A stretch of DNA of 64,000 nt from Roseococcus sp. SYP-B2431 (GTDB lineage: Bacteria > Pseudomonadota > Alphaproteobacteria > Acetobacterales > Acetobacteraceae): NCBI RefSeq assembly GCF_004336745.1, contig NZ_SJXD01000027.1:248001-312000 (forward strand), in the 5' to 3' direction. The notes below the pieces were generated by a model. That model was given only the letters and a program-made list of their open reading frames with translations. It was not told where the DNA came from and did not search any database. This document shows, piece by piece, positions 1 to 64,000 of this stretch. The first letter of the stretch is position 1. Each line of letters begins with the position of its first letter. The position numbers and the translations under genes were made by a program.

Positions 1-10
1 ACCAGCCTGA

Positions 11-1606
11 TCACGATTTGGAAACACCCCAGAAGAAGGGCAGCGGGCCTTTGACGACGCCGCTGACGTTGCGGCGCCAGGCCTGATAGCCCAGGAAGAA
101 ACCTGTTGGCGCGTAGACCACGTTTTCGATGGCCTCGCTGTTGATCTTGTCCATCGCCGCCTTCTCCGCGGTCTCGTTGGGCGCCTCGAACCATTCGGTC
201 ACCCCCTGCTCCACCGACGGGACGTTCGGCCAGCCGAACCAGGCGCCGTCGCCATTGGCGCGGACCGCGTTGTAGGCGGCGGGATTTACGCAATCCGCGC
301 CGGCGTGCCAGCTGTGGAACATGCTCCAGCCGCCCTGATTCGGCGGGTTCTTCATGGCGCGGCGCTGGCCCGTGGTGCCCCAGTCGGTCGCGACGAAGTC
401 CACATTCATGCCCATGCGCTTCAGCAGGTCGGCCGTCACGTCGCCCATGGCCTTGGTGATCGGCTGATCCTGTGCCACGACGCAGACCACCGGCTCGTTG
501 CGGTAGCCGCCCTCCTGGAGCAGGCGCTTCGCCAGGTCCATGTTGCGCGGGCCCTTCAGGATGTCCCCGCCCGCCTCGGTGTAGCCGGGCGTGCCGGGCG
601 TGAAGAAGCCGGGCAGCGCCTTCCAGAGATTGTTGTCGTCGCCCACCAGGGCGCGCATGTAGTCCTCTTGGCTCATCGCGGCGAGAACGGCCTGGCGGAT
701 TTTCTGCGAGTTGAACGGCGGGTGCAGGTGGTTCATCCGGAAGGAGCCGATATTGCCCAGCGGATCGGCGATGTCGACCGCGATGTTGCGGTTGCGGCGC
801 AGCACCGGGATGAGGTCGGTGATGGGATTCTCCCACCAATCGACCTCGCCATTCTGCAGCGCGGCCGAGGCCGTCGCCGGATCGGGCATGACGGTCCATT
901 CGAGGCGGTCGACCATGATGCGCTTGCCGCCGGCGAGCCAGCTCGCGGGCTCGTTGCGCGGCACGTATTGGTCGAACTTCTGGAAGACCGCCTTCGCCCC
1001 CGGCACCCATTCGTTGCGCACGAAGCGCATCGGGCCCGAGCCGATGTATTCCGTGATCTGCGTGAAGGGATCGGTGCGCGCGATGCGCTCCGGCATGATG
1101 AAGAGGATGGGCGTGTTGGTCTTGGCCAGCGCGTAGATCAGCTTGGGAAAGCGCGACTTCAGCACCCAGCGGAAGCTGCGGTCGTCCAACGCGACCAGCT
1201 CCTGCTGGATGGCGCGGATCATCTGGCCCATGGGGTCGCGCGGCATCCAGCGGGTGATGGAGGCGACGACGTCCTTCGCGAGCACCGGCTCGCCGTCATG
1301 GAACCTCAGCCCCTCGCGAAGCTTGAAGGTCCAGGTGAGGCCGTCCGACGAGACGGTGTGGCCCTCCACCATCTGCGGCTGCGGCTCGAGCTTGTCGTTC
1401 ACGCCGTAGAGCGTGTCCCATACGGCCGCCGAGGCGTTGCGCACGACGTATTGGGTGCCCCAGATCGGGTCGAAGTTCGCAAGGTTCGCCTGCGGCACGA
1501 AGCGCAGGGTGCGCGCGGCGGCCCCCTGGCTCAGCGCCGGACCGGACAGGCCCGCACTCGCCGCAGCGGCCGCGACGCCGGCCTGTAAAAAGCTTCTACG
1601 CTCCAT
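11..1606 (-). CDS. ABC transporter substrate-binding protein, family 5 (SBP copy 1)
   Basis: This is a 531-residue periplasmic binding protein of the SBP_bac_5 (DppA/OppA-like) family, expected to deliver peptides or related solutes to an ABC importer. The N-terminus has a twin-arginine-type signal (ERRSFLQ, residues 2-8) and an Ala-rich core ending in ALSQ. The early block LRFVPQANLANFDPIW and the later GSGPMRF block are shared with the three paralogues upstream. The ATG at 1606 is preferred because GGGAG lies about 9 nt upstream and the signal peptide begins there; a longer in-frame ATG at 1651 would bury it. It is the last of four tandem paralogues in transcription order. Bases 255-392 are duplicated exactly inside the third paralogue. 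The solute is unknown, and any permease genes would lie beyond the left edge. Confidence 0.9.
   Translation of the reverse strand: MERRSFLQAGVAAAAASAGLSGPALSQGAAARTLRFVPQANLANFDPIWGTQYVVRNASAAVWDTLYGVNDKLEPQPQMVEGHTVSSDGLTWTFKLREGLRFHDGEPVLAKDVVASITRWMPRDPMGQMIRAIQQELVALDDRSFRWVLKSRFPKLIYALAKTNTPILFIMPERIARTDPFTQITEYIGSGPMRFVRNEWVPGAKAVFQKFDQYVPRNEPASWLAGGKRIMVDRLEWTVMPDPATASAALQNGEVDWWENPITDLIPVLRRNRNIAVDIADPLGNIGSFRMNHLHPPFNSQKIRQAVLAAMSQEDYMRALVGDDNNLWKALPGFFTPGTPGYTEAGGDILKGPRNMDLAKRLLQEGGYRNEPVVCVVAQDQPITKAMGDVTADLLKRMGMNVDFVATDWGTTGQRRAMKNPPNQGGWSMFHSWHAGADCVNPAAYNAVRANGDGAWFGWPNVPSVEQGVTEWFEAPNETAEKAAMDKINSEAIENVVYAPTGFFLGYQAWRRNVSGVVKGPLPFFWGVSKS
255..392. repeat. 138-bp donor segment, identical copy at 3577-3714
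   Basis: The 138 bases here are identical to 3577-3714 and both copies are read in the same coding frame. In this gene the segment is at home: it continues the alignment with the other paralogues on both sides. It is therefore the likely source of the patch found in SBP copy 3. Confidence 0.95.
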
Positions 1607-1716
1607 CAGCCAATCTCCCGTTCCCCCGGCCTGCCGCCGTGTTGGGCTCAACCTGCACCACCGTTGGGCAACACGCCAGCGCTACCGCGCTGCAGCATGG
1701 TCCCGGCGTGCTGCGT

Positions 1717-1732
1717 TGCACACGCCGTGCCA
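1717..1732 (-). promoter_or_regulatory. Sigma-54-like promoter candidate upstream of SBP copy 1
   Basis: On the minus strand the sequence TGGCACGGCGTGTGCA has GG and GC separated by ten bases and differs from TGGCACG-N4-TTGCA at one position. It lies in the gap between the stop of SBP copy 2 (1741) and the start of SBP copy 1 (1606). The same bases overlap a 6-bp hairpin (GGCGTG 1705-1710 with CACGCC 1721-1726), so a termination role is an alternative. Confidence 0.35.
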
Positions 1733-1740
1733 GAGATGCG

Positions 1741-3327
1741 TCAGGCGCGCCGCACGCCCCAGAAGAGCGAGGAACCGCCCCGCACCACGCCCGTGATGCT
1801 GCGCCGCCAGGCCTGCGGCGGCCGCACCAGGCCGAGCGGGATGAAGGGCACCTCGTCCCAGGCCACGCGCTGGATCTCCTGGGCGACGCGCTGCGCCGCC
1901 GCCTGGTCGGGCGCGTCGAACCATTGCTCGCGCAGCGCCTCCAGCCGCGGCATGGTCGGCCAGCCGGACCAGGCCTGCGCGCCGTTGCCGCGCAGCGGCT
2001 GGTGGCTGCCGGGCACCGAGACGTCGAGCCCTTCCCAGGTCGTGCAGAAGACGCTCCAGCCGCCCTGCTCCACCGGGTTGCGGTTGGTGCGGCGCTGGAT
2101 CTGCGTGCCCCAGTCCATGGCTGGGAAATCGACGTTGAAGCCGACCCGGCGCAGCAGGTCCGCCGCGACTTCCGACAGGTTCTGCAGCACCGGAAGGTCG
2201 GTCGCGGACATCATGACGACCCGCTGGCCGGCATAGGAGGAGGCCCGCAGCGCGGCGCGCGCCGCCTCCAGATCGCGCGGCCCCGAGAGAGCCTCCAGCC
2301 CGGCACCGTTCGCGAGCGGCGTGCCCGGCGTGAAGACGCCCGCCGGCACGACGGAGAGCCCCGCATCCGTGCCGATCGCCGCATCCATGAAGGCGCGCTG
2401 GTCCACGGCCGGCAGCAGCGCGCGCCGCACCGCCACGTCGTTGAAGGGCGGGTGCAGGAAATTGAAGCGCAGCACGCCGAGATTGCCGGCCGGGTTCACC
2501 ACGCCGATCTCGATGTCGCGGTTGCGGCGCAGCAGCGGCAGCAGGTCGGGCAGCGGCGTCTCCCACCAGTCCGCCTCGTTGTTCTGCAGCGCGGCGCCGG
2601 CCGTCGCCGGGTCGGGCATGATGCGCCACTCGACGCGGTCGAAATGCACCGGCTTGGCGCCGGCGAGGAAATCGGTCGGCTCGCTGCGCGGCACATAGCC
2701 CTCGAAGCGCTCGTAGACCGCAACGTCGCCGGGCCGGAAGAGATCGCGGCGGAAGCGGAAGGGTCCGCTGCCCGTGGGGTCGGTGATCTGCGTGAAGGGA
2801 TCGGTCCGCGCCACGCGCTCGGGCATGATAGCGCAGATATTGGCCGACGGCTTGCCCAGCGCCCAGGCGAGGCCGGGCCAGGGCTTCTTCAGCCGGATCC
2901 GGATGGTGCGGTCGTCCGGCGCCGAGACCTCCTCGCCGAGCGCGACGAGCCGGCTGCCCAGCACGTCCCGCTTGGACCAGCGCAGGATGGAGGCCACGCA
3001 GTCGCGGGCGCGCACCGGCTCGTTGTCGTGGAACTTCAGGCCCTCGCGCAGGCTGATGGTCCAGGTCAACCCGTCGACGCCGATCTCGTGCCCTTCCGCC
3101 ATCTGCGGCCGCACCTGATAGTCGGCACCGAGGCCGTAGAGCAGGTCGTAGACCATCAGCCCGTGGTTGCGGACGACGACCGCCGTGCTCCAGACCGGAT
3201 CGATGCTGGCGAGGTTCGCCTGCGGGATGAAGCGCAGCGTGCGCGCGGAGGCCTGAGCCGAGGCGAGGCTGGGCGCGCCGAGCAGCGCCGCCGCGCCGCC
3301 CAGGCTCGCCCTGCGGGAGATGCCCAT
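1741..3327 (-). CDS. ABC transporter substrate-binding protein, family 5 (SBP copy 2)
   Basis: This 528-residue paralogue of the neighbouring binding proteins belongs to the DppA/OppA-like SBP_bac_5 family and should act in the periplasm as the recognition subunit of an ABC importer. It starts with a twin-arginine-like signal (SRRASLG) and a likely cleavage after ASAQ near residue 25. The family block LRFIPQANLASIDPVW follows directly, and the C-terminus ends in the shared pattern ITGVVRGGSSLFWGVRR. The ATG at 3327 lies 5 bp after the stop of SBP copy 3, so the two are probably co-transcribed. The open frame continues upstream to 4476, but that part is an antisense-free shadow of SBP copy 3 and lacks family similarity. 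Its length is normal for the family, unlike copy 3. Confidence 0.9.
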   Translation of the reverse strand: MGISRRASLGGAAALLGAPSLASAQASARTLRFIPQANLASIDPVWSTAVVVRNHGLMVYDLLYGLGADYQVRPQMAEGHEIGVDGLTWTISLREGLKFHDNEPVRARDCVASILRWSKRDVLGSRLVALGEEVSAPDDRTIRIRLKKPWPGLAWALGKPSANICAIMPERVARTDPFTQITDPTGSGPFRFRRDLFRPGDVAVYERFEGYVPRSEPTDFLAGAKPVHFDRVEWRIMPDPATAGAALQNNEADWWETPLPDLLPLLRRNRDIEIGVVNPAGNLGVLRFNFLHPPFNDVAVRRALLPAVDQRAFMDAAIGTDAGLSVVPAGVFTPGTPLANGAGLEALSGPRDLEAARAALRASSYAGQRVVMMSATDLPVLQNLSEVAADLLRRVGFNVDFPAMDWGTQIQRRTNRNPVEQGGWSVFCTTWEGLDVSVPGSHQPLRGNGAQAWSGWPTMPRLEALREQWFDAPDQAAAQRVAQEIQRVAWDEVPFIPLGLVRPPQAWRRSITGVVRGGSSLFWGVRRA

Positions 3328-3332
3328 GGCGC

Positions 3333-5171
3333 TCAGGCCTTTCCGATGTTCCAGAACACCGTCGCGGGCGCCCGGAAGACGCCGGTGAGGTTCCGCCGCC
3401 AGGCGCTCGGCTGCCAGTAGTAGCCGAGCGGCAGGTAGGACATGACCTCCATCGCGCGGCGGTTGAGCTGCTCGGCGATGGCGCGGCTCTCCTGCGGGCC
3501 GTCCGCATTGATCCAGGCGCCGCGCAGCCGCTCGATCTCCGCGTCGTCCGGCCAGCCGAACCAGGCATTGGCGCCGTTGGCGCGGACCGCGTTGTAGGCG
3601 GCGGGATTTACGCAATCCGCGCCGGCGTGCCAGCTGTGGAACATGCTCCAGCCGCCCTGATTCGGCGGGTTCTTCATGGCGCGGCGCTGGCCCGTGGTGC
3701 CCCAGTCGGTCGCGCGGCGGTTGAGCTGCTCGGCGATGGCGCGGCTCTCCTGCGGGCCGTCCGCATTGATCCAGGCGCCGCGCAGCCGCTCGATCTCCGC
3801 GTCGTCCGGCCAGCCGAACCAGGCATTGGCGCCGTTGGCGCGGAGGAACAGGTGGAAGACCGGCATGGTCAGCGACTGGCCGGAGGAGGTGGTGTGGATG
3901 ATGCTCCAGCCGCCCCGCTCCACCGGCTCCTTGCTGGCGCGGCGCTGGATCAGCGTGCCCCAGTCGGCCGAGATGAGCTCCAGGTTCATGCCGAGGCGCT
4001 GCAGCAGATCCGCCGTCACGAGGGAGAGCGCGTTGATCTGCGGATAGTCGCCCGGCGCGATGAGCACGACCTTCTCGTCGCGATAGCCCGCCTCGCGCAG
4101 CGCGGCCTTGGCGCGCTCGAGGTTGTGGATCTTCAGGATCTCGCTGCCGGCCTCGTTGGCGAGCGGCGTGTCGCAGGTGAAGACGCCCTCGCAGACGCCC
4201 CAGCCCCGCGTGTCGGTCCCGGCCACGGCGGTGAGGTAGTCGCGCTGGTCCACCGCCATGGCGACCGCGCGGCGGATCGCGGGATTGTTGAAGGGCGGCT
4301 GTAGCGTGTTGAAGCGCGCGATGCCGTAGGTGCCGTCGAGCAGCCGCTGCTCCACCACGAGCTCGCGCGAGCGGCGCATGACCGGCAGGAGGTCGTGCAG
4401 CGGATATTCCCAGTAATCCTGCTCGCCCTGGGTCATGGCGGCGGCGCTGGTGGCCGGATCGGAGATCACCGTCCATTCCACGCGGTCGATGCGCGGCGCG
4501 CGGCCGCCGGCCAGGCCGTCCACCGCCTCCTGCCGGGGCACGTAGCCGTCATGCTTCGCCCAGACCGCCTTCTGGCCGGGGTTCCACTCATTCGCCACGA
4601 AGCGGAAGGGACCGCTGCCGATGGCCTCGCGGATCTGGGTGAAGGCGTCGGTGCTGGCGATGCGCTCGGGCATGACGAAGCAGGGGAACTGCGTCTGGCC
4701 GAGCGCCTGGAGCAGCAGCGGGACAGGGCGATGCAGGCGGAAGCGGAAGCGGCGGTCGTCCATCGCCTCCACCTCGGCGACGCTCGGCTGCAGCACCTGC
4801 ATGAAGGGATCGCGCCGGGCCCAGCGCCTGATCGAGGCGACGGCATCCTTCGAGGTCACCTTCTGGCCGTCGTGGAAGACGAGGCCCTCGCGCAGGGTGA
4901 AGGTGAGCGTGAGGCGGTCGTCCGAGAGCGACCAGCCCTCCGCCATCTGCGGCCTGATCTCGCCCTGGGCGTTCTGGGCGCAGATCTGGTCGAAGACCAT
5001 GAAGGCGTTGTTGCGCGTGACGACGGCCGTGGTCCACACCGGATCGAGGCTGGTGAGGTTGGCCTGGGGGATGACGCGCAGCACGCGCGCGGCGCCGCCC
5101 TGGGCGCCCGCCACCCTGGGGGCGGCCACGCCCGCCGCCGTTGCCGCCATGACGCTGCGCCTATGGATCAT
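3333..5171 (-). CDS. ABC transporter substrate-binding protein, family 5 (SBP copy 3), with chimeric 86-residue insertion
   Basis: This is a family-5 solute-binding protein of 612 residues, about 86 longer than its three neighbours (526-531). The signal peptide begins MIHRRS, and the ATG at 5171 has GAGGAAG just upstream. The extra length is a 258-bp in-frame insertion near the C-terminus. The block from ANAWFGWPDDAEIERL to EQLNRRA occurs twice, and between the copies sits a stretch (TDWGTTGQRRAMKNPPNQGG onward) identical to SBP copy 1. Removing 258 bp would restore a 526-residue protein. The insert adds a second C-terminal-lobe fragment in a region that packs in one lobe of the fold, so the protein may not fold or bind normally. 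The nucleotide identity is perfect, which means a very recent event or an assembly error. Confidence 0.85.
   Translation of the reverse strand: MIHRRSVMAATAAGVAAPRVAGAQGGAARVLRVIPQANLTSLDPVWTTAVVTRNNAFMVFDQICAQNAQGEIRPQMAEGWSLSDDRLTLTFTLREGLVFHDGQKVTSKDAVASIRRWARRDPFMQVLQPSVAEVEAMDDRRFRFRLHRPVPLLLQALGQTQFPCFVMPERIASTDAFTQIREAIGSGPFRFVANEWNPGQKAVWAKHDGYVPRQEAVDGLAGGRAPRIDRVEWTVISDPATSAAAMTQGEQDYWEYPLHDLLPVMRRSRELVVEQRLLDGTYGIARFNTLQPPFNNPAIRRAVAMAVDQRDYLTAVAGTDTRGWGVCEGVFTCDTPLANEAGSEILKIHNLERAKAALREAGYRDEKVVLIAPGDYPQINALSLVTADLLQRLGMNLELISADWGTLIQRRASKEPVERGGWSIIHTTSSGQSLTMPVFHLFLRANGANAWFGWPDDAEIERLRGAWINADGPQESRAIAEQLNRRATDWGTTGQRRAMKNPPNQGGWSMFHSWHAGADCVNPAAYNAVRANGANAWFGWPDDAEIERLRGAWINADGPQESRAIAEQLNRRAMEVMSYLPLGYYWQPSAWRRNLTGVFRAPATVFWNIGKA
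3452..3586. repeat. 135-bp direct repeat, copy A (within SBP copy 3)
   Basis: This segment is identical to 3710-3844, offset by 258 bp. It encodes the ANAWFGWPDDAEIERL...EQLNRRA part of the binding protein. Its right end overlaps, by the 10 bases TTGGCGCGGA (3577-3586), the start of the patch copied from SBP copy 1. Confidence 0.95.
3577..3714. repeat. 138-bp patch identical to 255-392
   Basis: This block lies between the two 135-bp direct repeats and matches SBP copy 1 without a mismatch. It shares TTGGCGCGGA with repeat A on one side (3577-3586) and TCGCG with repeat B on the other (3710-3714). Such short shared sequences at both junctions are what template switching, or a mis-resolved assembly graph, would leave. 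Confidence 0.95.
3710..3844. repeat. 135-bp direct repeat, copy B (within SBP copy 3)
   Basis: Second identical copy of 3452-3586. Beyond 3844 the sequence continues as ordinary SBP coding sequence. Confidence 0.95.
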
Positions 5172-5193
5172 CGCTTCCTCCAAAGAAGATCGA

Positions 5194-5206
5194 GGGGCTT
5201 CGCCCC
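5194..5206 (-). terminator. GC hairpin with T-rich flank upstream of SBP copy 3
   Basis: GGGGC (5194-5198) pairs with GCCCC (5202-5206) across a 3-base loop. On the minus strand it is followed by TCGATCTTCTTT. It lies between the stop of SBP copy 4 and the start of SBP copy 3, so it could terminate or attenuate transcription between them. The stem is short. Confidence 0.35.
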
Positions 5207-5248
5207 CCGAACCCACCAAGAAACTCAGCTTCCTGGATTCGTCCGTCA

Positions 5249-5268
5249 GGGGGGCAGCGGAGCCCCCC
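5249..5268 (-). terminator. GC-rich hairpin immediately after SBP copy 4
   Basis: GGGGGGC (5249-5255) pairs with GCCCCCC (5262-5268) across a 6-base loop. It begins directly after the stop codon of SBP copy 4 (5269-5271). No T-run follows on the minus strand, so it may stabilise the mRNA end rather than terminate. Confidence 0.4.
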
Positions 5269-6849
5269 TCAACTCCTCCGGATGCCCCAGAACAGCGCCA
5301 GCCCGGACACCCGATCCGCCAGGTTGGTGCGCAGCGCGGTCAGCGACTTGTACGCACCGACCGGGATATAGGGCAGCTCGTCCAGCGCCACGGTCTGCAT
5401 CTCGCGCGTGATGCGCTGCTCGGTGGCGAGGTCCGGCGCCTCGAACCAGCTGTCGCGCAGCTCCTCGAGCCTTGGGATGGTCGGCCAGCCGAACCAGGCG
5501 TCGTTGCCGTTGCCGCGCAGCGGGAAATGCGCCGCCGGGTTCACGAAATCGAAGGAGGAGAAGGCGGTGAAGAGCATGCTCCACCCGCCCCGGTCCACCG
5601 GCTCGCGCGAGGTGCGGCGCTGCACGGTCGTGCCCCAGTCGGTCAGCACGATGTCGGCGTTGAAGCCGAGGCGCCGCACGAGGTCCGCGCCCACCTGGGT
5701 CATGGCCGAGGGCGCCAGGATGTCGGTCGGGCCGATCAGGCGCATGGGCTGGTTGGTGTAGCCCGCGGCGCGCATGAGCTCCTTCGCGCGGTCGATGCTG
5801 CGCGGGCCGTTCAGCACGGACATGCCGGCGTCCGAGGCCAGCGGCGTGCCCGGCGTGAACATGCCGCAGGTGGCGACATAGTTCTGCGGCTCGTCGCCGA
5901 CCACCGCCGCCATGAAATCCGCCTGGCTGATCGCCGGCAGCATCGCCTGGCGCAGCTTCTTCTCGTTGAAGGGCGGGTGCAGGTGGTTGAAGCGCAGGAT
6001 TCCGGTGAGCGGCAGGGGATCGATCGCCTCGATCTTGATGGCCCGGTTGCGGCGCAGCAGCTGCTGGATCTCCGGCGGCGGCTGCTCGTACCAGTCGATC
6101 TCGCCTGTCTGCAGCGCGGCGGCCGAGGTCGCCGCGTCGGTGATGATGTTCCACTCCACGCGGTCGAAATGCGCGACCTTCGGCCCGGCCGTGAGGCTCG
6201 GCGCCCCGCTGGAGACGGGGACGTAGTCGGCGAAGCGCGTATAGACGACGCGGCTGCCGGAGTTGAACTCGTCCGCCTTGAAGACGAAGGGACCGCTGCC
6301 GACCGTCTCGCGGATCTGGGTGAAGGGATCGGTGCGCGCCAGCCGCTCCGGCATCACGAAGGCCGGGCTGTTGGAGACCTGCGCCAGCGCCATGAAGAGC
6401 AGCGGGAAGGGCCGCTTGAGCCGGAAGCGCAGGCGCTTGTCGTCCACCACCTCGACCGCGTCGGTCACGGTCGCGAGCTTCTGGCCCATGGGGTTACGGC
6501 GCATCCAGCGGGTGAGGCTCGGCACCACGTCCTGCGCGCGCACCGGCTCGCCGTCGTGGAACTTCAGCCCGTCGCGCAATGTGATGACGACGATCTTGCC
6601 GCCATCCTCCAGCACGTGCCCGGACGCCATCTGCGGCGCGGTCTGGAAATCCGCATTCACGCCATAGAGCGTGTCGTAGACCATGTGGCCGTGGTTGCGG
6701 GTGACGTTCGCCGTGGTCCAGATCGGGTCGAGGCTGGTGAGGTTCGCCTGCGGGACGAATTTGAGCACGCGGTTCTGGGCCGGCTGCGCCAGGGCGGGGC
6801 CCGCCAGGGTGGCGGCGGCGGCGCCGGCGAGGAGGTCACGGCGTTTCAT
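5269..6849 (-). CDS. ABC transporter substrate-binding protein, family 5 (SBP copy 4)
   Basis: This 526-residue protein is the first gene in transcription order of the four tandem SBP_bac_5 paralogues. It has a twin-arginine-like signal (KRRDLLAG, residues 2-9) with probable cleavage after ALAQ near residue 22. The core shows the family blocks LKFVPQANLTSLDPIW and TVGSGPFVF. The C-terminus ends GLALFWGIRRS, matching the FWG-R pattern of its neighbours. Like the others it should bind a peptide-like or opine-like solute in the periplasm. It is separated from SBP copy 3 by about 97 bp containing two hairpins, so expression of the array may be graded. The divergence between copies, apart from the patch in copy 3, argues for old duplication with different ligands; that is inference. 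Confidence 0.9.
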   Translation of the reverse strand: MKRRDLLAGAAAATLAGPALAQPAQNRVLKFVPQANLTSLDPIWTTANVTRNHGHMVYDTLYGVNADFQTAPQMASGHVLEDGGKIVVITLRDGLKFHDGEPVRAQDVVPSLTRWMRRNPMGQKLATVTDAVEVVDDKRLRFRLKRPFPLLFMALAQVSNSPAFVMPERLARTDPFTQIRETVGSGPFVFKADEFNSGSRVVYTRFADYVPVSSGAPSLTAGPKVAHFDRVEWNIITDAATSAAALQTGEIDWYEQPPPEIQQLLRRNRAIKIEAIDPLPLTGILRFNHLHPPFNEKKLRQAMLPAISQADFMAAVVGDEPQNYVATCGMFTPGTPLASDAGMSVLNGPRSIDRAKELMRAAGYTNQPMRLIGPTDILAPSAMTQVGADLVRRLGFNADIVLTDWGTTVQRRTSREPVDRGGWSMLFTAFSSFDFVNPAAHFPLRGNGNDAWFGWPTIPRLEELRDSWFEAPDLATEQRITREMQTVALDELPYIPVGAYKSLTALRTNLADRVSGLALFWGIRRS

Positions 6850-6911
6850 GGGCAGGTCCCTTATGGTCGTGCGGCGCAGGTTGAAAGCGGCGGCCGCGAT
6901 CGGTCAAGTTG

Positions 6912-8477
6912 TTATAGCAGCACGGAAGGCAGCCAGGTGGCCGATAACGGGAAGAGCACGACCAGCGCCAGCGCAATAATCTGGATCATCACGAAGGGAA
7001 TGATTCCGCGATAGACGTCCTGGGATGTGACGCCCGGAGGCAGCACGCCCTGGATGTAGAAGAGCGTCGGCCCCAAAGGCGGGGTCAGGAAGCTCGTCTG
7101 CAGGTTCAGCGCGAGCAGCACGCCGAACCAGATGGGATCGATGCCCATCTGCATCAGCACCGGGCCGGTGATGGGCACGACGATGATGACGATCTCCGTG
7201 AAGTCCAGCGGAAAGCCCAGGAGGAAGACGATGAGCATCACGAGGAACAGCGCGCCGTACTTCCCGCCCGGCATGGCCTCGAGGACGGAGCGCACCACGT
7301 CGTCGCCGCCCAGGCCGCGGAAGACCAGGCTGAACAGGGTGGCGCCGATGAGCGTCCCGAAGATCATCGCCGTCACGCTCATGGTGGCGTGCGAGGTCGG
7401 GCCGAGGATGCCGTCCCTGAAGGTGCGCGAGAGCGAGACGAGGATGCCCCAGGCCAGGACCAGGGTGAGGACCGCCGCCGCGACGAGCGCGAGCTGGTCG
7501 GCGAGCGGCGCCTCCTGCCGGCCGAGGCGCAGGTCGAAGAAGCTGCGCAGCACCACCAGCAGCAGGGCCGCCGCATTGGCGAGATGGATGGGCGCGGGCG
7601 AGCCCTTCCCCGCCCGCAGCCCCGCCAGCAGCAGCGCGCCGATGGCGCCGACCGCGGCGGATTCCGTGGGCGTCGCGATGCCGGCCAGCGTCGAGCCGAG
7701 GATCGCCACCAGCAGCACGATGGGCGCGACCAGCACCTCGACCAGCGTGGCGAGGCTGACGTTTCCGGCCTCGTCCGGCGGTACGGCAGGGCCGATCGAC
7801 GGCTTCCACCAGCACAGCACCGCCTGGTAGATCATGTAGAGCGCCGTCAGCACCAGGCTCGGGATCATCGCGCCGGCATAGAGATCGCCAACCGAGATGG
7901 TCTGGATGGAGAACAGCCCCTGGGAGAGCTGCGCCTGCTGATAGGCCGAGGCCAGCACCTCGCCCAGCACGACCATGACCGTGGCCGGCGGGATGATCTG
8001 CCCGAGCGTGCCGGCCGCGCAGATGCTGCCCGTGGCGAAGGCCGGGTCGTAGCGGTGGCGCATCATGGCCGGCAGGGCGATCAGCCCCATGGTGACGACC
8101 GTCGCGCCCACCACGCCGGCCGAGGCGCCGAGCAGCGCGCCCACCACCGTGACCGAGATGGCGAGGCCGCCATTCATCTTGCCGAAGAGCCGACCCATCG
8201 CCTCCAGCAGGTCCGGCGCGATGCGGCTGCGCTCCAGCATCATGCCCATGAAGACGAAGAGCGGGATGGCGATCAGCGTCTCGCTCGTCATCGTGCCGAA
8301 GATGCGCTGCGCCAGCGCGCCCAGCAGGAAGTGGTCGAAGACGCCGAAGGCGATGCCGAGCCCGCCGAAGACCATGGCGCAGCCGGTCAGGATGAACATC
8401 ACCGGCAGGCCGACCATGATGAAGGTGCAGAGCGCCGCCATCATGCCGATGTTGAGCCAGAGCCCGATGCCGCTCAT
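6912..8477 (-). CDS. dctM: TRAP transporter large permease subunit (DctM family)
   Basis: This 521-residue inner-membrane protein is the large, translocating subunit of a tripartite ATP-independent periplasmic transporter, which imports organic acids using an ion gradient. It is almost wholly hydrophobic, with about a dozen or more predicted membrane segments, and contains the family patterns FVFMGMMLERSRIA and GIATPTESAAVGA. It is longer than a typical 425-430-residue DctM because of an extra hydrophobic stretch after residue 300, as seen in some larger DctM variants. The start at 8477 overlaps the dctQ stop in an ATGA arrangement, which supports translational coupling. A longer open frame to 8954 is an out-of-frame shadow of dctQ and was not used. 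Confidence 0.92.
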   Translation of the reverse strand: MSGIGLWLNIGMMAALCTFIMVGLPVMFILTGCAMVFGGLGIAFGVFDHFLLGALAQRIFGTMTSETLIAIPLFVFMGMMLERSRIAPDLLEAMGRLFGKMNGGLAISVTVVGALLGASAGVVGATVVTMGLIALPAMMRHRYDPAFATGSICAAGTLGQIIPPATVMVVLGEVLASAYQQAQLSQGLFSIQTISVGDLYAGAMIPSLVLTALYMIYQAVLCWWKPSIGPAVPPDEAGNVSLATLVEVLVAPIVLLVAILGSTLAGIATPTESAAVGAIGALLLAGLRAGKGSPAPIHLANAAALLLVVLRSFFDLRLGRQEAPLADQLALVAAAVLTLVLAWGILVSLSRTFRDGILGPTSHATMSVTAMIFGTLIGATLFSLVFRGLGGDDVVRSVLEAMPGGKYGALFLVMLIVFLLGFPLDFTEIVIIVVPITGPVLMQMGIDPIWFGVLLALNLQTSFLTPPLGPTLFYIQGVLPPGVTSQDVYRGIIPFVMIQIIALALVVLFPLSATWLPSVLL

Positions 8478-9022
8478 GCCTCGCCTATGGCCTGGCGGTG
8501 GGGAAAGGTCTCGGAGGCCGCGCCGCCGATGACCGCGATCGCCCGGCAGGCCACCGAGACGGATTGCAGCGCGAGCAGCCCCACCATCACCAGGATCAGG
8601 GCCTTGAGATAGGGCAGCAGGGGCACGCCGCCCATCTGCATGGGCCCCTCGTTGAAGCGGAAGGAAAGCGCCACGTAGCCCCAGCTCGCCCAGACGACGA
8701 GCGCGCAGAAGGGCAACACGAAGAAGGCCACGCCCGCGAGCTCCAGCCAGGCCCTCGGCCGCTCGCGCCACCGCCCCCAGAAGAAGTCCACCCGGACATG
8801 GGCGTCGAGCATGTAGACGTAGCCGATCGCCAGCATGAAGAGCGGGGCGTGGAAATAGATCACCGCCTCCTGCGCCCAGGCGAAGCTGGAACTGAAGGCG
8901 TAGCGCATCACCACGACGGCGAACTGCATGAGCACGAGGGCCACGGCGAGCCACTTCGCCGCCTGGCCGATCCGGCGCGAGACGGCGTCGATCCCGTTCG
9001 CCACGGCCAGGAGAAGGCGCAA
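8474..9022 (-). CDS. dctQ: TRAP transporter small permease subunit (DctQ family)
   Basis: About 182 residues with four predicted membrane helices, this is the small membrane subunit that pairs with DctM. The core reads AVVVMRYAFSSSFAWAQEA, the usual DctQ pattern of a helix followed by W-x-x-E. Its stop overlaps the dctM start by four bases. The start is uncertain: no ATG fits, and the TTG at 9022 lies just inside the 3' end of dctP, so the genes would overlap slightly. A GTG at 9004 is the alternative, but neither has a strong ribosome-binding site. Order dctP-dctQ-dctM on one strand is a normal TRAP operon. Confidence 0.85.
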   Translation of the reverse strand: MRLLLAVANGIDAVSRRIGQAAKWLAVALVLMQFAVVVMRYAFSSSFAWAQEAVIYFHAPLFMLAIGYVYMLDAHVRVDFFWGRWRERPRAWLELAGVAFFVLPFCALVVWASWGYVALSFRFNEGPMQMGGVPLLPYLKALILVMVGLLALQSVSVACRAIAVIGGAASETFPHRQAIGEA

Positions 9023-9027
9023 GCGGC

Positions 9028-10122
9028 TCAGCCCCAGCGGATCGGCAAGGCGCGTGCGTTGAAGTTGCCGGCGTAGGATTGCAGCATGTAGGCCGCGCTG
9101 CGAACCCGGAAGGCGGCGTAGGAATCGGCGATGCGCTTCACCATCGGGTCGGCATGGCTGCGGTATTCGGCCAGCATCTCGCCCGCGGTGTTGCCGAAGG
9201 CGATCAGCAGGTCGCGCGGCGCCTCGCGCACGACGACGCCATGGCGCGCCACGAGCTCGGCGAGCGCGATCGGGTGGCGCACGTCGTATTCGCTGGTCGT
9301 CTCCTCGTGCAGCGACATGGCGGAATAGCGCACGACGGCCTTCAGATCGTCCGGCAGGGCGTTCCAGCGGGCCATGTTGATGCCGATCTCCTCGGCCGAG
9401 GAGGGCTCCTGCACGCCGGGGAAGTAGTAGTTCTTCGCCACCTGGTGCAGGCCGAGCGGCGCGTCGGAGAAGGGGCCGAGGAACTCGGCGGCGTCGATCG
9501 TGCCGGACTGCAGCGCCGGGAAGATCTCGCCCGCCGGCAGGTTCACCACCGAGGCGCCGGCGCGGCGGAACATCTCGGCGCCCAGGCCGGTCGTGCGGAA
9601 GCGCAGGCCGCGGAAGTCGTCGATGGAGCGCAGCTCGCGGCGGAACCAGCCCATCCATTGCGGGCCGGAATTGCCGACGATGAAGGGCTTCACGCCGAAG
9701 CGGCCGTAGATCTCGTCATACATGGCCTGGCCGCCGCCATGGATCATCCAGCCCTGCTGCTCATAGGCGGTGAGGCCGAAGGGAAAGCTGCCGAAGAAGC
9801 CGATGCCGGGCGACTTCGAGACCCAGAAGGCCGGCACGCCGTGGTAGAGGTCGGCCGTGCCGGCGGCCACCGCATCGAAGGCGCCCGGGGCCGGGACCAC
9901 CTCGCCGGCGGCGAAGAGCCGCACCGTGAGCCGCCCGCCCGAGAGCGCCGCGATCCGGTCGGCGCAGCGCTGCGCGGCGACGCCCGGGCCCGGCAGGTTG
10001 CGCGGCCAGATGGTGACCATGCGCCACTCGATCCGCCCCTGGCTCAGGGCCGGCGAGGAGAGGGTCGCGCTGGCCGCGACGGTGCCGGCGGCGGCGGCCT
10101 GTGCAAGGTTGCGGCGCTTCAT
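9028..10122 (-). CDS. dctP: TRAP transporter substrate-binding protein (DctP family, TakP-like)
   Basis: This 364-residue periplasmic protein recognises the substrate of the adjacent TRAP permease. It begins with a twin-arginine-like signal (KRRNLAQ) and a likely cleavage after ALSQ near residue 28. The mature start WRMVTIWPRNLPGPG and the block IDAAEFLGPFSDAPLG resemble the TakP subgroup, which binds 2-oxo acids and other monocarboxylates; the exact ligand is inferred only. The ATG at 10122 is preferred over one at 10188 because AGGGGA stands about 10 nt upstream and the signal peptide begins there. It is the first gene of the dctPQM operon. Confidence 0.9.
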   Translation of the reverse strand: MKRRNLAQAAAAGTVAASATLSSPALSQGRIEWRMVTIWPRNLPGPGVAAQRCADRIAALSGGRLTVRLFAAGEVVPAPGAFDAVAAGTADLYHGVPAFWVSKSPGIGFFGSFPFGLTAYEQQGWMIHGGGQAMYDEIYGRFGVKPFIVGNSGPQWMGWFRRELRSIDDFRGLRFRTTGLGAEMFRRAGASVVNLPAGEIFPALQSGTIDAAEFLGPFSDAPLGLHQVAKNYYFPGVQEPSSAEEIGINMARWNALPDDLKAVVRYSAMSLHEETTSEYDVRHPIALAELVARHGVVVREAPRDLLIAFGNTAGEMLAEYRSHADPMVKRIADSYAAFRVRSAAYMLQSYAGNFNARALPIRWG

Positions 10123-10260
10123 GCCCGAAGTCCCCTGATGATGGTTCTCCCCCAAGAGTGACAGGGGATTCACGCCGCTGCCAAGCAATACCGCACGGAA
10201 AAAGCTGGCCCTTTCCTGGGCATGGACGGCCCCCGCCCAAAAACCGTGCAGCCGCCCAGC

Positions 10261-11052
10261 TCAGGCGACCACCGGGAAATCGGCCCCTTCGAGCAGCGCC
10301 CCATCCGGCAGCGTGACGTGCCGCAGCGGCGGCGAGCCCCTGCCCTTCCGGTCAATGAAGACCGCATCCTGCCCCACCCAGCGCGCCGAGAAGACGCGCC
10401 GCCTGTTCTGCCGCGAGGTATTGGCCGGCGCCCCGTGCACCGTCCGGAAATGGAACGCCACGGCATCGCCCGGCTCCATGGCCCAGCCGAGGATGCGATA
10501 ATCGGCGCGGTGCGCGTCGATGTCGGGCATCTCGGCCGCCGTGTCGCCCTCGTAGAGGTCGGTGCCGTCGAAGCGCTTCGGCTTGTGGCTCACGCCCCAG
10601 AGATGCGAGCCCGCGACGCATTCCAGCGTCGTCTCGCGCCCGACGGGATCGAGCGGGATCCAGAAGCTCACGCTCTGCTGGCCGCCGACGCAGTAATAGG
10701 GACTGTCCTGGTGCCAGGGCGTGACGATGGAGGTTCCCGGCTCCTTCACCAGCACGTGGTCGTGGAAGAAGCGCGAGACGGGCGAGCGCATGAGCTGCCC
10801 CGCGAGCGCGGCGGCCGGGCTCTCGAATACGAAGGCGCGGAATTGGGGGATGCGCTGCCAGTTGCACAGGTCCTGGAAGAACTTCGCAGAACCGTCCCTG
10901 GGCAGGTAGGAGCGCTCCAGCGGGCTGGGCGCCTCCATCAGCGCGGCGATGCCGGCCGAGAGCGGCGCGACCCAGTCGCGGAAGGCGCCACGCAGGAGGA
11001 CGGCGCCGTCGGCCGCATAGGCGTCGATCTGGGCCTGGTCGAGCGGGGGCAT
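10261..11052 (-). CDS. Phytanoyl-CoA dioxygenase (PhyH) family protein
   Basis: A 263-residue cytosolic protein of the PhyH family of Fe(II)/2-oxoglutarate-dependent oxygenases, which hydroxylate small molecules. The iron-binding triad is visible: WHQD supplies H114 and D116, and FRTVHGAP supplies H206, followed by an Arg-rich segment that would hold 2-oxoglutarate. Length is typical of bacterial PhyH proteins. It lies upstream of dctPQM on the same strand, separated by about 138 bp, and diverges from the Bug-type binding protein at 11174. The substrate cannot be told from sequence; the transporter genes around it suggest catabolism of an imported compound, which is inference. Confidence 0.85.
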   Translation of the reverse strand: MPPLDQAQIDAYAADGAVLLRGAFRDWVAPLSAGIAALMEAPSPLERSYLPRDGSAKFFQDLCNWQRIPQFRAFVFESPAAALAGQLMRSPVSRFFHDHVLVKEPGTSIVTPWHQDSPYYCVGGQQSVSFWIPLDPVGRETTLECVAGSHLWGVSHKPKRFDGTDLYEGDTAAEMPDIDAHRADYRILGWAMEPGDAVAFHFRTVHGAPANTSRQNRRRVFSARWVGQDAVFIDRKGRGSPPLRHVTLPDGALLEGADFPVVA

Positions 11053-11173
11053 GACTTCTCCTGAACGAGGGATCGCAGGCTATTCAGGCGGAGGCCGGCT
11101 CGCCAACCCCGTTTTGGCTGGACAGCCGGATTCCGGGACGTTCTCCTGCCGGGAACGATCTGGAGGAAACACC

Positions 11174-12124
11174 ATGCTTCGCCGAGCTCTGCTCGTCGCG
11201 CCCCTTTGGGCGCCCGCCATCGTCTCCGCGCAAAGCCTGCAGGACCGCCCCATCCGCCTCGTCGTCCCCTATTCGGCGGGCGGCGTGGCAGACACCGTGG
11301 CGCGGATCCTCCAGCAGAAGGTCTCGGAGCATCTCGGCCAGCCGCTGATCGTCGAGAACCGGACCGGCGCGGCCGGCGCCATCGGCGCCGCCTTCGTGGC
11401 GCAGTCGCCGCCGGACGGTCACACGCTGCTACTGGAGGGCGCCACCTCCATCACCGGGCCGCTCGCCCATCGCGGCATGACCTTCGACTACGCCGCCATG
11501 CCGATCTGCGCCCAGATCACCGCCGCGCCCTATGTCCTCGGCATCAGGGCCGGCTTCCCGGGCGACGACCTGCGCGGCTACCTGGCCGAGGCGCGCCGCC
11601 GGCCCGGCGAGGTCACCTTCGGCACGCCGGGCGTCGCCCATATCGCGCATCTGATGGGCGAGATGCTGCAATCCCTCGCCGATGTCCGGCTCGAGCACGT
11701 GCCCTTCCGCGGCGGGGCCGATGCGGCGCGCGAGGTGGCCGGCGGCCGCATCGATTCCTGCCTCATCAGCGAGAGCAGCTTCTCGCCCGTGCTGCGCGGC
11801 GAGCGCGGCCGGGTGGTCGCCGTGACCGGGGCCGCGCGGCGGCTGAACCTGCCGAACGCGCCCACCATCGGCGAGATCGTGCCCGGCTACGAGCTCTCGA
11901 CCTGGATGATGATCTTCTCGCCGCCCGGCACCTCCATGCCCATCCGCCGGCGCCTGTCCCAGGCCTTCGCGGCGGCGGTGACCGACCCCCGGCTGCGCGG
12001 GCGAATCGAGGAGAGCGGCAACGACCCCGTCAGCGCCGGGCCCGAGCAGGCCGAGGCGCTGTGGCGCAGCGAGCGGGAAAAGCTGACCGCACTGATGCGT
12101 CGTGCAGGTTTGGTGGCGGGGTAG
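11174..12124 (+). CDS. Tripartite tricarboxylate transporter (TTT) substrate-binding protein, Bug family
   Basis: This 316-residue periplasmic protein belongs to the Bug/TctC family. It has a short signal (MLRRALL..., cleavage near VSAQ, residue 19) followed by the canonical mature start RPIRLVVPYSAGGVADTVAR and the IVENRTGAAGAIG block. ATG 11174 is preceded by GGAGGA at 7 nt spacing; the upstream in-frame ATG at 11051 is not supported. No TctA or TctB permease lies nearby, which is common for Bug proteins that stand alone. They may serve a distant permease or act in sensing. A GGCTGgaCAGCC palindrome sits in the divergent gap to the PhyH gene. Confidence 0.9.
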   Translation: MLRRALLVAPLWAPAIVSAQSLQDRPIRLVVPYSAGGVADTVARILQQKVSEHLGQPLIVENRTGAAGAIGAAFVAQSPPDGHTLLLEGATSITGPLAHRGMTFDYAAMPICAQITAAPYVLGIRAGFPGDDLRGYLAEARRRPGEVTFGTPGVAHIAHLMGEMLQSLADVRLEHVPFRGGADAAREVAGGRIDSCLISESSFSPVLRGERGRVVAVTGAARRLNLPNAPTIGEIVPGYELSTWMMIFSPPGTSMPIRRRLSQAFAAAVTDPRLRGRIEESGNDPVSAGPEQAEALWRSEREKLTALMRRAGLVAG

Positions 12125-12126
12125 TC

Positions 12127-12155
12127 TTGTGGCCTCCGCGCGACTTCGCTAGATG
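12127..12155 (+). promoter_or_regulatory. Possible sigma-70 promoter of tRNA-Val
   Basis: TTGTGG (12127-12132) and TAGATG (12150-12155) are 17 bp apart and end 14 bp before the tRNA. Each box matches the consensus at only half its positions, so the call rests mainly on spacing and location. Confidence 0.3.
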
Positions 12156-12168
12156 AGCCGCGGACCGG

Positions 12169-12243
12169 GGGCGCTTAGCTCAGCGGGAGAGCACTTCCCT
12201 GACACGGAAGGGGTCACAGGTTCAATCCCTGTAGCGCCCACCA
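12169..12243 (+). tRNA. tRNA-Val (anticodon GAC)
   Basis: The 75 nt fold into a full cloverleaf. The acceptor stem is GGGCGCT with AGCGCCC, the D arm is GCTC...GAGC, and the anticodon stem CTTCC/GGAAG holds loop CTGACAC with anticodon GAC. The T arm ACAGG/CCTGT has loop TTCAATC, and CCA is encoded at 12241-12243. GAC reads GUC and GUU valine codons. Confidence 0.97.
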
Positions 12244-12291
12244 TCCTTTCAACGACTTAGATGGTAATGCCTCGGTCCCCCGGAGGGCGTA

Positions 12292-12308
12292 GTGCCCAAG
12301 TAGGGCAC
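12292..12308. terminator. Small hairpin between tRNA-Val and convergent MFS gene
   Basis: GTGCCC (12292-12297) pairs with GGGCAC (12303-12308) over a 5-base loop, in the short gap between two convergent transcription units. No T-run follows on either strand, so the terminator role rests on location only. Confidence 0.25.
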
Positions 12309-12332
12309 AACAATCCCCCCGGCCGGGCGCCC

Positions 12333-13469
12333 TCAATCGCCCCGGCGCAGCACCAGAAAGATGCAGAAGCCCGCGCAGGCCAGGGCCGCGAAGATCGGCA
12401 GCCCATGCGTCGTGATCCCCATGGAGAAGCCGGCCAGCGCCGGGCCCAGCAGCGCCCCCACGCCCCAGGCCAGCCCCATCACGGCATAGATCCCGACGAG
12501 GTCGGTCCCCTTGAAGCGGCTGCCCACCAGGGTCAGCATGATGGTGTAGATGCCCACGAAGGCGCCGCCCCAGACGAAGAGCGTCGCATAGGACAGCACG
12601 GGGTCGTGCAGCACGAAGGGCCAGAGCAGCGCGCCGGCCGCCGAGACCACGCCCAGCATCAGCACCAGCCGTCCCCGGTCCATCCGGTCGCCAAGCCAGC
12701 CGATCGGCAGCTGCAGCAGGATCGCGCCCACCATCAGCGCCGTGATGAGCCGGGGCGCCTCGGCCTCGGTCCAGCCGGCCCCCATGGCGTAGAGGGCGAG
12801 GAAGGACATGCCGGCCGTCTCGATGGCCGCATTCAGCACGGTCGCGGCGATGGCCACGGGGGCGAGGCGCAGGTAGCGCATCGGCCCGCCGGTCGGCGCC
12901 TCGCCGAAATGCGGCGCGGCGACGCGCTTCGTCGCGACCAGGGGGATCGCGCAGGCGACCAGCAGGGCGCCGATCGCATAGGGCAGCGCGCCGTTCGTCC
13001 CGACCAGCGAGAGGATCAGCGGTCCCGCGGCGAAGCCCAGCGAGAGGGCGGCCGTATAGGTGGCCATGGCGCGGGCGCGGGTGGCCTCGGCGGAGAGGTG
13101 GTTGATCCAGGTCTCGGAGAGGACGAAGAGTGTCTCGGCCGCGCAGCCCAGCAGCAGGCGAAGGGGAAACCATAGCCAGATCAGCGGCATGGCCGGAAAG
13201 AGCAGCACCACGACGGCGGACAGGACCAGGGCGCCCACCACCATCGGCCGCGCGCCGAACCGCGCCACGAGTCGCGGCAGGAGCGGTGCCGTCAGCAGCA
13301 CGCCGACGGCATGCATCGCTGCGTTCAGGCCGATGGCCGTCTCGCCCAATCCGCGCTCGGCGAGGTCGAGCGCGATGAGCGGAGCGGTCAGGCTGTAGGT
13401 CAGCCCGAAGATCGTCGCGACCGCGATGACGGCGGCGCGGGCCAGCAGAGGCGCGGGCTGGTCGTTCAT
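12333..13469 (-). CDS. MFS transporter
   Basis: This 378-residue inner-membrane protein has about twelve hydrophobic segments and the layout of a small major-facilitator transporter. The loop between helices 2 and 3 reads PRLVARFGARP, the usual MFS A-motif position, and a second copy IGWLGDRMDRGR appears after the middle of the protein. It resembles YcaD-type or sugar/drug efflux MFS proteins, but the substrate is unknown. Its ATG overlaps the stop of the upstream HdeD-like gene (ATGA at 13466-13469), so the two are probably translated together. It is the last gene of the minus-strand run that begins near alaS. Confidence 0.85.
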   Translation of the reverse strand: MNDQPAPLLARAAVIAVATIFGLTYSLTAPLIALDLAERGLGETAIGLNAAMHAVGVLLTAPLLPRLVARFGARPMVVGALVLSAVVVLLFPAMPLIWLWFPLRLLLGCAAETLFVLSETWINHLSAEATRARAMATYTAALSLGFAAGPLILSLVGTNGALPYAIGALLVACAIPLVATKRVAAPHFGEAPTGGPMRYLRLAPVAIAATVLNAAIETAGMSFLALYAMGAGWTEAEAPRLITALMVGAILLQLPIGWLGDRMDRGRLVLMLGVVSAAGALLWPFVLHDPVLSYATLFVWGGAFVGIYTIMLTLVGSRFKGTDLVGIYAVMGLAWGVGALLGPALAGFSMGITTHGLPIFAALACAGFCIFLVLRRGD

Positions 13470-14806
13470 GCGGCGCGCTCGACACGGCGATGGGCCCGCC
13501 AGCGCATCCAGGCGCTCCGCAGGCGGCCGAGCCAGCCCATCTGGTGGGGCTCCACCACGCGGCGGAGCGCGCGGGCATAATCATAGACGAGCATGGGGGT
13601 CCAGGTCAGGGTCTCGGCCCGCCGGCGCAGCGCGGCGGCCACCCAGAGGTCGGGGTTGAGCAGCAGCCGGGGGAGCCGCCGCCAGAGGGGGCCGCTGCCG
13701 CCCATCCCCTCCAGCGCCGCATCCAGCGCGACGGCGACGGCGACCGAGCAGTTGCGGCGGGTGAAGTTGTAGGTCCGGTCCCGGGAGTAATGCGCCCAGT
13801 GAATGAGCAGGCGCGCGGCGTTGAAGCGCCGGAAGGCGATATGCGCGTCGGCCGGGAACCAGGTGTCCACCTCGTAGCGGTAGCTGTCGAGGAAGCGGCC
13901 GGGCACGTCGTTCTCGGCCGTGGCGCGGAGCTGCTGGAGGAACCCCGCGGCGGCACGCTCGGTCTCCTCCGCCGGGTAGTGGCTGATGTACAGATGCGGC
14001 GCGAAATCCAGCACGGCATGTCCGCTGGAGATCTTCCCGCTCTTGTCCACGGCGGCGATGTAGCGGTCCACCACCGGGCGCCGCGTCGCGATCTCGGCCG
14101 AGCCGGTGGGCGTCCAGATGCGGACCACCATGGCAGGACGGCCGGACATCTCGGGCAGGCCGACGGCGCGCACCTCCTCCAGATGCTCGTACCAGCCGGG
14201 CGGGCCGAAGCCCGGGATGGAGAGGATCGAGGCATCGGGCGGCAGGCGGCGCAGCGCCAGCCCCATCCGGGCCAGCGTGATCCCGTTCATGATCAGCAGC
14301 AGCGCGATGGCGAAGGGCACGGTGAGGTGATAGCTGAGCGGCCAGTTGCTGATCGCCAGCATGGCCAGCCCCGCCTCGACCAGCCCGCCGGCGATCGCGA
14401 CCCGCCAGCGCCGGAAGCGCAGGACCCAGGCGCCGGCGATGCGCAGCACCGCATCGATCAGGAAGGCCAGCCCGAAGAGCAGGCTGTTGGCGATCTGGTT
14501 GTTCCAGGGCAGGTCGACGATCAGCAGGCCCAGCACCAGCAGGCCGCCGGCCCGGACGAGGACCATCCGGTTGGCGCGGATCTGGGGGCTCAGCGTGCCG
14601 AGCAGGCCGAGCGCGCCGCTCAGCACCAGGATATAGCCGAAGGCATGGGTGGCAACGACGGTGGCGCCGTCGCTGGTGTCGAGCAGGATCAGCAGGCCGA
14701 GGCCGCAGGCTGCGACGCCTGCGGCCATCAAGGCGGGCCAGCGCGCGCGCAGGGCGGTGGCACCGGTCAGGAGGAGGGCCAGGCGGATCATACCTGGCCG
14801 CACCAT
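13466..14806 (-). CDS. HdeD-like membrane protein with C-terminal permuted-papain-like domain
   Basis: The protein has 446 residues. Residues 25-185 hold six closely spaced hydrophobic segments in the arrangement of HdeD/DUF308 proteins, a family linked to acid stress in enterics. The rest, about 250 residues, is soluble and not part of HdeD. It contains SSGHAVLDF (H263) and, 90 residues later, RRNCSVA (C353). A His before a Cys is the order seen in circularly permuted papain-fold enzymes (NlpC/P60-like, DUF4105-like), so a cysteine hydrolase is possible; this is inference from two short motifs. ATG 14806 is used, with 14791 as alternative; neither has a good ribosome-binding site. It follows alaS by 19 bp and overlaps the MFS gene, suggesting one transcript. 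Confidence 0.65.
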   Translation of the reverse strand: MVRPGMIRLALLLTGATALRARWPALMAAGVAACGLGLLILLDTSDGATVVATHAFGYILVLSGALGLLGTLSPQIRANRMVLVRAGGLLVLGLLIVDLPWNNQIANSLLFGLAFLIDAVLRIAGAWVLRFRRWRVAIAGGLVEAGLAMLAISNWPLSYHLTVPFAIALLLIMNGITLARMGLALRRLPPDASILSIPGFGPPGWYEHLEEVRAVGLPEMSGRPAMVVRIWTPTGSAEIATRRPVVDRYIAAVDKSGKISSGHAVLDFAPHLYISHYPAEETERAAAGFLQQLRATAENDVPGRFLDSYRYEVDTWFPADAHIAFRRFNAARLLIHWAHYSRDRTYNFTRRNCSVAVAVALDAALEGMGGSGPLWRRLPRLLLNPDLWVAAALRRRAETLTWTPMLVYDYARALRRVVEPHQMGWLGRLRSAWMRWRAHRRVERAA

Positions 14807-14825
14807 AGGGCTTTGCGACGGCGCC

Positions 14826-17477
<2,652 letters not shown>

Positions 17478-17545
17478 CGGGGGTGCTCTGAAAAACCTGA
17501 GGGGCGGAATTACCCTGGCAGGACATGCCTCTCAATAGGGGCGCC

Positions 17546-17944
17546 TCAATAGGCCGGGCTCGTCTCGGTCACGGAGACATGGGCGGAGACCACCTTCCAG
17601 CCAAGGTCGGGGAAGCGCACCCAGGTCTGCGTCTGGCGGGCCGGGGCGTCGCCGCGGCCGCGCATCCTGAAGATCAGGTTCACGGTGGCGATGTCGCGGC
17701 CGAGGGTCAGGATGTCGAGGCGGATGCGCTCCAGCTTGATGCCGGGACCGGGCGGCCGGCGGACGCGGTGGGCGTGGATCTCGTCGAAGCCGAAGCCGTT
17801 CTCATGGATGGCGAGCCGGATGGTGTGGGGCGAGTTCCAGAAGGTGTCGTCCAGGACCTCCACGTTCTTGTCGATCAGCGCCTGCTCGTAGCGCTCGAAC
17901 TTTTCCCGGATTTCCTCGACGACCTCGGGGATGTTGGGGGTCAT
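17546..17944 (-). CDS. HpxZ/AtzH-like (DUF3225, SnoaL-fold) protein
   Basis: This 132-residue protein resembles the oxalurate-catabolism protein HpxZ and the related AtzH family, small cystatin/SnoaL-fold proteins encoded beside amidases of purine or s-triazine ring-fragment breakdown. The block DTFWNSPHTIRLAIHENGFG and the C-terminal W-R-x-DLGWKVVSAHVS are typical. Its ATG overlaps the stop of the amidase gene by four bases, so the pair is co-translated. AtzH itself has been reported as a carboxyurea amidohydrolase, while HpxZ has no firm function; either could apply. Location between an amidase and alaS gives no further hint. Confidence 0.8.
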   Translation of the reverse strand: MTPNIPEVVEEIREKFERYEQALIDKNVEVLDDTFWNSPHTIRLAIHENGFGFDEIHAHRVRRPPGPGIKLERIRLDILTLGRDIATVNLIFRMRGRGDAPARQTQTWVRFPDLGWKVVSAHVSVTETSPAY

Positions 17945-19107
17945 GCGAGCTTCTCCATGGCCATGGCGGTGCGGACGAGCAGCGTGTCGGCGCCGCGGGC
18001 CCCCATGAGGGACAGGCCGACGGGCCGGCCCTCGACCGTGGCGCCGGGCAGGTTCACCTGGGGGTGCCCGGCGAGCCCGCCCTGGGCGCAGAGACAAAGA
18101 ATCTGGTCGCGCAGCGGCGTCAGCACGTCCAGCGGCAGGCCGGCCTTCGGCGCCGGGAAAGGCGTGGTCGGCATGGCGAGGATCGTGCCGGGCGGCAGCA
18201 GGTGCCGCAGCCGCCCGCGGACCTCACGCCGCATGAGCTCGGCCCAGCCGCGATCCGCCTCGCTGGACATCGCGCCGAGGACCAGCCCCTTGGCGACGCT
18301 GAAGGCGAAGCGCGGATTGTCGCGCTCGATCCATTCGCGAAAGGTCTGCCAGGCCTCGACCGGCTGAAGCACCCGCTGGGCGCGGCCCCAGACCGAGAGG
18401 CCGGCCGGCGCCATCACGACCTCCTCGACCTGCGGAACGATCGTCCTCAGGCGGTCCAGCATGGGCCGCAGCGCCTCGGCCACCGCGGGCTCCGCGAAGC
18501 CGAAGGCGTCGGTGGCGAGGAGGAGGCGGGTCGGCATCGCCTCGCCGATCGGCTCGCCCAGCAGCACCTCCGAGACGCGGGCGAAGGTCTGTGCCTCACG
18601 TGCGAACCAGCCGGTCGTGTCCGAGCTCGGCGCCTGCGGCATCATGCCCATGAGGTCCAGCCGCCCATGCGTAGGCCGGATTCCATGGAGCCCGCAGAAG
18701 CTGGACGGCACGCGCACCGAGCCGCCGGTATCCGTGCCCAGCGCCGTGTCGCAGAGCCCCTGCGCCACCGCGCTCGCCGAGCCCGAGGAGGAGCCGCCCG
18801 GCACATGGCCCGGCGCCGCCGGATTGAGCGGCGTGCCCTCGAAGGCGTTCTCGCCGAGGATGCCGAGCGAGACCTCGTCGGTGACGGTCTTGCCGATCAG
18901 CGTGGCGCCGGCGTCGAGCAGCGCCTGCACCGCCCAGGCATGCCGCGCCGGCACCGGATTCTGCCGCGCCCAATCCGGATTGCCGCCGCCCGTGGGATGG
19001 CCCGCGACGTCGAAGAGGTCCTTCGCGGCGAAGGTCAGCCCATCGAGCGGGCCGCCGGCACGCCCTTCGACGCGGACGGAGGTTCCGGGAACGAAAGGCG
19101 ACGACAT
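17941..19107 (-). CDS. Amidase (amidase signature family)
   Basis: A 388-residue cytosolic hydrolase of the amidase-signature family, which splits carboxamide bonds using a Ser-cisSer-Lys triad. All three residues are visible: K29 in AAKDLFD, the cis-Ser in PGGSSSGSA (about S107), and the nucleophile S130 in DTGGSVRVP. It is shorter than typical 460-residue amidases because the region after the triad is compact, as in AtzF/AtzE-like or indoleacetamide-type small amidases. GGAG stands 11 nt before the ATG at 19107. It overlaps the HpxZ-like gene, a pairing seen in ureide and allantoin-fragment catabolism, so a ureido or oxalurate-type substrate is plausible but inferred. Confidence 0.85.
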   Translation of the reverse strand: MSSPFVPGTSVRVEGRAGGPLDGLTFAAKDLFDVAGHPTGGGNPDWARQNPVPARHAWAVQALLDAGATLIGKTVTDEVSLGILGENAFEGTPLNPAAPGHVPGGSSSGSASAVAQGLCDTALGTDTGGSVRVPSSFCGLHGIRPTHGRLDLMGMMPQAPSSDTTGWFAREAQTFARVSEVLLGEPIGEAMPTRLLLATDAFGFAEPAVAEALRPMLDRLRTIVPQVEEVVMAPAGLSVWGRAQRVLQPVEAWQTFREWIERDNPRFAFSVAKGLVLGAMSSEADRGWAELMRREVRGRLRHLLPPGTILAMPTTPFPAPKAGLPLDVLTPLRDQILCLCAQGGLAGHPQVNLPGATVEGRPVGLSLMGARGADTLLVRTAMAMEKLA

Positions 19108-19171
19108 GGAGGCAGCTCCGAACGGTCAGGCGGTCAGCTTGGCCGGGACGGCGCGCGCTGGCGAGGGCGGA

Positions 19172-20203
<1,032 letters not shown>

Positions 20204-20313
20204 CCTGGAAATCCCCTCAAGGCCACAACCAAAGACAGCAGAAATGCCGCCGACCACACGCTGATAGGCCAGGCTCGGAGTCCACCGATAGCCGAAACCG
20301 AAGCAGCGCTTCT

Positions 20314-20328
20314 GTTCTAGTTATGTTC
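20314..20328. promoter_or_regulatory. LexA (SOS) box upstream of recA
   Basis: GTTCTAGTTATGTTC fits the alphaproteobacterial LexA operator GTTC-N7-GTTC exactly. It is in the 152-bp gap between the CckA-like gene stop and the recA start, the only noncoding DNA upstream of recA. Confidence 0.85.
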
Positions 20329-20355
20329 TTTTTCCTGGCATGTTGCAAGGGCCGT

Positions 20356-21765
20356 TCAGGCCGTTCCGAGCGCTTTTCTGACCGCGGCCAGCAGCGACTC
20401 GGGCGTATAGGGCTTGGCCAGGAAATGCATCCCCTGCCCCGCGAGATCCGAATCGACGGTGGAAGCGGAGTAGCCCGACAGCAGGAGAATCGGCAGGCCC
20501 GGATGGCGCGCCCGCACGGCCCGTGCCAGCTCCAGCCCGTCCATGCCCGGCATCGCGACATCCGTCGCGACGAGGCAGGGCTCCAGCCCCACCTCGATGC
20601 GCCCGAGCGCCTCTTCCGCGTCGCCCGCCACCTCGACGCCGAAGCCCGCCTGCTGCAGCCCGAACCGCGCGACGCGCAGCAGGTTGGGCTCGTCATCCAC
20701 CAGAAGCACCGGGCCCTCGACAGCCCGCTTCTCCGCGACCGGCGGGGGCGGCTCGGAATCCGCGGGGCCGTCATGCCGCGGGAGCACGATCCGGAAGGTC
20801 GTGGCGCTGGGCCGGCTCTCGACCTCCATCTGCCCGCCGAACTGGCCCACGATCCCCTGGACGGTCGCGAGCCCCAGCCCCGTCCCGCCCTGGTCGAGCC
20901 TGGTGGTGAAGAAGGGCTCGAAGATCCGCGGCACGATCTCGGGCGCAATGCCGGGCCCGTCATCCGTGACCTCCACCACGGCGTAGCGACCGGGATTCAG
21001 CGCCTCGCCCGCGAGCACCAGCCGCCGCCCCGTCGCGATCCGCAGCCGCCCCCTCCCCTTCATGGCGTCGCGCGCGTTCACCACGAGATTCAGCAGCACC
21101 TGGTCCCATTGCGAGGGATCGACGCGGATGCGCCGCGAAGGCTCCTCCAGCTCCAGCTCCAGCACGATTCCCGCGCCGAGCAGACGCGGCAGCAGGATGG
21201 CGAGCTGCCGGACTGATTCGTTCAGCTCGACGATGCGCGGCGCCATCACCTGCTGCCGCGCGAAGGCGAGCAACTGCCGGACCAGCGCCGTGCCACGCTG
21301 CGCGGCGCCCTCGATCGCGCCAAGCTCCTCGGCCGCCTCCGGCTGCGCTGCGATGCGCCGCAGCGCCGTGGAGGCGCCGAGTATCACGCCGAGCAGGTTG
21401 TTGAAGTCATGCGCGATGCCGCCGGCCAGCCGGCCCAGGATCTCGAGGCGCGCCGAGCCGCCCGCCGCCGGCTCCAGCAGGATCATCGCCCCCGCGCCGC
21501 CCAGCGGCAGGGCGCGCAGCCTGCCGCCGCCCTCGACCGGAACCGCGATCGGCGTCTCGCCGCGGAGCGCGGCCGCCATGACCTCGGCTGCTGCCGGGAA
21601 GACCCGCGCCGCCTCGTCACCGGGACGGATCAGCAGCCCGCCCTCCAGGCTTCGGCGCAGCGCGAGATTCGCGACCAGGATCCGCCCGGCCGAATCCAGC
21701 AGCAGGGCCGGCTGCGGCAGCGCGGCGATCACGGCTTCCGCGCCCGCCAGGTTCCGGTCGGGCAT
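20356..21765 (-). CDS. Hybrid sensor histidine kinase, CckA-like, without membrane segments
   Basis: The protein has 469 residues. Residues 10-100 look like a PAS domain, followed by a histidine-kinase core with H-box LAGGIAHDFNNLL (H119), N-box around N230, and G-boxes DDGPGIA and GGTGLGLA. A receiver domain (about 351-469) has phosphoacceptor D402 in ATDVAMPGMDG. The H-box wording and receiver are those of CckA, which controls CtrA and so flagellar genes and cell cycle. The order fliQ-fliR-flhB-cckA-recA-alaS is also found around Caulobacter cckA, to my recollection. Unlike Caulobacter CckA it has no membrane helices; the start codon shares a base with the flhB stop (TGATG), which leaves no room for an N-terminal extension in an upstream gap. 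Orthology is likely but not proven. Confidence 0.75.
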   Translation of the reverse strand: MPDRNLAGAEAVIAALPQPALLLDSAGRILVANLALRRSLEGGLLIRPGDEAARVFPAAAEVMAAALRGETPIAVPVEGGGRLRALPLGGAGAMILLEPAAGGSARLEILGRLAGGIAHDFNNLLGVILGASTALRRIAAQPEAAEELGAIEGAAQRGTALVRQLLAFARQQVMAPRIVELNESVRQLAILLPRLLGAGIVLELELEEPSRRIRVDPSQWDQVLLNLVVNARDAMKGRGRLRIATGRRLVLAGEALNPGRYAVVEVTDDGPGIAPEIVPRIFEPFFTTRLDQGGTGLGLATVQGIVGQFGGQMEVESRPSATTFRIVLPRHDGPADSEPPPPVAEKRAVEGPVLLVDDEPNLLRVARFGLQQAGFGVEVAGDAEEALGRIEVGLEPCLVATDVAMPGMDGLELARAVRARHPGLPILLLSGYSASTVDSDLAGQGMHFLAKPYTPESLLAAVRKALGTA

Positions 21766-22823
21766 CAGGCCCGTCCGCGCAGGCGCATCACATAGGCGAT
21801 GATCTTCGCGACCGCCTCCCAGTGCTCGTTCGGAATCTCCGCCTCCACCTCCAGGCGATGCAGCGCGCGCGCCAGCGGCGGATCGGGCACGATCGGCACG
21901 CCCGCCTCCCGCGCCGCCTCGCGGATCCGCGCCGCCATCGAATCCACCCCCTTGGCCACCAGCTTCGGCGCAGCGGCTTGCCCGGCTTCGTAGGACAAGG
22001 CAACGGCGTAATGCGTCGGATTGGTGACGACGACGGTCGCCTTCGGCACCGCGGCGAGCATGCGCCGGCGGCCCATGGATTCGCGCAGCTGCCGCATCCG
22101 GCCCTTGATCTGCGGGTCGCCCTCGCTCTCCTTCATCTCCTCCTTCAGCTCCTGGCGCGACATGCGCAGGCGCTCCAGATGGCGATGGCGCACCAGCAGA
22201 AGATCGAGCCCCGCGAGGAGCGCGAAGGCGGCAAGCGTCGTCAGCACCAGGCGCGCCACGCCGCGCCCGGCAGCGGCGAAGATCTCCGAGGGCGGCGTCT
22301 CCAGCATCGCCGAGAGGCCGGGAAGGTCCGCGGCCACGAACCAGAGCGCCGCGGCGACGACGCCGATCTTCAGCACCGTCTTGAGGAATTCGAGCAGCGC
22401 GTCCGCTCCGAGGATCCGCTGGAGACCCGTCGCGGGCGAAAGCTTGGACAGGCTCGGGACAAGCTGGCTCAGGGAGATCGCGCCGCGAGTCTGCGCCAGG
22501 GTCGCGACCACCGCGCCCAGGATCGCGGCGACGGCGACGGGCCATGCCAGGCCGAGGAACAGCCCGAGCCATTCCGCGCCGGCCCGCGCCGGCTCCATCT
22601 CGTGGGCGCGCGAGAAGCTGCCCCGCATGGCGGCTGCCAGGCCGCGGATCTGACCCGGCATCAGTAGCGCCGCGCCCAGCGCCGAGGCCATCAGCGTCGC
22701 GAAACCCACCGCCTCGCGCGACAACGCGACCTGCCCTTCCTCCCAGGCCTTCCGGAGCCGCTTTGGGGACGGCTCTTCCGTGCGGTCCTCGGTCGCCTCG
22801 TCGTCGCTCTCCGCGCCGGCCAT
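21765..22823 (-). CDS. flhB: Flagellar type III export switch protein FlhB
   Basis: A 352-residue inner-membrane component of the flagellar export gate that sets substrate specificity. Four hydrophobic segments occupy roughly residues 40-210. The cytoplasmic domain follows, and its autocleavage motif NPTH lies at 268-271, where the chain is cut between N268 and P269. The N-terminal EEPSPKRLRKAWEEGQV pattern is also standard. It is preceded by fliR with a 3-bp gap and followed by the CckA-like gene with a 1-base overlap, within a seven-gene operon. Length is normal. Confidence 0.97.
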   Translation of the reverse strand: MAGAESDDEATEDRTEEPSPKRLRKAWEEGQVALSREAVGFATLMASALGAALLMPGQIRGLAAAMRGSFSRAHEMEPARAGAEWLGLFLGLAWPVAVAAILGAVVATLAQTRGAISLSQLVPSLSKLSPATGLQRILGADALLEFLKTVLKIGVVAAALWFVAADLPGLSAMLETPPSEIFAAAGRGVARLVLTTLAAFALLAGLDLLLVRHRHLERLRMSRQELKEEMKESEGDPQIKGRMRQLRESMGRRRMLAAVPKATVVVTNPTHYAVALSYEAGQAAAPKLVAKGVDSMAARIREAAREAGVPIVPDPPLARALHRLEVEAEIPNEHWEAVAKIIAYVMRLRGRA

Positions 22824-22826
22824 GGC

Positions 22827-23612
22827 TCAGTCTGCCCCCGGCAGGCGGAGGAAGCCGGCCGCCATGCCGCGCGCCCAGACGTCGAGCATGTTCGGCAGGA
22901 GCAGCAGCATCAGCAACAGCCCGCCCAGGATCTGCGCCGGCGAGGCCAGGACGAAGATCTGCGCATGCGGCGCGAGGCGCGCGATAAGCCCCAGCCCCGC
23001 ATTGAAGAAGATCGCGGCCAGCACGAAGGGCGCCGCGAGCTGCATGGCCAGGAGCAGGCTCTCGCCCACGCGGCGCGCCACCGCCTCGGCCACGGCGCCG
23101 CCCGGCCAGCCGCCGCCCGGCGGGAGGACGCTGTAGCTCTCCGCCAGGGCGCGCAACGGGACCTCGTAGAGCCCGGTGGCCAGCATGAGCGCCGCCGTGG
23201 CCAGCGAGAGCAGCCGCGCCAGCGCCGTCGCGCTGCTGCCAAGCACGAGGTCGCCCTGAAGGGGCGAAGCGAGGCCGATCATCAGCGAGACCACCTGCCC
23301 CGCCTGGGCCAGGGCCATCGAAAGGAAGCGCGCGAGGAGCCCGATCCACAGGCCCGCAAGAATCTCGCCGGCCACCAGCGCCAGCAGTCCCGAGACCTCG
23401 CCCGGCAACGGCGGCAGTCCGGGCGACAGGACCGGCAGGAGGGCGAAGACCAGTCCCGCCGCCAGCGCCATGCGCAGCGTCGCCGGGATCTCCGCCTCGC
23501 CGAGGCCGGGCAGCAGCATGACGGCCGCGCCCATGCGGCACAGGATCAACGCGGCATGGAAGGCCAGCCCGGGCAGGGCGGCCAGCAGCGCGGCATCGGC
23601 CGGCGCGATCAC
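22827..23612 (-). CDS. fliR: Flagellar biosynthesis protein FliR
   Basis: This 261-residue, very hydrophobic inner-membrane protein is part of the FliPQR export pore. About six membrane segments can be seen, and the block LARFLSMALAQAGQVVSLMIG followed by LVLGSSATALARLL matches the conserved FliR centre. The ATG at 23612 overlaps the stop of fliQ by four bases. Position between fliQ and flhB is the usual order in alphaproteobacteria. Confidence 0.95.
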   Translation of the reverse strand: MIAPADAALLAALPGLAFHAALILCRMGAAVMLLPGLGEAEIPATLRMALAAGLVFALLPVLSPGLPPLPGEVSGLLALVAGEILAGLWIGLLARFLSMALAQAGQVVSLMIGLASPLQGDLVLGSSATALARLLSLATAALMLATGLYEVPLRALAESYSVLPPGGGWPGGAVAEAVARRVGESLLLAMQLAAPFVLAAIFFNAGLGLIARLAPHAQIFVLASPAQILGGLLLMLLLLPNMLDVWARGMAAGFLRLPGAD

Positions 23613-23884
23613 GGCAGCCCGCCGACCGCGACGACCTGGTCGAAAAGCCGCGCCGCCCAGGCCTGGAGCACGCCCGTCATGAAGGGCCCGGTGAAGAGCA
23701 GCAGGCCGCCGATCGCGGCGACCTTCGGCAGAAAAGCCAGGGTCGCCTCCTGGATCTGCGTCAGCGCCTGCAGCAGCGAGACGACGAGGCCGATGGCGAG
23801 CACGATCAGCAGCGGCGGCCCCGCCAGCTGCAGACCCACCCAGAGCGCCTCCCGCATCGCCATGACGACGGGTTGTTCCACCAT
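23609..23884 (-). CDS. fliQ: Flagellar biosynthesis protein FliQ
   Basis: A 91-residue inner-membrane protein with two hydrophobic hairpin helices (about residues 15-37 and 52-74), the size and layout of FliQ. The conserved QIQEATLAFLPK stretch between the helices is present. It forms the FliPQR export channel with the products of fliR here and fliP at 25671. It overlaps fliR by four bases and follows fliE by about 34 bp. Confidence 0.95.
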   Translation of the reverse strand: MVEQPVVMAMREALWVGLQLAGPPLLIVLAIGLVVSLLQALTQIQEATLAFLPKVAAIGGLLLFTGPFMTGVLQAWAARLFDQVVAVGGLP

Positions 23885-23918
23885 GCCGCCCGCCTCCTGC
23901 GGGAGCGCGGCCGATCCG

Positions 23919-24218
23919 TTAGATCGGCATGCGCATCACATCCTGATAGGCTGTCACCACGCGATCGCGCACCGCGGTCGCCGTCTGCAGGGCGAGCTCC
24001 GCGCGCGAGACTGCGAGCACCACATCCGTGACGCTGCCCTGGCCGGTCAGCGCCTGGGTCGAAGCCGCATCGGCGCTGCGGCCGATCTCGATCGCGCCCT
24101 GCACGGCCCGCTGCAGCGTCTCGCCGAAGCCCGCGCCCTCCGAGACCGCCTCGCCTGCGCCTTGGACCGCTCGATAGGCCGCGGCCGCGCCGGCGGCGCC
24201 AAGGACTGGAAGGGCCAT
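23919..24218 (-). CDS. fliE: Flagellar hook-basal body protein FliE
   Basis: This 99-residue protein fits FliE, the adaptor between the MS ring and the rod. The C-terminal half carries the usual helical pattern, ending AVRDRVVTAYQDVMRMPI, which is the strongest FliE mark. The N-terminal half is Ala/Gly-rich and less conserved. The ATG at 24218 shares a base with the flgC stop (TGATG). The upstream in-frame opening to 24707 is an antisense-type shadow of flgC and was not used. Confidence 0.93.
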   Translation of the reverse strand: MALPVLGAAGAAAAYRAVQGAGEAVSEGAGFGETLQRAVQGAIEIGRSADAASTQALTGQGSVTDVVLAVSRAELALQTATAVRDRVVTAYQDVMRMPI

Positions 24219-24625
24219 CAGCGCAGCGTCTCGATGGCGCGCATCAGCATGCCGCGCGTGGTCTCGAGCACCGCGAGATTGGCAGAGTAGCTGCGGTTCG
24301 CCTCGCGCATGTCCATGTTCTCGATCATGCTGTCGACGTTCGGCGTCCGGACGTAGCCCCGCGCGTCGGCGGCCGGATGGCCGGGCTCGAAGCGCTCGGG
24401 AAACTCCCGCTGGTCGCGGCCGACGCGCGCGACCCGCACCGTCTCCGCGCCGAGCTCGCGGTCCACCCGGCTCGCGAAGGTCACGGTCTTGCGTCGGTAC
24501 GGCTCGGCACCGGGCGACTGGCCGGTGCTGTCGCGGTTGGCGATGTTCTCCGCCACCACGCGCAGCCGCGTGGACTGCGCGGCCATGCCGGCGGCTGAGA
24601 TCGAAAGCGCGCGATCGAGATCCAT
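24218..24625 (-). CDS. flgC: Flagellar basal-body rod protein FlgC
   Basis: A 135-residue proximal rod protein. The N-terminus (LSISAAGMAAQSTRLRVVAENIAN) is the conserved rod/hook helix, with the NIAN pattern at about residues 27-30. The C-terminus has NVDSMIENMDMREANRSY, the family motif that packs the terminal helices together. It is exported by the flagellar type III system without a cleaved signal. It follows flgB by about 14 bp and overlaps fliE by one base. Confidence 0.96.
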   Translation of the reverse strand: MDLDRALSISAAGMAAQSTRLRVVAENIANRDSTGQSPGAEPYRRKTVTFASRVDRELGAETVRVARVGRDQREFPERFEPGHPAADARGYVRTPNVDSMIENMDMREANRSYSANLAVLETTRGMLMRAIETLR

Positions 24626-24639
24626 GAATACTCTCTTTC

Positions 24640-25029
24640 TCAGTTGCGGCCGAGCGCGGTGCGGAACAGGCCGAGGTATTTTCGGTGCAGCCCCATCGCG
24701 AGCGCATGCGCCTGGTCGGTCTCCGCGATGCGAAGGGCCTCGGCGTCCAGCGAGACGGCGTTGCCGTTGCGGCTGCGCTCGACGATGTCGCGGTCCTGCA
24801 CGGTCAGGGCGCCGCTGCCTCGGGGCGCGACGTGATTTGCATCGGTGGTCGTCATCGCGGCTCCGTGCCGCCGGCGCTGCAGGATCTCGCCGAAAGGCAC
24901 GGCGTCGCTCGGGCGGAAGCCGGGCGTATCGGCATTGGCCACGTTGCGCGCGAGGATGCGCTGACGCGTGTCGAGCCAGGCGAGGCGGCTTTCGGCGAGG
25001 GCGATCGGGCCGTGGCGGGTCAGGTCCAT
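24640..25029 (-). CDS. flgB: Flagellar basal-body rod protein FlgB
   Basis: This 129-residue rod protein begins the minus-strand flagellar operon. The rod motif LARNVANADTPGFRPSD appears near residues 26-42, and the C-terminus ends with helical KYLGLFRTALGRN. Expected role is the proximal rod, joined to FliE and FlgC. It has no signal peptide, as usual for type III substrates. No convincing sigma-54 or sigma-70 promoter is visible in the 86 bp upstream, although a GTTC-N7-GTTC sequence lies there. Confidence 0.95.
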   Translation of the reverse strand: MDLTRHGPIALAESRLAWLDTRQRILARNVANADTPGFRPSDAVPFGEILQRRRHGAAMTTTDANHVAPRGSGALTVQDRDIVERSRNGNAVSLDAEALRIAETDQAHALAMGLHRKYLGLFRTALGRN

Positions 25030-25106
25030 GGCCCCAGAGACACCGGCGCCGGTTAAGGAAGCGTGAAGGCCGTGCGTTGAGGGTTGGTTAAGACTTTTCC
25101 CCTCAT

Positions 25107-25121
25107 GTTCCGACTATGTTC
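25107..25121. promoter_or_regulatory. LexA-box-like sequence between flgB and the divergent fliO side
   Basis: GTTCCGACTATGTTC fits GTTC-N7-GTTC exactly and overlaps the proposed start codon of the small gene at 25116. Given the base composition, roughly one such match by chance is expected in a window of this size, so only its intergenic location speaks for it. Confidence 0.25.
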
Positions 25122-25385
25122 GAGAAACGATCTCAGCCGCCTTCGACCTTCGAGGTCGCCGCCACGATGGCGGCGATCGAGAGTCTCCATGGCACCTTGT
25201 CGATGGCGCGCGCCCTCGTCGTCACGGGCCGCGCGATCGACCTCGCCGGCCTGGATCGCGAGGCCGCGCGCCTCTGCGCGGCCGTGGCCTGCCTGCCCGG
25301 CGATTCCGGACGGGCGCTGCTCGATCCGCTGCAGACACTGACACGCGAGGTCGATCTGCTGACGGGCTGCATGCCTCGCCCCTGA
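25116..25385 (+). CDS. Small hypothetical protein upstream of fliO
   Basis: I do not recognise this 89-residue protein. It has no signal peptide or membrane segment and is mostly predicted helix with alternating Ala/Leu and charged residues (EVAATMAAIESLHGTLSMAR and later DPLQTLTREVDLLTGC). Such a short helical protein next to flagellar genes could be a FlgN- or FliT-like chaperone or a regulator, but no motif supports this. The start is unsure: ATG 25116 lacks a ribosome-binding site, while ATG 25167 has GAGG upstream at somewhat long spacing. It is followed 31 bp later by fliO on the same strand, which suggests one transcript fliO-fliP. Confidence 0.5.
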   Translation: MFEKRSQPPSTFEVAATMAAIESLHGTLSMARALVVTGRAIDLAGLDREAARLCAAVACLPGDSGRALLDPLQTLTREVDLLTGCMPRP

Positions 25386-25416
25386 CGACACCCTGGCGCC
25401 GGCAGGAGGCCGCACC

Positions 25417-25674
25417 ATGTCCTTCCTCGATCCTTCCCCGATGGCCCAGATGGCGGCCGCGCTCGGCGCCGTCCTGCTGCTGATCTGGAGCGCCTCCCGC
25501 CTGGCCGGCCGGCACAAGGCCAGGCTCCGGCCGGCCGGGCGCCTCGGCGTGCGCTCCGTCTGCGCCGTCGATCCGCGCCGCCGGCTCGTCCTGGTCGCCT
25601 GCGACGGGCGCGAGGGGCTGCTGCTCACGGGACCGGCGGGCGACCAGTTCCTCGGCTGGCTGCCCGGCGCATGA
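25417..25674 (+). CDS. fliO: Flagellar biosynthesis protein FliO
   Basis: An 85-residue protein with one N-terminal membrane helix (about residues 9-27) followed by a small basic cytoplasmic domain, as in FliO. The domain shows the typical pattern of beta strands (SVCAVDPRRRLVLVACDGREGLLLTG) seen in FliO. It helps assemble or stabilise FliP. GGAGG stands 7-8 nt before the ATG, and its stop overlaps the fliP start in ATGA. Similarity is low in this family, so identification rests on layout and position. Confidence 0.85.
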   Translation: MSFLDPSPMAQMAAALGAVLLLIWSASRLAGRHKARLRPAGRLGVRSVCAVDPRRRLVLVACDGREGLLLTGPAGDQFLGWLPGA

Positions 25675-26399
25675 CGCCTCTTCTTGCTCTCGCGGGCATG
25701 CTGCTGCTGGCGGACGGCGCTTCGGCGCAATCGGTCTCGATCGATCTCGGCGCCGGCGGGCAGGCCGGCGCCACGTCGCGCCTGGTGCAGCTCACGGCGC
25801 TGATCGGGCTGATCTCGCTCGCGCCCTCGCTGCTCATCATGGCGACGGCCTTCACGCGCATCGTCATCGTGCTGGCGCTGCTGCGCACCGCGATCGGCGC
25901 GCAGGGCGTGCCGCCCAATCCGGTGCTGATCGGGCTGGCGCTCTTCCTCTCTCTCTTCGTGATGCAGCCGGTGCTGGAGGAGGCCTGGCGGCTGGGCGTG
26001 GTACCGATGAACGAGGGCCGGATCGGCGATCTCGACGCCCTCGCCGCGATCGCCGAGCCGTTCCGGAAATTCATGGCCGCGAATGTGCGCGAGAGCGACC
26101 TGAACCTCTTCCTGGACCTCGCGCGACTGCCCATGGCCACGCCGGAGCAGGCTCCGTTCCGCGGGCTGATGCCGGCCTTCCTCGTCACCGAGCTGAAGCG
26201 CGCCTTCGAGATCGGATTCCTGCTGTTCCTGCCCTTCCTGGTGATCGACATGGTGGTGGCGTCGGTCCTGATGTCGCTGGGCATGATGATGCTGCCGCCC
26301 TCGGTCGTGGCCCTGCCCTTCAAGCTGATCTTCTTCGTGCTGGTGGACGGCTGGGCCCTGCTGTCGTCCAGCCTCGTGCAGGGCTTCGCCATGCCATGA
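25671..26399 (+). CDS. fliP: Flagellar biosynthesis protein FliP
   Basis: This 242-residue inner-membrane protein forms the main ring of the flagellar export gate. It has a cleavable signal (cleavage near ASAQ, residue 20), unusual for an export component but normal for FliP. The conserved MATAFTRIVIVLALLRTAIG and PPNPVLIGLALFLSLFVM blocks follow, and the C-terminus holds the paired helices with DMVVASVLMSLGMMMLPP. It overlaps fliO by four bases. It converges with the comEC-like gene with only two bases between the stops. Confidence 0.97.
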   Translation: MTPLLALAGMLLLADGASAQSVSIDLGAGGQAGATSRLVQLTALIGLISLAPSLLIMATAFTRIVIVLALLRTAIGAQGVPPNPVLIGLALFLSLFVMQPVLEEAWRLGVVPMNEGRIGDLDALAAIAEPFRKFMAANVRESDLNLFLDLARLPMATPEQAPFRGLMPAFLVTELKRAFEIGFLLFLPFLVIDMVVASVLMSLGMMMLPPSVVALPFKLIFFVLVDGWALLSSSLVQGFAMP

Positions 26400-26401
26400 G
26401 C

Positions 26402-28615
26402 CTACTCCATCTCCGCAGGCGGCTCCTGGGTGCGCGGACGCGGCAGCGGGCGGGGCGGAACCCAGGGCCGGTCGCCGCGCCAGGCCCGGTCGGACAGCAC
26501 GCGGGGACCGGCGGGTTCGAGCCAGACGGCGTGCGCGCCGTCGCGCCAGACGGAGAAGCGGTCCACGACTTCGCTGCCGCGGCAGTCGCCGCGGACCGGC
26601 TCGGGGGAGAGGATCACGGGCACCTGGCCGCAGGCGGGATTGGGGCCGCGCTCGAAGGGCGCGCGCTGGCCGCGCGGCGGCATGGGTGGGCGGAGCAGGA
26701 TCAGGCCTGGGGCGCCGTCAGGGGCGGCCATCGTGCAGGCCTCCGGCCTGCAGCGGATGCGTGCCGCGGCAGGTTCGCCCTCCTCCGGAAGCGGAGTCGC
26801 CTCCGTGTCGCCCAGCCCGCGCAGCCAGGAATCGCCAATGAAGCGCGACGCGCCCGGGCGGCGCTCCAGGAACACCTGGCCGCCGGATTGGAGGGCGAAG
26901 AGCCGTCCGTCGGCCGAGGCCATCGCGTCGGGCAGGCGCACGAACTGCCAGGCGACGAGGCCGGCGGCGATCGCCAGGAGGCCGAGGAGCCTCCAGCGCG
27001 TCCGCCACAGGCAGAGCCAGCACAGGCCGAAGCTCAGCAGCGCCAGGCCCTCGGCCGGCAGGGGCGCCGTGGCGAGCGCCGCGCCCGGCCAGCCAGCGAC
27101 CTCGCGCGCGACGGCCAGGATTCCCCCTATGCCCCAGCCCATCAGGCGAAGCGGCCAGGCCTCGAGGCCGAACGGCAGCAGGGCCAGCGCGGCCATGCCG
27201 GCGGGCATCACCAGCAGGGAGGTCAGCGGAACGGCCAGCGCATTGGCGGCGACGCCGTAAAGCTGCAGCCGCCCGAAATGGTGCAGGCCGAAGGGCGTGG
27301 TGGCCGCGCCCGCGATCGCCGAAGTCGCGACGCTGCCGATCACCACCAGCGCCGGACGCCACCACCAGGGCCGCGGCGTGCCCGGCCGAGAGAACCAGGG
27401 GCGCGCGGCCTCATAACCCGCGATCAGCGCCATGACCGCGGCGAAGCTCATCTGGAAGGAAGGGCCGAGCAGCGCCGCCGGCTGCAGGGCCATCACGCCC
27501 AGGGCTGCGAAGGCGAGCACGCGCGGGCTCAGCGCGCGGCGGCCGGCGAGCAGGGCCAGCGTCACCAGCACGGCCATGAGGAAGCTGCGCTGCATCGGCA
27601 CCTGGCTGCCGGTGAGCAGCATGAAGAAGAAGCCCATGGCCAGCGCCGCGATCGCCGCGAAAGGGCGGGTTCCCCAGCGCAGCGCAAAGCCGGGCCAGAG
27701 GGCGAGCACCGCCCGCACGGCGCCGAAGGCCAGCCCCATCACGATCGCGATGTGCAGCCCGGAGACGGAGAGCAGGTGCGCCAGGCCGGAATCGCGCATC
27801 GCCTGCATCTCGGCCGGCGGGATCGCGCTCTGCCCGCCGGTCAGGAGCGCGGCTGCGACGGCGCCGACCGCGCCAGGCAGGATCCCCGTCACCCGCGCCT
27901 CGATCCGCGCGCGCGTCGCGGAAAGCGGGGGGGCGGCGCCGCCCCGGTCCAGGATCTCCAGCGGACCCAGCGCGAAGCCCGAGCCGCCCACGCCCTCGAA
28001 ATAGGCGGCGCGCTGAAAATCCCAGGCGCCCGGATAGGCCGGCGGCGAAGGGAGCCGCACCAGGGCGCGGATCGCGACGCGGTCGCCGGGCCCGGGGCGC
28101 GCGCGATCGTCGGCGCGGAGCCGGACGCGGACGAGTCGGCGGGCCGGCGGCATGTCCGGCTCCCATCGCGCGCCGGACAGGGTGATCCGGACGCCGCCCG
28201 GCAGCAGGTCAGTCTCCGCCACGGTGCCGCCCAGGACCACGGGCGTGCGCGGCAGGTCGAGTGGCGGCGGTGCCTGCGCGGCGTGCCAGGAGGTCAGCGC
28301 GAAGCCCAGCCCGGCGGCGCCGAGCAGGGCCATGGTCCAGGCCGCGAGCGGAAAGCGCGGCCGCAGCCAGAGCGCCAGGGGAGCCGGCGCCAGGGCCGCA
28401 TAGCCCCACCAATCGGGCGGCTCGAAGCGCGGCAGGAAGTAAAGGAGAATCCCCGCCGCCACCGCGACCGGCAGCCAGAGCGCGAGCCGCCCCTGCTCGG
28501 CGGCGAGGATCGCGGCGATCCGTCCCGTTGCGAAAGGGCCGGATGCGGGACGGCCAGCCTCGCGCATCGGCGCGAGGGATCGGAACCACACCCAGGGTCG
28601 CGCGGCCGGCTGCAT
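26402..28615 (-). CDS. comEC: ComEC/Rec2-type competence membrane protein without metallo-beta-lactamase domain
   Basis: The protein has about 737 residues and is expected in the inner membrane, where ComEC forms the DNA uptake channel in competent cells. The N-terminal part has two hydrophobic helices and a DUF4131-like domain (about 60-230). The central Competence domain holds the motif HLLSVSGLHIAIVMGLAFG and several membrane helices up to about residue 560. The final 170 residues are soluble, but no HxHxDH motif of the metallo-beta-lactamase domain is present, so the nuclease-like part is missing or replaced. Shortened ComEC proteins are known in alphaproteobacteria. ATG 28615 is used; a TTG at 28642 and ATG at 28567 are alternatives. 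Confidence 0.85.
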   Translation of the reverse strand: MQPAARPWVWFRSLAPMREAGRPASGPFATGRIAAILAAEQGRLALWLPVAVAAGILLYFLPRFEPPDWWGYAALAPAPLALWLRPRFPLAAWTMALLGAAGLGFALTSWHAAQAPPPLDLPRTPVVLGGTVAETDLLPGGVRITLSGARWEPDMPPARRLVRVRLRADDRARPGPGDRVAIRALVRLPSPPAYPGAWDFQRAAYFEGVGGSGFALGPLEILDRGGAAPPLSATRARIEARVTGILPGAVGAVAAALLTGGQSAIPPAEMQAMRDSGLAHLLSVSGLHIAIVMGLAFGAVRAVLALWPGFALRWGTRPFAAIAALAMGFFFMLLTGSQVPMQRSFLMAVLVTLALLAGRRALSPRVLAFAALGVMALQPAALLGPSFQMSFAAVMALIAGYEAARPWFSRPGTPRPWWWRPALVVIGSVATSAIAGAATTPFGLHHFGRLQLYGVAANALAVPLTSLLVMPAGMAALALLPFGLEAWPLRLMGWGIGGILAVAREVAGWPGAALATAPLPAEGLALLSFGLCWLCLWRTRWRLLGLLAIAAGLVAWQFVRLPDAMASADGRLFALQSGGQVFLERRPGASRFIGDSWLRGLGDTEATPLPEEGEPAAARIRCRPEACTMAAPDGAPGLILLRPPMPPRGQRAPFERGPNPACGQVPVILSPEPVRGDCRGSEVVDRFSVWRDGAHAVWLEPAGPRVLSDRAWRGDRPWVPPRPLPRPRTQEPPAEME

Positions 28616-28672
28616 TTCAACCAGTCGTGCCCGACCCCTCAACCGCGAGCAAGCGCCGTGTTAAAGGGGGCC

Positions 28673-30100
28673 ATGACCGTCCGCACCCGCTTCGCCCCCT
28701 CGCCCACCGGCTTCCTCCATATCGGAGGGGCGCGCACGGCGCTGTTCAACCAGCTCTTCGCCCGCCGGCACGGCGGCGCCTACCTGCTGCGCATCGAGGA
28801 CACGGACAAGGCGCGCAGCACACAGGCGGCCGTGGAGCAGATCCTCGAAAGCCTGGCCTGGCTCGGCCTCAGCCCGGACGAGCCGCCGGTCTTCCAATCC
28901 ACGCGCGAGGCGCGCCACGCCGAGGTCGCGCGCGAGCTGCTGGCGCAGGGCAAGGCCTACCGCGCCTACGAGACGCCGGAGGAGCTCGTCGCCATGCGCG
29001 AGCGCGCCATGGCCGAGAAGCGCCCGCCCCGCTACGAGGGCGTCTGGCGCGACCGCGAGCCCGGCCCCGAGCAGGAGGGCCAGCCCTTCGCCATCCGCCT
29101 GCGCGCGCCGCGCCCAGAGGAGGGAACGGGCGAGACGGTCGTCGAGGATCTGGTGCAGGGCACGGTGCGCGTCGCCAATACCGAGCTGGACGACATGATC
29201 ATCCTGCGCTCCGACGGCACGCCGACCTATCTGCATGCCGTCGTCGTGGACGATCACGACATGGCCATCACCCACGTCGTCCGCGGCGACGACCACCTGA
29301 CGAACACCTTCCGGCAATGCATGGTCTACGACGCGATGGGGTGGCACCGGCCGCGCTTCGCGCATATCCCGCTGATCCATGGCGCGGACGGGGCCAAGCT
29401 GTCCAAGCGCCACGGCGCCGTCTCGGTGCTCGACCTGCGCGAGCAGGGCATGCTGCCGGACGCCGTATGCAATTATCTGCTGCGGCTGGGCTGGGGGCAT
29501 GGCGACGAGGAGATCATCTCGCGCGAGCGTGCGGAGAAGATCTTCGACATTGCCGATGTGGGCCGCGCCGCCTCGCGCATGGACTACACCAAGCTCGCGC
29601 ATGTGAACGGCGTCTACCTGCGCCAAGCCAACCCTGAGGCGCTGCTGCCCGAGGTGCTGCGGCGCCTGACCGCCGCCGGCGAGGGCTTCGGGACGGACAA
29701 GATCGCCAAGCTCAAGCTGCTGCTGCCGGCGCTGCAGGAGCGGGCGAAGAGCCTCGCCGAGCTCGCCGACAGCGCGGCCTTCGTGGTGGCCGATGGCGCG
29801 CCGGAGTTGGACGAGAAGGCGGCCGCCGTGCTGACGCCGGAGGCCAAGGGACGGCTGGAGGACCTGGCGCAGTTCCTTTCCGGCGCCCCCTGGGAGCGGG
29901 CGGATCTGGAGCAATGGCTGCGCGACTATGCCGATGTGAAGCAAGTGAAGCTGAAGGAGATCGCGCAGCCGCTGCGCGTGGCGCTGACCGGCAGCACGAT
30001 GAGCCCGCCGATCGACCTGACGCTCTTCGCGCTCGGGCGGGACGAGGCGCTGGCACGGATGCTGACGGCCGCGGGGGATGATCTGCCGCCGCCGATCTAG
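28673..30100 (+). CDS. gltX: Glutamate--tRNA ligase
   Basis: A 475-residue class I aminoacyl-tRNA synthetase for glutamate. The adenylate-binding signature is HIGG at 16-19 and the KLSKR loop is at 242-246. The body and the C-terminal anticodon-binding part have normal length. GGGGG at 6-7 nt spacing supports ATG 28673. Bacteria of this group often have a second GltX or use a non-discriminating enzyme with GatCAB; sequence alone does not decide which this is. It diverges from the comEC-like gene. Confidence 0.97.
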   Translation: MTVRTRFAPSPTGFLHIGGARTALFNQLFARRHGGAYLLRIEDTDKARSTQAAVEQILESLAWLGLSPDEPPVFQSTREARHAEVARELLAQGKAYRAYETPEELVAMRERAMAEKRPPRYEGVWRDREPGPEQEGQPFAIRLRAPRPEEGTGETVVEDLVQGTVRVANTELDDMIILRSDGTPTYLHAVVVDDHDMAITHVVRGDDHLTNTFRQCMVYDAMGWHRPRFAHIPLIHGADGAKLSKRHGAVSVLDLREQGMLPDAVCNYLLRLGWGHGDEEIISRERAEKIFDIADVGRAASRMDYTKLAHVNGVYLRQANPEALLPEVLRRLTAAGEGFGTDKIAKLKLLLPALQERAKSLAELADSAAFVVADGAPELDEKAAAVLTPEAKGRLEDLAQFLSGAPWERADLEQWLRDYADVKQVKLKEIAQPLRVALTGSTMSPPIDLTLFALGRDEALARMLTAAGDDLPPPI

Positions 30101-30217
30101 GATCGGCGCGCGCGCCCGTCATGAGGGACGCGGGCATCCCGCCCGGATGACATGCGGTCGGGCCTTGGCTTCGCCTTCACGGACCGAACCTCGGCATTGG
30201 GCCGCCCGTCACGAGCC

Positions 30218-30237
30218 GGCTTCAATGGGCTGAAGCC
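30218..30237. other. Perfect 7-bp hairpin upstream of the SAF-domain gene
   Basis: GGCTTCA (30218-30224) pairs with TGAAGCC (30231-30237) around a 6-base loop. It lies 15 bp before the start codon at 30253 and so overlaps the region where a ribosome would load. No T-run follows. It could be a regulatory leader or a chance palindrome. Confidence 0.3.
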
Positions 30238-30252
30238 CGAACAGGAGACGCC

Positions 30253-31615
30253 ATGAACCTCGCCCGCCTCCTTGCCGCGCGCGCCGCGGCCGGAAAGCCC
30301 ATCACGGTCGGCGTCATCGGCGCCGGGAAGTTCGGTTCCATGTTCCTGGCCATGGCGGCACGCTCGCCCGGCATCCATGTCGCCGTCATCGCCGACCTCG
30401 CCCCGCCGCGCGCCCGCGAGAACCTGACGCGCATCGGCTGGTCCCCTGAGCAATCGGCGGCCGCTTCCCTCGGGGCCGCCCTCGCTTCCCGCGCGACCTG
30501 CATCACCGAGGATGCTGCCGCGGTGAACGACCCGCGCATCGAGGTCGTGGTCGAGAGCACGGGCCACCCCGCCGCCGGCATCCGCCACGCGCTCGCCGCC
30601 ATCGCCGCGCGGCAGCACATCGTCATGGTGAACGTGGAGGCCGATGTCCTGGCCGGGCCGCTGCTGGCGGCACGCGCGGCCGCCGCCGGCGTGGTCTATT
30701 CGATGGCCTATGGCGACCAGCCGGCCCTGGTCTGCGAGATGGTGGACACGATCCGCGCCATGGGCCTGCCGGTCGTCGCCGCGGGCAAGGGCACGAAGTA
30801 CCTGCCCGCCTTCCACGAATCCACGCCGGAGACGGTCTGGGGCCATTACGGCCTCACGCCCGGGCAGGCGCAGGCGGGCGGGATGAACCCGCAGATGTTC
30901 AACTCCTTCCTCGACGGCACCAAGAGCAGCATCGAGATGGCGGCCATCGCCAATGCCACCGGCCTGCTGCCGCCGGAGGACGGGCTCGCCTTCCCGCCCT
31001 GCGGCGTGCAGGACCTGCCGCACGTCTTCCGGCCGCGCGTGGAGGGCGGGCATCTGGCGCGCAAGGGCGTGGTCGAGGTCATCTCCTCGCCTGGAGCGTG
31101 ACGCGCGGCCCGTGGCCGGCGACCTCCGCTGGGGCGTCTATGCCGTCTTCGAGGGGGAGACCGACTACATCCGCCGCTGCTTTTCCGAATACGGCGTGCA
31201 CACGGATTCGACCGGCCGCTACGCCGCGCTCTGGCGGCCCTACCACCTGATCGGCCTGGAACTCGGCGTCTCCGTCGCCTCGGCGGCGCTGCGGCGCGAG
31301 CCCACCGGCTGCGGCGAGGCCTGGCGCGGCGACGTCGCCGCCACCGCCAAGCGCGATCTGCGCGCCGGCGAGATCCTCGACGGCGAGGGCGGCGCCATGG
31401 TCTGGGGCAAGTGCATCCCCGCCGCGCGCAGCCTTGCCGCGAACGCGCTACCCATCGGCCTGGCGCATGGGGTGAAGCTGCTGCGCGACATCCCCAGGGG
31501 CGCTTCGCTGCGGCAGTCGGACGTGGCGCTCGACGGCGCGCTTGAGGCGGTGAAGCTGCGACGGGAGATGGAGGGCCTGACGCTGCCCCTTTTGACCGCG
31601 GAGCAAGGCGGTTAG
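30253..31615 (+). pseudogene. COG4091-type dehydrogenase with C-terminal SAF domain, broken by a 1-base frameshift
   Basis: The first part (30253-31101, 282 residues) is a Rossmann-fold NAD(P)-binding domain (GVIGAGKFGSMF near residue 20) like homoserine-dehydrogenase-type proteins. It stops at TGA 31099-31101. The family continues in another frame from the same place: SLERDARPVAGDLRWGVYAV and then a SAF domain (CIPAARSLAANALPIGLAHG) up to 31615. Deleting one C at 31090-31091 (TCGCCTGG to TCGCTGG) joins the two into a single 453-residue protein with the expected junction. It is therefore a frameshifted gene, or a sequencing error in a CC pair. Function of the intact family is unproven. GGAG precedes the ATG, and the SDR gene follows on the same strand. 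Confidence 0.85.
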
Positions 31616-31644
31616 GCTCGGGGAAACCGCATCTGGAGGAAGCC

Positions 31645-32430
31645 TTGCAGAACCTGTTCGACCTGACCGGCAAGGTCGCCATCGTCACCGGCGGCAGCCG
31701 CGGCATCGGCCGCGCGATCTGCGAGCGGCTGGCGCAGCACGGGGCGAAGGTCGTGGTGTCGTCGCGCAAGCTCGACGCCTGCCAGGAGGTGGTGGACGCC
31801 ATCAAGGCCGCGGGCGGTACCGCCATGGCGATCGCCTGCAACATCGGCCGCAAGCCGGAGCTCCAGGCGCTGGTGGACCAGACGGTCGCGGCCTATGGGC
31901 AGGTGGACATCCTGGTCTGCAACGCGGCCGTGAACCCCTATTTCGGCCCGACCCAGGACATCCCGGACGAGTCCTACGACCGGATCATGAACTCCAACGT
32001 GCGGTCGAATCTGTGGCTCTGCCAGATGGCCATCCCGGCCATGGCCGAGCGCGGCCAGGGCTCGGTCATCATCGTAAGCTCGATCGGCGGGTTCCGGGGC
32101 TCGGCACGGCTCGGCATCTACGGCGTCTCCAAAGCCGCGGACATGCAGCTGGCGCGTGCGCTGGCCGTCGAATGGGGGCCCAAGGGCGTGCGCGTGAACG
32201 CGATCGCGCCCGGCCTGGTGAAGACCGACTTCGCGCGCGCGCTCTGGGAAGATCCGGCGAACCTGAAGAAGCGCACGCGCGACACGCCGCTGCTGCGCAT
32301 CGGCGAGCCGGACGAGATCGCGGGCGCGGCGGTGTTCCTGGCGAGCGCGGCCTCCGGCTTCATGACGGGGCAGAGCATGGTGATCGACGGCGGCGTGCTG
32401 GCCGGCCCGCCGGTGCTCGACGAGGAATAG
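31645..32430 (+). CDS. Short-chain dehydrogenase/reductase (SDR)
   Basis: This 261-residue NAD(P)-dependent oxidoreductase has the classical SDR marks: TGGSRGIG near residues 15-22, NAAV near 93, and catalytic S145/S146, Y159 and K163 (IYGVSK). It resembles FabG-type reductases; the substrate is unknown. The start is TTG at 31645, chosen because GGAGGA stands 7 nt upstream and the protein begins directly with MQNLFDLTGKVAIVTGG. It follows the frameshifted SAF gene by about 29 bp, so the two were probably co-transcribed. Confidence 0.9.
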   Translation: MQNLFDLTGKVAIVTGGSRGIGRAICERLAQHGAKVVVSSRKLDACQEVVDAIKAAGGTAMAIACNIGRKPELQALVDQTVAAYGQVDILVCNAAVNPYFGPTQDIPDESYDRIMNSNVRSNLWLCQMAIPAMAERGQGSVIIVSSIGGFRGSARLGIYGVSKAADMQLARALAVEWGPKGVRVNAIAPGLVKTDFARALWEDPANLKKRTRDTPLLRIGEPDEIAGAAVFLASAASGFMTGQSMVIDGGVLAGPPVLDEE

Positions 32431-32657
32431 ACGATACCGGCCGCCACCGGCCCCGACGTGAGCGGGGTGGACGAGATGTCCCCCCAGGCAACTTCTGTCC
32501 GCGACGCCCCTCCATCGAGGGGTGCGCCCAGCGGCGGCAGCCCGCGGGCCGCGACCGGTGGTGGCGGGACCGGCCCGCGACTGGCGCGGACCGGACAGGG
32601 AAGACGCCGCAAACACGCGCGGGGCCTGGTGGCAGCCGGAAACGGGTCGGGTTGATC
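32431..32657. repeat. Intergenic structured element, copy 1
   Basis: The 465 bp between the convergent SDR and speE genes contain no credible gene. They hold two diverged head-to-tail copies of one element. Copy 1 contains CCCCTC-CATC-GAGGGG (32507-32522). It also contains a hairpin CCGGCCCGCG-ACTGG-CGCGGACCGG (32570-32594, one mismatch), which follows GGTGGTGGCGGGA. The conserved tail CCGCAAACACGCGC lies at 32607-32620. Short open frames through it (65 residues from 32458) are of low complexity and were not called. Confidence 0.75.
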
Positions 32658-32878
32658 GACGTTACCGGCCGCCGCCGGCCGTGACGTGAGCGGGCATCAC
32701 GCCCTGGCGAGATCTTTCCGCAACGCCCCTCCATCGAGGGGAGCACCCGAACGAGGCGGCCCGCAGGCCGCGCCATCCGGTGGCGGGACCGATGCGCGAC
32801 AAGATCGCGCATCGGACTGGAACCTCACCGCGAACACGCGCACCAGGCGCGACGGCGGCCGGAACTCGGGGCGTGATC
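32658..32878. repeat. Intergenic structured element, copy 2
   Basis: This copy aligns with copy 1 along its length. The perfect 16-base hairpin CCCCTCCATCGAGGGG recurs at 32726-32741. After GGTGGCGGGA there is an 11-bp perfect stem, CCGATGCGCGA (32789-32799) with TCGCGCATCGG (32805-32815), again with a 5-base loop. The tail reads CCGCGAACACGCGC and GGCGGCCGGAA as in copy 1. The stem sequence differs from copy 1 but pairing is kept. Confidence 0.75.
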
Positions 32879-32895
32879 GCGTCACGCCCTCAGCA

Positions 32896-33759
32896 CTATG
32901 CCGGGAGATTTTCGGCGATGTACGGCGGGAGCTGGAAGGCGCCCGCATGAATCTCCGGCGTCCAGTACCGGGTCTTGCCGAGGATGCCCGAGGCCTCCGC
33001 CCGCTTCCGGATCTCGGCCGCCGGCACGTCCCGCAGGCCCTTGGCCTTTGCCGCCCAACCGAGCGTCATGTAGCCGCCGACATAGGTGGGGACGGCCGCC
33101 ACATAGGCCCAGATGTCCGGGAAGAATTTTCCACGGCGCTCGGAGGTCTCGCGCAGCTCGTCGGCCTGCATGAAGGGCACGCCGCACTGGTTCACGATCA
33201 GCCCGTTAGCGCTCAGCAGCCGCGCGGCGTTCTGGTAGAACTCGTCGGTGAAGAGCACCTCGCCCACGCCGATTGGGTCCGTGCTGTCCACGATGACGAC
33301 GTCGAAGGAACCGGCCTCCGCCTTGCGGACGTAGTCGATGCCGTCCCCGACGATCACCTCGGCGCGCTTGTCGTTCCAGGCGTCGCCGGCGATGCCCGGA
33401 AGGAACTCCTTGGCCAGCCGGATCACCTCGCCGTCGATCTCGACCATGACGGCCTTCTCGACATTGCGGTGCTCGAGCACGCGGCGCAGCACGCCGCCGT
33501 CGCCGGCGCCGATGATGAGCACGCGCTTGGCCGCGCCATGCGCCAGCAGCGGCACATGGGTCAGCATCTCCTGGTAGACGAACTCGTCGCGCTCGGTGAT
33601 CTGGACCACGCCGTCCAGCAGCATCACGCGGCCATGCGTGAAGCTCTCGAAGATCATGATGTCCTGGAAGTCGCTCTTCACGCGGGCCAGCTCACGCTTG
33701 ACCGCGAAGCGCTGGCCCCATTCGGGGTAGAGGGTCTCGTTCACCCAGGAATCGGTCAT
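32896..33759 (-). CDS. speE: Spermidine synthase (polyamine aminopropyltransferase)
   Basis: A 287-residue cytosolic enzyme that transfers an aminopropyl group from decarboxylated S-adenosylmethionine to putrescine. The N-terminal beta domain starts WVNETLYPEWGQRF. The methyltransferase-like fold shows VLIIGAGDGGVLRRVLEH and the acidic site DVVIVDSTDPIG. It lies downstream of speD on the same strand, and a strong hairpin with a T-rich tail separates the two. Length is normal for bacterial SpeE. Confidence 0.97.
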   Translation of the reverse strand: MTDSWVNETLYPEWGQRFAVKRELARVKSDFQDIMIFESFTHGRVMLLDGVVQITERDEFVYQEMLTHVPLLAHGAAKRVLIIGAGDGGVLRRVLEHRNVEKAVMVEIDGEVIRLAKEFLPGIAGDAWNDKRAEVIVGDGIDYVRKAEAGSFDVVIVDSTDPIGVGEVLFTDEFYQNAARLLSANGLIVNQCGVPFMQADELRETSERRGKFFPDIWAYVAAVPTYVGGYMTLGWAAKAKGLRDVPAAEIRKRAEASGILGKTRYWTPEIHAGAFQLPPYIAENLPA

Positions 33760-33787
33760 GGTCTCACCTCATCGACAGGCGGGGATC

Positions 33788-33824
33788 AGAAAGAAGAAGG
33801 GGCCGGACGTTGCCGCCCGGCCCC
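33788..33824 (-). terminator. Intrinsic terminator between speD and speE
   Basis: GGGGCCGG (33799-33806) pairs perfectly with CCGGCCCC (33817-33824) over a 10-base loop. On the minus strand the stem is followed by TTCTTCTTTCTG. It begins 26 bp after the speD stop, and only about 28 bp remain before the speE ATG, too little for a separate promoter. Confidence 0.7.
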
Positions 33825-33849
33825 GCTTCGTATCCAACTCGGATTTACG

Positions 33850-34317
33850 TCAGCCGATCAGGCCGCGCTTGTGCTCGGCGAGCTGCACGCGCTCGGGCAG
33901 GAAGCCGCGCTTCAGCGCCGGGATCGCCTTGTAGGGATCGCAATCGCCGCAGACGAAGATGTCCAGCGCCGCATAGTCCCGCTCCGGCCAGGTGTGGATC
34001 GACACATGGCTCTCCGCCAGCACCAGCACGCCCGACACGCCGCCATTCGGCGAGAAGTGGTGGAAGTGCCCGTGCAGGATCGTCGCACCCGACGCCAGGG
34101 CGGCCTCGCGCAGCACCGCATCGATATGGCCGGGGTCGTCCAGGTTGGTGGCGCCCCAGAGGTCGATGATCAGATGCGTGCCGGCGTAGCGGACGCCGTT
34201 GCGCTCGACGAAGTAATCCTTCTGTTCCACCAAACCATTGGCAGCCGAAGCATGAGTCGTCTGGGCGTCGCTCGGAAGAAGATCCGAGTCCATCCCCAGT
34301 CGGACGAGAGAGTCCAT
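33850..34317 (-). CDS. speD: S-adenosylmethionine decarboxylase proenzyme
   Basis: This 155-residue protein is the small bacterial type of AdoMet decarboxylase, which supplies the aminopropyl donor for SpeE. The self-processing motif ESHVSIHTWPE is present, and cleavage between E102 and S103 would create the pyruvoyl group. H108 and C123 occupy the usual catalytic places. ATG 34317 starts MDSLVRLGMDSDLL and is about 25 residues longer than the shortest relatives; an upstream ATG at 34371 is possible but less likely. It is followed by speE after a terminator-like hairpin. Confidence 0.95.
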   Translation of the reverse strand: MDSLVRLGMDSDLLPSDAQTTHASAANGLVEQKDYFVERNGVRYAGTHLIIDLWGATNLDDPGHIDAVLREAALASGATILHGHFHHFSPNGGVSGVLVLAESHVSIHTWPERDYAALDIFVCGDCDPYKAIPALKRGFLPERVQLAEHKRGLIG

Positions 34318-34496
34318 TTCGGGTTCCCTTTCCCACCAGCAGATGACCAGGTGTATCGGCTGTGCGGCCACGGCGGCCGTCGGTTCGATCAGGTCAGCGG
34401 AGCGGGCATATGGGGCATGGGGGTCGGGGGGTCAAATGAAAATGCGCCTTTTCGGCCCGAAAAAATCGCGGACCTCCCCCCCACCCCACGCAAGAC

Positions 34497-37400
34497 TCAT
34501 CCTGTCGTCCGCAGGGCTGTCCGCAATGGCTCCAGACTTTGCGGCAATCGCCGGAAGAGATTCAGTTCCCGGGCCAGACGCGGCAGGTCCGCGAGGCCCC
34601 GCACTGGATCGGCCGTCAGCACCTCGAAGGCGGCAGCCAGCTCGGGCCGGGCCATCCGCGCCGCATAACGCGCCCGATGGGCGGCGAGGCCGGGCTCGTC
34701 GCCCGCCATCGCCAGAAACACCGCGTTGCGCAGCGCCAGCCGCTGAAGGGGCTCGGGCAGCGACGCCGGCCCTGCGGGGGCGAGGCCGGCCAGGTGACGG
34801 GACAGGGCCGCGGCGGCGCCGGCGAAGTCGCGCGCCTCGGCGAGGATGTCGGAAAGCGCCTCGTCTCCAGCCGGGCCGAGGGCCTTCAGGGCTTCGGCCG
34901 CCAGTTCGCGATGGCCGCGGCGGGCCTCTGCCTGGGCCGCGAGAAGGCTCCTTCGCTCGATCAGTTCCGGGGCCAGCCGCGGCGCGGAGCTGATCGCCAG
35001 GGCTTCCAACGCGCCCGCGGCATCCCGTTCGCCGAGACGCTGGGCTGCAAGCCGCGCTCCGAGGGCGGCGCGGCCCTCGCCGGCCGGAAGGCGCTCCATC
35101 GCGCGGCGCAGCAGGCCGGCGGCGCGATCCGGAAGATCGAGCGCGGTCAGGCGGTCGGCCAGCAGGGCGAGCGTCGCCTCCCCGGCCTCGCCGCTTGGCA
35201 GCAGCTCGGGATGGGCATCGTACAGGCCCACGGCGCCGAGCGGCGGCTCGGTCTCCAAGGCCTGCAGGAAGGCCTGCTGGGTCAGGTCGCGCAGGGCCGG
35301 CGCGCGATCGGGAAAGAGCGCCTCCGTCTCCCGCAGGAGAGCGAGTGCGGCGCGTGGGTCACCCGCCTGGCGACGCAGCGCAGCCAGGCGCTCGCGGGTG
35401 CTGATCTCCTGCGCGTCGCCGCGCCAGGCGAAGAGGGTTAGCTCCAGCTGCCTGGCGGCGCCGGCCGCGTCCAGGCGGCCCGTGGCGAGACGGAGCTCGA
35501 TCCCGCGGCGCACGGCGCGGGCCCGCATCAACCTGTCCCGGCTGGCGGCGGCGGCCTCATAGGCTCCCAGCGCGGCATCGGTATTGCCCTGGGCTTCCTC
35601 CAGCAGCCCCTGGGCCAGAAGCAACGGCGGGTCCTCGCCCGCAGCCTCCAGGAGCCGTCGGGACGCGGCCGGCTGGCCTCCCTCGGCCAAGGCTTCGGCC
35701 GCGATCGGCAGGAGGCGCCGCCGCAGGCCCTCGGGATAGGACAGCAGCAGGGGAACCGTCGCGGCCAGACCAGGCGCCGCGGCGCCGGCCTCGCCCTGGA
35801 TGGCGACGCGCAGGGCTCGCCAGAGGATGATCTCGTCCGAAGCCGGCAGCTCCGCATCCAGCCCCCGGGCTTCTGCGGAGCGGCCCGAGAGGAGAGCCGC
35901 CATGCCGGAGAGGAAAAGCTGCCGGCCATCCCGGGCGGCAGACGGACTCTCCTGCACCGCCAGGCGCAGCATCGCCTGCGCCTCCTGCGGCAGGCCGAGG
36001 GCCAGGAGCGTCTGCGCCGCCGCGATCCGCGGCTCGGCTCGCAGCAGCGGAGCGGCCGCACCGACGCTCGCCTGCTGCGACCGGAGCCGCTCCTGCAGCG
36101 CCGGAACGGGCTGCGACGGGATGTCGAAGCTGCGGGTCATGCCCGTCTCCGCCAGCCCGCCCTCGAGCGTCCCGTTCGCCACGGCCACCGCGCCGCCCTC
36201 GATGGAGAGCAGGAAGCGCCCGCTGCCGGCGCGCAGCGCGACCCGATCGGCCCGGGCCAGCACGGCGACGCCGAGGAAGGTCTCGAGCAGGTCGAATTCA
36301 GCGAGGTTCCGCGTCGCCATCTGGCGCGGTGCCGCCGCCGACACGGTGCCGATGAGAAGCGGCAGGCCGGTCAGCGGGTCGTTCACCGTCACCACGCGGG
36401 AGGGCCGCTCCGTATGCAGCACGGCCTGGCCGCCATCGATCTCGGCGCGCAAGGGAGCGGCGATCGTCGGCTGCTCGCGCGGCACCGGCACCACGAACCA
36501 GTCCGGCCCTTCCTGCCGCAGGACGAGTTGCCGGTCCGGCGCCAGGGTCCAGGAGATCAGCGTCGCGCCCGCCAGCCGCTGGGCCTGGATGCCGGCGAAG
36601 GCCGGGGCGCGGAGCAACGCCCCGAACTCGATGGGGCGTTCGGTCTCGAGAAGCACCAGGGCCTGCTCGCCGCGGCGTAGGGCCGCCGCGGCGACGCCGG
36701 CGCCGGCCGGGAGTCGAAGGGCGGCGCCCTGCCCCGCCTCCTCGACGAGACGGGCCCGGATGGGCTGGGGACCGGCCAGGCCGGCCAAGGGCGGGAGGAC
36801 GCTCAACGGCGGCGGCGCGGAGGCGGTCGGCGCCACGTCCAGGAGCGAGCGCGGACCCACCGCGCCCGGAGTGGCGCGCGCAGCCTCGCGCGGCGGCGCG
36901 GCCGTGGCGGCGAGGTTGCGCGGCGTCTCGACCGCCGGAGCGGGCGCGGCCCCGACTGGAGGAGATGCCGGATTTGGCGGAGCTTCGGGCATCGGCGCGG
37001 GTCCGAATGCCAGGCGCGTGGACGGCGGCAGGGGAATGGGCGGCGGAGATGGCGGTGCTCCGGCGAGAGGCCCGCGCGCGGTGTCTTCGCGGCCGCTCGC
37101 GGGCGCGGGCGCTGCTTCGCGGGCGGGCCGCGCCTCGGCCTGGGCGCCGCCCCGCCGGGGCGCGGTTGCAGCCGCCGGCGGCCGTGCCGCCACATCTCCA
37201 GAGGGGTCCATGATGTCGAAGGCGACTTTGGGACCGTTCCGGAAGTGGCGGATGCGGGCCCCGGGGCGCAGCGTCAGCTCGATGGCGCCTGCGGTCCGGT
37301 TCACGGCCAGGAGATTGCGCGGAAGCCGGCGCGCGCCCGTCAGGTCGATCGCATCATTGTCGGGGAATCGGAGCAGGACGCGGTCGCCCTCCTGCTCCAT

Positions 37401-37541
37401 CCGATAGCGTGGCGCGGCCGTCCAGTCGAAGACGATGCGCCCGAAGCCTGGGTGATCGCCCGTCCTGACGCCGATCCGGTCCTGCGCCGCGGCCGAGGCC
37501 GCGAGCAGGGCGAATGCCAGGCCAACCGTCGCGCGCCGCAT
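34497..37541 (-). CDS. Large periplasmic AMIN-like / TPR-like protein of the motility operon
   Basis: The protein has 1014 residues. It begins with a clear signal peptide ([20 protein letters not shown]). The first 100 mature residues (GFGRIVFDWTAAPRYRMEQE...VLLRFPDN) resemble an AMIN domain, which binds cell wall. A Pro/Ala-rich linker (about 115-240) and a region of beta strands (about 250-470) follow. The last 500 residues are Ala/Leu-rich helical repeats like TPR. It is the final gene of fliL-fliM-...-cheZ, and its ATG shares its first base with the cheZ stop. Similar large proteins stand in the same place in related genomes, to my recollection. A role at the motor-wall interface is inferred. 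No enzymatic motif was found. Confidence 0.75.
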   Translation of the reverse strand: MRRATVGLAFALLAASAAAQDRIGVRTGDHPGFGRIVFDWTAAPRYRMEQEGDRVLLRFPDNDAIDLTGARRLPRNLLAVNRTAGAIELTLRPGARIRHFRNGPKVAFDIMDPSGDVAARPPAAATAPRRGGAQAEARPAREAAPAPASGREDTARGPLAGAPPSPPPIPLPPSTRLAFGPAPMPEAPPNPASPPVGAAPAPAVETPRNLAATAAPPREAARATPGAVGPRSLLDVAPTASAPPPLSVLPPLAGLAGPQPIRARLVEEAGQGAALRLPAGAGVAAAALRRGEQALVLLETERPIEFGALLRAPAFAGIQAQRLAGATLISWTLAPDRQLVLRQEGPDWFVVPVPREQPTIAAPLRAEIDGGQAVLHTERPSRVVTVNDPLTGLPLLIGTVSAAAPRQMATRNLAEFDLLETFLGVAVLARADRVALRAGSGRFLLSIEGGAVAVANGTLEGGLAETGMTRSFDIPSQPVPALQERLRSQQASVGAAAPLLRAEPRIAAAQTLLALGLPQEAQAMLRLAVQESPSAARDGRQLFLSGMAALLSGRSAEARGLDAELPASDEIILWRALRVAIQGEAGAAAPGLAATVPLLLSYPEGLRRRLLPIAAEALAEGGQPAASRRLLEAAGEDPPLLLAQGLLEEAQGNTDAALGAYEAAAASRDRLMRARAVRRGIELRLATGRLDAAGAARQLELTLFAWRGDAQEISTRERLAALRRQAGDPRAALALLRETEALFPDRAPALRDLTQQAFLQALETEPPLGAVGLYDAHPELLPSGEAGEATLALLADRLTALDLPDRAAGLLRRAMERLPAGEGRAALGARLAAQRLGERDAAGALEALAISSAPRLAPELIERRSLLAAQAEARRGHRELAAEALKALGPAGDEALSDILAEARDFAGAAAALSRHLAGLAPAGPASLPEPLQRLALRNAVFLAMAGDEPGLAAHRARYAARMARPELAAAFEVLTADPVRGLADLPRLARELNLFRRLPQSLEPLRTALRTTG

Positions 37542-38146
37542 CAGTCGAAGCTCGCCAGCAGCTTGTCGATCTCCTGCTGGCTGCTTGCGGAGGCCGGCAG
37601 CTGCGGGCCGTTCGCCAGCGCGCGCCCTTCCGTCACGGGGGTGACCGGCACGGCTTCCTCCGGCCGTGGCGGCGCGTCGGCGCCCGAGGAGAAGCGCGCC
37701 GTCACCGCGGCAACACGGCCCTCGATCGCCTTGAGCGCCGAGACGACCTTGCTGATGCGCTGCCCGGTGATGTCCTGGAAGCTGCAGGCCTCGTAGATGC
37801 GGGTCACCGCCGCCCCGAGCTTCTCACTCTCCGACGCCGGGACGCGCGACTGCATGGCCTCCAGCCCCTCGCAGACATCGAGGATCTCGTTCGTCGCATT
37901 GGCCGTGTGCTCGACCACGGCATCCAGCTCGTCGGTCGCGCGGGGGATGTGGCTCGCGTTGATGTCGTCCACGCGCAGCGCGGCGATCTCGGTCTTGGCC
38001 CGCTGCACCTCGCGGCCCAGCGCCTCAAGTTCCGAGAGCAGCGTGGCCTCGGTCATAGTCATATCGCCGGCGAGGCTGCCGAGCACCTGGCGCACGGCCT
38101 GCTCGATCGCGTCGGGATGGCCCTGGGACGGGTTCACGTCATGCAT
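37541..38146 (-). CDS. cheZ: Protein phosphatase CheZ
   Basis: A 201-residue cytosolic phosphatase that removes phosphate from CheY and so resets chemotaxis signalling. The active motif [11 protein letters not shown] is present with D125 and Q129 at the catalytic positions of the enteric enzyme. The long helices on either side fit CheZ. The C-terminal [12 protein letters not shown] is the CheY-binding tail. It overlaps cheY by 8 bp and abuts the large AMIN-like gene. Confidence 0.93.
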
Positions 38147-38525
38147 GGACCAGCACCTTCTCGATCTTCTCGCGCAGGGTCTCGGCGTTGAACGGCTTCA
38201 CGATGTAGTTGGAGACACCGGCCTGCTTCGCGGCCACGACGTTCTCGGTCTTGCTCTCGGCGGTGATCATGATGAAGGGCAGGTGCTTGAGCCGGGCATC
38301 GGCGCGCACCTCCTTCAGCAGGTCGAGGCCCGTCATCGGCTCCATGTTCCAGTCGCTGATGACGAGGCCGAAATTGCCCGCGCGCAGCTTCGCCAGCGCC
38401 TCGGCCCCGTCGGTCGCTTCCTCGACATTGTCGAATTCGAGCTGCTTGAGCAGGTTGCGGATGATCCGCAGCATGGTCTTGTAGTCGTCCACGATGAGGA
38501 CATTCATGCTCTTGTCCATGGCCAT
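38139..38525 (-). CDS. cheY: Chemotaxis response regulator CheY
   Basis: A 128-residue single-domain receiver. Residues D13-D14, phosphoacceptor D58 (VISDWNM), T88 and K110 form the standard active site. It binds FliM when phosphorylated and changes rotation direction or stops the motor. ATG 38525 is used; an ATG at 38519 or 38507 would also give a full receiver. It sits between motE and cheZ in the same operon. The ASDWNM-type site and position argue for a true CheY rather than another receiver. Confidence 0.94.
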
Positions 38526-38561
38526 AGTCGTGCGGTCCTTTTCGCAACGGGTTCGGGAAGG

Positions 38562-39179
38562 TCAGTCGTTCGGGCGCGCGCGATGGCGGGCGAGCTCGGT
38601 CGTCACGAGCCGCGCCCGCTCGGGACGCATCGCGGCGAGCACCGGGGCGGCCTTGTTCTCGCGCATGCGGTCGACGACCTGGATCAGCACCGGCATGTCG
38701 AGATCGTCGAAGATGCCGGCGGCGTCACGCGGCCGCATGCCCTCGTAGAGTCGGACCATCTGGCGCCAGCCCTGCTCGGTGCGCTCGTCGCGCGAGCGGG
38801 CTTCCGCCTCCAGCCGCTGCTGCAGGGCCGCCAGCTCCTCGAGCCGCCCAGTCAGGCGGCGTTCCACGGCGGCGGCCAGCATCTCGCGCTGCGAGAGTGC
38901 GGCCTCCCGCCCCTCGATCTCGGCCCTGCGGGCCCGCAGGGCCTCGAGCACGGCGCGTTCGGCCAGGGCTTCGGGCGTGGGCGGCGCGGAAGCTTCGGCG
39001 ACCTGCCGTGGCGGCGGCGGGCCCGCGGGCGGCGGCGCGGGCGCCGGCGCGCTCGCCACGGCCGGGCTCACCAGGGCCACGGACGGCGCCGAGCCGTGGC
39101 GAAGCGCCTGCAGCTTTACCCCGAGCAAGGTCAGCATGGCCAGCAGCGCCATCGGCAGAAGGCGGGGGCGCACGATCAT
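38562..39179 (-). CDS. MotE-like flagellar motor chaperone
   Basis: This 205-residue protein has an N-terminal membrane or signal helix (residues 8-25), a Pro/Ala-rich linker, and a long coiled coil (about 85-140). It ends with an MgtE-N-like segment, YEGMRPRDAAGIFDDLDMPV to the C-terminus. That layout matches MotE of rhizobia, a periplasmic chaperone of MotC, and FliG-like fragments. It overlaps the DUF6468-like gene by four bases. The identification rests on layout and operon; the start at ATG 39179 is fixed by the overlap. Confidence 0.8.
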   Translation of the reverse strand: MIVRPRLLPMALLAMLTLLGVKLQALRHGSAPSVALVSPAVASAPAPAPPPAGPPPPRQVAEASAPPTPEALAERAVLEALRARRAEIEGREAALSQREMLAAAVERRLTGRLEELAALQQRLEAEARSRDERTEQGWRQMVRLYEGMRPRDAAGIFDDLDMPVLIQVVDRMRENKAAPVLAAMRPERARLVTTELARHRARPND

Positions 39180-39586
39180 TGGAGACCCAGCGCGCGGATC
39201 AGCTCGCGCTCGGCCTCGCTGCGGACAGGCTGCGGCGCGGGAGAGGTTGCGCTGGCGATGGGACGTGCGGCCTGGACTGCGCTTTCCAGCCGATCGGCAA
39301 GAACCTCGGACCGTTCGACCAGATAGCGGAGATCCTCGCGGATCGCCTCGGCGCCGGCGACGCGCTCGGCCACCTGCCGGCCCGCAAGCTCCGCCGTGGC
39401 GCGCAGGCGCATCAACGCGGCTTCGGCGTGGCGCGAGGCCTCGCCCAGGCCGGCGGCGCCCTGCTCCAATGCGGCGCGGTCCGCGCGGAGCGCCCGCAGC
39501 ATGCGGTCGAGCCGCCAGGCCATGGGCAGCGTCGCGCCGAGAAGGCCGACGACCGCGATCTGCACGGCCCATTCGAGCATGCTCAT
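39176..39586 (-). CDS. DUF6468-like membrane-anchored protein of the fliM operon
   Basis: A 136-residue protein with one N-terminal membrane helix (about 4-22) followed by a helical domain (AALEQGAAGLGEASRHAEAALMRLRATAE). It fits the small uncharacterised protein found after fliM in alphaproteobacteria (DUF6468 type). The stop overlaps the MotE start and the start overlaps the fliM stop, both as ATGA, so it is co-translated with them. Its role is unknown; a link to the switch or stator is inferred from position. Confidence 0.75.
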   Translation of the reverse strand: MSMLEWAVQIAVVGLLGATLPMAWRLDRMLRALRADRAALEQGAAGLGEASRHAEAALMRLRATAELAGRQVAERVAGAEAIREDLRYLVERSEVLADRLESAVQAARPIASATSPAPQPVRSEAERELIRALGLQ

Positions 39587-40650
39587 GCTGCGGCCTCGTT
39601 CACCGCCCGCAGGGTGTCGGAGATGCGCACGGCCTGCCGGTTCTCCAGGCGCCCGAATTCGCCCTGGAAGAGCTGCACGGGGCCGCATTGCAGCCGGACG
39701 GGCGAGCCCGGCGCCGCGTTCAGCATGATCCGATCGCCGGGCTGCAGCGCGATGACGCTGGAGAGCGGCATCACCTGCTGGTCCAGCACCACGTCCAGCG
39801 AGACCTCGGTGTGGCGCAGCTGCTCGGCGAGATGGGTTTCCCAGATGCTGTCGCGGCCGAACTTCTCGCCCATGAACTGCTGCAGCAGCAGCTCGCGAAC
39901 AGGCTCCAGCGTGGCATAGGGCAACAGCAGCTCGAGCCGGCCGCCGCGGTCCTCCATATCGACGCGGAGGCGGGTCAGAACGCAGGCATTGGAGAGGCGT
40001 GAGATGGCCGCGAAGCGCGGGTTCACCTCCAGCCGCTCGAAGAGGAACTCGACATCCGTGATGGGAGCGAAGGCGTCGCCCAGATCCTTCAGCACCACGC
40101 TGATCAGGCGCTCGACCAGCGTGCGCTCGATGGTCGTGTAGGGACGCCCCTCGATCCGCATCGCCGCCGTGCCGCGCCGGCCGCCGAGCAGCACGTCGAC
40201 CACCGAGTAGATCATCGAGGAATCCACCACGATCAACCCGAAATTGTCCCATTCCTCCACCTTGAAGACGGCGAGCATCGCGGGCAGCGGCACGCTGTTC
40301 AGGTAGTCGCCGAAGCGCTGGCTGGCGATGCTGTCGATCGAGACCTCGACATTGTCGGAGGTGAAATTGCGCAGCGAGGTCGAGAGGATGCGAACCAGCC
40401 GGTCGAAGATGATCTCCAGCATCGGCAGGCGTTCGTAGGAGACGAGGCCCGAATGGATCATCCGCTCGATGCCGGTCTTGGAGGCATTGCCCCCCTCCCC
40501 GTCATCCTCGAAGCCCAGGAGGCTGTCGATCTCCGCCTGGTTCAGCACGCGGGCGGCGTCGGCCGAGACCTCCGGCTCGGGCGCCGCCGACCCCTGGTCC
40601 AGCGCGGCGCCCCAGGCGGCAGCCAGATCGTCGTCGTCCTCGCCGGTCAT
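39583..40650 (-). CDS. fliM: Flagellar motor switch protein FliM
   Basis: This 355-residue C-ring protein receives CheY-P and controls direction. The N-terminal CheY-binding peptide is LNQAEIDSLLG at 36-46, preceded by an acidic, Ala-rich tail of about 35 residues. The middle domain contains the GGRRGTAAMRIEGRPYTTIE block, and a SpoA domain closes the protein. Start at ATG 40650, with the fliL stop about 10 bp upstream. Length is normal. Confidence 0.97.
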   Translation of the reverse strand: MTGEDDDDLAAAWGAALDQGSAAPEPEVSADAARVLNQAEIDSLLGFEDDGEGGNASKTGIERMIHSGLVSYERLPMLEIIFDRLVRILSTSLRNFTSDNVEVSIDSIASQRFGDYLNSVPLPAMLAVFKVEEWDNFGLIVVDSSMIYSVVDVLLGGRRGTAAMRIEGRPYTTIERTLVERLISVVLKDLGDAFAPITDVEFLFERLEVNPRFAAISRLSNACVLTRLRVDMEDRGGRLELLLPYATLEPVRELLLQQFMGEKFGRDSIWETHLAEQLRHTEVSLDVVLDQQVMPLSSVIALQPGDRIMLNAAPGSPVRLQCGPVQLFQGEFGRLENRQAVRISDTLRAVNEAAA

Positions 40651-40660
40651 GGCGCGCCGC

Positions 40661-41167
40661 TCATTGAACCAGGATCTCGGTGAAGAGCACGTCGGTGACG
40701 CGCGCGGGCGAGGCCGCGATATTGGCGCGTGCGATCAGCTCCTCGCGCAGGCGGTGCGTGCCGGCGCTGCCGCGCAGCTCCTCCGGGCGGATCTCGCGCA
40801 GATAGGTCGTGAAGAGATCCACGAGCCGCGGCATGGCAGCCTGGAGCGTCGCCGCGTCCTGCGCGCCGGCGACCTCCATCTGGCTCTTCAGGCGGATGAA
40901 GGCCCGGCGGCCCGGAGCGTTGAGATTCGCCGTGATGTCGGGCATGGCCACGAAGACCGGCACGCGCGGCGCCGCGGGCTCGGCGTGCTCCCCCGCGGGA
41001 TGCTCCGTCGCGTGGCGGCCGAGCATCCCCGGCAGGATTCCGCTGAACCAGAGGCCCGCGCCGACCCCGGCCAGGACCAGCGGCAGCGCGAGCAAGATCA
41101 CCTTCTTCTTTCTCGCGCTACGCGGAGGCGGACCTTCCTTGCCCTCCTCGCTCTTCGTCGCCGCCAT
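40661..41167 (-). CDS. fliL: Flagellar basal body-associated protein FliL
   Basis: A 168-residue single-pass inner-membrane protein of the stator region. A Lys-rich cytoplasmic start (SARKKKVILLALPLVLAG) leads into one membrane helix (about 22-42), and the periplasmic domain ends VTDVLFTEILVQ, the usual FliL C-terminus. ATG 41167 is used (ATG 41176 is an alternative). It is the first gene of the seven-gene motility operon and diverges from flgF across a 212-bp region that carries regulatory palindromes. Confidence 0.94.
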   Translation of the reverse strand: MAATKSEEGKEGPPPRSARKKKVILLALPLVLAGVGAGLWFSGILPGMLGRHATEHPAGEHAEPAAPRVPVFVAMPDITANLNAPGRRAFIRLKSQMEVAGAQDAATLQAAMPRLVDLFTTYLREIRPEELRGSAGTHRLREELIARANIAASPARVTDVLFTEILVQ

Positions 41168-41254
41168 GGCGCCCACACCCTTCTGGTTTCCGGTGGGGCA
41201 TCCTGGCGCGAAGGGGTTAACGAAGCGTTTCGCGCCGGAACCTCGCCTCGAACC

Positions 41255-41304
41255 TGCCGGCATCCGGCAATCCTTGCCGGTCCACGCCGGGCAATCCCTG
41301 CCGG
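41255..41304. promoter_or_regulatory. Array of CCGGCAA/TTGCCGG half-sites between fliL and flgF
   Basis: Half-sites TGCCGG (41255-41260), CCGGCAA (41264-41270), TTGCCGG (41274-41280), CCGGGCAA (41287-41294) and CTGCCGG (41298-41304) form overlapping palindromes; the central one is CCGGCAA-TCC-TTGCCGG. They end 26 bp before a sigma-54 core promoter. This is the place where an enhancer-binding activator such as FlbD would sit. Confidence 0.6.
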
Positions 41305-41330
41305 ACATCGCCGCCTGGGGCCGCCTGGGC

Positions 41331-41345
41331 TGGCACGCGCCTTGC
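41331..41345 (+). promoter_or_regulatory. Sigma-54 promoter of flgFGAH
   Basis: TGGCACGCGCCTTGC matches TGGCACG-N4-TTGC without a mismatch. GG and GC are ten bases apart. The predicted transcription start, about 12 bp further on, is some 23 bp before the flgF ATG. Confidence 0.85.
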
Positions 41346-41379
41346 GATCGCCGTTCCGAGCCTTCGACGGAGCGCCGCC

Positions 41380-42123
41380 ATGGACAGCCCGAGCTACATC
41401 ATCCTGTCTCGCCTCTCGGCGCAGATGCGCGCGAGCGACCTCGCCGCGAGCAACCTCGCCAATGCCGAGACGCCGGGCTATCGCGCCAGCCGGCCGGTCT
41501 TCGCCGAGGTGGTCACGCGGCAGGGGCGCGTCGCCGGGCCGCGGAACGCCAGCGAGGTCGGCTATGCCTGGGACCGCGCGAGTTGGCGCGACGTCGCCGC
41601 GGGGCCGATCACCACGACCGGAAATCCCTTCGACGTGGCGATCTCCGGCGAGGGCTACTTCGTTCTGGAGACGCCGCGCGGCGAGCGCTACACGCGCGCG
41701 GGACGCTTCGCCCTCGGCCAGGACGGCCGCCTCGTGGACCATGCCGGCCATGCCGTGCTGAACGCCAATTCCCAGCCTGTCGCCATCGCGCCCAACGACA
41801 CGCGCATCGAGATCCAAGGCGACGGCACGATCCGCAGCGAGAACGGCGTCATCGGCCGCCTGCGCCTCGTGCGCTTCGAGAACCAGCAGGCGCTGCGAGC
41901 CGAGGGCGACCGCAACTTCGACGCCGCCGGCGAGCAGGCCGAGGAGATCGCGCGCCCGTCCGTCGTGCAGGGCGCGGTCGAGGGCAGCAACGTCCAGTCC
42001 GTGCTGGAGATGACGCGCATGATGGCCGAGCTGCGCGAGTTCCAGATGGCGAGCCAGTTCCTCGATCGCGAGGGCGAACGCCAGCAAAGCGCCATCGACC
42101 GCCTGCTGCGGCGGAGGAACTGA
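41380..42123 (+). CDS. flgF: Flagellar basal-body rod protein FlgF
   Basis: This 247-residue proximal rod protein starts with the conserved helix ending SNLANAETPGYRASRPVF. The D1 region shows TTGNPFDVAISGEGYFVLE and GERYTRAGRFAL. The C-terminus has the helical SVLEMTRMMAELREFQMASQ. It is exported through the flagellar type III system. It is first in the plus-strand operon flgF-flgG-flgA-flgH, behind a sigma-54 promoter. The gap to flgG holds a mini-ORF that repeats the flgG start. Confidence 0.96.
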   Translation: MDSPSYIILSRLSAQMRASDLAASNLANAETPGYRASRPVFAEVVTRQGRVAGPRNASEVGYAWDRASWRDVAAGPITTTGNPFDVAISGEGYFVLETPRGERYTRAGRFALGQDGRLVDHAGHAVLNANSQPVAIAPNDTRIEIQGDGTIRSENGVIGRLRLVRFENQQALRAEGDRNFDAAGEQAEEIARPSVVQGAVEGSNVQSVLEMTRMMAELREFQMASQFLDREGERQQSAIDRLLRRRN

Positions 42124-42125
42124 AT

Positions 42126-42191
42126 ATGCGGTCCCTGCACATCGCCGCCGACCCTTCCGTTCTGTGGCGGCTCCGCCGTCGGGAGTCTTGA
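42126..42191 (+). other. 22-codon mini-ORF repeating the flgG start
   Basis: ATGCGGTCCCTGCACATCGCCGCC at 42126-42149 matches the first 24 bases of flgG (42195-42218) except for one base (CGG for CGA). The frame then runs for 13 more codons to TGA 42189-42191, giving MRSLHIAADPSVLWRLRRRES. The stop is 3 bases before the flgG ATG. Part of the 45-base insert is self-complementary (GGCGGctCCGCC; CCGAC...GTCGG). It is not known whether it is translated. Confidence 0.7.
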
Positions 42192-42194
42192 ACC

Positions 42195-42980
42195 ATGCGA
42201 TCCCTGCACATCGCCGCCACGGGCATGCTCGCGCAGCAGACCAACGTGGAGGTCATCTCGAACAACCTCGCGAATATGAGCACGACGGGCTACAAGCGCC
42301 GCCGCGCCGAGTTCCAGGACCTGATCTATCAGAACCTGCGCCGCGTCGGCTCGCAGAGCAGCGACACCGGCACCGTGCTCCCCTCCGGCGCGCAGATCGG
42401 CCTCGGCGTGCGGACGGCGGCCATCTACCGCGTCTCCGAGCAGGGTAGCCTGCAGCAGACCGAGAACCGCTTCGATCTCGCCATCCGCGGCAACGGCTAC
42501 TTCCAGATCCAGCTGCCATCCGGTGAGATCGCCTATACGCGCGACGGCACCTTCGCGCTGAGCCCGGAGGGCGTGATCGTCACGGCCGAGGGCTATGTGG
42601 TGCAGCCGGGCATCACTATCCCGGCCGCGGCGCGCGACGTCACCATCAATGCGAGCGGCGAGGTGCTGGCCGCGCTCGACGGGCAGCTCGCGCCGCAGAA
42701 TGTGGGGCAGATCCAGACCGCGATCTTCGCCAACGAGGGCGGGCTGGAGGCGGTGGGCGACAACCTGTTCCTGGCCACGCCGGGCTCCGGCCAGCCGCAG
42801 GCCGCGGCCCCGGGCCAGCCGGGGCATGGCGCCGTCTCGCAAGGCTTCATCGAGACCAGCAACGTGAACACGGTGCAGGAGATCACCTCGCTCATCACCG
42901 CACAGCGCGCCTACGAGATGAACAGCCGCGTCATCACCGCCTCGGATTCGATGCTCGAGACGCTGACGAGGCTGCGCTGA
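42195..42980 (+). CDS. flgG: Flagellar basal-body rod protein FlgG
   Basis: A 261-residue distal rod protein. The N-terminus is MRSLHIAATGMLAQQTNVE with NNLANMSTTGYKRRRAEFQD, the FlgG signature. The C-terminus has NVNTVQEITSLITAQRAYEMNS and ends in the coiled helix. Exported without a signal peptide. The start is fixed by the conserved N-terminus, although the ribosome-binding site lies within the unusual repeat upstream. The stop overlaps the flgA start by one base (TGATG). Confidence 0.97.
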   Translation: MRSLHIAATGMLAQQTNVEVISNNLANMSTTGYKRRRAEFQDLIYQNLRRVGSQSSDTGTVLPSGAQIGLGVRTAAIYRVSEQGSLQQTENRFDLAIRGNGYFQIQLPSGEIAYTRDGTFALSPEGVIVTAEGYVVQPGITIPAAARDVTINASGEVLAALDGQLAPQNVGQIQTAIFANEGGLEAVGDNLFLATPGSGQPQAAAPGQPGHGAVSQGFIETSNVNTVQEITSLITAQRAYEMNSRVITASDSMLETLTRLR

Positions 42981-43912
42981 TGTTGCGGCGCTCGCTCTTC
43001 ATGCTGCCGGCGCTCGCCGCGCCGGCCCTGGCGGCAGAGCCCGCCCTGCTCCGCCCGCATGCCCTGCTGGAAGGCGACACGCTGCGCCTCTCCGACCTCT
43101 TCGATCCCGCGCCCGACACGGTGATCGCGGCCGCGCCGCAGCCCGGCCGCCGCATGGTGCTGGAGACCCAAAACCTCGTGAACATCGCCCGCCGCTACGG
43201 CGTGGCGTGGCGGCCGCTGACCGCCTCGGACCGGATCGTGGTCGAGCGCCCGGGGCGGCAGCTGCCGCGCGCCGACATCGAGGCCGTTCTCCGCGAGGCG
43301 CTGGCGCCTCAGGGCATCGATGCGGAGATGGAGATCGAGCTGCCAGGGCTGATCCCACCGTTGATCCCGGCCGGATCCTGGTTCCAGCTTGCGGTCGAGG
43401 GCGCGTCGGTGGAGGTTGCTGGCGGACGCTTCCAGGCGACGCTGGTGGTGCTGGCCGAAGGCACGGGCACCCAGCGGCTGCGCGTTGCGGGGCGGGCGGT
43501 CGCGACGGTGCCCGTGGTCGTCGCGACGCGACGCATGGCGCTGGGCGAGATCGTCGGCCGCAACGACGCGCGGCTCGTGCGGATGCGCGGCGAGCGCGTG
43601 CGGCCCGGCCACGCGCAGCAGCTGGAACAGGTGGTCGGGCAGGAGCTGCGGCGGCCCATGGCCGCGGAGCAGGGCTTCGCGGTGGTGGACCTCGGGCCGC
43701 CCTCCATCGTGCAGAAGAACGCGCTGGTGACGTTGCTGCTGGAATCGCCGGGCATCGCGCTCACCGCGCAGGGCCGCGCGCTGGAAGCGGCGGCGCGGGG
43801 CGGCACGGTGCCGGTGATGAACCTCGCCAGCCGCAGTATCGTGGAGGGCGTGGCGGTGGCGCCGGGGCGCGTGCGGGTGGCCATGGGCACCATTCCGATG
43901 GCCGCCCGATGA
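42980..43912 (+). CDS. flgA: Flagellar P-ring assembly chaperone FlgA
   Basis: This 310-residue periplasmic protein helps FlgI assemble into the P ring. It has a signal peptide (MLRRSLFMLPALAAPALA). The C-terminal two-thirds form the SAF/FlgA domain, with ATRRMALGEIVGRNDARLVR, then RRPMAAEQGFAVVDLGPP, and a final LASRSIVEGVAVAPGRVRV. It is longer at the N-terminus than enteric FlgA, as usual in alphaproteobacteria. It overlaps flgG and flgH. flgI itself is not in the window. Confidence 0.93.
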   Translation: MLRRSLFMLPALAAPALAAEPALLRPHALLEGDTLRLSDLFDPAPDTVIAAAPQPGRRMVLETQNLVNIARRYGVAWRPLTASDRIVVERPGRQLPRADIEAVLREALAPQGIDAEMEIELPGLIPPLIPAGSWFQLAVEGASVEVAGGRFQATLVVLAEGTGTQRLRVAGRAVATVPVVVATRRMALGEIVGRNDARLVRMRGERVRPGHAQQLEQVVGQELRRPMAAEQGFAVVDLGPPSIVQKNALVTLLLESPGIALTAQGRALEAAARGGTVPVMNLASRSIVEGVAVAPGRVRVAMGTIPMAAR

Positions 43913-44643
43913 GCGCCCGCCTGGCCCTCCTCGCCCTGCTGGCCATGGCCGGATGCGGCCAGGCGGAGCGGCTCTCCCGCATCGGCCGCGCGCCGGACAT
44001 GTCGCCGGTGACGAACCCGACGGAGGATCCGCGCTGGCGGCCCGTCACCATGCCCATGCCGCAGCCGCGCGAGGCGCCGCCCATGGCGAACTCGCTCTGG
44101 CGGCCGGGCAGCAGCACCTTCCTCCGCGATCAGCGGGCCGCGCAGGTGGGCGACCTCATCACCATCCTGGTGGATATCCAGGACGCGGCGCAGTTGCAGA
44201 ACCGCACCCAGCGCAGCCGCAACGGGACCGAGACCATGGGCGTGCCGAACCTGCTGGGGCTCGAGACCCAGACGCGCCGGCTGCTGCCGCGCGGCGCCGA
44301 TCCGGCGAACCTCGTCAACACCAACAGCACGGGCACGACCGACGGCAACGGAGCGGTCCGCCGCAACGAGCAGATCACCCTGCGCCTTGCGGCGACGGTC
44401 ACGCAGTCGCTGCCCAATGGCAACATGGTGGTGGCCGGGCGGCAGGAGGTGCGCGTGAACAACGAGCTGCGCGAGCTCTCGCTGCAGGGGATCGTGCGGA
44501 CGCAGGATATCGGGAGCGACAACACCGTCCGGCACGACCGGCTCGCGGAGGCCCGGATCGCCTATGGCGGGAGAGGGTCGCTGTCGGACATCCAGCAGCC
44601 GAGGCTGGGGCAGCAGCTCCTCGACATCCTGTCGCCGTTCTAG
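43909..44643 (+). CDS. flgH: Flagellar L-ring lipoprotein FlgH
   Basis: A 244-residue outer-membrane lipoprotein that builds the L ring. The lipobox is LAMAGC with C16 as acylated residue. The mature protein contains SLWRPGSSTFLRDQRAAQVGD and ends with the conserved SDIQQPRLGQQLLDILSPF. It overlaps flgA in an ATGA arrangement (43909-43912). This is the last recognised gene of the flgF operon. Confidence 0.96.
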   Translation: MSARLALLALLAMAGCGQAERLSRIGRAPDMSPVTNPTEDPRWRPVTMPMPQPREAPPMANSLWRPGSSTFLRDQRAAQVGDLITILVDIQDAAQLQNRTQRSRNGTETMGVPNLLGLETQTRRLLPRGADPANLVNTNSTGTTDGNGAVRRNEQITLRLAATVTQSLPNGNMVVAGRQEVRVNNELRELSLQGIVRTQDIGSDNTVRHDRLAEARIAYGGRGSLSDIQQPRLGQQLLDILSPF

Positions 44644-44749
44644 CCGCCGGATGGTGGTGGGCCGTCATCCGTCCCGACCTTGCGTCGTCGGTTCCGTGAA
44701 GTCCCGCGACGCGCTACCCTGGGCCGAATGTCGGGGAGACGGGGCCAAA

Positions 44750-46378
44750 ATGGACGAGTTCGACTACGTCATCGTGGGCTGCGGCGCAGCGGGCTCGCTT
44801 CTCGCGGCCCGGCTCAGCGAGGATCCGGCGGTCTCCGTCTGCGTGCTCGAGGCGGGGCCGAAGGACCGCAACCCCTTCATCCATATCCCGGCCGGCTTCA
44901 TCAAGACACTGAAGGACCCCGGCGTCACCTGGCAGTTCAGCACGGAACCCACCGAGCGCACCGGCGGGCGGCGAATCGCCACCGTCCAGGGACGCACGCT
45001 GGGCGGCAGCTCCTCCGTCAATGGGATGATCTACAACCGCGGCCAGCCGGCGGATCTCGACCAATGGGCACAGATGGGCAACCGCGGCTGGGGCTATGCC
45101 GACAGCCTGCCCTATTACCGGCGCACCGAGCGGCGCATCGGCTTCGGCGACGACAGCCGGCGCGGGCGGAGCCAGGGTATCCCGGTCACGGACATGGACT
45201 GGATCCATCCGCTTTCCGAGGCCTTCATCGCGGGCTGCGTCGGTATGGGCATCCCGCGCAACCCGGACTACAACAGCGGCGACCAGGCGGGCGTGGGCTA
45301 TTTCCAGCGCGCGATCCTGAACGGGAAGCGGGTCAGCTCGTACCGGGCCTTCCTGCATGGGGCGCTGAACCGGCCGAACCTTTCGCTGCGCACCAATGCG
45401 CGGGCCAATGCGATCGTGCTGGAGGGCAGGAAGGCCGTCGGCGTGCGCTATATCTCCGAACGCGGCGGCGCGGCCGTCGAGGTGCGGGCGCGGCGCGAGG
45501 TCATCCTGTCCGGCGGCACCGCCAACACGGCGCGGCTGATGCAGGTCTCGGGCATCGGCCCGGCCTGGCTGCTCCAGAAGCTCGGCGTCGAGGTGAAGCA
45601 CGAGCTGGCCGGCGTCGGCGAGAACTTCCGCGACCATTACGCCAGCCGCTTCGTGATGCGCGCCAGGCCCGGCGTCGAGACGCTGAACGAGCTCTCGCGC
45701 GGGCTGAAGCTCGGCAATCAGATCCTGCGCTGGGGCATGAAGCGCGACAGCATCCTCGCCACCGCGCCCTCGCATGTCCACGTCTTCTGGAAGAGCTTCG
45801 AGGGGCTCGACGAGCCGGACCTGCAATGCGTCTTCACCCCCGGTTCCTACAAGGAGGGCATGGTCTATGTGCTGGACGACTATCCCGGCATGACCGCCGG
45901 CGCCTGGCAGCACCGGCCGGAGAGCAAGGGCTGGGTGCGCGCGCGCAGCATGGACGTCTTCGAAGATCCGGAGATCCAGCCCAACTACCTTGCCGACGAG
46001 ATGGACCGGCGGGTGCATATCGGCGGCATGCGGCTGCTGCGGCGGATGCTCTCCACGCCCGAGCTGGCGCCCTTCGTGGACGCCGAGACCCTGCCCGGCC
46101 CGGAGGTGCAGACCGACGACGAGCTGCTGGACTTCGCTTTCCGGAACGGCAGCACGACCTACCACCTCATCGGCACGGCGCGGATGGGGCCGGAGACCGA
46201 CCCCATGGCCGTGGTGGACGACCGGCTGCGCGTGCGCGGGCTGGACGGGCTGCGCGTGGTGGACGCCTCGATCATGCCGTCGATGACCAGCGCCAACACC
46301 TATGCGACGACGCTGATGATCGCGGAGAAGGCCAGCGACTTCATCCGCGGGCGGGAGCTGGAGACGGCGGCGGCCTGA
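44750..46378 (+). CDS. GMC-family FAD-dependent oxidoreductase (choline dehydrogenase-like)
   Basis: A 542-residue flavoprotein of the glucose-methanol-choline family, which oxidises alcohols. The FAD-binding start DYVIVGCGAAGSLLAARL and the second GMC signature GRTLGGSSSVNGMIYNRG are clear. The C-terminus has YHLIGTARMG with the catalytic His and, in SANTYAT, an Asn in place of the second His, as in choline-dehydrogenase-like members. No signal peptide is present. It follows flgH by about 106 bp; the substrate is unknown. Confidence 0.93.
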   Translation: MDEFDYVIVGCGAAGSLLAARLSEDPAVSVCVLEAGPKDRNPFIHIPAGFIKTLKDPGVTWQFSTEPTERTGGRRIATVQGRTLGGSSSVNGMIYNRGQPADLDQWAQMGNRGWGYADSLPYYRRTERRIGFGDDSRRGRSQGIPVTDMDWIHPLSEAFIAGCVGMGIPRNPDYNSGDQAGVGYFQRAILNGKRVSSYRAFLHGALNRPNLSLRTNARANAIVLEGRKAVGVRYISERGGAAVEVRARREVILSGGTANTARLMQVSGIGPAWLLQKLGVEVKHELAGVGENFRDHYASRFVMRARPGVETLNELSRGLKLGNQILRWGMKRDSILATAPSHVHVFWKSFEGLDEPDLQCVFTPGSYKEGMVYVLDDYPGMTAGAWQHRPESKGWVRARSMDVFEDPEIQPNYLADEMDRRVHIGGMRLLRRMLSTPELAPFVDAETLPGPEVQTDDELLDFAFRNGSTTYHLIGTARMGPETDPMAVVDDRLRVRGLDGLRVVDASIMPSMTSANTYATTLMIAEKASDFIRGRELETAAA

Positions 46379-46395
46379 GATCGGGAGAGCGATTC

Positions 46396-46414
46396 GCGGC
46401 TTCGGCGAAGCCGC
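46396..46414. terminator. Hairpin between convergent GMC and M20 genes
   Basis: GCGGCTTC (46396-46403) and GAAGCCGC (46407-46414) form a perfect 8-bp stem with a GGC loop. It lies between the stops of two convergent genes, as a bidirectional terminator would. There is no clear T-run on either side. Confidence 0.5.
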
Positions 46415-46415
46415 C

Positions 46416-47612
46416 TCAGCCGATCGCGCTCTGGCCCCGCGACAACTCCTTCTCCACGATGCCGACGAAGCAGCTCGCGCCGATCGGCAGGAGATCGTCG
46501 TTGAAGTCGTAGCGGCCATTATGGACCGGCACGGCATGGCTGCCATCGGCGCCGGCCTGGCCCAGCAGGAGGAAGGCGCCGCCTGGCGAGGCCTGGAGCA
46601 TGTAGGAAAAATCCTCCCCGGCGGTGAGCGAGGGCAGGTCGTCCTTGATGCCCTCCTCGCCGACCACGGCCGTAGCCGCCTCGCGCGCCAGCGCGGACTG
46701 CTCCGGCGTGTTGATCGTGGGCGGGTAGGAGCGGCGGTAGTCGAGCTGCAGCTCCAGCCCATGCGCGGCGCCGGTGCCCTGGACCATGGTGTGGAAGAGC
46801 TCGTCCATCTGCTTCCGGTTCTCGGGTGTCAGCGTGCGGATGGTGCCGCGCATCTCGACCACCTCGGGCAGCACGATGTCGGAGGTGCCGGCGTGGAACT
46901 GGCCGATGCTGAGCACCGCCGTGCTGTGCGGATTCATCCGCCGGCTCACCAGCGATTGCAGCGCGCTGTAGAGCTGCGTCGCGCCCGGAAGCGGATCGAG
47001 GCCGAGATGGGGGGCGGCCGCGTGGCTGCTGCGGCCCTTCAGCTTGATCGAGAAATAATCCACGGCCGCGAGCACCGTGCCCGGGCGGATCGCGACGATG
47101 CCGAGCGGCAGGGTCGGCTGGTTGTGGAGGCCGTAGACCGCGTCGCAGGGAAAACGCTGGAACAGCCCGTCCTCGATCATGGCGAGCGCCCCGGTCAGAC
47201 CCTCCTCCGCGGGCTGGAAGATGAAGTGGACGGTCCCCGCGAAGTCGCGCGTCGCGGCCAGGTGCTTCGCGGTGCCGAGCAGCATGGCCGTGTGCCCGTC
47301 ATGGCCGCAGGCATGCATGGCATGGGGATTGGTGCTGCGATGGGCGAAGTCGTTCAGCTCCGGCATGGGCAGCGCGTCCATGTCGGCCCGCAGGCCGATG
47401 CTGCGATTGCCCGGGTGCCTGCCGCGCAGCACGCCGACGACCCCTGTCTTCCCGAGCCCGCGATGCACCTCGATCCCCCAGGATTCGAGCTTCTCGGCCA
47501 CCAGGCCGGAGGTGCGGACCTCCTCGTAGCCGATCTCCGGATGGGCGTGGATGTCGCGGCGCCACTCCCGCATCTCGGGCTTCAGCGCTGCGAGGGCTTC
47601 GAGGATCGGCAT
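46416..47612 (-). CDS. M20 family amidohydrolase (aminoacylase / hippurate hydrolase-like)
   Basis: This 398-residue zinc enzyme belongs to the M20D group that cleaves N-acyl amino acids or similar amides. Metal-binding residues are visible: DMDALP at 77-82, HACGHDGH at 100-107, and the paired acids E136-E137 in FQPAEEG. The dimerisation domain contains AAVDYFSIKLKGRSSHAA. Start ATG 47612 is preceded by 22 bp after the M81 gene. It is the last of five hydrolase genes on one transcript, ahead of a hairpin. Confidence 0.92.
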   Translation of the reverse strand: MPILEALAALKPEMREWRRDIHAHPEIGYEEVRTSGLVAEKLESWGIEVHRGLGKTGVVGVLRGRHPGNRSIGLRADMDALPMPELNDFAHRSTNPHAMHACGHDGHTAMLLGTAKHLAATRDFAGTVHFIFQPAEEGLTGALAMIEDGLFQRFPCDAVYGLHNQPTLPLGIVAIRPGTVLAAVDYFSIKLKGRSSHAAAPHLGLDPLPGATQLYSALQSLVSRRMNPHSTAVLSIGQFHAGTSDIVLPEVVEMRGTIRTLTPENRKQMDELFHTMVQGTGAAHGLELQLDYRRSYPPTINTPEQSALAREAATAVVGEEGIKDDLPSLTAGEDFSYMLQASPGGAFLLLGQAGADGSHAVPVHNGRYDFNDDLLPIGASCFVGIVEKELSRGQSAIG

Positions 47613-47634
47613 GGGAGTGCTCCGTGGCTGATGG

Positions 47635-49173
47635 CTATTCCGCGCCGCCCTCGGGAGCGGTCGGGCGTCGATACTGGCGCCAGCCGAAGCGGCGGTTGTC
47701 GCCGGGCCGGAGACGCATCTCCTCGCGCAGGGCGGTGAAGGGGAGCGTCGCGGGATCGGCCACCACGGGGCCGGGCGCCGCGGCGACGACCACCGTCTCC
47801 GCGATCGGCTGGAAATGCGCGCGGAAATGCACGCTGGACTTCACCGCGACGATCTTCTGCTCGGAGGGCTCGACGCCGATGTGCCGGAACATCGACTGGT
47901 CATGCGCCTGCATCTTCCGGCTGACGATGACCACGCGAACGCCGCCGATGCGCAGCAGAGCGGAGGGGCCGAGATCGGCGGGGTTCCCCTTCCCCATCGG
48001 GCCGGTCAGCGTGAACTTCCCGTCGCCCAGCCGCTCGACCACGCCGGTGACCTGCAGGGGCGCGCCGTCGCTCTTGCCGCCCAGGGCAAGGCTGACCGTG
48101 GCTCCCTCCCCCGCCGCGTGGCAGGCCAGGGCCGCCTCGGCGTCGTTCATCGGGGCGATGACGGCGCCCTGCGCGTCCTGGCGGATCAGCTCGGCCAGCA
48201 GGCCGGTGGTGTCGCCATGGCCGCCGCCGCCGGGATTGTCCTGCGTGTCGGCGATCACCACCGGCTTGCCGGCCCGGGAGGCCACGCGGATGGCCTCGGC
48301 CACGGCGTCGGGCGCCTCCTGCACGCCGCCGATGAAGGCGCTCTCCCGGCCCGCGATGTGCTTCGCCAGCGCGTCGGCGGCCGCCGTGGCGCCCTCCTTC
48401 GTCTCGGCATAGGCGGCGATCGCCTGGCCGCAGCCCGGGAAGTCCGCATAGGGAAAGCCGAAGCAATAGGCGAGCTCGACGATGTCCTGCTCCAGCTCCA
48501 GGCGCCTGGCCATGACGCCGGCCATGGGCTCGACCATGGTGCATTGGCTGGTGATGGGGATGAGGAAGTCGAGCTCACGGAAGGCCATGGCCCAGGGCCT
48601 GCCGCGCGCGATGCGTTGCAGCAATAGGCTCATGGAGCGCCGGCCGACCGCGAGCATGTCGATATGCGGATAGGTGCGGTATGGCACGATGACGTCGGCG
48701 AGTTCGGCCATCTGTCGCGTCATATTGGCGTGCGGGTCGAGCGTGATGGCGAGCGGGACGTCGTGGCCGGCGACGGCGCGCACGCGGCGCATGACCTCGC
48801 CCTCGGCATCCGGATGGTCCTCGCTGACCATGGCGCCGTGGAGGTCGAGGAAGATGCCGTCGAGCGGCCCCTCCATCAGCGCCTGGGAGAGCGCGTCGAC
48901 GATCATAGCGCTGATGCGTTCGAAGGCCTCGCGCGTCACGGGGCCGGCGGGCTGGGCGAAGGTCCAGCCGAGCGGGACGATCTCCGCTCCCCGGCCGGTC
49001 GCCTCGGTGATGGCGGCGGCGGCGCAGGCCGAAGTTCCGCGCAGCCCGTCGAGCATCGTCGCCGGGCGCTGCAGCGGCGGCAGGCCGCCCGGCTGGAGGA
49101 AGTTCAACCAGTTCGTGGCGACGGGGGCGAAGGAATGGCTCTCGTGCAGGAAGCCGCCGACGGCGATGCGCAT
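47635..49173 (-). CDS. M81 family metallopeptidase (MlrC-like)
   Basis: A 512-residue zinc protein resembling microcystinase C (MlrC) of family M81, which degrades linear peptides. It begins MRIAVGGFLHESHSF and contains LDLHGAMVSEDHPDAEGE and ITLDPHANMTRQM, the family metal-site blocks. The C-terminal MlrC domain holds DTQDNPGGGGHGDTTG. It is encoded only 3 bp after the second HyuC-like gene. Although named for microcystin breakdown, most members act on other amides; the role here is unknown. Confidence 0.9.
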   Translation of the reverse strand: MRIAVGGFLHESHSFAPVATNWLNFLQPGGLPPLQRPATMLDGLRGTSACAAAAITEATGRGAEIVPLGWTFAQPAGPVTREAFERISAMIVDALSQALMEGPLDGIFLDLHGAMVSEDHPDAEGEVMRRVRAVAGHDVPLAITLDPHANMTRQMAELADVIVPYRTYPHIDMLAVGRRSMSLLLQRIARGRPWAMAFRELDFLIPITSQCTMVEPMAGVMARRLELEQDIVELAYCFGFPYADFPGCGQAIAAYAETKEGATAAADALAKHIAGRESAFIGGVQEAPDAVAEAIRVASRAGKPVVIADTQDNPGGGGHGDTTGLLAELIRQDAQGAVIAPMNDAEAALACHAAGEGATVSLALGGKSDGAPLQVTGVVERLGDGKFTLTGPMGKGNPADLGPSALLRIGGVRVVIVSRKMQAHDQSMFRHIGVEPSEQKIVAVKSSVHFRAHFQPIAETVVVAAAPGPVVADPATLPFTALREEMRLRPGDNRRFGWRQYRRPTAPEGGAE

Positions 49174-49176
49174 CTC

Positions 49177-50421
49177 TTACTGGTCCTTGGAATTCGCGGT
49201 GGCGATGACGGCGTCGGCGAGCACCCGCAAGCCCTTCTCCGCCCATTCGCGGGAGATGGATTCGCTGGGATGATGGCTGACGCCGCCATGGCAGGGGATA
49301 AAGAGCATCACCGCCGGCATGCGCGCGGCGGCGTGATAGGCGTCGTGCCCGGCGCCGGAAAGGATGTCACGGTGGCGGGCGCCGTGTCGCTCGGCGGCCT
49401 CCCGCAGACGGGCGGCCAGGGTCTCGTCGAAGGCGACGCGCGGGAAGGACCAGTAGGGCTCGCGCACGACGCTCACCTTCCGGCGCGCGGCGATCGCGGC
49501 CATGGCGGCGTCGGCCTCGTCGAGAAGCCGGCGGAGCGTCTCGTTGGAGGGATGGCGATATTCGAAGGCGAAGCGGGCGCCGCCGGGCACCACGCCATCC
49601 GCGCCGGGATCGGCCATGAAGCGGCAGACCGTCATGCGCCCCTCGGGCGCGAGGCGATACAGGATCGCCTCGCCGGCCGCGATCATCTCGCAGGCCGCGA
49701 GCACGCCGTCGCGGCGCATCTCCATAGGGGTGGTGCCGGCATGGCTGGTCTCGCCGGTGACGGTGACGAGGGCGCGCTCGGTGGCGAAGCCGCCGGTGAC
49801 GATGCCGAGGTCATGGCCTTCCGCCTCCAGAACGGGCCCCTGCTCGATATGCGCCTCGAAATAGGCGGCGGCGTTCTGCAGGGCCGCGGGATCGGCGGCG
49901 CCGGCCCAGCCCGTGGCCTGCAGCGCGTCGCCATAGCGCTCGCCATCGTCGATCGCGGGCGCGTTCAGCACCGTTTCCTCGGAGAGAATGCCCATGGCGC
50001 CGGCCGCGCCGATCATGGAAGGGCTGAAGCGGCAGCCCTCCTCGCTGGTCCAGTTCACCAGAACGATCGGCGCCTCGGTGACGGTGCCGCTTTCGTGCAG
50101 CGCATGCAGGATCTCGAGGCCCGCGAGCACGCCATAGGGCCCGTCGAACTTCCCGCCCGAGGGTTGCGTGTCGAGATGGCTGCCGACCAGCACCGGCTTG
50201 CGCGCGGGATCCCGGCCCTCGCGCCGCAGCGCCATGTTGCCGAGCCGGTCGACCGTGACCGACAGGCCGATCTCCTCGCCCCAGCGTTGCAGCAGCGCGC
50301 GCGCCTCGCCGTCCAGCTTCGAGAGCGCGGGGCGGTTGTTGCCGCCCCCGGGGATCGGGCCGATCCGTGCCATCTCCATGAGGCGGTCCCAGAGCCGGTC
50401 GGGCGAGAGCGGCAGGTTCAA
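49177..50421 (-). CDS. Zn-dependent hydrolase of the HyuC/allantoate amidohydrolase family (paralogue 2)
   Basis: A 414-residue M20-type hydrolase for N-carbamoyl amino acids or allantoate-like ureides. Metal ligands sit in GSHLDTQPSGGKFDG (H82, D84, D93) and EEGCRF. The TTG at 50421 is proposed as start: it overlaps the stop of the previous gene (TTGA), and the resulting MNLPLSPDRLWDRLMEMARI aligns with the start of paralogue 1. No ATG is available nearby. It forms a tandem pair with the gene at 50418-51677, so the two enzymes may handle related ureides or successive steps. Confidence 0.88.
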   Translation of the reverse strand: MNLPLSPDRLWDRLMEMARIGPIPGGGNNRPALSKLDGEARALLQRWGEEIGLSVTVDRLGNMALRREGRDPARKPVLVGSHLDTQPSGGKFDGPYGVLAGLEILHALHESGTVTEAPIVLVNWTSEEGCRFSPSMIGAAGAMGILSEETVLNAPAIDDGERYGDALQATGWAGAADPAALQNAAAYFEAHIEQGPVLEAEGHDLGIVTGGFATERALVTVTGETSHAGTTPMEMRRDGVLAACEMIAAGEAILYRLAPEGRMTVCRFMADPGADGVVPGGARFAFEYRHPSNETLRRLLDEADAAMAAIAARRKVSVVREPYWSFPRVAFDETLAARLREAAERHGARHRDILSGAGHDAYHAAARMPAVMLFIPCHGGVSHHPSESISREWAEKGLRVLADAVIATANSKDQ

Positions 50422-51677
50422 GGCTTCACGAGCCCCGCCGTGGCCAGCGCCGCATCGGCCAGCACCTGCAGGCCGGCCGTGGCCCATTCGGGGGTGATGC
50501 TCTCGGCCTCGTTGTGGCTGAGCCCGCCATGGCAGGGGCAGAAGACCATCACGGTAGGCACCTTGCGCGCCATGTAGACGGCGTCATGGCCGATGCCGGT
50601 CGGGATGTCGCGCCATTTCAGCCCGCGCGCCGTGGCGCCGTCCCGGGCGCGCTGGATCAGCACGGGGTCGAAGGGCGTGTTGGGCGAGTGCCAGAAATTC
50701 GTCACGGTGATCGTCACGCCGCGCACCAGCGCAAGCTCCGCGGCGCGCGCCTTCAGCCTGGCTTCCATCGCCGCCAGGCATTCGGGATCGCCGTGGCGCA
50801 TGTCGATGGTGAAGAAGACGCGGCTGGGCGCAATATTGCGGCTGGCTGGATAGATGTCCACGACGCCGACCGTGCCGCGGCCCGGCTCGCCGGTGGGCGA
50901 GACGGTGCCGAGCGCGATCTCCTCGACGGCGGCCATGAGCGGCGCCGCGGCCATGAGCGCGTCGCGACGCCCGGCCATGGGCGAGCCGCCATGCGCCTCC
51001 TCGCCCTCCACCACCACCTCGAACCAGGTCTGGCCGAGCGCGTGGGTCACCACGCCGACGTCGAAGCCGCCATCCTCCAGCAGCTTGCCCTGCTCAATAT
51101 GCAGCTCCAGGTAATGTCCGACCTTCTGCAGATCGTCCGGGTCGGCCGCGCCCTGCCAGCCGATGCGCCGCAGCTCCTCGCCGAAGACGGCGCCGTCGAA
51201 GGCGGTTTTCGCCAGCACCTCCGCCTCGGTGAAGACGCCCATCGCCGCGCCGCTGCCCATCATGGGGGGCGAGAAGCGCGAGCCCTCCTCATTGGTCCAG
51301 TTGATGAGGAGGAGCGCCGCCTCGGTCTCCGCGCCGGCCTCGTGCAGGGCGCGCATGATCTCCAGGCCCGCGAGCACGCCGAGCACCCCGTCGTACTTGC
51401 CGCCCGTGGGCTGGGTGTCGAGATGGCTGCCAAGGGCGACGGGCGGCAGCGACGGGTTCTTCCCCTCGCGGCGGAAGATCATGTTGCCGAGGCGATCGAC
51501 GCTCAGCGTCAGGCCGACGGCCTCGCCCCACTTCCGGAACAGCGCGCGCCCCTCCGCGTCGACGTCGGTCAGCGTCTGGCGGTTGCAGCCGCCCTTGGGC
51601 GTGCCGCCGATCTTCGCCATCTCCATCAGGCTGTCCCAGAGCCGGGCGCCGGACAGAGGAAGATTGGTCTGGCTCAT
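50418..51677 (-). CDS. Zn-dependent hydrolase of the HyuC/allantoate amidohydrolase family (paralogue 1)
   Basis: This 419-residue M20-type metallohydrolase has H85, D87 and D97 in GSHLDTQPTGGKYDG, E130-E131 in NEEGSRF, and IGHDAVY near the C-terminus. It closely resembles its downstream neighbour, showing a local gene duplication. The family cleaves carbamoyl or ureido groups from amino acids, allantoate and ureidoglycolate. The start ATG overlaps the stop of the M20 gene upstream (ATGA). Members differ in substrate, so none is assigned. Confidence 0.9.
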   Translation of the reverse strand: MSQTNLPLSGARLWDSLMEMAKIGGTPKGGCNRQTLTDVDAEGRALFRKWGEAVGLTLSVDRLGNMIFRREGKNPSLPPVALGSHLDTQPTGGKYDGVLGVLAGLEIMRALHEAGAETEAALLLINWTNEEGSRFSPPMMGSGAAMGVFTEAEVLAKTAFDGAVFGEELRRIGWQGAADPDDLQKVGHYLELHIEQGKLLEDGGFDVGVVTHALGQTWFEVVVEGEEAHGGSPMAGRRDALMAAAPLMAAVEEIALGTVSPTGEPGRGTVGVVDIYPASRNIAPSRVFFTIDMRHGDPECLAAMEARLKARAAELALVRGVTITVTNFWHSPNTPFDPVLIQRARDGATARGLKWRDIPTGIGHDAVYMARKVPTVMVFCPCHGGLSHNEAESITPEWATAGLQVLADAALATAGLVKP

Positions 51678-52963
51678 GCGCTCTCCACCCCGCACCACTC
51701 CGCCATGGTCAGTGCGATGCTGCGCGTGATGCCATGCAGGCTCTCGATGCCGACGCTCTCGTCGATGCCATGGATCTCCTGCGCATCCGGCCCGAAGACC
51801 ATGCAGGGGATCTCGCCGTGGAGCACGAAATGGCGCGCGTCGGTGAGGCCCAGGATGGGCATGCCGCGCAGCTCCCGGCCCGTGGCCTCGGCATAGCTGC
51901 GGCGGCAGAGCCGGCCGATATCGGTCTCCACCGAGAGCTCGCAGGCCTCGGCCATGAAGCCCTTGAATTCCAGCTTCACCTGCGTGCCGCGCAGGCGCTC
52001 GTCCGTCGCGGCCCGGGCCACCAGCCGCTCGATATCCTCGCGCACCCGGCGGGCGGGATAGCCGAGCATGACGCCGACGCGCATGCCGATGCGGCAGCGC
52101 GTCGCGACCGAGCTGTTCCACTCGCCGCCCTGGATCGTGCCGAAATTGACGTTGACCGGGTGGTTCACGCCATGGAAGGCAGCGTGGATGTTCTCGGCCC
52201 GGTTCCGCTCGGCCTCGTAGTCCTTGAAGGCGGCGGCGATCACGTTCGCCGCCTCGATCGCATTGATGCCCGACTGCATGTCCCGCACATGCGCGGGGCG
52301 CCCGCTGACCGTGACCCAGGCCCAGACCACGCCCACCTCGGCGGAGTAGTAGGCGTCCACGCCCGGCCCGGGCTCGGGGATGATGGCGGCGTCGGCCCTC
52401 GGCATCGCCAGCATGGTCGCCAGCGCGCCGTTGCCGGTGCACTCCTCCTCGATCACCGCCTGGAGCTGGACCTCGGCCGCGGGCTGGAGGCCGGCTCGCC
52501 GGAGCGCCTCGAAGGCCATGCAATAGGAGACCACGCCGGCCTTCATGTCGCCGGCGCCGCGTCCATAGACCCGGCCGTCGCGGATGGACGGGACATAGGG
52601 CGGGGTCTCCCACATGTCGGCCGCGCCCTCGGGCACCACGTCGACATGGCCTTGCAGGACCAGGCTGCGGCCCTTCGCCGCCTTCGGCCGATGGATCGCG
52701 GCGACATTGTCCCGTCCCTCGTAGGAGATCAGCGGCGGCGAGAAGCCGGGATGGTCCTTCAGCTGCTCCGGCACCGTCGGCACGCGGAAGGGCGAAAGGC
52801 CGAGGCGACGGTACAGCCGCTCCATCTCGTTCAGCGCCGGGGCCTCGTTGCCCAGCGTCGAGGGACAGCGCACCAGCCGGAACAGCCAGTCCAGCGTCTC
52901 GTCGCGCAGGGAATCGGCGGCATCCAGGATGGCGCGCCGGGCGCCGGCATCGAGGGAGTTCAT
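51674..52963 (-). CDS. M20 family peptidase/deacylase (ArgE/DapE-like)
   Basis: A 429-residue zinc enzyme of the ArgE/DapE/CPG2-type M20 group. The first metal site is LVLQGHVDVV (H106, D108), the second GRGAGDMKAG, and EEECTGNGA supplies the catalytic Glu pair. It may act on N-acyl amino acids or small peptides. ATG 52963 is preferred over 52975, but no strong ribosome-binding site is seen for either. It is the first gene of the five-gene hydrolase operon and diverges from the deacetylase at 53029. Confidence 0.9.
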   Translation of the reverse strand: MNSLDAGARRAILDAADSLRDETLDWLFRLVRCPSTLGNEAPALNEMERLYRRLGLSPFRVPTVPEQLKDHPGFSPPLISYEGRDNVAAIHRPKAAKGRSLVLQGHVDVVPEGAADMWETPPYVPSIRDGRVYGRGAGDMKAGVVSYCMAFEALRRAGLQPAAEVQLQAVIEEECTGNGALATMLAMPRADAAIIPEPGPGVDAYYSAEVGVVWAWVTVSGRPAHVRDMQSGINAIEAANVIAAAFKDYEAERNRAENIHAAFHGVNHPVNVNFGTIQGGEWNSSVATRCRIGMRVGVMLGYPARRVREDIERLVARAATDERLRGTQVKLEFKGFMAEACELSVETDIGRLCRRSYAEATGRELRGMPILGLTDARHFVLHGEIPCMVFGPDAQEIHGIDESVGIESLHGITRSIALTMAEWCGVESA

Positions 52964-53028
52964 GCAGGGCAGCATGGCCGTCGCCCGGCGCGGTTGTCCA
53001 GGCCACCAAGGCGCGCTTCACTCGCGGA

Positions 53029-54048
53029 ATGAAAGCCTTCCACCATCCTGACGAAGCGCGGCATTCCCCTCGGTTCTTCCTGACGCGCGGCACCCTGCGC
53101 CCGAACTTCGAGATTCCGGCGCGCGCCGCCTCGCTGCGGGCCGGGCTGGATGGGCTGGGCATCGTGCCTGAGGCGACGAAGCCCGCCACGCGCGAGGAGC
53201 TGCTGACGCTCAACACGCCGGATTATCTGGACTTCCTCGAGCAGGCCGCCGCGCAATGGGCCGAACTGCCCGGGGCCGGCGCGGAGATCGTGGCCAATAT
53301 CCACCCGACGCCGGAGATGCTGGCGCAGATGGCGCGCGCGCCCGGCCATGTCATCTCACGGGCCGGCATGCACATGGCCGACACCGCCTGCCCCATCGGC
53401 CCCGGCACCTGGGAGGCCTCGATCGGCGCCGCCGGCTGCGCGCTGGCGGCGGCGGATGCCGTCGCGAAAGGGGGCGTCGCCTATGCTCTTTGCCGCCCGC
53501 CCGGCCACCATGCCTATGCGAGCCGCGCCGGCGGCCATTGCTACATCAACAACAGCGCGCTCGCCGCCCAGCGCCTGCGGGATTCGGGCGCCGCGCGCGT
53601 GGCCGTGCTCGACATCGACAGCCACCACGGCAACGGCACGCAGGGCATCTTCTGGGAGCGCGAGGACGTGCTCACCGTTTCGATTCACGGCGACCCGACG
53701 CGCTACTATCCGTGGTACGTCGGCTTCGCCGAGGAGACGGGAACGGCCAACCTCAACCTTCCGCAGCCCTTCGGCACCGGCGACGAGGGCTGGCTGGCCG
53801 CGCTCGACACCGCCATCGCCGCGATCCGCCGCTTCCGCCCCGATGCGCTCGTCGTGCCTCTGGGCTTCGATGCCAGCGAGTTCGAGCCACTGGCCGCGCT
53901 GAAGGTCACGCAGGAGGGCTTCGCCCGCGCCGGCGCGGCCATCGGCGCGCTGAGGCTGCCGACCGTGCTCTGCCAGGAGGGCGGCTACAACGTGGATCTG
54001 CTCGGCACCCTGCTGCAGCGCTTCCTCACCGGCTTCGGAGAAGCGTGA
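53029..54048 (+). CDS. Histone deacetylase-family protein (acetylpolyamine amidohydrolase-like)
   Basis: This 339-residue protein has the arginase/deacetylase fold. Catalytic and zinc residues are visible: PPGHHA (H160-H161), DIDSHHGNG (D197, H199), and GFDAS (Asp near 283). The start MKAFHHPDEARHSPRFFL matches acetylpolyamine amidohydrolases and related bacterial deacetylases. It would remove acetyl groups from polyamines or other small molecules. Its stop shares a base with the start of the dipeptidase (TGATG), so the two are co-expressed. The spe genes lie 19 kb away and no direct link is claimed. Confidence 0.92.
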   Translation: MKAFHHPDEARHSPRFFLTRGTLRPNFEIPARAASLRAGLDGLGIVPEATKPATREELLTLNTPDYLDFLEQAAAQWAELPGAGAEIVANIHPTPEMLAQMARAPGHVISRAGMHMADTACPIGPGTWEASIGAAGCALAAADAVAKGGVAYALCRPPGHHAYASRAGGHCYINNSALAAQRLRDSGAARVAVLDIDSHHGNGTQGIFWEREDVLTVSIHGDPTRYYPWYVGFAEETGTANLNLPQPFGTGDEGWLAALDTAIAAIRRFRPDALVVPLGFDASEFEPLAALKVTQEGFARAGAAIGALRLPTVLCQEGGYNVDLLGTLLQRFLTGFGEA

Positions 54049-55043
54049 TGAACCAACTGGCCCCCCTCGTCCTCGACACCCATATCGACATCCGCTGGCC
54101 CGAGACGCCCGACTGGCTCTCCGACACCCCGCAATGCGTGGACCTGCCGAAAATGATCGCCGGCGGCATGAGCGCCGCGGTCTTCATCGCCTATGTCGGC
54201 CAGGGCGCGCGCGACCATGCGGGCCATGCGGCGGCCGCGGCGCGGGCCGAGGCCATGCTGCACCACATCCGAGCCCGCGCCGACGGCGTCGCCAGCCGCT
54301 TCTGCGCCACGCCGGACGAGGTGGAGGCCGCCTTCGCGGCCGGCACCCCCGCCGTGCTCTCCGCCGTGGAGAACGGCTATGCCATGGGGCTGGACCTGGG
54401 CCGGATCACCCAATGGCGGCGGCTCGGCGCCATTTACCTCACGTTCACCCATGACGGGCACAACGCCCTGTCGGACAGCGCGCGGCCGCGCAAGAATCTT
54501 GGCGACAGCGAGAGCGAGCATGGCGGCCTCTCCGCCCTGGGCCGCAGTGCGATCCGCGAGATGAACCGCGCGGGGCTGATGCTCGATGCCTCGCATGTCT
54601 CCAAGGCCGGCATGATGCAGGCGGCCGAGCTCTCGCGCGTGCCCATCGCCGTGACGCATACGGCCTGCGCCGCGCTCTGCCCGCATCCGCGCAACCTGGA
54701 CGACGAGCAGCTCGACATGATCCGCCAGGTGGGCGGTGTCGCGCAGGTCACCGCCGTCGCCTCCTTCCTCAAGGCGCCGGGCGCGAACGGCGTGACGCAG
54801 GCGAGCGTCGCGGACCTCGTGGACCATGTGGAGCACGCGATCCGCCGCATCGGCCTCGACCATGTCGGCATCTCGTCCGACTTCGACGGCGGCGGCAGCG
54901 TGGTCGGCTGGGCGAACGCCTCCGAGACGCGGAACATCACGGCCGAGCTGGAGCGCCGCGGCTATGGCGCGCGCGAGATCGGGCTGTTGTGGTCGGGGAA
55001 TTTTCTCCGCGTCTGGCGCCACGTGCTGCGAGGGGCCGGCTGA
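54048..55043 (+). CDS. Membrane dipeptidase (peptidase family M19)
   Basis: A 331-residue zinc dipeptidase of the renal-dipeptidase type. The metal motif LDTHIDI is at the start, followed by VENGYAMG (Glu ligand), and HTACAALCPHPRN with ISSDFDGGG toward the end. No signal peptide is present, so it is probably cytosolic. Such enzymes hydrolyse dipeptides, including those with D-residues, or N-acyl amino acids. It overlaps the deacetylase by one base. Confidence 0.92.
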   Translation: MNQLAPLVLDTHIDIRWPETPDWLSDTPQCVDLPKMIAGGMSAAVFIAYVGQGARDHAGHAAAAARAEAMLHHIRARADGVASRFCATPDEVEAAFAAGTPAVLSAVENGYAMGLDLGRITQWRRLGAIYLTFTHDGHNALSDSARPRKNLGDSESEHGGLSALGRSAIREMNRAGLMLDASHVSKAGMMQAAELSRVPIAVTHTACAALCPHPRNLDDEQLDMIRQVGGVAQVTAVASFLKAPGANGVTQASVADLVDHVEHAIRRIGLDHVGISSDFDGGGSVVGWANASETRNITAELERRGYGAREIGLLWSGNFLRVWRHVLRGAG

Positions 55044-55126
55044 GGCCGCGACCCACGCGACAGAGCGCGCGATCCGCCTGCCACGCGGTCCGGGCCATGT
55101 TCGGCGCTCCAGAAAGGGGGCCGAAC

Positions 55127-55420
55127 ATGACCCGCTTCCGCATTCTCTTCGCCTTCGACGCGCTCATCGCGCTCTTCGTGCTGCAGCAGGTTCTTTCCCT
55201 TCTCGCGGAGCGCTACAGCTATCCCTCTCTGATGGCGGCCGAGCTCCTGGTCCTCGCGGTCTGCGTGGGCTCCCTTTGGGGGGCCGCGACGCTGAATGGC
55301 CAGGGACGATTCTGCCTCGCCAGCCTGGTCCTGCTGATTCCCGCGGTCCCGGCCATGCTGGCGCTGCTGGGGCTCGGCCTCATCATCTTCCTCTTCAGCA
55401 TCGGCGGGGGCCATCACTAG
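55127..55420 (+). CDS. Small membrane protein (paralogue A)
   Basis: I do not recognise this 97-residue protein. It has three hydrophobic segments (about residues 4-26, 33-55 and 64-90) and starts MTRFRILFAFDALIALF. The next gene, 115 residues, begins similarly (MTKFRLLFGIDLLILAF) and ends with the same pattern of membrane segments, so the two are tandem duplicates. AAAGGGGG precedes the ATG. No function can be proposed beyond inner-membrane location. Confidence 0.65.
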   Translation: MTRFRILFAFDALIALFVLQQVLSLLAERYSYPSLMAAELLVLAVCVGSLWGAATLNGQGRFCLASLVLLIPAVPAMLALLGLGLIIFLFSIGGGHH

Positions 55421-55423
55421 GCC

Positions 55424-55771
55424 ATGACGAAGTTCCGTCTCCTCTTCGGCATCGACCTGCTCATCCTGGCTTTCGCGATCTGGCAATGCCTCGCGCTCTC
55501 GACGTCCCGGCTGGTCTCGACCAACCTGGCGGACGGCACGCGGACGGTGATCCCGCGCGCCTCGGGCGAGATCTGGCTCATGATCTCGCCCATGGTCACG
55601 GTGATGGCGTTGGCCTTGGCGGTGCTCGGCGGCGCGGCGATGCTGCATCGGCGCGGGCGGACGGGGCTGGCGACGCTCCTGCTTCTGGCCCTGGCCGTAC
55701 CGGTCGTGGTGGGCGTGCTGCTGATGCTGGGGCTGATGATCCTCTTCACCCTCGGCACGCCGGGCCGTTAG
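55424..55771 (+). CDS. Small membrane protein (paralogue B)
   Basis: A 115-residue protein with an N-terminal membrane helix, a polar loop of about 25 residues (LVSTNLADGTRTVIPRASGE), and two more hydrophobic segments. It follows paralogue A by 3 bp and differs mainly by the loop insertion. The stop codon shares bases with that of the convergent methyltransferase gene (TTAG at 55768-55771). Function unknown. Confidence 0.65.
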   Translation: MTKFRLLFGIDLLILAFAIWQCLALSTSRLVSTNLADGTRTVIPRASGEIWLMISPMVTVMALALAVLGGAAMLHRRGRTGLATLLLLALAVPVVVGVLLMLGLMILFTLGTPGR

Positions 55772-56553
55772 CCCCTCACGAATCTCCGGTTGCGCGCGGC
55801 GCCCTCGATCGGCGCCTCGAGAAACCCGCAGGAGGCGAGAATCTCCGGGATCCCGTTGCCTCCCGCCGCCGCATTCGCGCCGTCGATCTCGACCAGCACC
55901 TCGCGCACGTGATCGCCGAGCGTAGCTCGCGCGCCGCGCAGGATCATGGGCTCGATCCCATCCACGTCGAGCTTGATCGCATAGGGCGCCGGCGCGTCCA
56001 TGTGCCGGAGAAAATCGTCGATCGCGAAGCCGGGCACAGCCTGCCGGAAGCCGCCCTCGCGCGCCTCGATGCTGTGCATGGAGTGGCCCGCCGCCGTGCT
56101 CGCCATGTTCAGCGAGACGAGTCGCGTATCCTGCGCGAAGGCCAGGCAATAGGCGGCGATTCGGTCGTCGAAGCCGTTGATCTCGATGTTGCGCACCAGG
56201 GCGGCGAAGCTGGAGGCGGAGGGCTCGAAGGCCAGCACGCGCAGGCCCCGCTTCGCCGCGAAAAGGCTGTACAAGCCGATATTCGCGCCGATGTCCCACA
56301 GCACCGTGTCCGGCGGCAGGCCCGCGATCCAGGCCACCGTCTCCGGCTCGTCCTGCCCGAAGCCCTGCGGGTCGTGCAGCGCGCGCGCCGAGGGGCATTC
56401 CACCAGGATCGGCCCGGCCGGCGTCTCCACGGTCACGCGCTGCAGCAGCGCCTCGGCGACGAGCGCGCGCGTGGAAGCCGCGCGGCGGGGCTTCATGGGC
56501 GCGGTCGCCTTGAGCACGAGGCCCGTGAGGAAACGCGCGAGGCTGCGGCTCAT
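55768..56553 (-). CDS. FkbM family methyltransferase
   Basis: This 261-residue protein has the SAM-binding motif VLWDIGANIGLYSLFAAKRG near residue 95 and the second motif LAFEPSASSF, the usual FkbM pair. FkbM enzymes O-methylate sugars or small metabolites; here no pathway neighbours are seen. It is encoded 8 bp after the gamma-glutamyltransferase gene on the same strand. The C-terminus is complete. Confidence 0.88.
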   Translation of the reverse strand: MSRSLARFLTGLVLKATAPMKPRRAASTRALVAEALLQRVTVETPAGPILVECPSARALHDPQGFGQDEPETVAWIAGLPPDTVLWDIGANIGLYSLFAAKRGLRVLAFEPSASSFAALVRNIEINGFDDRIAAYCLAFAQDTRLVSLNMASTAAGHSMHSIEAREGGFRQAVPGFAIDDFLRHMDAPAPYAIKLDVDGIEPMILRGARATLGDHVREVLVEIDGANAAAGGNGIPEILASCGFLEAPIEGAARNRRFVRG

Positions 56554-56561
56554 GGGATCTT

Positions 56562-58247
56562 TCAGTCTCCAGCCACGGCGCCCTCGCGCCGCGGGTCGGT
56601 GCCGCCGAGCAGCCGGCGCGATTCGCCGTCGCGCTGCACGCGGATGATGTTGGTGCCGGAATTCATCTCGCGCGCCTCGACCGGCACGCCGCGGCCGATC
56701 AGGGCCGCCGCCAGGCTCGCCGCCACGGTGCCCTGCTCCAGCTCCGTCAGCGCGTTGAGCGCGCCGACATGCGGCAGCGCTGCGGCGGCCTGCGGGTCGA
56801 GGTTCCAGTCGAGCGTAGCGGCCAGGGACTGCACCACATAGCCGATGATGCGCGAGCCCCCGGCGGAGCCGGTGATCAGTTCCAGGTCCCCGCCGCGGAA
56901 GGCGATCAGCGGCGACATGGAGGAGCGCGGACGCTTGCCGCCCTCCACGCGATTGGCGACCGGCCGGCCTTCCACCTCGGGCAGGAAGGAAAAGTCGCTC
57001 AGCTGGTTGTTCAGCACGAAGCCGCGCACCACCAGGCGCGCGCCGAAGGCGCTCTCGACCGTGGTGGTCATCGACAGCGCGCGCCCCTCCGCATCGACGA
57101 TGGCGATATGCGCGGTGCCGTTCTCCGGCTGCGGCGGCTGGCTCGCGAGCGGCGGGCCGAAGCGGCGTGGATTGCCCGGGCGCGGCGCGCTGTTCGCGCG
57201 ATCCAGCGAGAGCATCTGCGCGCGCAGCGTGACATAGGCGGGATCCAGCAGCCCGACGGTCGGCACGGGCGAGAAGCCGGGATCGGCCATGTAGCGGTTG
57301 CGGTCGGCGAAGGCGAGGCGGCCGGCCTCGCCGAGCAGCATCGCGGCGTCGATGCCCGCCGGATCGGCATCCATGTCGAAATGGCCGAGCAGGCCGAGGA
57401 TCTGCAGCACCACCGCGCCGCCCGAGGGCGGCGGCGGCGAACAGACCGTGTAGGCCCGATACGGCAGGCAGATGGCGGCAGCCCGGCGGGGCGCGTAGCC
57501 GGCCAGGTCGTCGGCCGTCATCAGCCCCGGATTGGCATGGCGGCGGACGGTGTTGACGATATCGGCCGCGATGGGTCCGCGATGCAGCGCATCGGCCCCC
57601 TGCTCGGCGAGCGCGCGCAGCGTCTCGGCGAGCGCGGGATTGCGCAGCGTCGCGCCCTCCGCGAGGGGCGCGCCGGCGGCGTCGAGGAAGAGCGCCCGCG
57701 CGGCGGGATCGCGGCGCAGGGTCTCGGCGCTGGTGGCGATGGCCTGCGCGAGCCGGGGCGAGATCGGGAAGCCCTCCTCCGCGAGCCGGATGGCCGGGGC
57801 GAAGAGATCGGCCCAGGGCAGCTTGCCATGCGCGCGATGCGCATCCTCCAGCATGCGCATCGCCCCCGGCACGCCGACCGCGCGGCCGCCGACGATCGCT
57901 TCCAGAAAGGCCATGGGGCGGCCATCCCGGAGAAAGAGATCGCCGCGCACGGCGGCCGGCGCCGTCTCCCGCCCGTCCCAGGCGGCGAGCTCGCGCGAGC
58001 CGGGATTCCAGTGCAGCAGGAAGGCGCCGCCGCCGATGCCCGAGGCCTGCGGCTCCACCAGGCTCAGCACGGCCTGCACCGCGACGGCCGCATCGACCGC
58101 CGAGCCGCCGGCGCGGAGCATGGCCCGGCCCGCCTCGGCCGCGAGCGGATGCGAGGCCACCACCATCTGACGCTCCGCCACGACCGGCTGGGCCAGCGTG
58201 GCGGCCGGAAGCAGCAGCAGCAAGGCAAGGAGCGGCGCGCGGATCAC
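56562..58247 (-). CDS. ggt: Gamma-glutamyltransferase
   Basis: A 561-residue periplasmic N-terminal-nucleophile hydrolase that cleaves gamma-glutamyl bonds in glutathione. The signal peptide is [19 protein letters not shown]. The precursor cleaves itself before T378 in [11 protein letters not shown], giving the new N-terminal Thr. Substrate Arg lies in DGRETAP (R93), and the small subunit holds [12 protein letters not shown]. Length and order match bacterial GGT. It is followed by the FkbM gene on the same transcript. Confidence 0.95.
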
Positions 58248-58278
58248 GCCGCCGGCTTAGCGCGGTTTCGGCGGCCGG

Positions 58279-59802
58279 TCACGCGGCGCGGCGCAGCCCC
58301 CGCCTTCCGCGATAGGCGAGCGCCTCGGCGACATGCGCGCGCCGAACATCGGCGAAGCCCGCGAGGTCGGCGATGGTGCGCGACAGCCGGATCGTGCGCA
58401 CGAAGCCGCGCGCGGAGAGGCCCAGCCGCTCGGCCGCCTGCTCCAGCAGATGCTTCGCCTCAACGTCGAGCCGTGCCGTGTCCTGCAGGATCGTGCCGTC
58501 GGCCGCCGCGTTGTGGCGCGGGCCCTCCTCGCCGTAGCGCGCGCGCTGGATGCCGCGCGCGGCCTGCACGCGCGCGGCGACGTTGCGCGTGGGCTCGCCG
58601 GCGGGGGCTCGGGCCATCTCGGCGGCCGGCACGCCCTGCACCTCGATCGTGATGTCCATGCGGTCGAGCAGCGGGCCGCTCAGCTTGTCGGAATATTCCT
58701 CGCCGCAGCGCGGCGCGCGCGAGCACTCGCGCGCCGTCTCGCCGAGATGGCCGCAGCGGCAGGGGTTCATCGCCGCGATGCACTGGAAGCGCGCGGGATA
58801 GCTCACATGCGCATTGGCGCGCGCGATGACGGCGCGGCCCGTCTCCATGGGCTGGCGAAGCGCCTCCAGCGCGGGGCGCGGGAATTCCGGCCATTCGTCG
58901 AGGAAGAGCACACCGTGATGCGCCAGGCTGATCTCGCCCGGCCGCGCGCGGTTGCCGCCGCCGATGAGCGCCGCCTGGCTCGCGGAATGGTGCGGCTCAC
59001 GGAAGGGCGGACGGGTGAGCAGGCGGCCGTCGCGCAGCAGGCCGGCGACGGAGTGGATCATCGAGAGCTCCAGCGCCTCCGAGGGCGTGAGCTCCGGCAG
59101 CAGGCCCGGCAGCCGGGCGGCGAGCATGGACTTCCCCGCGCCCGGCGGGCCGATCATCAGCAGATTGTGCCCCCCGGCCGCCGCGATCTCCAGGCCCCGC
59201 TTGGCCGTTTCCTGGCCCTTCACCTCGGAGAGGCAGGGCCCGCGCCACTCCTCGTGCTGCAACGCCGGGGGCTGCGGCGGGCTCATCACCTGCACGCCGC
59301 GGAAGTGGTTGAGCAGCATGGGCAGGTCGGCGGGCGCCAGCACCTCGCCGCGTCCGGCCCAGGCCGCCTCCCCGCCCTGCGCCGCCGGGCAGATCAGGCC
59401 GAGGCTGCGGGCGGAGGCACCGAGGGCCGCCGGCAGCACGCCCGCCACCGGCAGGATGGAGCCGTCCAGCGACAGCTCGCCCAGCGCCGCGAAGCCCGCC
59501 AGTTCGTCGCGCGGGATGACCTCCATCGCGGCCAGCAGCGCCAGCGCGATGGGAAGATCGTAATGGCTCCCCTCCTTCGCGAGATCGGCCGGCGCCAGGT
59601 TCACCAGCACGCGCTTGGCGGGCAAAGCGAGACCGAGGCCGGTCAGCGCCGCGCGGACCCGTTCCCGGCTCTCGGCGACGGCCTTGTCGGCGAGTCCCAC
59701 CACCAGGAAGGCCGGGAGGCCGGGTGCCAGTTGCACCTGCACCTCCACGGGCACGGCCTGGATGCCGGCAAAGGCGAAGGTGGCGATGCGCGCGAGGCTC
59801 AT
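58279..59802 (-). CDS. YifB family Mg-chelatase-like AAA ATPase (ComM-like)
   Basis: This 507-residue cytosolic ATPase has the ChlI-type N-terminal domain (SLARIATFAFAGIQAVPVEV), Walker A GPPGAGKS at 218-225, a Walker B near LFLDEWPEF, and a C-terminal domain with AMNPCRCGHLGE. It fits ComM, a helicase that supports branch migration during natural transformation. ATG 59802 matches the conserved start; an upstream in-frame ATG at 59895 adds no family sequence. A comEC-like gene is also in the window (26402-28615), but not adjacent. Confidence 0.93.
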   Translation of the reverse strand: MSLARIATFAFAGIQAVPVEVQVQLAPGLPAFLVVGLADKAVAESRERVRAALTGLGLALPAKRVLVNLAPADLAKEGSHYDLPIALALLAAMEVIPRDELAGFAALGELSLDGSILPVAGVLPAALGASARSLGLICPAAQGGEAAWAGRGEVLAPADLPMLLNHFRGVQVMSPPQPPALQHEEWRGPCLSEVKGQETAKRGLEIAAAGGHNLLMIGPPGAGKSMLAARLPGLLPELTPSEALELSMIHSVAGLLRDGRLLTRPPFREPHHSASQAALIGGGNRARPGEISLAHHGVLFLDEWPEFPRPALEALRQPMETGRAVIARANAHVSYPARFQCIAAMNPCRCGHLGETARECSRAPRCGEEYSDKLSGPLLDRMDITIEVQGVPAAEMARAPAGEPTRNVAARVQAARGIQRARYGEEGPRHNAAADGTILQDTARLDVEAKHLLEQAAERLGLSARGFVRTIRLSRTIADLAGFADVRRAHVAEALAYRGRRGLRRAA

Positions 59803-59894
59803 GCGCTTCTGGGTCCCATCCACAACGTCCGGTTGCAACACGTCTTCTCGCGCCATTCCGGCGCCCGGGTCACGCCCCGCCCAGGACGGAAGCA

Positions 59895-60935
59895 CTAGCC
59901 CGCGAGAGCTGCCCGAACCATTCGCATGAACTCATCGAGCTTCGCGCCGTCGAGCCAGCGCGAGACGGCGACGATCTCCTCCGCAGGCTCCATCCAGGTC
60001 GTGGCGCCGCCGGCGCCGGAGAAGCAGACGGCCTTCTCGCTCGAACTGGGCCATTTCGTGCGGCCGGTGTTGAGCCAGAAAAGGAAGCCGTAATGCGGGT
60101 TCAGCGCGCAGGGGGTTCTGCAGAGGTCGAGCCATTCCTTCCGGATGAGCTCGCGCCCCTTCCACTGGCCGTCCGCCGCGACGAGGAGACCGACCTTCAC
60201 CTGGTCCTCGGCGCTGATGATGAGGCCGCCGCCCCAGTGGCCGCCGCCCGAGACGCTCTCGATCATCCCGCCGCCGACCTCGACCTGCGAGGTGGTATAG
60301 CCGCGCCAGGTCCAGTCCTTGCTGGCCCCGATCGGGTCCATGATGCGCTCGGCGAAGACCTCCGGCAGGGGCCGCCTGAAGAGGTAGAGCAGCGCCACCG
60401 ACAGCGCGTTCACCCGGACGTCGTTGTATTCCCAATAGCCTCCGGGCTCGGCCAGCGGGCGTGTGCTGCGCTTCTTTCCCTGTCCTTCCACGCCGAGGCT
60501 GCGGCCGCGGTCGATCAGGTCGCTCTTGCCGAAGAGCGTGCCCTCCCATTCCGATGTGTTCGTGAGCAGGTGCCGCCAGGTCACCGCGCCGTTGCGCGGG
60601 CCGGCGAACGCCTCGTGCGGCACCGTCCCGGACACCTTCGCATCAAGGTCCGGCAACAGCCCGTCGCGCCAGGCGAGACCGGCGAGGATGGCCAGGTAGC
60701 TCTTGGCCACGCTGAAGGTCATGTCCGCGCGGGCGGGGTCGCCCCATTCGGCGACGCGCTTGCCGTGCCAGTAGATGACGCCGTTCGGCCCGCCGCGCGG
60801 CGCGGTCGGGCCGATCACCTCGTTGTCGGGCGCCGGCTCGAAGAATCCGGATTCCAGATGGGCCAGGATGTCGCGGGGCCAGGGCGTCTCGTTCGCCGCC
60901 GCAAAATCGACGGCAGCCTTCAATGCGGGAGTCAT
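59895..60935 (-). CDS. Serine hydrolase (beta-lactamase family, class C type)
   Basis: A 346-residue protein of the beta-lactamase/DD-peptidase-like fold. The SxxK motif is SVAK at 75-78, and a Tyr-Asn at 170-171 sits where YxN is expected. A Gly-rich SGAGGATTW near the C-terminus may replace the usual KTG. No signal peptide is present, so this is more likely an esterase or amidase of small molecules than a periplasmic resistance enzyme. It follows minE on the same strand after about 109 bp, without overlap. Confidence 0.85.
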   Translation of the reverse strand: MTPALKAAVDFAAANETPWPRDILAHLESGFFEPAPDNEVIGPTAPRGGPNGVIYWHGKRVAEWGDPARADMTFSVAKSYLAILAGLAWRDGLLPDLDAKVSGTVPHEAFAGPRNGAVTWRHLLTNTSEWEGTLFGKSDLIDRGRSLGVEGQGKKRSTRPLAEPGGYWEYNDVRVNALSVALLYLFRRPLPEVFAERIMDPIGASKDWTWRGYTTSQVEVGGGMIESVSGGGHWGGGLIISAEDQVKVGLLVAADGQWKGRELIRKEWLDLCRTPCALNPHYGFLFWLNTGRTKWPSSSEKAVCFSGAGGATTWMEPAEEIVAVSRWLDGAKLDEFMRMVRAALAG

Positions 60936-61044
60936 GCGGTGGGCCTTAGGTGCTTTCTCGGGCCCGCATCTGACCCGCGCGCGCGGGCATCGGCAAGAGG
61001 CCCGCGCCCATTGTCCAGGTCCGGGACGCCTCGCCCCAGATCCG

Positions 61045-61326
61045 TCAGGCCGCGCGGCCGCCGACGCCGGCCGGGCCCGGCAGCTCGATGTCGATCGCAA
61101 GGGTGGAGAAGTCGCCCCCGCGCTCGAGGTTCACCTGCACCTTGTCGGGATCGATCGAGACATAGCGCGCGACCACCTGCACCAGCTCCTGCTGCAGCTT
61201 GGGCAGGAAATCGTCCTTGGTGCGGCTCACCCGCTCATGGCTGATGATGACCTGCAACCGGTCCTTCGCCGTGGACGCGGAGCCCTGGGTCTCGCGTTCC
61301 TTGCGGAAGAAGTTCAGCCAGCTCAT
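61045..61326 (-). CDS. minE: Cell division topological specificity factor MinE
   Basis: A 93-residue protein that drives MinD oscillation. The N-terminal MSWLNFFRKE is the membrane-binding part, and RLQVIISHER is the conserved contact helix. The C-terminal domain ends in DIELPGPAG. It overlaps minD by four bases (ATGA). Order minC-minD-minE is standard. Confidence 0.96.
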   Translation of the reverse strand: MSWLNFFRKERETQGSASTAKDRLQVIISHERVSRTKDDFLPKLQQELVQVVARYVSIDPDKVQVNLERGGDFSTLAIDIELPGPAGVGGRAA

Positions 61327-62144
61327 GCGGCCCTCCCACCGAAGAGCCGCCCGAGGAGGCCCTTCTTCTTCTCGACCTCGATGAAACGGTGCGGCTTCTC
61401 CTCCCCGAGGAAACGGGACACCGCATCAGCATAAGCCTGTCCCGCCTGGCTTTCCGTGTCCATGATAACCGGACTGCCGGCGTTGGAAGCCTTGAGCACG
61501 CTCTCGCTCTCGGGGATCACGCCGAGCAGCGGGATCGCCAGGATCTCCAGCACGTCCTCCAGCTTCAGCATCTCGCCGCGCTCGACGCGGACAGGATCGT
61601 AGCGGGTGAGCAGCAGATGCTGCTTGACCGGCTCCTTCTTCTCCTCGGCGCGCTTCGACTTGGACTGCAGCACGCCCAGGATGCGGTCGCTGTCCCGGAC
61701 CGAGCTGACCTCGGGATTGGTGACCACGATCGCCTGGTCGGCGAAGTAGAGCGCCAGCAGCGCGCCCTTCTCGATGCCGGCAGGGCTGTCGCAGAGGATA
61801 TAGTCGAATTCCTTCGACAGCTCCTCGATGATGGTCGCGACGCCCTCCTTGGTCAGCGCGTCCTTGTCGCGCGTCTGGGACGCGGGAAGGATGCTAAGGC
61901 CGGGGACGCGCTTGTCCTTGATGAGGGCCTGCGAGAGCTTCGCCTCGCCCTGCACGACGTTCACGATGTCGAAGACCACCCGCCGCTCGACGCCCATGAT
62001 GAGGTCGAGGTTGCGCAGGCCGACGTCGAAGTCGATGACCACGGTCTTCTTGCCGCGCTGTGCGAGGCCGGTGGCGATGGCGGCGGAGCTCGTGGTCTTG
62101 CCCACTCCCCCCTTGCCCGACGTGACGACGATCACCTGCGCCAT
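61323..62144 (-). CDS. minD: Septum site-determining ATPase MinD
   Basis: This 273-residue ParA-type ATPase recruits MinC to the membrane. The deviant Walker A is GKGGVGKTT at 10-18, followed by VVIDFDVGLRNLDLIMG. The C-terminus LLGRLFGGRAA is the amphipathic membrane-targeting helix. It overlaps minE. ATG 62144 is preferred over the longer in-frame start at 62429. Confidence 0.97.
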   Translation of the reverse strand: MAQVIVVTSGKGGVGKTTSSAAIATGLAQRGKKTVVIDFDVGLRNLDLIMGVERRVVFDIVNVVQGEAKLSQALIKDKRVPGLSILPASQTRDKDALTKEGVATIIEELSKEFDYILCDSPAGIEKGALLALYFADQAIVVTNPEVSSVRDSDRILGVLQSKSKRAEEKKEPVKQHLLLTRYDPVRVERGEMLKLEDVLEILAIPLLGVIPESESVLKASNAGSPVIMDTESQAGQAYADAVSRFLGEEKPHRFIEVEKKKGLLGRLFGGRAA

Positions 62145-62187
62145 GTTTGGTTCCTTGCTGAAATGGGGGGCTGGAGTTGTCACCGGC

Positions 62188-62943
62188 TCACCCAAGGGGA
62201 TCGAACCGCAATTGCTCGCCGTCGAGGCGCACCTGCACCCCGCGGCCAATGGGGGTCGCGGAAAGGCCCTCGCGCACCGCGTAGAAGCCGGAGATGGCGA
62301 CCAGCTCGGGGTCGAAATTCTGCGCGAAGATCCGCGCCTCGGCATCCTCGGAAGCGCCGGCCACGGCCCGGCCGCGCAGCGATCCGTAGATATGGATGTT
62401 CCCGTCCGCGATGACCTCGGAGCCGGCATTCACCGAGCCCACGACGATCAGGTCGCTGCCCTGGGCATAGATGCGCTGCCCGGCGCGGATATTCTGGGTG
62501 ATCATCATGCTGCGCGCCATCGCGGGGCGCGGCGCTTCCGGCGCCGGCGCGGGAGCCATGTTCACCGGCGGCGCGCCGACCGGCGAGGGGGCCTCGACCT
62601 CGGTCTCGCGCTGCCCCGCGGGGCGCAGCGTGGGCAGGCCGGCGCCGGCGGCGGCCGCGCGCAGCGGCTGGGCACCGCCGACCACGCCGATCGGCAGGAT
62701 CTCGAGCGCGCGAAGCCCCTGGATCAGCGCGGGAAAGTCCACCTGCTCGCCGCCCAGATCGTCGAGGCCAATGGCAATGGGGGCGAAGCGCAGGAAGCCG
62801 GGGGCCTTGCGGAACTGGTCTCCGAGCGCCGGCAGCACCGCCTGCACGTCGCCCGTCAGCAGGCGCAGCGTGAGCAGGCTGTAGTTGCTCGCGCGCAGTC
62901 GGAAGGTCTCGGGGGGCGAGGCGGGCCTCGCGGTGGCTGACAT
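62188..62943 (-). CDS. minC: Septum site-determining protein MinC
   Basis: A 251-residue inhibitor of FtsZ assembly. The N-terminal domain (about 1-105) binds FtsZ, a Pro/Ala-rich linker follows, and the C-terminal beta-helix domain has IRAGQRIYAQGSDLIVVGSV and IHIYGSLRGRAVAG, the usual MinC repeats that bind MinD. It begins the min operon and is followed by minD after 43 bp. Confidence 0.95.
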   Translation of the reverse strand: MSATARPASPPETFRLRASNYSLLTLRLLTGDVQAVLPALGDQFRKAPGFLRFAPIAIGLDDLGGEQVDFPALIQGLRALEILPIGVVGGAQPLRAAAAGAGLPTLRPAGQRETEVEAPSPVGAPPVNMAPAPAPEAPRPAMARSMMITQNIRAGQRIYAQGSDLIVVGSVNAGSEVIADGNIHIYGSLRGRAVAGASEDAEARIFAQNFDPELVAISGFYAVREGLSATPIGRGVQVRLDGEQLRFDPLG

Positions 62944-63070
62944 GGGTTCCTGGGGCTTCCCGGACGAAGATGGCGAAGGGACCGTGATAGCCGGCCCGGG
63001 GCCGCCAGCGAAGCCCCAACTGTCGGGAGGGTGGGTGGAATCCGCGCCGAATCGGCCTCATGCTGCCCGC

Positions 63071-63970
63071 ATGACCGAGATCGTGACCCTCGCCGAGCCC
63101 TTTCGTGCCCTGTTCTATGCGCCTTATTATCTGGCGGAGGTCCGCGGCGCCTTCGCCCGCCAGGGGCTGGAGGTGCGGATGGAGACCGCCGGCACCACCG
63201 TCCTGGCGGCGGAAGCCGTCTTCTCCGGCCGGGCGGACGTGGCCTGGAGCGGGCCGATGCGCGTGATGCAGCACCGGGCCGCCGACCCGGCCTCTCCCAT
63301 CACGGCCTTCTGCGCGGTGATCATGCGCGACCCCTTCCTGGTGGTGGGGCGCGCGCCGCGCGAGGGGCTGCACCTGGCGGAGCTGCCGCTGATGCGGCTC
63401 GGGCTGGTGACGGAGGTTCCCACGCCGGTCTGGTGCCTGGCCAATGCGGTGGCCAAGGCCGGCGGCCAGAAGCTCAAGGACCGCTCCGGCGGGACCATGG
63501 CGCAGAACATGGCGCGGCTGCTGGACGGGACGCTGGATGCCATCCAGGTCTTCGAGCCCTTCGCCGCCGAGGCCGAGGCGGCCGGGGCCAGCGTCTGGTA
63601 CGCCCAGGCGGAAGCGGGGCTGATGGCCTATTCCTCGCTCTACGCCAGGCAGGAGACGCTGACGGAGCGGCGGGAGGCGATGCGCGGCATGGTGCGCGCG
63701 CTTTCCGAGACGCTGGACTGGCTGGCCCGTGCCGATGCGGCCGAGGTCGCGGCGCTGCTGGAGCCCTATTTCCCGGATGTCCCGCCGGAGATCCGGATGC
63801 GGGCCGTCGCGCGCTACCGGGATGTCGGCCTCTGGGGCGACGGGCCGCGCTTTCCGCGCGCCGCCTTCGACGCGCTGGGCGAGGCCATGCTGCGGGCGAA
63901 GACGCTCCCGCATCTCCCGGCCTTCGAGATCTGCGTCGACGAGGCGGTGGTCGAGGAGGCGCTGGCTTGA
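63071..63970 (+). CDS. ABC transporter substrate-binding protein (NMT1/THI5-like) without signal peptide
   Basis: This 299-residue protein has the NMT1/SsuA-type fold: EPFRALFYAPYYLAEVRGAF at the start and GRADVAWSGPMRVMQHRA near residue 55. Such proteins bind pyrimidine, sulfonate or nitrile-type ligands. No export signal is present at the ATG, and no better start lies upstream, so it may be cytosolic and not a classical binding protein. It diverges from minC. The gene is complete 30 bp before the window ends; transporter genes would lie beyond. Confidence 0.8.
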   Translation: MTEIVTLAEPFRALFYAPYYLAEVRGAFARQGLEVRMETAGTTVLAAEAVFSGRADVAWSGPMRVMQHRAADPASPITAFCAVIMRDPFLVVGRAPREGLHLAELPLMRLGLVTEVPTPVWCLANAVAKAGGQKLKDRSGGTMAQNMARLLDGTLDAIQVFEPFAAEAEAAGASVWYAQAEAGLMAYSSLYARQETLTERREAMRGMVRALSETLDWLARADAAEVAALLEPYFPDVPPEIRMRAVARYRDVGLWGDGPRFPRAAFDALGEAMLRAKTLPHLPAFEICVDEAVVEEALA

Positions 63971-64000
63971 GGACGCCCCCTGGCACCCGCGCCGACTACC

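Follow-up and report, generated by a model that had tools for sequence, protein, structure and literature searches.

The window, that is the whole 64-kb stretch of DNA analysed here (G000:C27:248001-312000), belongs to the genome of Roseococcus sp. SYP-B2431, a 4.71-Mb draft in 31 contigs, and begins with a head-to-tail array of four genes for solute-binding proteins (SBPs) of the PF00496 family, all on the minus strand:

SBP1: 11..1651, minus strand, family-5 solute-binding protein, donor (ORF and PF00496 profile)
SBP2: 1741..3327, minus strand, family-5 solute-binding protein, no part in the event (ORF)
SBP3: 3333..5219, minus strand, family-5 solute-binding protein, holds the insertion (ORF, PF00496, solved relative)
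SBP4: 5269..6849, minus strand, family-5 solute-binding protein, no part in the event (ORF and PF00496 profile)

As called, SBP3 starts at a TTG and encodes 628 aa; the ATG at 5171 (612 aa) is the more likely start. The protein scores 211.8 bits against the Pfam profile of PF00496 SBP_bac_5 (cut-off 32.4; 2.1e-62), and its closest solved relative is 8vdx_A (1.4e-122). Beyond the window, 3' of the SBP array, lie one binding-protein-dependent permease gene and two oligopeptide/dipeptide-type ATPase genes (L121:7048-7989, 5088-6125 and 4022-5074, all on the minus strand). The locus is an ordinary peptide-type ABC cluster in which the set of binding proteins has been expanded. Its nearest named relative is found in Roseococcus pinisoli XZZS9, whose SBP3 is 89% identical. 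Two MAG contigs labelled Asaia bogorensis (L055, L065) carry an SBP type 74-76% identical to the Roseococcus-group protein, and their species label may be doubtful.

SBP3 carries a net 258 extra bp, or 86 codons (residues 504-589 in the 628-aa frame), built from the following elements:

Net insertion of 258 bp: 3452..3709, minus strand, one of several equivalent placements, ambiguous within 3452-3844 owing to the 135-bp repeat
Repeat copy A (downstream in gene direction): 3452..3586, minus strand, 135 bp, encodes GANAWFGWPDDAEIERLRGAWINADGPQESRAIAEQLNRRA
Repeat copy A' (upstream in gene direction): 3710..3844, minus strand, 135 bp
SBP1-derived patch: 3577..3714, minus strand, 138 bp including the junction overlaps, encodes TDWGTTGQRRAMKNPPNQGGWSMFHSWHAGADCVNPAAYNAVRAN
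Donor tract in SBP1: 255..392, minus strand, 138 bp
Junction 1 overlap TCGCG (5 bp): 3710..3714, minus strand, SBP3 '..LNRRA' codons joined to SBP1 'ATDWG' codons
Junction 2 overlap TTGGCGCGGA (10 bp): 3577..3586, minus strand, homologous 'RAN' codons of SBP1 and SBP3

The sequences crossing the two joints are TCGGTCGCGCGGCGG and CGTTGGCGCGGACCGCG. The earlier note on this DNA had described these 258 extra bases, the direct repeat, the SBP1 match, the overlaps of 10 and 5 bases and the open frame, and all of its coordinates were reproduced. The two repeat copies are identical at 135/135 positions and the patch matches SBP1 at 138/138, both matches being maximal, while the minus-strand ORF 3333-5219 reads through the insertion without a stop. 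In gene direction, the blocks of SBP3 run ...LFLRAN, GANAWFGWPDDAEIERLRGAWINADGPQESRAIAEQLNRRA, TDWGTTGQRRAMKNPPNQGGWSMFHSWHAGADCVNPAAYNAVRAN, GANAWFGWPDDAEIERLRGAWINADGPQESRAIAEQLNRRA, MEVMSYLPLG..., the TDWGTTGQRRAMKNPPNQGGWSMFHSWHAGADCVNPAAYNAVRAN block being that of SBP1, whose own ORF is still intact. The 86 additional residues follow the order of the family's homologous block: 44 residues running from 'DWGT' to 'RAN' come first, then 42 running from 'GAN' through 'NRRA' to one residue beyond. One 86-aa block has thus been duplicated in tandem and in colinear order, the added copy taking its first 44 aa from SBP1.

These identities stand out sharply from the background of the array. Elsewhere the identity among the four SBP genes is only ~60%, and their longest exact match in register is 23 bp; outside the patch SBP1 and SBP3 agree at 59.9% of codon-aligned positions, with in-register exact runs of at most 18 bp. 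Identities of 135 and 138 bp are therefore far beyond chance, the 138-bp match has to stem from a new copy, and conserved paralogy can be rejected as their cause in favour of ectopic copying. The two pairs are also the only exact repeats of at least 30 bp in the 64-kb window.

The earlier note had proposed comparing the locus in related strains; here it was compared with orthologues from named genomes. All 80 orthologues of SBP3 extend across the site, and none has more than 0-2 extra residues there in place of the 86, so that an ancient or shared insertion is rejected, and the same SBP4-3-2-1 gene order is found in R. pinisoli with the insert absent from the syntenic SBP3; the empty site is thus ancestral. 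In the search of relatives, matches to SBP3 orthologues begin at query base 378 at the least and those to the 5' part stop at ~254, leaving the insert uncovered, and the insert itself is matched only by SBP1-type genes. The direction of copying follows from the R. pinisoli SBP1, which has an 88.4%-identical version of the 138-bp donor tract at the syntenic place. On these comparisons we take the insert to have been gained by SBP3, with SBP1 as donor, within the Roseococcus sp. SYP-B2431 lineage.

The copies also carry information on age. No differences separate the insert from its own SBP1 (0/138) or the two repeat copies from each other (0/135), that is none over the 273 duplicated bp, whereas between the two species the SBP1 tract differs at 16/138 positions and the 135-bp block at 17/131, with R. 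pinisoli SBP3 87.9% identical over the gene. Synonymous divergence between the species amounts to a dS of 0.42 (SBP3) and 0.52 (SBP1), and the dN/dS of 0.14-0.15 indicates that both genes were under purifying selection. By the rule of three, zero changes at ~67 synonymous sites bound the dS of the copy below ~0.045 (95%). If real, the insertion would therefore be very recent, falling roughly within the last tenth of the time since the split from R. pinisoli.

Events of this kind do not recur in the material that we scanned. In 1.58 of the 4.71 Mb, searched in both orientations, eight exact repeats of at least 50 bp were found, the two longest being the 135- and 138-bp SBP tracts, and no further mosaics were found in that portion of the assembly. 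Three other perfect repeats were considered as mosaics and rejected as simple tandem repeats with stops in their frames. One of them (G000:C12:221823-222057; L179:1823-2057) is a near-perfect tandem array with a 138-bp unit and a 97-bp exact core; it directly precedes a conserved reading frame (MNYRHAYHAGNFADCMKHAL..) and looks like an intergenic tandem repeat. The others (G000:C27:58077-58216, L111:18077-18216; G000:C1:286376-286503, L142:6376-6503) are short arrays of 59- and 54-bp units, respectively, which share similar words in opposite orientation and are perhaps one dispersed intergenic element of the genus. Comparable 60-72-bp arrays are present in three of the related loci (L064, L076, L091).

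Across the 80 related loci (1.28 Mb), exact repeats between paralogues reach at most 48 bp, so that a mosaic hotspot in the SBP family is rejected and such insertions are not a habit of the SBP cluster; the sole longer repeat in those loci is a 59-bp short-spaced tandem repeat. Among the matches listed, a plasmid search returned only SBPs at ~65% identity. Single relatives have exact 40-48-bp matches between SBP paralogues (L082:1461/11191, L053:6012/7589, L083:2809/4402), which exceed the 16-23 bp seen among the paralogues of the window and are possibly small conversion tracts or just conserved motifs.

At the protein level, the insertion point lies in the C-terminal lobe, where the last long helix ends and before the last strands. 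The AlphaFold model of SBP3 with the insert has high confidence for the rest of the binding-protein fold and a pLDDT of 25-49 for residues 477-556 (611-aa numbering), a value that is also expected where insert columns lack support from relatives and that is therefore weak evidence. The insert-free R. pinisoli orthologue is predicted confidently throughout (pLDDT 87.9), save for the signal region. In the model, the core could be completed by either copy of the helix, with the remainder extruded. The insertion probably impairs SBP3 or, at best, adds a disordered extrusion that the protein tolerates, and the loss of SBP3 may be cheap given the three sister SBPs in the cluster. The earlier suggestion of a live example of domain shuffling is not borne out: no functional domain was exchanged, part of the C-terminal lobe was duplicated, the insert is without a predicted fold and no relative shows anything similar. 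A functional domain insertion was rejected on the low pLDDT, with little alignment support in those columns, there is no sign of retention of the insert among the 80 orthologues, and ongoing domain shuffling finds no support in the 80 related loci or in the SBP cluster of SYP-B2431.

How the insert arose is best approached through its two junctions, which are unlike each other. Junction 1 is non-homologous, joining positions that lie 86 codons apart in the alignment, and has 5 bp of microhomology; an overlap of at least 5 bases is expected in 1.1% of random SBP3/SBP1 joins and in 1.9% of in-frame ones (P 0.011-0.019), so that it is above chance. Junction 2 falls at homologous codons on the edge of a homeologous block: to one side of it SBP1 and SBP3 agree at 40/50 positions, a count that takes in the 10-base overlap, and to the other side at 8/30. 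Together with the intact template at SBP1 255-392, these features point to a single recent template-switch event in the SYP-B2431 lineage, guided by microhomology and homeology, as the best explanation and a probable one. A 3' end copying SBP3 would have come off its template once it had reached the last of the 'LNRRA' codons, re-primed on SBP1, 3.3 kb off, via the 5-base microhomology TCGCG, copied ~130 bases and then rejoined SBP3 where the homologous 'RAN' codons lie, with their 10-base identity at the edge of the homeologous stretch. The return point would lie 135 bp before the departure point, so that these 135 bp were copied twice. The reverse polarity, with entry at the homeologous site and exit by microhomology, would fit the sequence equally.

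In E. coli, joints that show microhomology and carry inserts of nearby sequence have been documented, and template switching explains them (PMC3161906, PMC2621351); microhomology junctions and complex events are on record in that species as well (PMC3161906). The place of the return relative to the original position, in front or behind, determines whether the outcome is a deletion or a duplication (PMC2621351). A microhomology jump followed by a return through homeology, with 135 bp copied again, is thus what template-switch models describe (PMC2621351, PMC3161906). Absence of MutS or RecA was rejected as a cause, since genes of both families are present in the genome, and both strands form stable folds at the joints, as expected in GC-rich DNA.

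Two other biological routes have to be weighed against template switching. The exact colinearity of the insert with the homologous 86-codon block of SBP3 (44 + 42 codons) is what a tandem self-duplication of that block would give; SBP1 would then have converted the first half of the duplicate. We regard this two-step origin as very unlikely: the conversion tract would have to stop exactly at the duplication joint, ~60% identity between SBP1 and SBP3 is below the usual reach of RecA-dependent conversion, and the genome has a MutS-family gene. Moreover, the TCGCG overlap at that joint is present in SBP1 (GTCGCGAC) and absent from the homologous site of SBP3 (CTCGGCCG), which favours a direct jump to SBP1. 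Less credible still, to the point of being a faint prospect, is the capture of an SBP1 fragment, from the cell itself or from lysed siblings, by Ku/LigD end joining or by homology-facilitated illegitimate recombination, with homeology at one end and microhomology at the other. A Ku gene in the genome (G000:C12:294310-294840; L228) makes end joining a possible repair route, and one homeologous plus one microhomologous junction is reportedly the signature of such illegitimate recombination in transformable bacteria. However, to duplicate the 135 bp of SBP3, two sister molecules with overlapping ends would be needed, something that end joining alone does not supply, and the anchor here (10 bp exact, 40/50 homeologous) is short compared with what published cases are said to show.

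A separate question is whether the allele exists at all. An artefact of assembly or library, in which SBP3 was linked to SBP1 and then to SBP3 again in chimeric molecules or reads (amplification jumping) and the assembler or gap filler kept that path, is in our view unlikely, although several observations would suit it: the assembly is a draft in 31 contigs, the insert has zero drift and is unique to SYP-B2431 among 80 relatives, and short-read graphs tangle at repeats of ~135-138 bp, the size found here. Against this, joins with overlaps as short as 5 and 10 bp cannot arise from a k-mer graph itself, so that both joints must have been in reads, and two independent chimeric joins would be required within 140 bp, one of them non-homologous, unlike typical PCR chimeras. 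The 1.58 Mb scanned hold no other such chimera and, as the 135- and 138-bp tracts are the longest exact repeats there, the assembly is not generally chimeric. The reading frame also remains open, an outcome that has a 1/3 chance in any case, and the low pLDDT is as compatible with an insert that has no function or does not exist as with a young one. The earlier proposal of two template switches between tandem paralogues therefore stands as the best fit, given the ancestral empty site, the SBP1 donor and a TCGCG found only in SBP1, with the unlikely artefact, which that note had also named, beside it. We infer that the insertion is present in the living genome, arose in a single event and was made by copying instead of end joining.

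Should the template-switch allele be real, it would be expected to be unstable, its 135-bp repeats lying 258 bp apart and open to RecA-dependent or slippage deletion that restores the exact empty site; frequent reversion is predicted because the repeat is perfect, and expansion by 86-aa units is possible. It is highly improbable that the allele is both real and a reversible switch, in which the repeat flips SBP3 between a chimeric form with 86 more residues and the normal form, or expands it by 86-residue units, the population thus holding several binding-protein variants drawn from a paralogue cassette.

The SBP3 event is a fresh instance of an already known mutational kind and of modest interest. 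If real, it is an unusually legible and undecayed short template switch between paralogues in a bacterial coding gene, for which donor, both joints and ancestral state are all known; small events of this type are easily misread as divergence or conversion, and the locus would serve as a natural test of how quickly direct repeats of 135 bp at a distance of 258 bp revert. Should it prove an artefact, the lesson would be that plausible in-frame chimeric genes can occur in draft assemblies.

Several known systems resemble parts of this event. As in ectopic gene conversion, the tract comes from a neighbouring paralogue and the donor is unchanged; however, conversion replaces sequence at allelic positions, whereas SBP3 kept its own sequence and gained 258 bp, with one of the joints non-homologous and linking positions 86 codons apart. 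Work on Acinetobacter baylyi is said to describe homology-facilitated and short-patch double illegitimate recombination, with short templated patches and microhomology at one or both ends. The SBP3 patch is likewise short, templated and joined by microhomology, but those events reportedly replace or integrate DNA at the target, whereas in SBP3 the target is duplicated around the patch. Like an intragenic in-frame tandem duplication, the protein shows one 86-residue block doubled and, unlike it, the first 44 residues of the block come from a ~60%-identical paralogue. The closest known system is microhomology-mediated template switching (long-distance template switch/FoSTeS/MMBIR; E. coli Lac-system amplification), compared with which the SBP3 event is far smaller (~0.3 kb, not many kb), draws on a paralogue as donor with one of its two joints at homeologous positions, and lies in frame inside a coding gene.

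Follow-up and report, generated by a model that had tools for sequence, protein, structure and literature searches.

Small RNAs derived from 3' UTRs or encoded at the 3' ends of genes lie on the strand of their gene and directly 3' of it, and are structured. 6S RNA has the shape of one long closing helix with a small hairpin on the 3' strand of its middle. REP, BIME and ERIC-type repeats are intergenic, palindromic and tandem. Comparative-genomics surveys (e.g. PMC6429828, PMC8632094) have yielded orphan structured RNA motifs which, as far as the accessible parts of these sources go, are covariation-supported and located in GC-rich intergenic DNA, as is the RNA described here. A term search of the main text of PMC8632094 turned up nothing on speE, spermidine or Acetobacter, and no description of this RNA was met in literature listings and the opening parts of abstracts, subscription papers lying mostly outside reach.

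Tandem units between speE and an SDR gene

Within the window, a stretch of 64,000 nt from Roseococcus sp. SYP-B2431, the gap between the convergent SDR and speE genes contains two diverged tandem copies, 32431-32657 and 32658-32878, as an earlier note on this DNA had stated and as alignment (mean column identity 82%) and a repeat analysis of the window, in which the copies appear as direct-repeat families, confirm. The structured units proper lie slightly inside these boundaries, and represent a structured RNA of ~170-236 nt on the minus strand directly 3' of speE, present here as two units. Both units are among the 10 (alignment A3) from which our covariance model R1 was built, which qualifies their own R1 scores below.

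32437-32640, minus strand: unit 1 (distal), R1 match of 121 bits (R1 also built from it), 83-84% identical to units b and c of the related genome G001
32665-32863, minus strand: unit 2 (speE-proximal), R1 match of 151.7 bits (R1 includes this unit), with the first unit of G001 at 87% identity
32896-33759, minus strand: speE (spermidine synthase), the gene that the RNA follows; open reading frame with plasmid homologues annotated speE, its orthologue adjoining the unit in relatives
33850-34371, minus strand: open reading frame upstream of speE, named by us as presumably speD-like; neighbours speE in loci of the genus

The best plasmid match to speE is from Azospirillum (52.7%), and a plasmid DNA search gave no match to the RNA. 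The sequence features that the earlier note listed are present. CCCCTC-CATC-GAGGGG occurs at 32507-32522 in copy 1 and 32726-32741 in copy 2, and these are the only two exact occurrences of CCCCTCCATCGAGGGG in the 4.7-Mb genome, one per copy; an exact-pattern scan of a genome contig collection for the same hairpin returned 15 stretches in scattered phyla, which were taken as chance. The claim that a variable stem (32570-32594 in copy 1, 32789-32815 in copy 2) differs in sequence yet remains paired in both copies holds on the minus strand but not throughout on the plus strand, where copy 1 has one C.A mismatch; read on the minus strand the same position pairs as U.G, which was the earliest indication of a minus-strand RNA. 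Missed by the note were this strand, the tie to speE and the conserved core of closing helix and three-way junction, and the stem that it stressed is an optional hairpin (P4), absent in 9 of 20 units.

Searching the window against Rfam 15 gave no match above cut-offs save a tRNA, and the units of relatives and the short-form units described below gave none above the gathering score, the sub-threshold matches on units being miRNA-type and others at chance level. This agrees with the suggestion that no described family has this form: a well-supported structured RNA is lacking from Rfam 15.

Architecture, pairing and strand

Minus-strand folds of both copies give one architecture, and separate MFE folds, made one by one without alignment, reproduce it in its main lines in all 18 units folded, out of 20. 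A long, GC-rich closing helix of ~24 pairs, P1/P2, forms both ends of each unit (168 to 236 nt among the 20) and leads to an asymmetric loop (UUY versus U), followed by a three-way junction with helix P3 and the short hairpin P8. This internal loop and junction are conserved (UUYGCGG ... CC-U-GGG ... CCCGCU), and the apical domain above them is variable, with two or three hairpins, namely the optional P4, a long P5 with a YGCG-type loop, and P6.

32835-32862, minus strand: unit 2, 5' arm of closing helix P1/P2 (MFE fold; two-sided changes at 8 of 24 pairs, 11 of 24 invariant)
32665-32688, minus strand: unit 2, 3' arm of P1/P2, on the same basis
32832-32834, minus strand: unit 2, UUY bulge at the three-way junction, unpaired; the two bulge U and the opposite U (32689) are present in 20 of 20 units
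32821-32829 (5' arm) and 32706-32714 (3' arm), minus strand: unit 2, P3 (two-sided changes at 7 of 9 pairs)
32692-32704, minus strand: unit 2, junction hairpin P8, GGG..CCC (98% of cells paired over three modelled pairs)
32787-32817, minus strand: unit 2, optional hairpin P4, in 11 of 20 units (two-sided changes at 9 of 13 pairs)
32747-32780, minus strand: unit 2, hairpin P5 with YGCG-type loop (two-sided changes at 7 of 14 pairs)
32723-32744, minus strand: unit 2, hairpin P6, holding the repeated CATC motif given above as read on the plus strand (two-sided changes at 4 of 8 pairs)
32570-32594, minus strand: unit 1, hairpin P4 (sequence and fold)
32507-32522, minus strand: unit 1, hairpin P6 (sequence and fold)

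Several unpaired bases are conserved (the UUY bulge, the opposite U, the CA before P5 and the GCG of the P5 loop), and argue for more than a plain hairpin. P8 varies in length and is greatly expanded in locus L048. Long hairpin insertions occur within the unit at L043 (1455-1667, in P6) and L048 (1503-1738, in P8) and show which loops tolerate expansion. Protein coding was rejected, since lengths vary between 168 and 236 nt and every frame is closed in at least one of the 20 units.

Whichever strand is folded, both copies do better than their dinucleotide shuffles, with z scores of -5.3 and -4.8 for the minus and -3.8 and -3.3 for the plus strand. In a model-fitted alignment of 20 units from 17 genomes, 96.3% of 1,256 cells are paired and 29 of 64 pairs show two-sided changes; none of 500 shuffles reached any of five measures, and slid structures pair 38-55%. 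Because a model-fitted alignment leans to the structure, we counted again on 16 units aligned with MAFFT from sequence only, taking the structure from unit 2 folded by itself; this gave 90.3% of 1,131 cells paired and two-sided changes at 33 of 78 pairs (0 of 500 shuffles as high; slid structures 41-52%). Alignment A2 comprises 16 units, the third unit of L033 and those of L043, L045 and L048 being left out, and L038 was left out of alignment A7 as its antisense strand would have entered.

On the minus strand the model alignment contains 141 G-U versus 11 A-C cells, and the sequence-only alignment 69 versus 12 (counted only at pairs that are Watson-Crick in unit 2, with the unit 2 row left out). 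A structure derived from the plus strand has 25 G-U and 64 A-C cells on that strand, again favouring the minus strand, and pairs worse (81.8% versus 91.1%). The RNA strand is therefore minus, whichever strand the structure is derived from, and the plus-strand reading is ruled out by the fold scores and the G-U test. The compensatory change and selection on pairing that had been proposed from two copies are thus borne out by both alignments; further copies do exist in other genomes, pairing is kept in these homologues, and covariation and the G-U strand bias support the reading as a structured RNA. We have little doubt that a conserved structured RNA is real.

Distribution and probable short forms

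A DNA search of 60 relatives gave matches in 22 genomes of six genera, those outside the genus being short and weak. Searching the genus with R1 found the RNA in 17 of 21 genomes, with two units in the genome under study (G000), three in G001 and one elsewhere; a second match in G010 (E 0.9) was judged chance-level. The 16 loci read in same-genus relatives all place the unit 3' of speE, on the speE strand, next to a far-side gene that differs between them; with the SDR gene convergent here, this does not fit a 5'-leader riboswitch or attenuator, which would lie upstream of the gene it controls and on the same strand. By the same search the RNA is absent in G011, G013 and G016 though speE is present, indicating that it is dispensable, and the place after speE is taken in G011 and G016 by a short GC hairpin. 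G017 (57% complete) has neither the RNA nor a speE match. A family-wide search with R1 matched 2 of 120 genomes, both of the same genus and our own included, and was insensitive since only 20 candidates per genome were scored.

The proximal unit of G000 is closest to that of G001 (87% identity) and the distal unit to units b and c of G001 (84% and 83%), whereas the two G000 units are 74% identical to each other. The simplest reading is that duplication preceded the split of G000 and G001 and that both units were kept, a reading that would depend mainly on identity because tree support is weak for the distal clade (0.29) and none was printed for the proximal pair. Both duplicated units are still foldable.

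We surveyed stretches of up to 1.5 kb 3' of speE in 87 genomes of other genera and five of other families (G022, G124 and G100 were left out; L113, with 210 bases, and L172, with 453 bases, end at contig ends; G093 has two speE places). With R1, built from units of the genus only, the top three matches among 60 loci were L100 (27.1 bits), L106 (26.6) and L093 (20.8), all three located immediately 3' of speE on the speE strand. Adding these three to the R1 set (model R2) gave a match in L191 of G026, where two tandem ~108-nt units score 33 and 30 bits next to a speE only 66% identical. With model R3, built from L191 and L100, the best match in the G102 genome lies in the same place 3' of speE (E 0.0026), and G023 has a weak match (E 0.07). 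These candidate short forms fold as P1/P2 with two hairpins at the junction, similar to the fold of the genus units. A short form 3' of speE is probable, rather than proven, in four or five of the 87 genomes of other genera, in tandem in G026. The grading reflects that R1 alone scores short forms at 20.8-27 bits and aligns only P1 on L191, that P1 palindromes raise scores on both strands, that L087 (G023) scores alike on both strands and is without P8, and that L106 is weak in R3 (E 0.069, from a scoring of loci with L100 and L113 left out).

Applied to 78 whole genomes, R3 gave only two matches away from speE, in G119 and G099, both near E 0.07 and about chance level. Judged chance or not homologous were these two (L202 in G119, a long palindrome, E 0.069; G099, E 0.068), L198, which lies inside an apparent coding ORF, and the weak candidate L171. 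L202 is centred on a palindrome of ~100 nt, nearly perfect and of extreme predicted fold, and long intergenic palindromes of this kind may be common in this bacterial family. L087 (972-1280, minus strand) has, immediately downstream of speE, a tandem row of three long hairpins of ~100 nt each, with P1-like ends and no second junction hairpin. At L102 (G065, another genus) the signal recognition particle RNA gene (RF00169, 59.3 bits; 1018-1109, minus strand) lies 3' of speE, a different, known ncRNA at the same place.

Candidate function and rival explanations

The explanation that we prefer, with moderate confidence, is a new lineage-specific structured ncRNA, made as two tandem minus-strand units at the 3' end of the speD-speE operon. 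It lies on the same strand as a coding gene, speE, and directly 3' of it, the position expected of 3'-end-encoded sRNAs. No promoter- or terminator-like site, sigma-70-type match or U-run terminator was detected in the window region, and the subclade of this genome lacks a -10-like YTATCTCC before P1, so that the RNA there would be part of the speDE transcript. In G000 a discrete RNA would most likely form the 3' part of that transcript, with the closing helix releasing it from the transcript or protecting it. Some relatives possibly have a promoter of their own immediately ahead of P1. YTATCTCC, which we take to resemble the alphaproteobacterial -10 element, ends ~8 nt before P1 in L041, L042, L044, L045, L046 and L047, and as a -10 would place the transcription start near P1; in L039 the sequence CATCTGCC before P1 is similar. 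L041, L044 and L045 are near-identical in this region, as are L042 and L047, and consequently only about three lineages count. The molecule would act as RNA, with its conserved unpaired bases contacting a protein or a second RNA, and its dose would rise with tandem duplication. Counting against a discrete ncRNA are the negative promoter and terminator search in the window region, the lack of the -10-like sequence in this subclade, its dispensability in three genomes with speE and the simple hairpin of G011 and G016, which fits a terminator role.

That role is the main rival, in which the unit is only the 3' UTR end of the speDE mRNA, a bulky terminator or nuclease barrier that tandem copies reinforce. 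The unit stands directly after speE, in some genomes without room for another terminator, the short GC hairpin takes its place where the RNA is absent, and long palindromes such as L202 occur elsewhere in the bacterial family. The tail after P1 is TTTC or TATC in most units, which also suits termination, and TAAC in unit 2 here and the first G001 unit. In both tandem arrays TAAC thus comes after the first unit (window 32657-32664; L033 1700-1703); perhaps only the last units of arrays end transcripts. For a terminator, however, neither a conserved junction nor conserved unpaired bases nor an apex of two to three hairpins would be required, no U-run terminator was detected in the window region, and at several loci another hairpin already stands between speE and the unit (read by eye). 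We consider this rival possible but on balance unlikely.

A more ambitious version of the ncRNA explanation holds that a new, autonomous RNA class is tied to spermidine synthesis across the bacterial family, either sensing polyamines or their precursors or being remodelled by them, or else titrating an RNA-binding protein, with the number of tandem copies after speE setting its dose. This is speculative and rather improbable; if true, the class would be a dedicated RNA partner of speDE. Slightly less probable still is a sensor acting in cis from the 3' UTR of speDE, which would bind a protein or a metabolite of the polyamine pathway and tune the stability of the speDE mRNA by feedback. The unit is only found beside speE, including the probable short forms of other genera, and its unpaired junction bases are conserved, as a sensor might require, but known riboswitches mostly lie in 5' leaders, the speE link may reflect vertical inheritance only, and three genomes keep speE with the unit missing.

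A DNA-level palindrome, binding protein or forming a cruciform between convergent genes, would account for the long GC-rich inverted repeat, the largely invariant P1 sequence and the convergent genes flanking the element in the window. Such a palindrome is strand-symmetric by nature, yet the exceptions to strict complementarity are mostly minus-strand G-U in both counts above, and this excess makes the explanation very unlikely. Least credible is the REP-like element proposed in the earlier note, or a miniature mobile repeat (MITE) duplicated in place. The element is palindromic, tandem and intergenic, but this explanation is refuted within the searches made, the genome under study and the other 20 of the genus having no dispersed copies and, bar the chance-level G010 match, one locus only.

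The structured RNA is large, with a conserved junction and invariant unpaired bases, is tied to one metabolic operon, is duplicated with both copies foldable, and came to light through a single diverged tandem pair. These traits make it well suited to probing and knock-out, and it raises the question of an RNA regulator of polyamine synthesis in these bacteria. Unlike REP, BIME and ERIC-type repeats, whose intergenic, palindromic and tandem character it shares, it occupies a single locus per genome, is strand-specific and is linked to speE. It resembles 6S RNA in length, in its long closing helix and in the small hairpin on the 3' strand of the middle, but has no open-promoter-like bubble and no match to RF00013 in the units (E<=10) or in 16 relatives' loci (E<=5); the authentic 6S RNA of this genome is encoded elsewhere (G000:C1:475502, 62.6 bits), and 6S RNA was rejected. 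Compared with typical 3'-UTR-derived or 3'-end-encoded sRNAs, the speE-3' RNA, as predicted here from sequence, is larger and more branched, and is like them in being structured, in lying on the same strand as its gene and directly 3' of it, and in possibly having its own promoter in some species.
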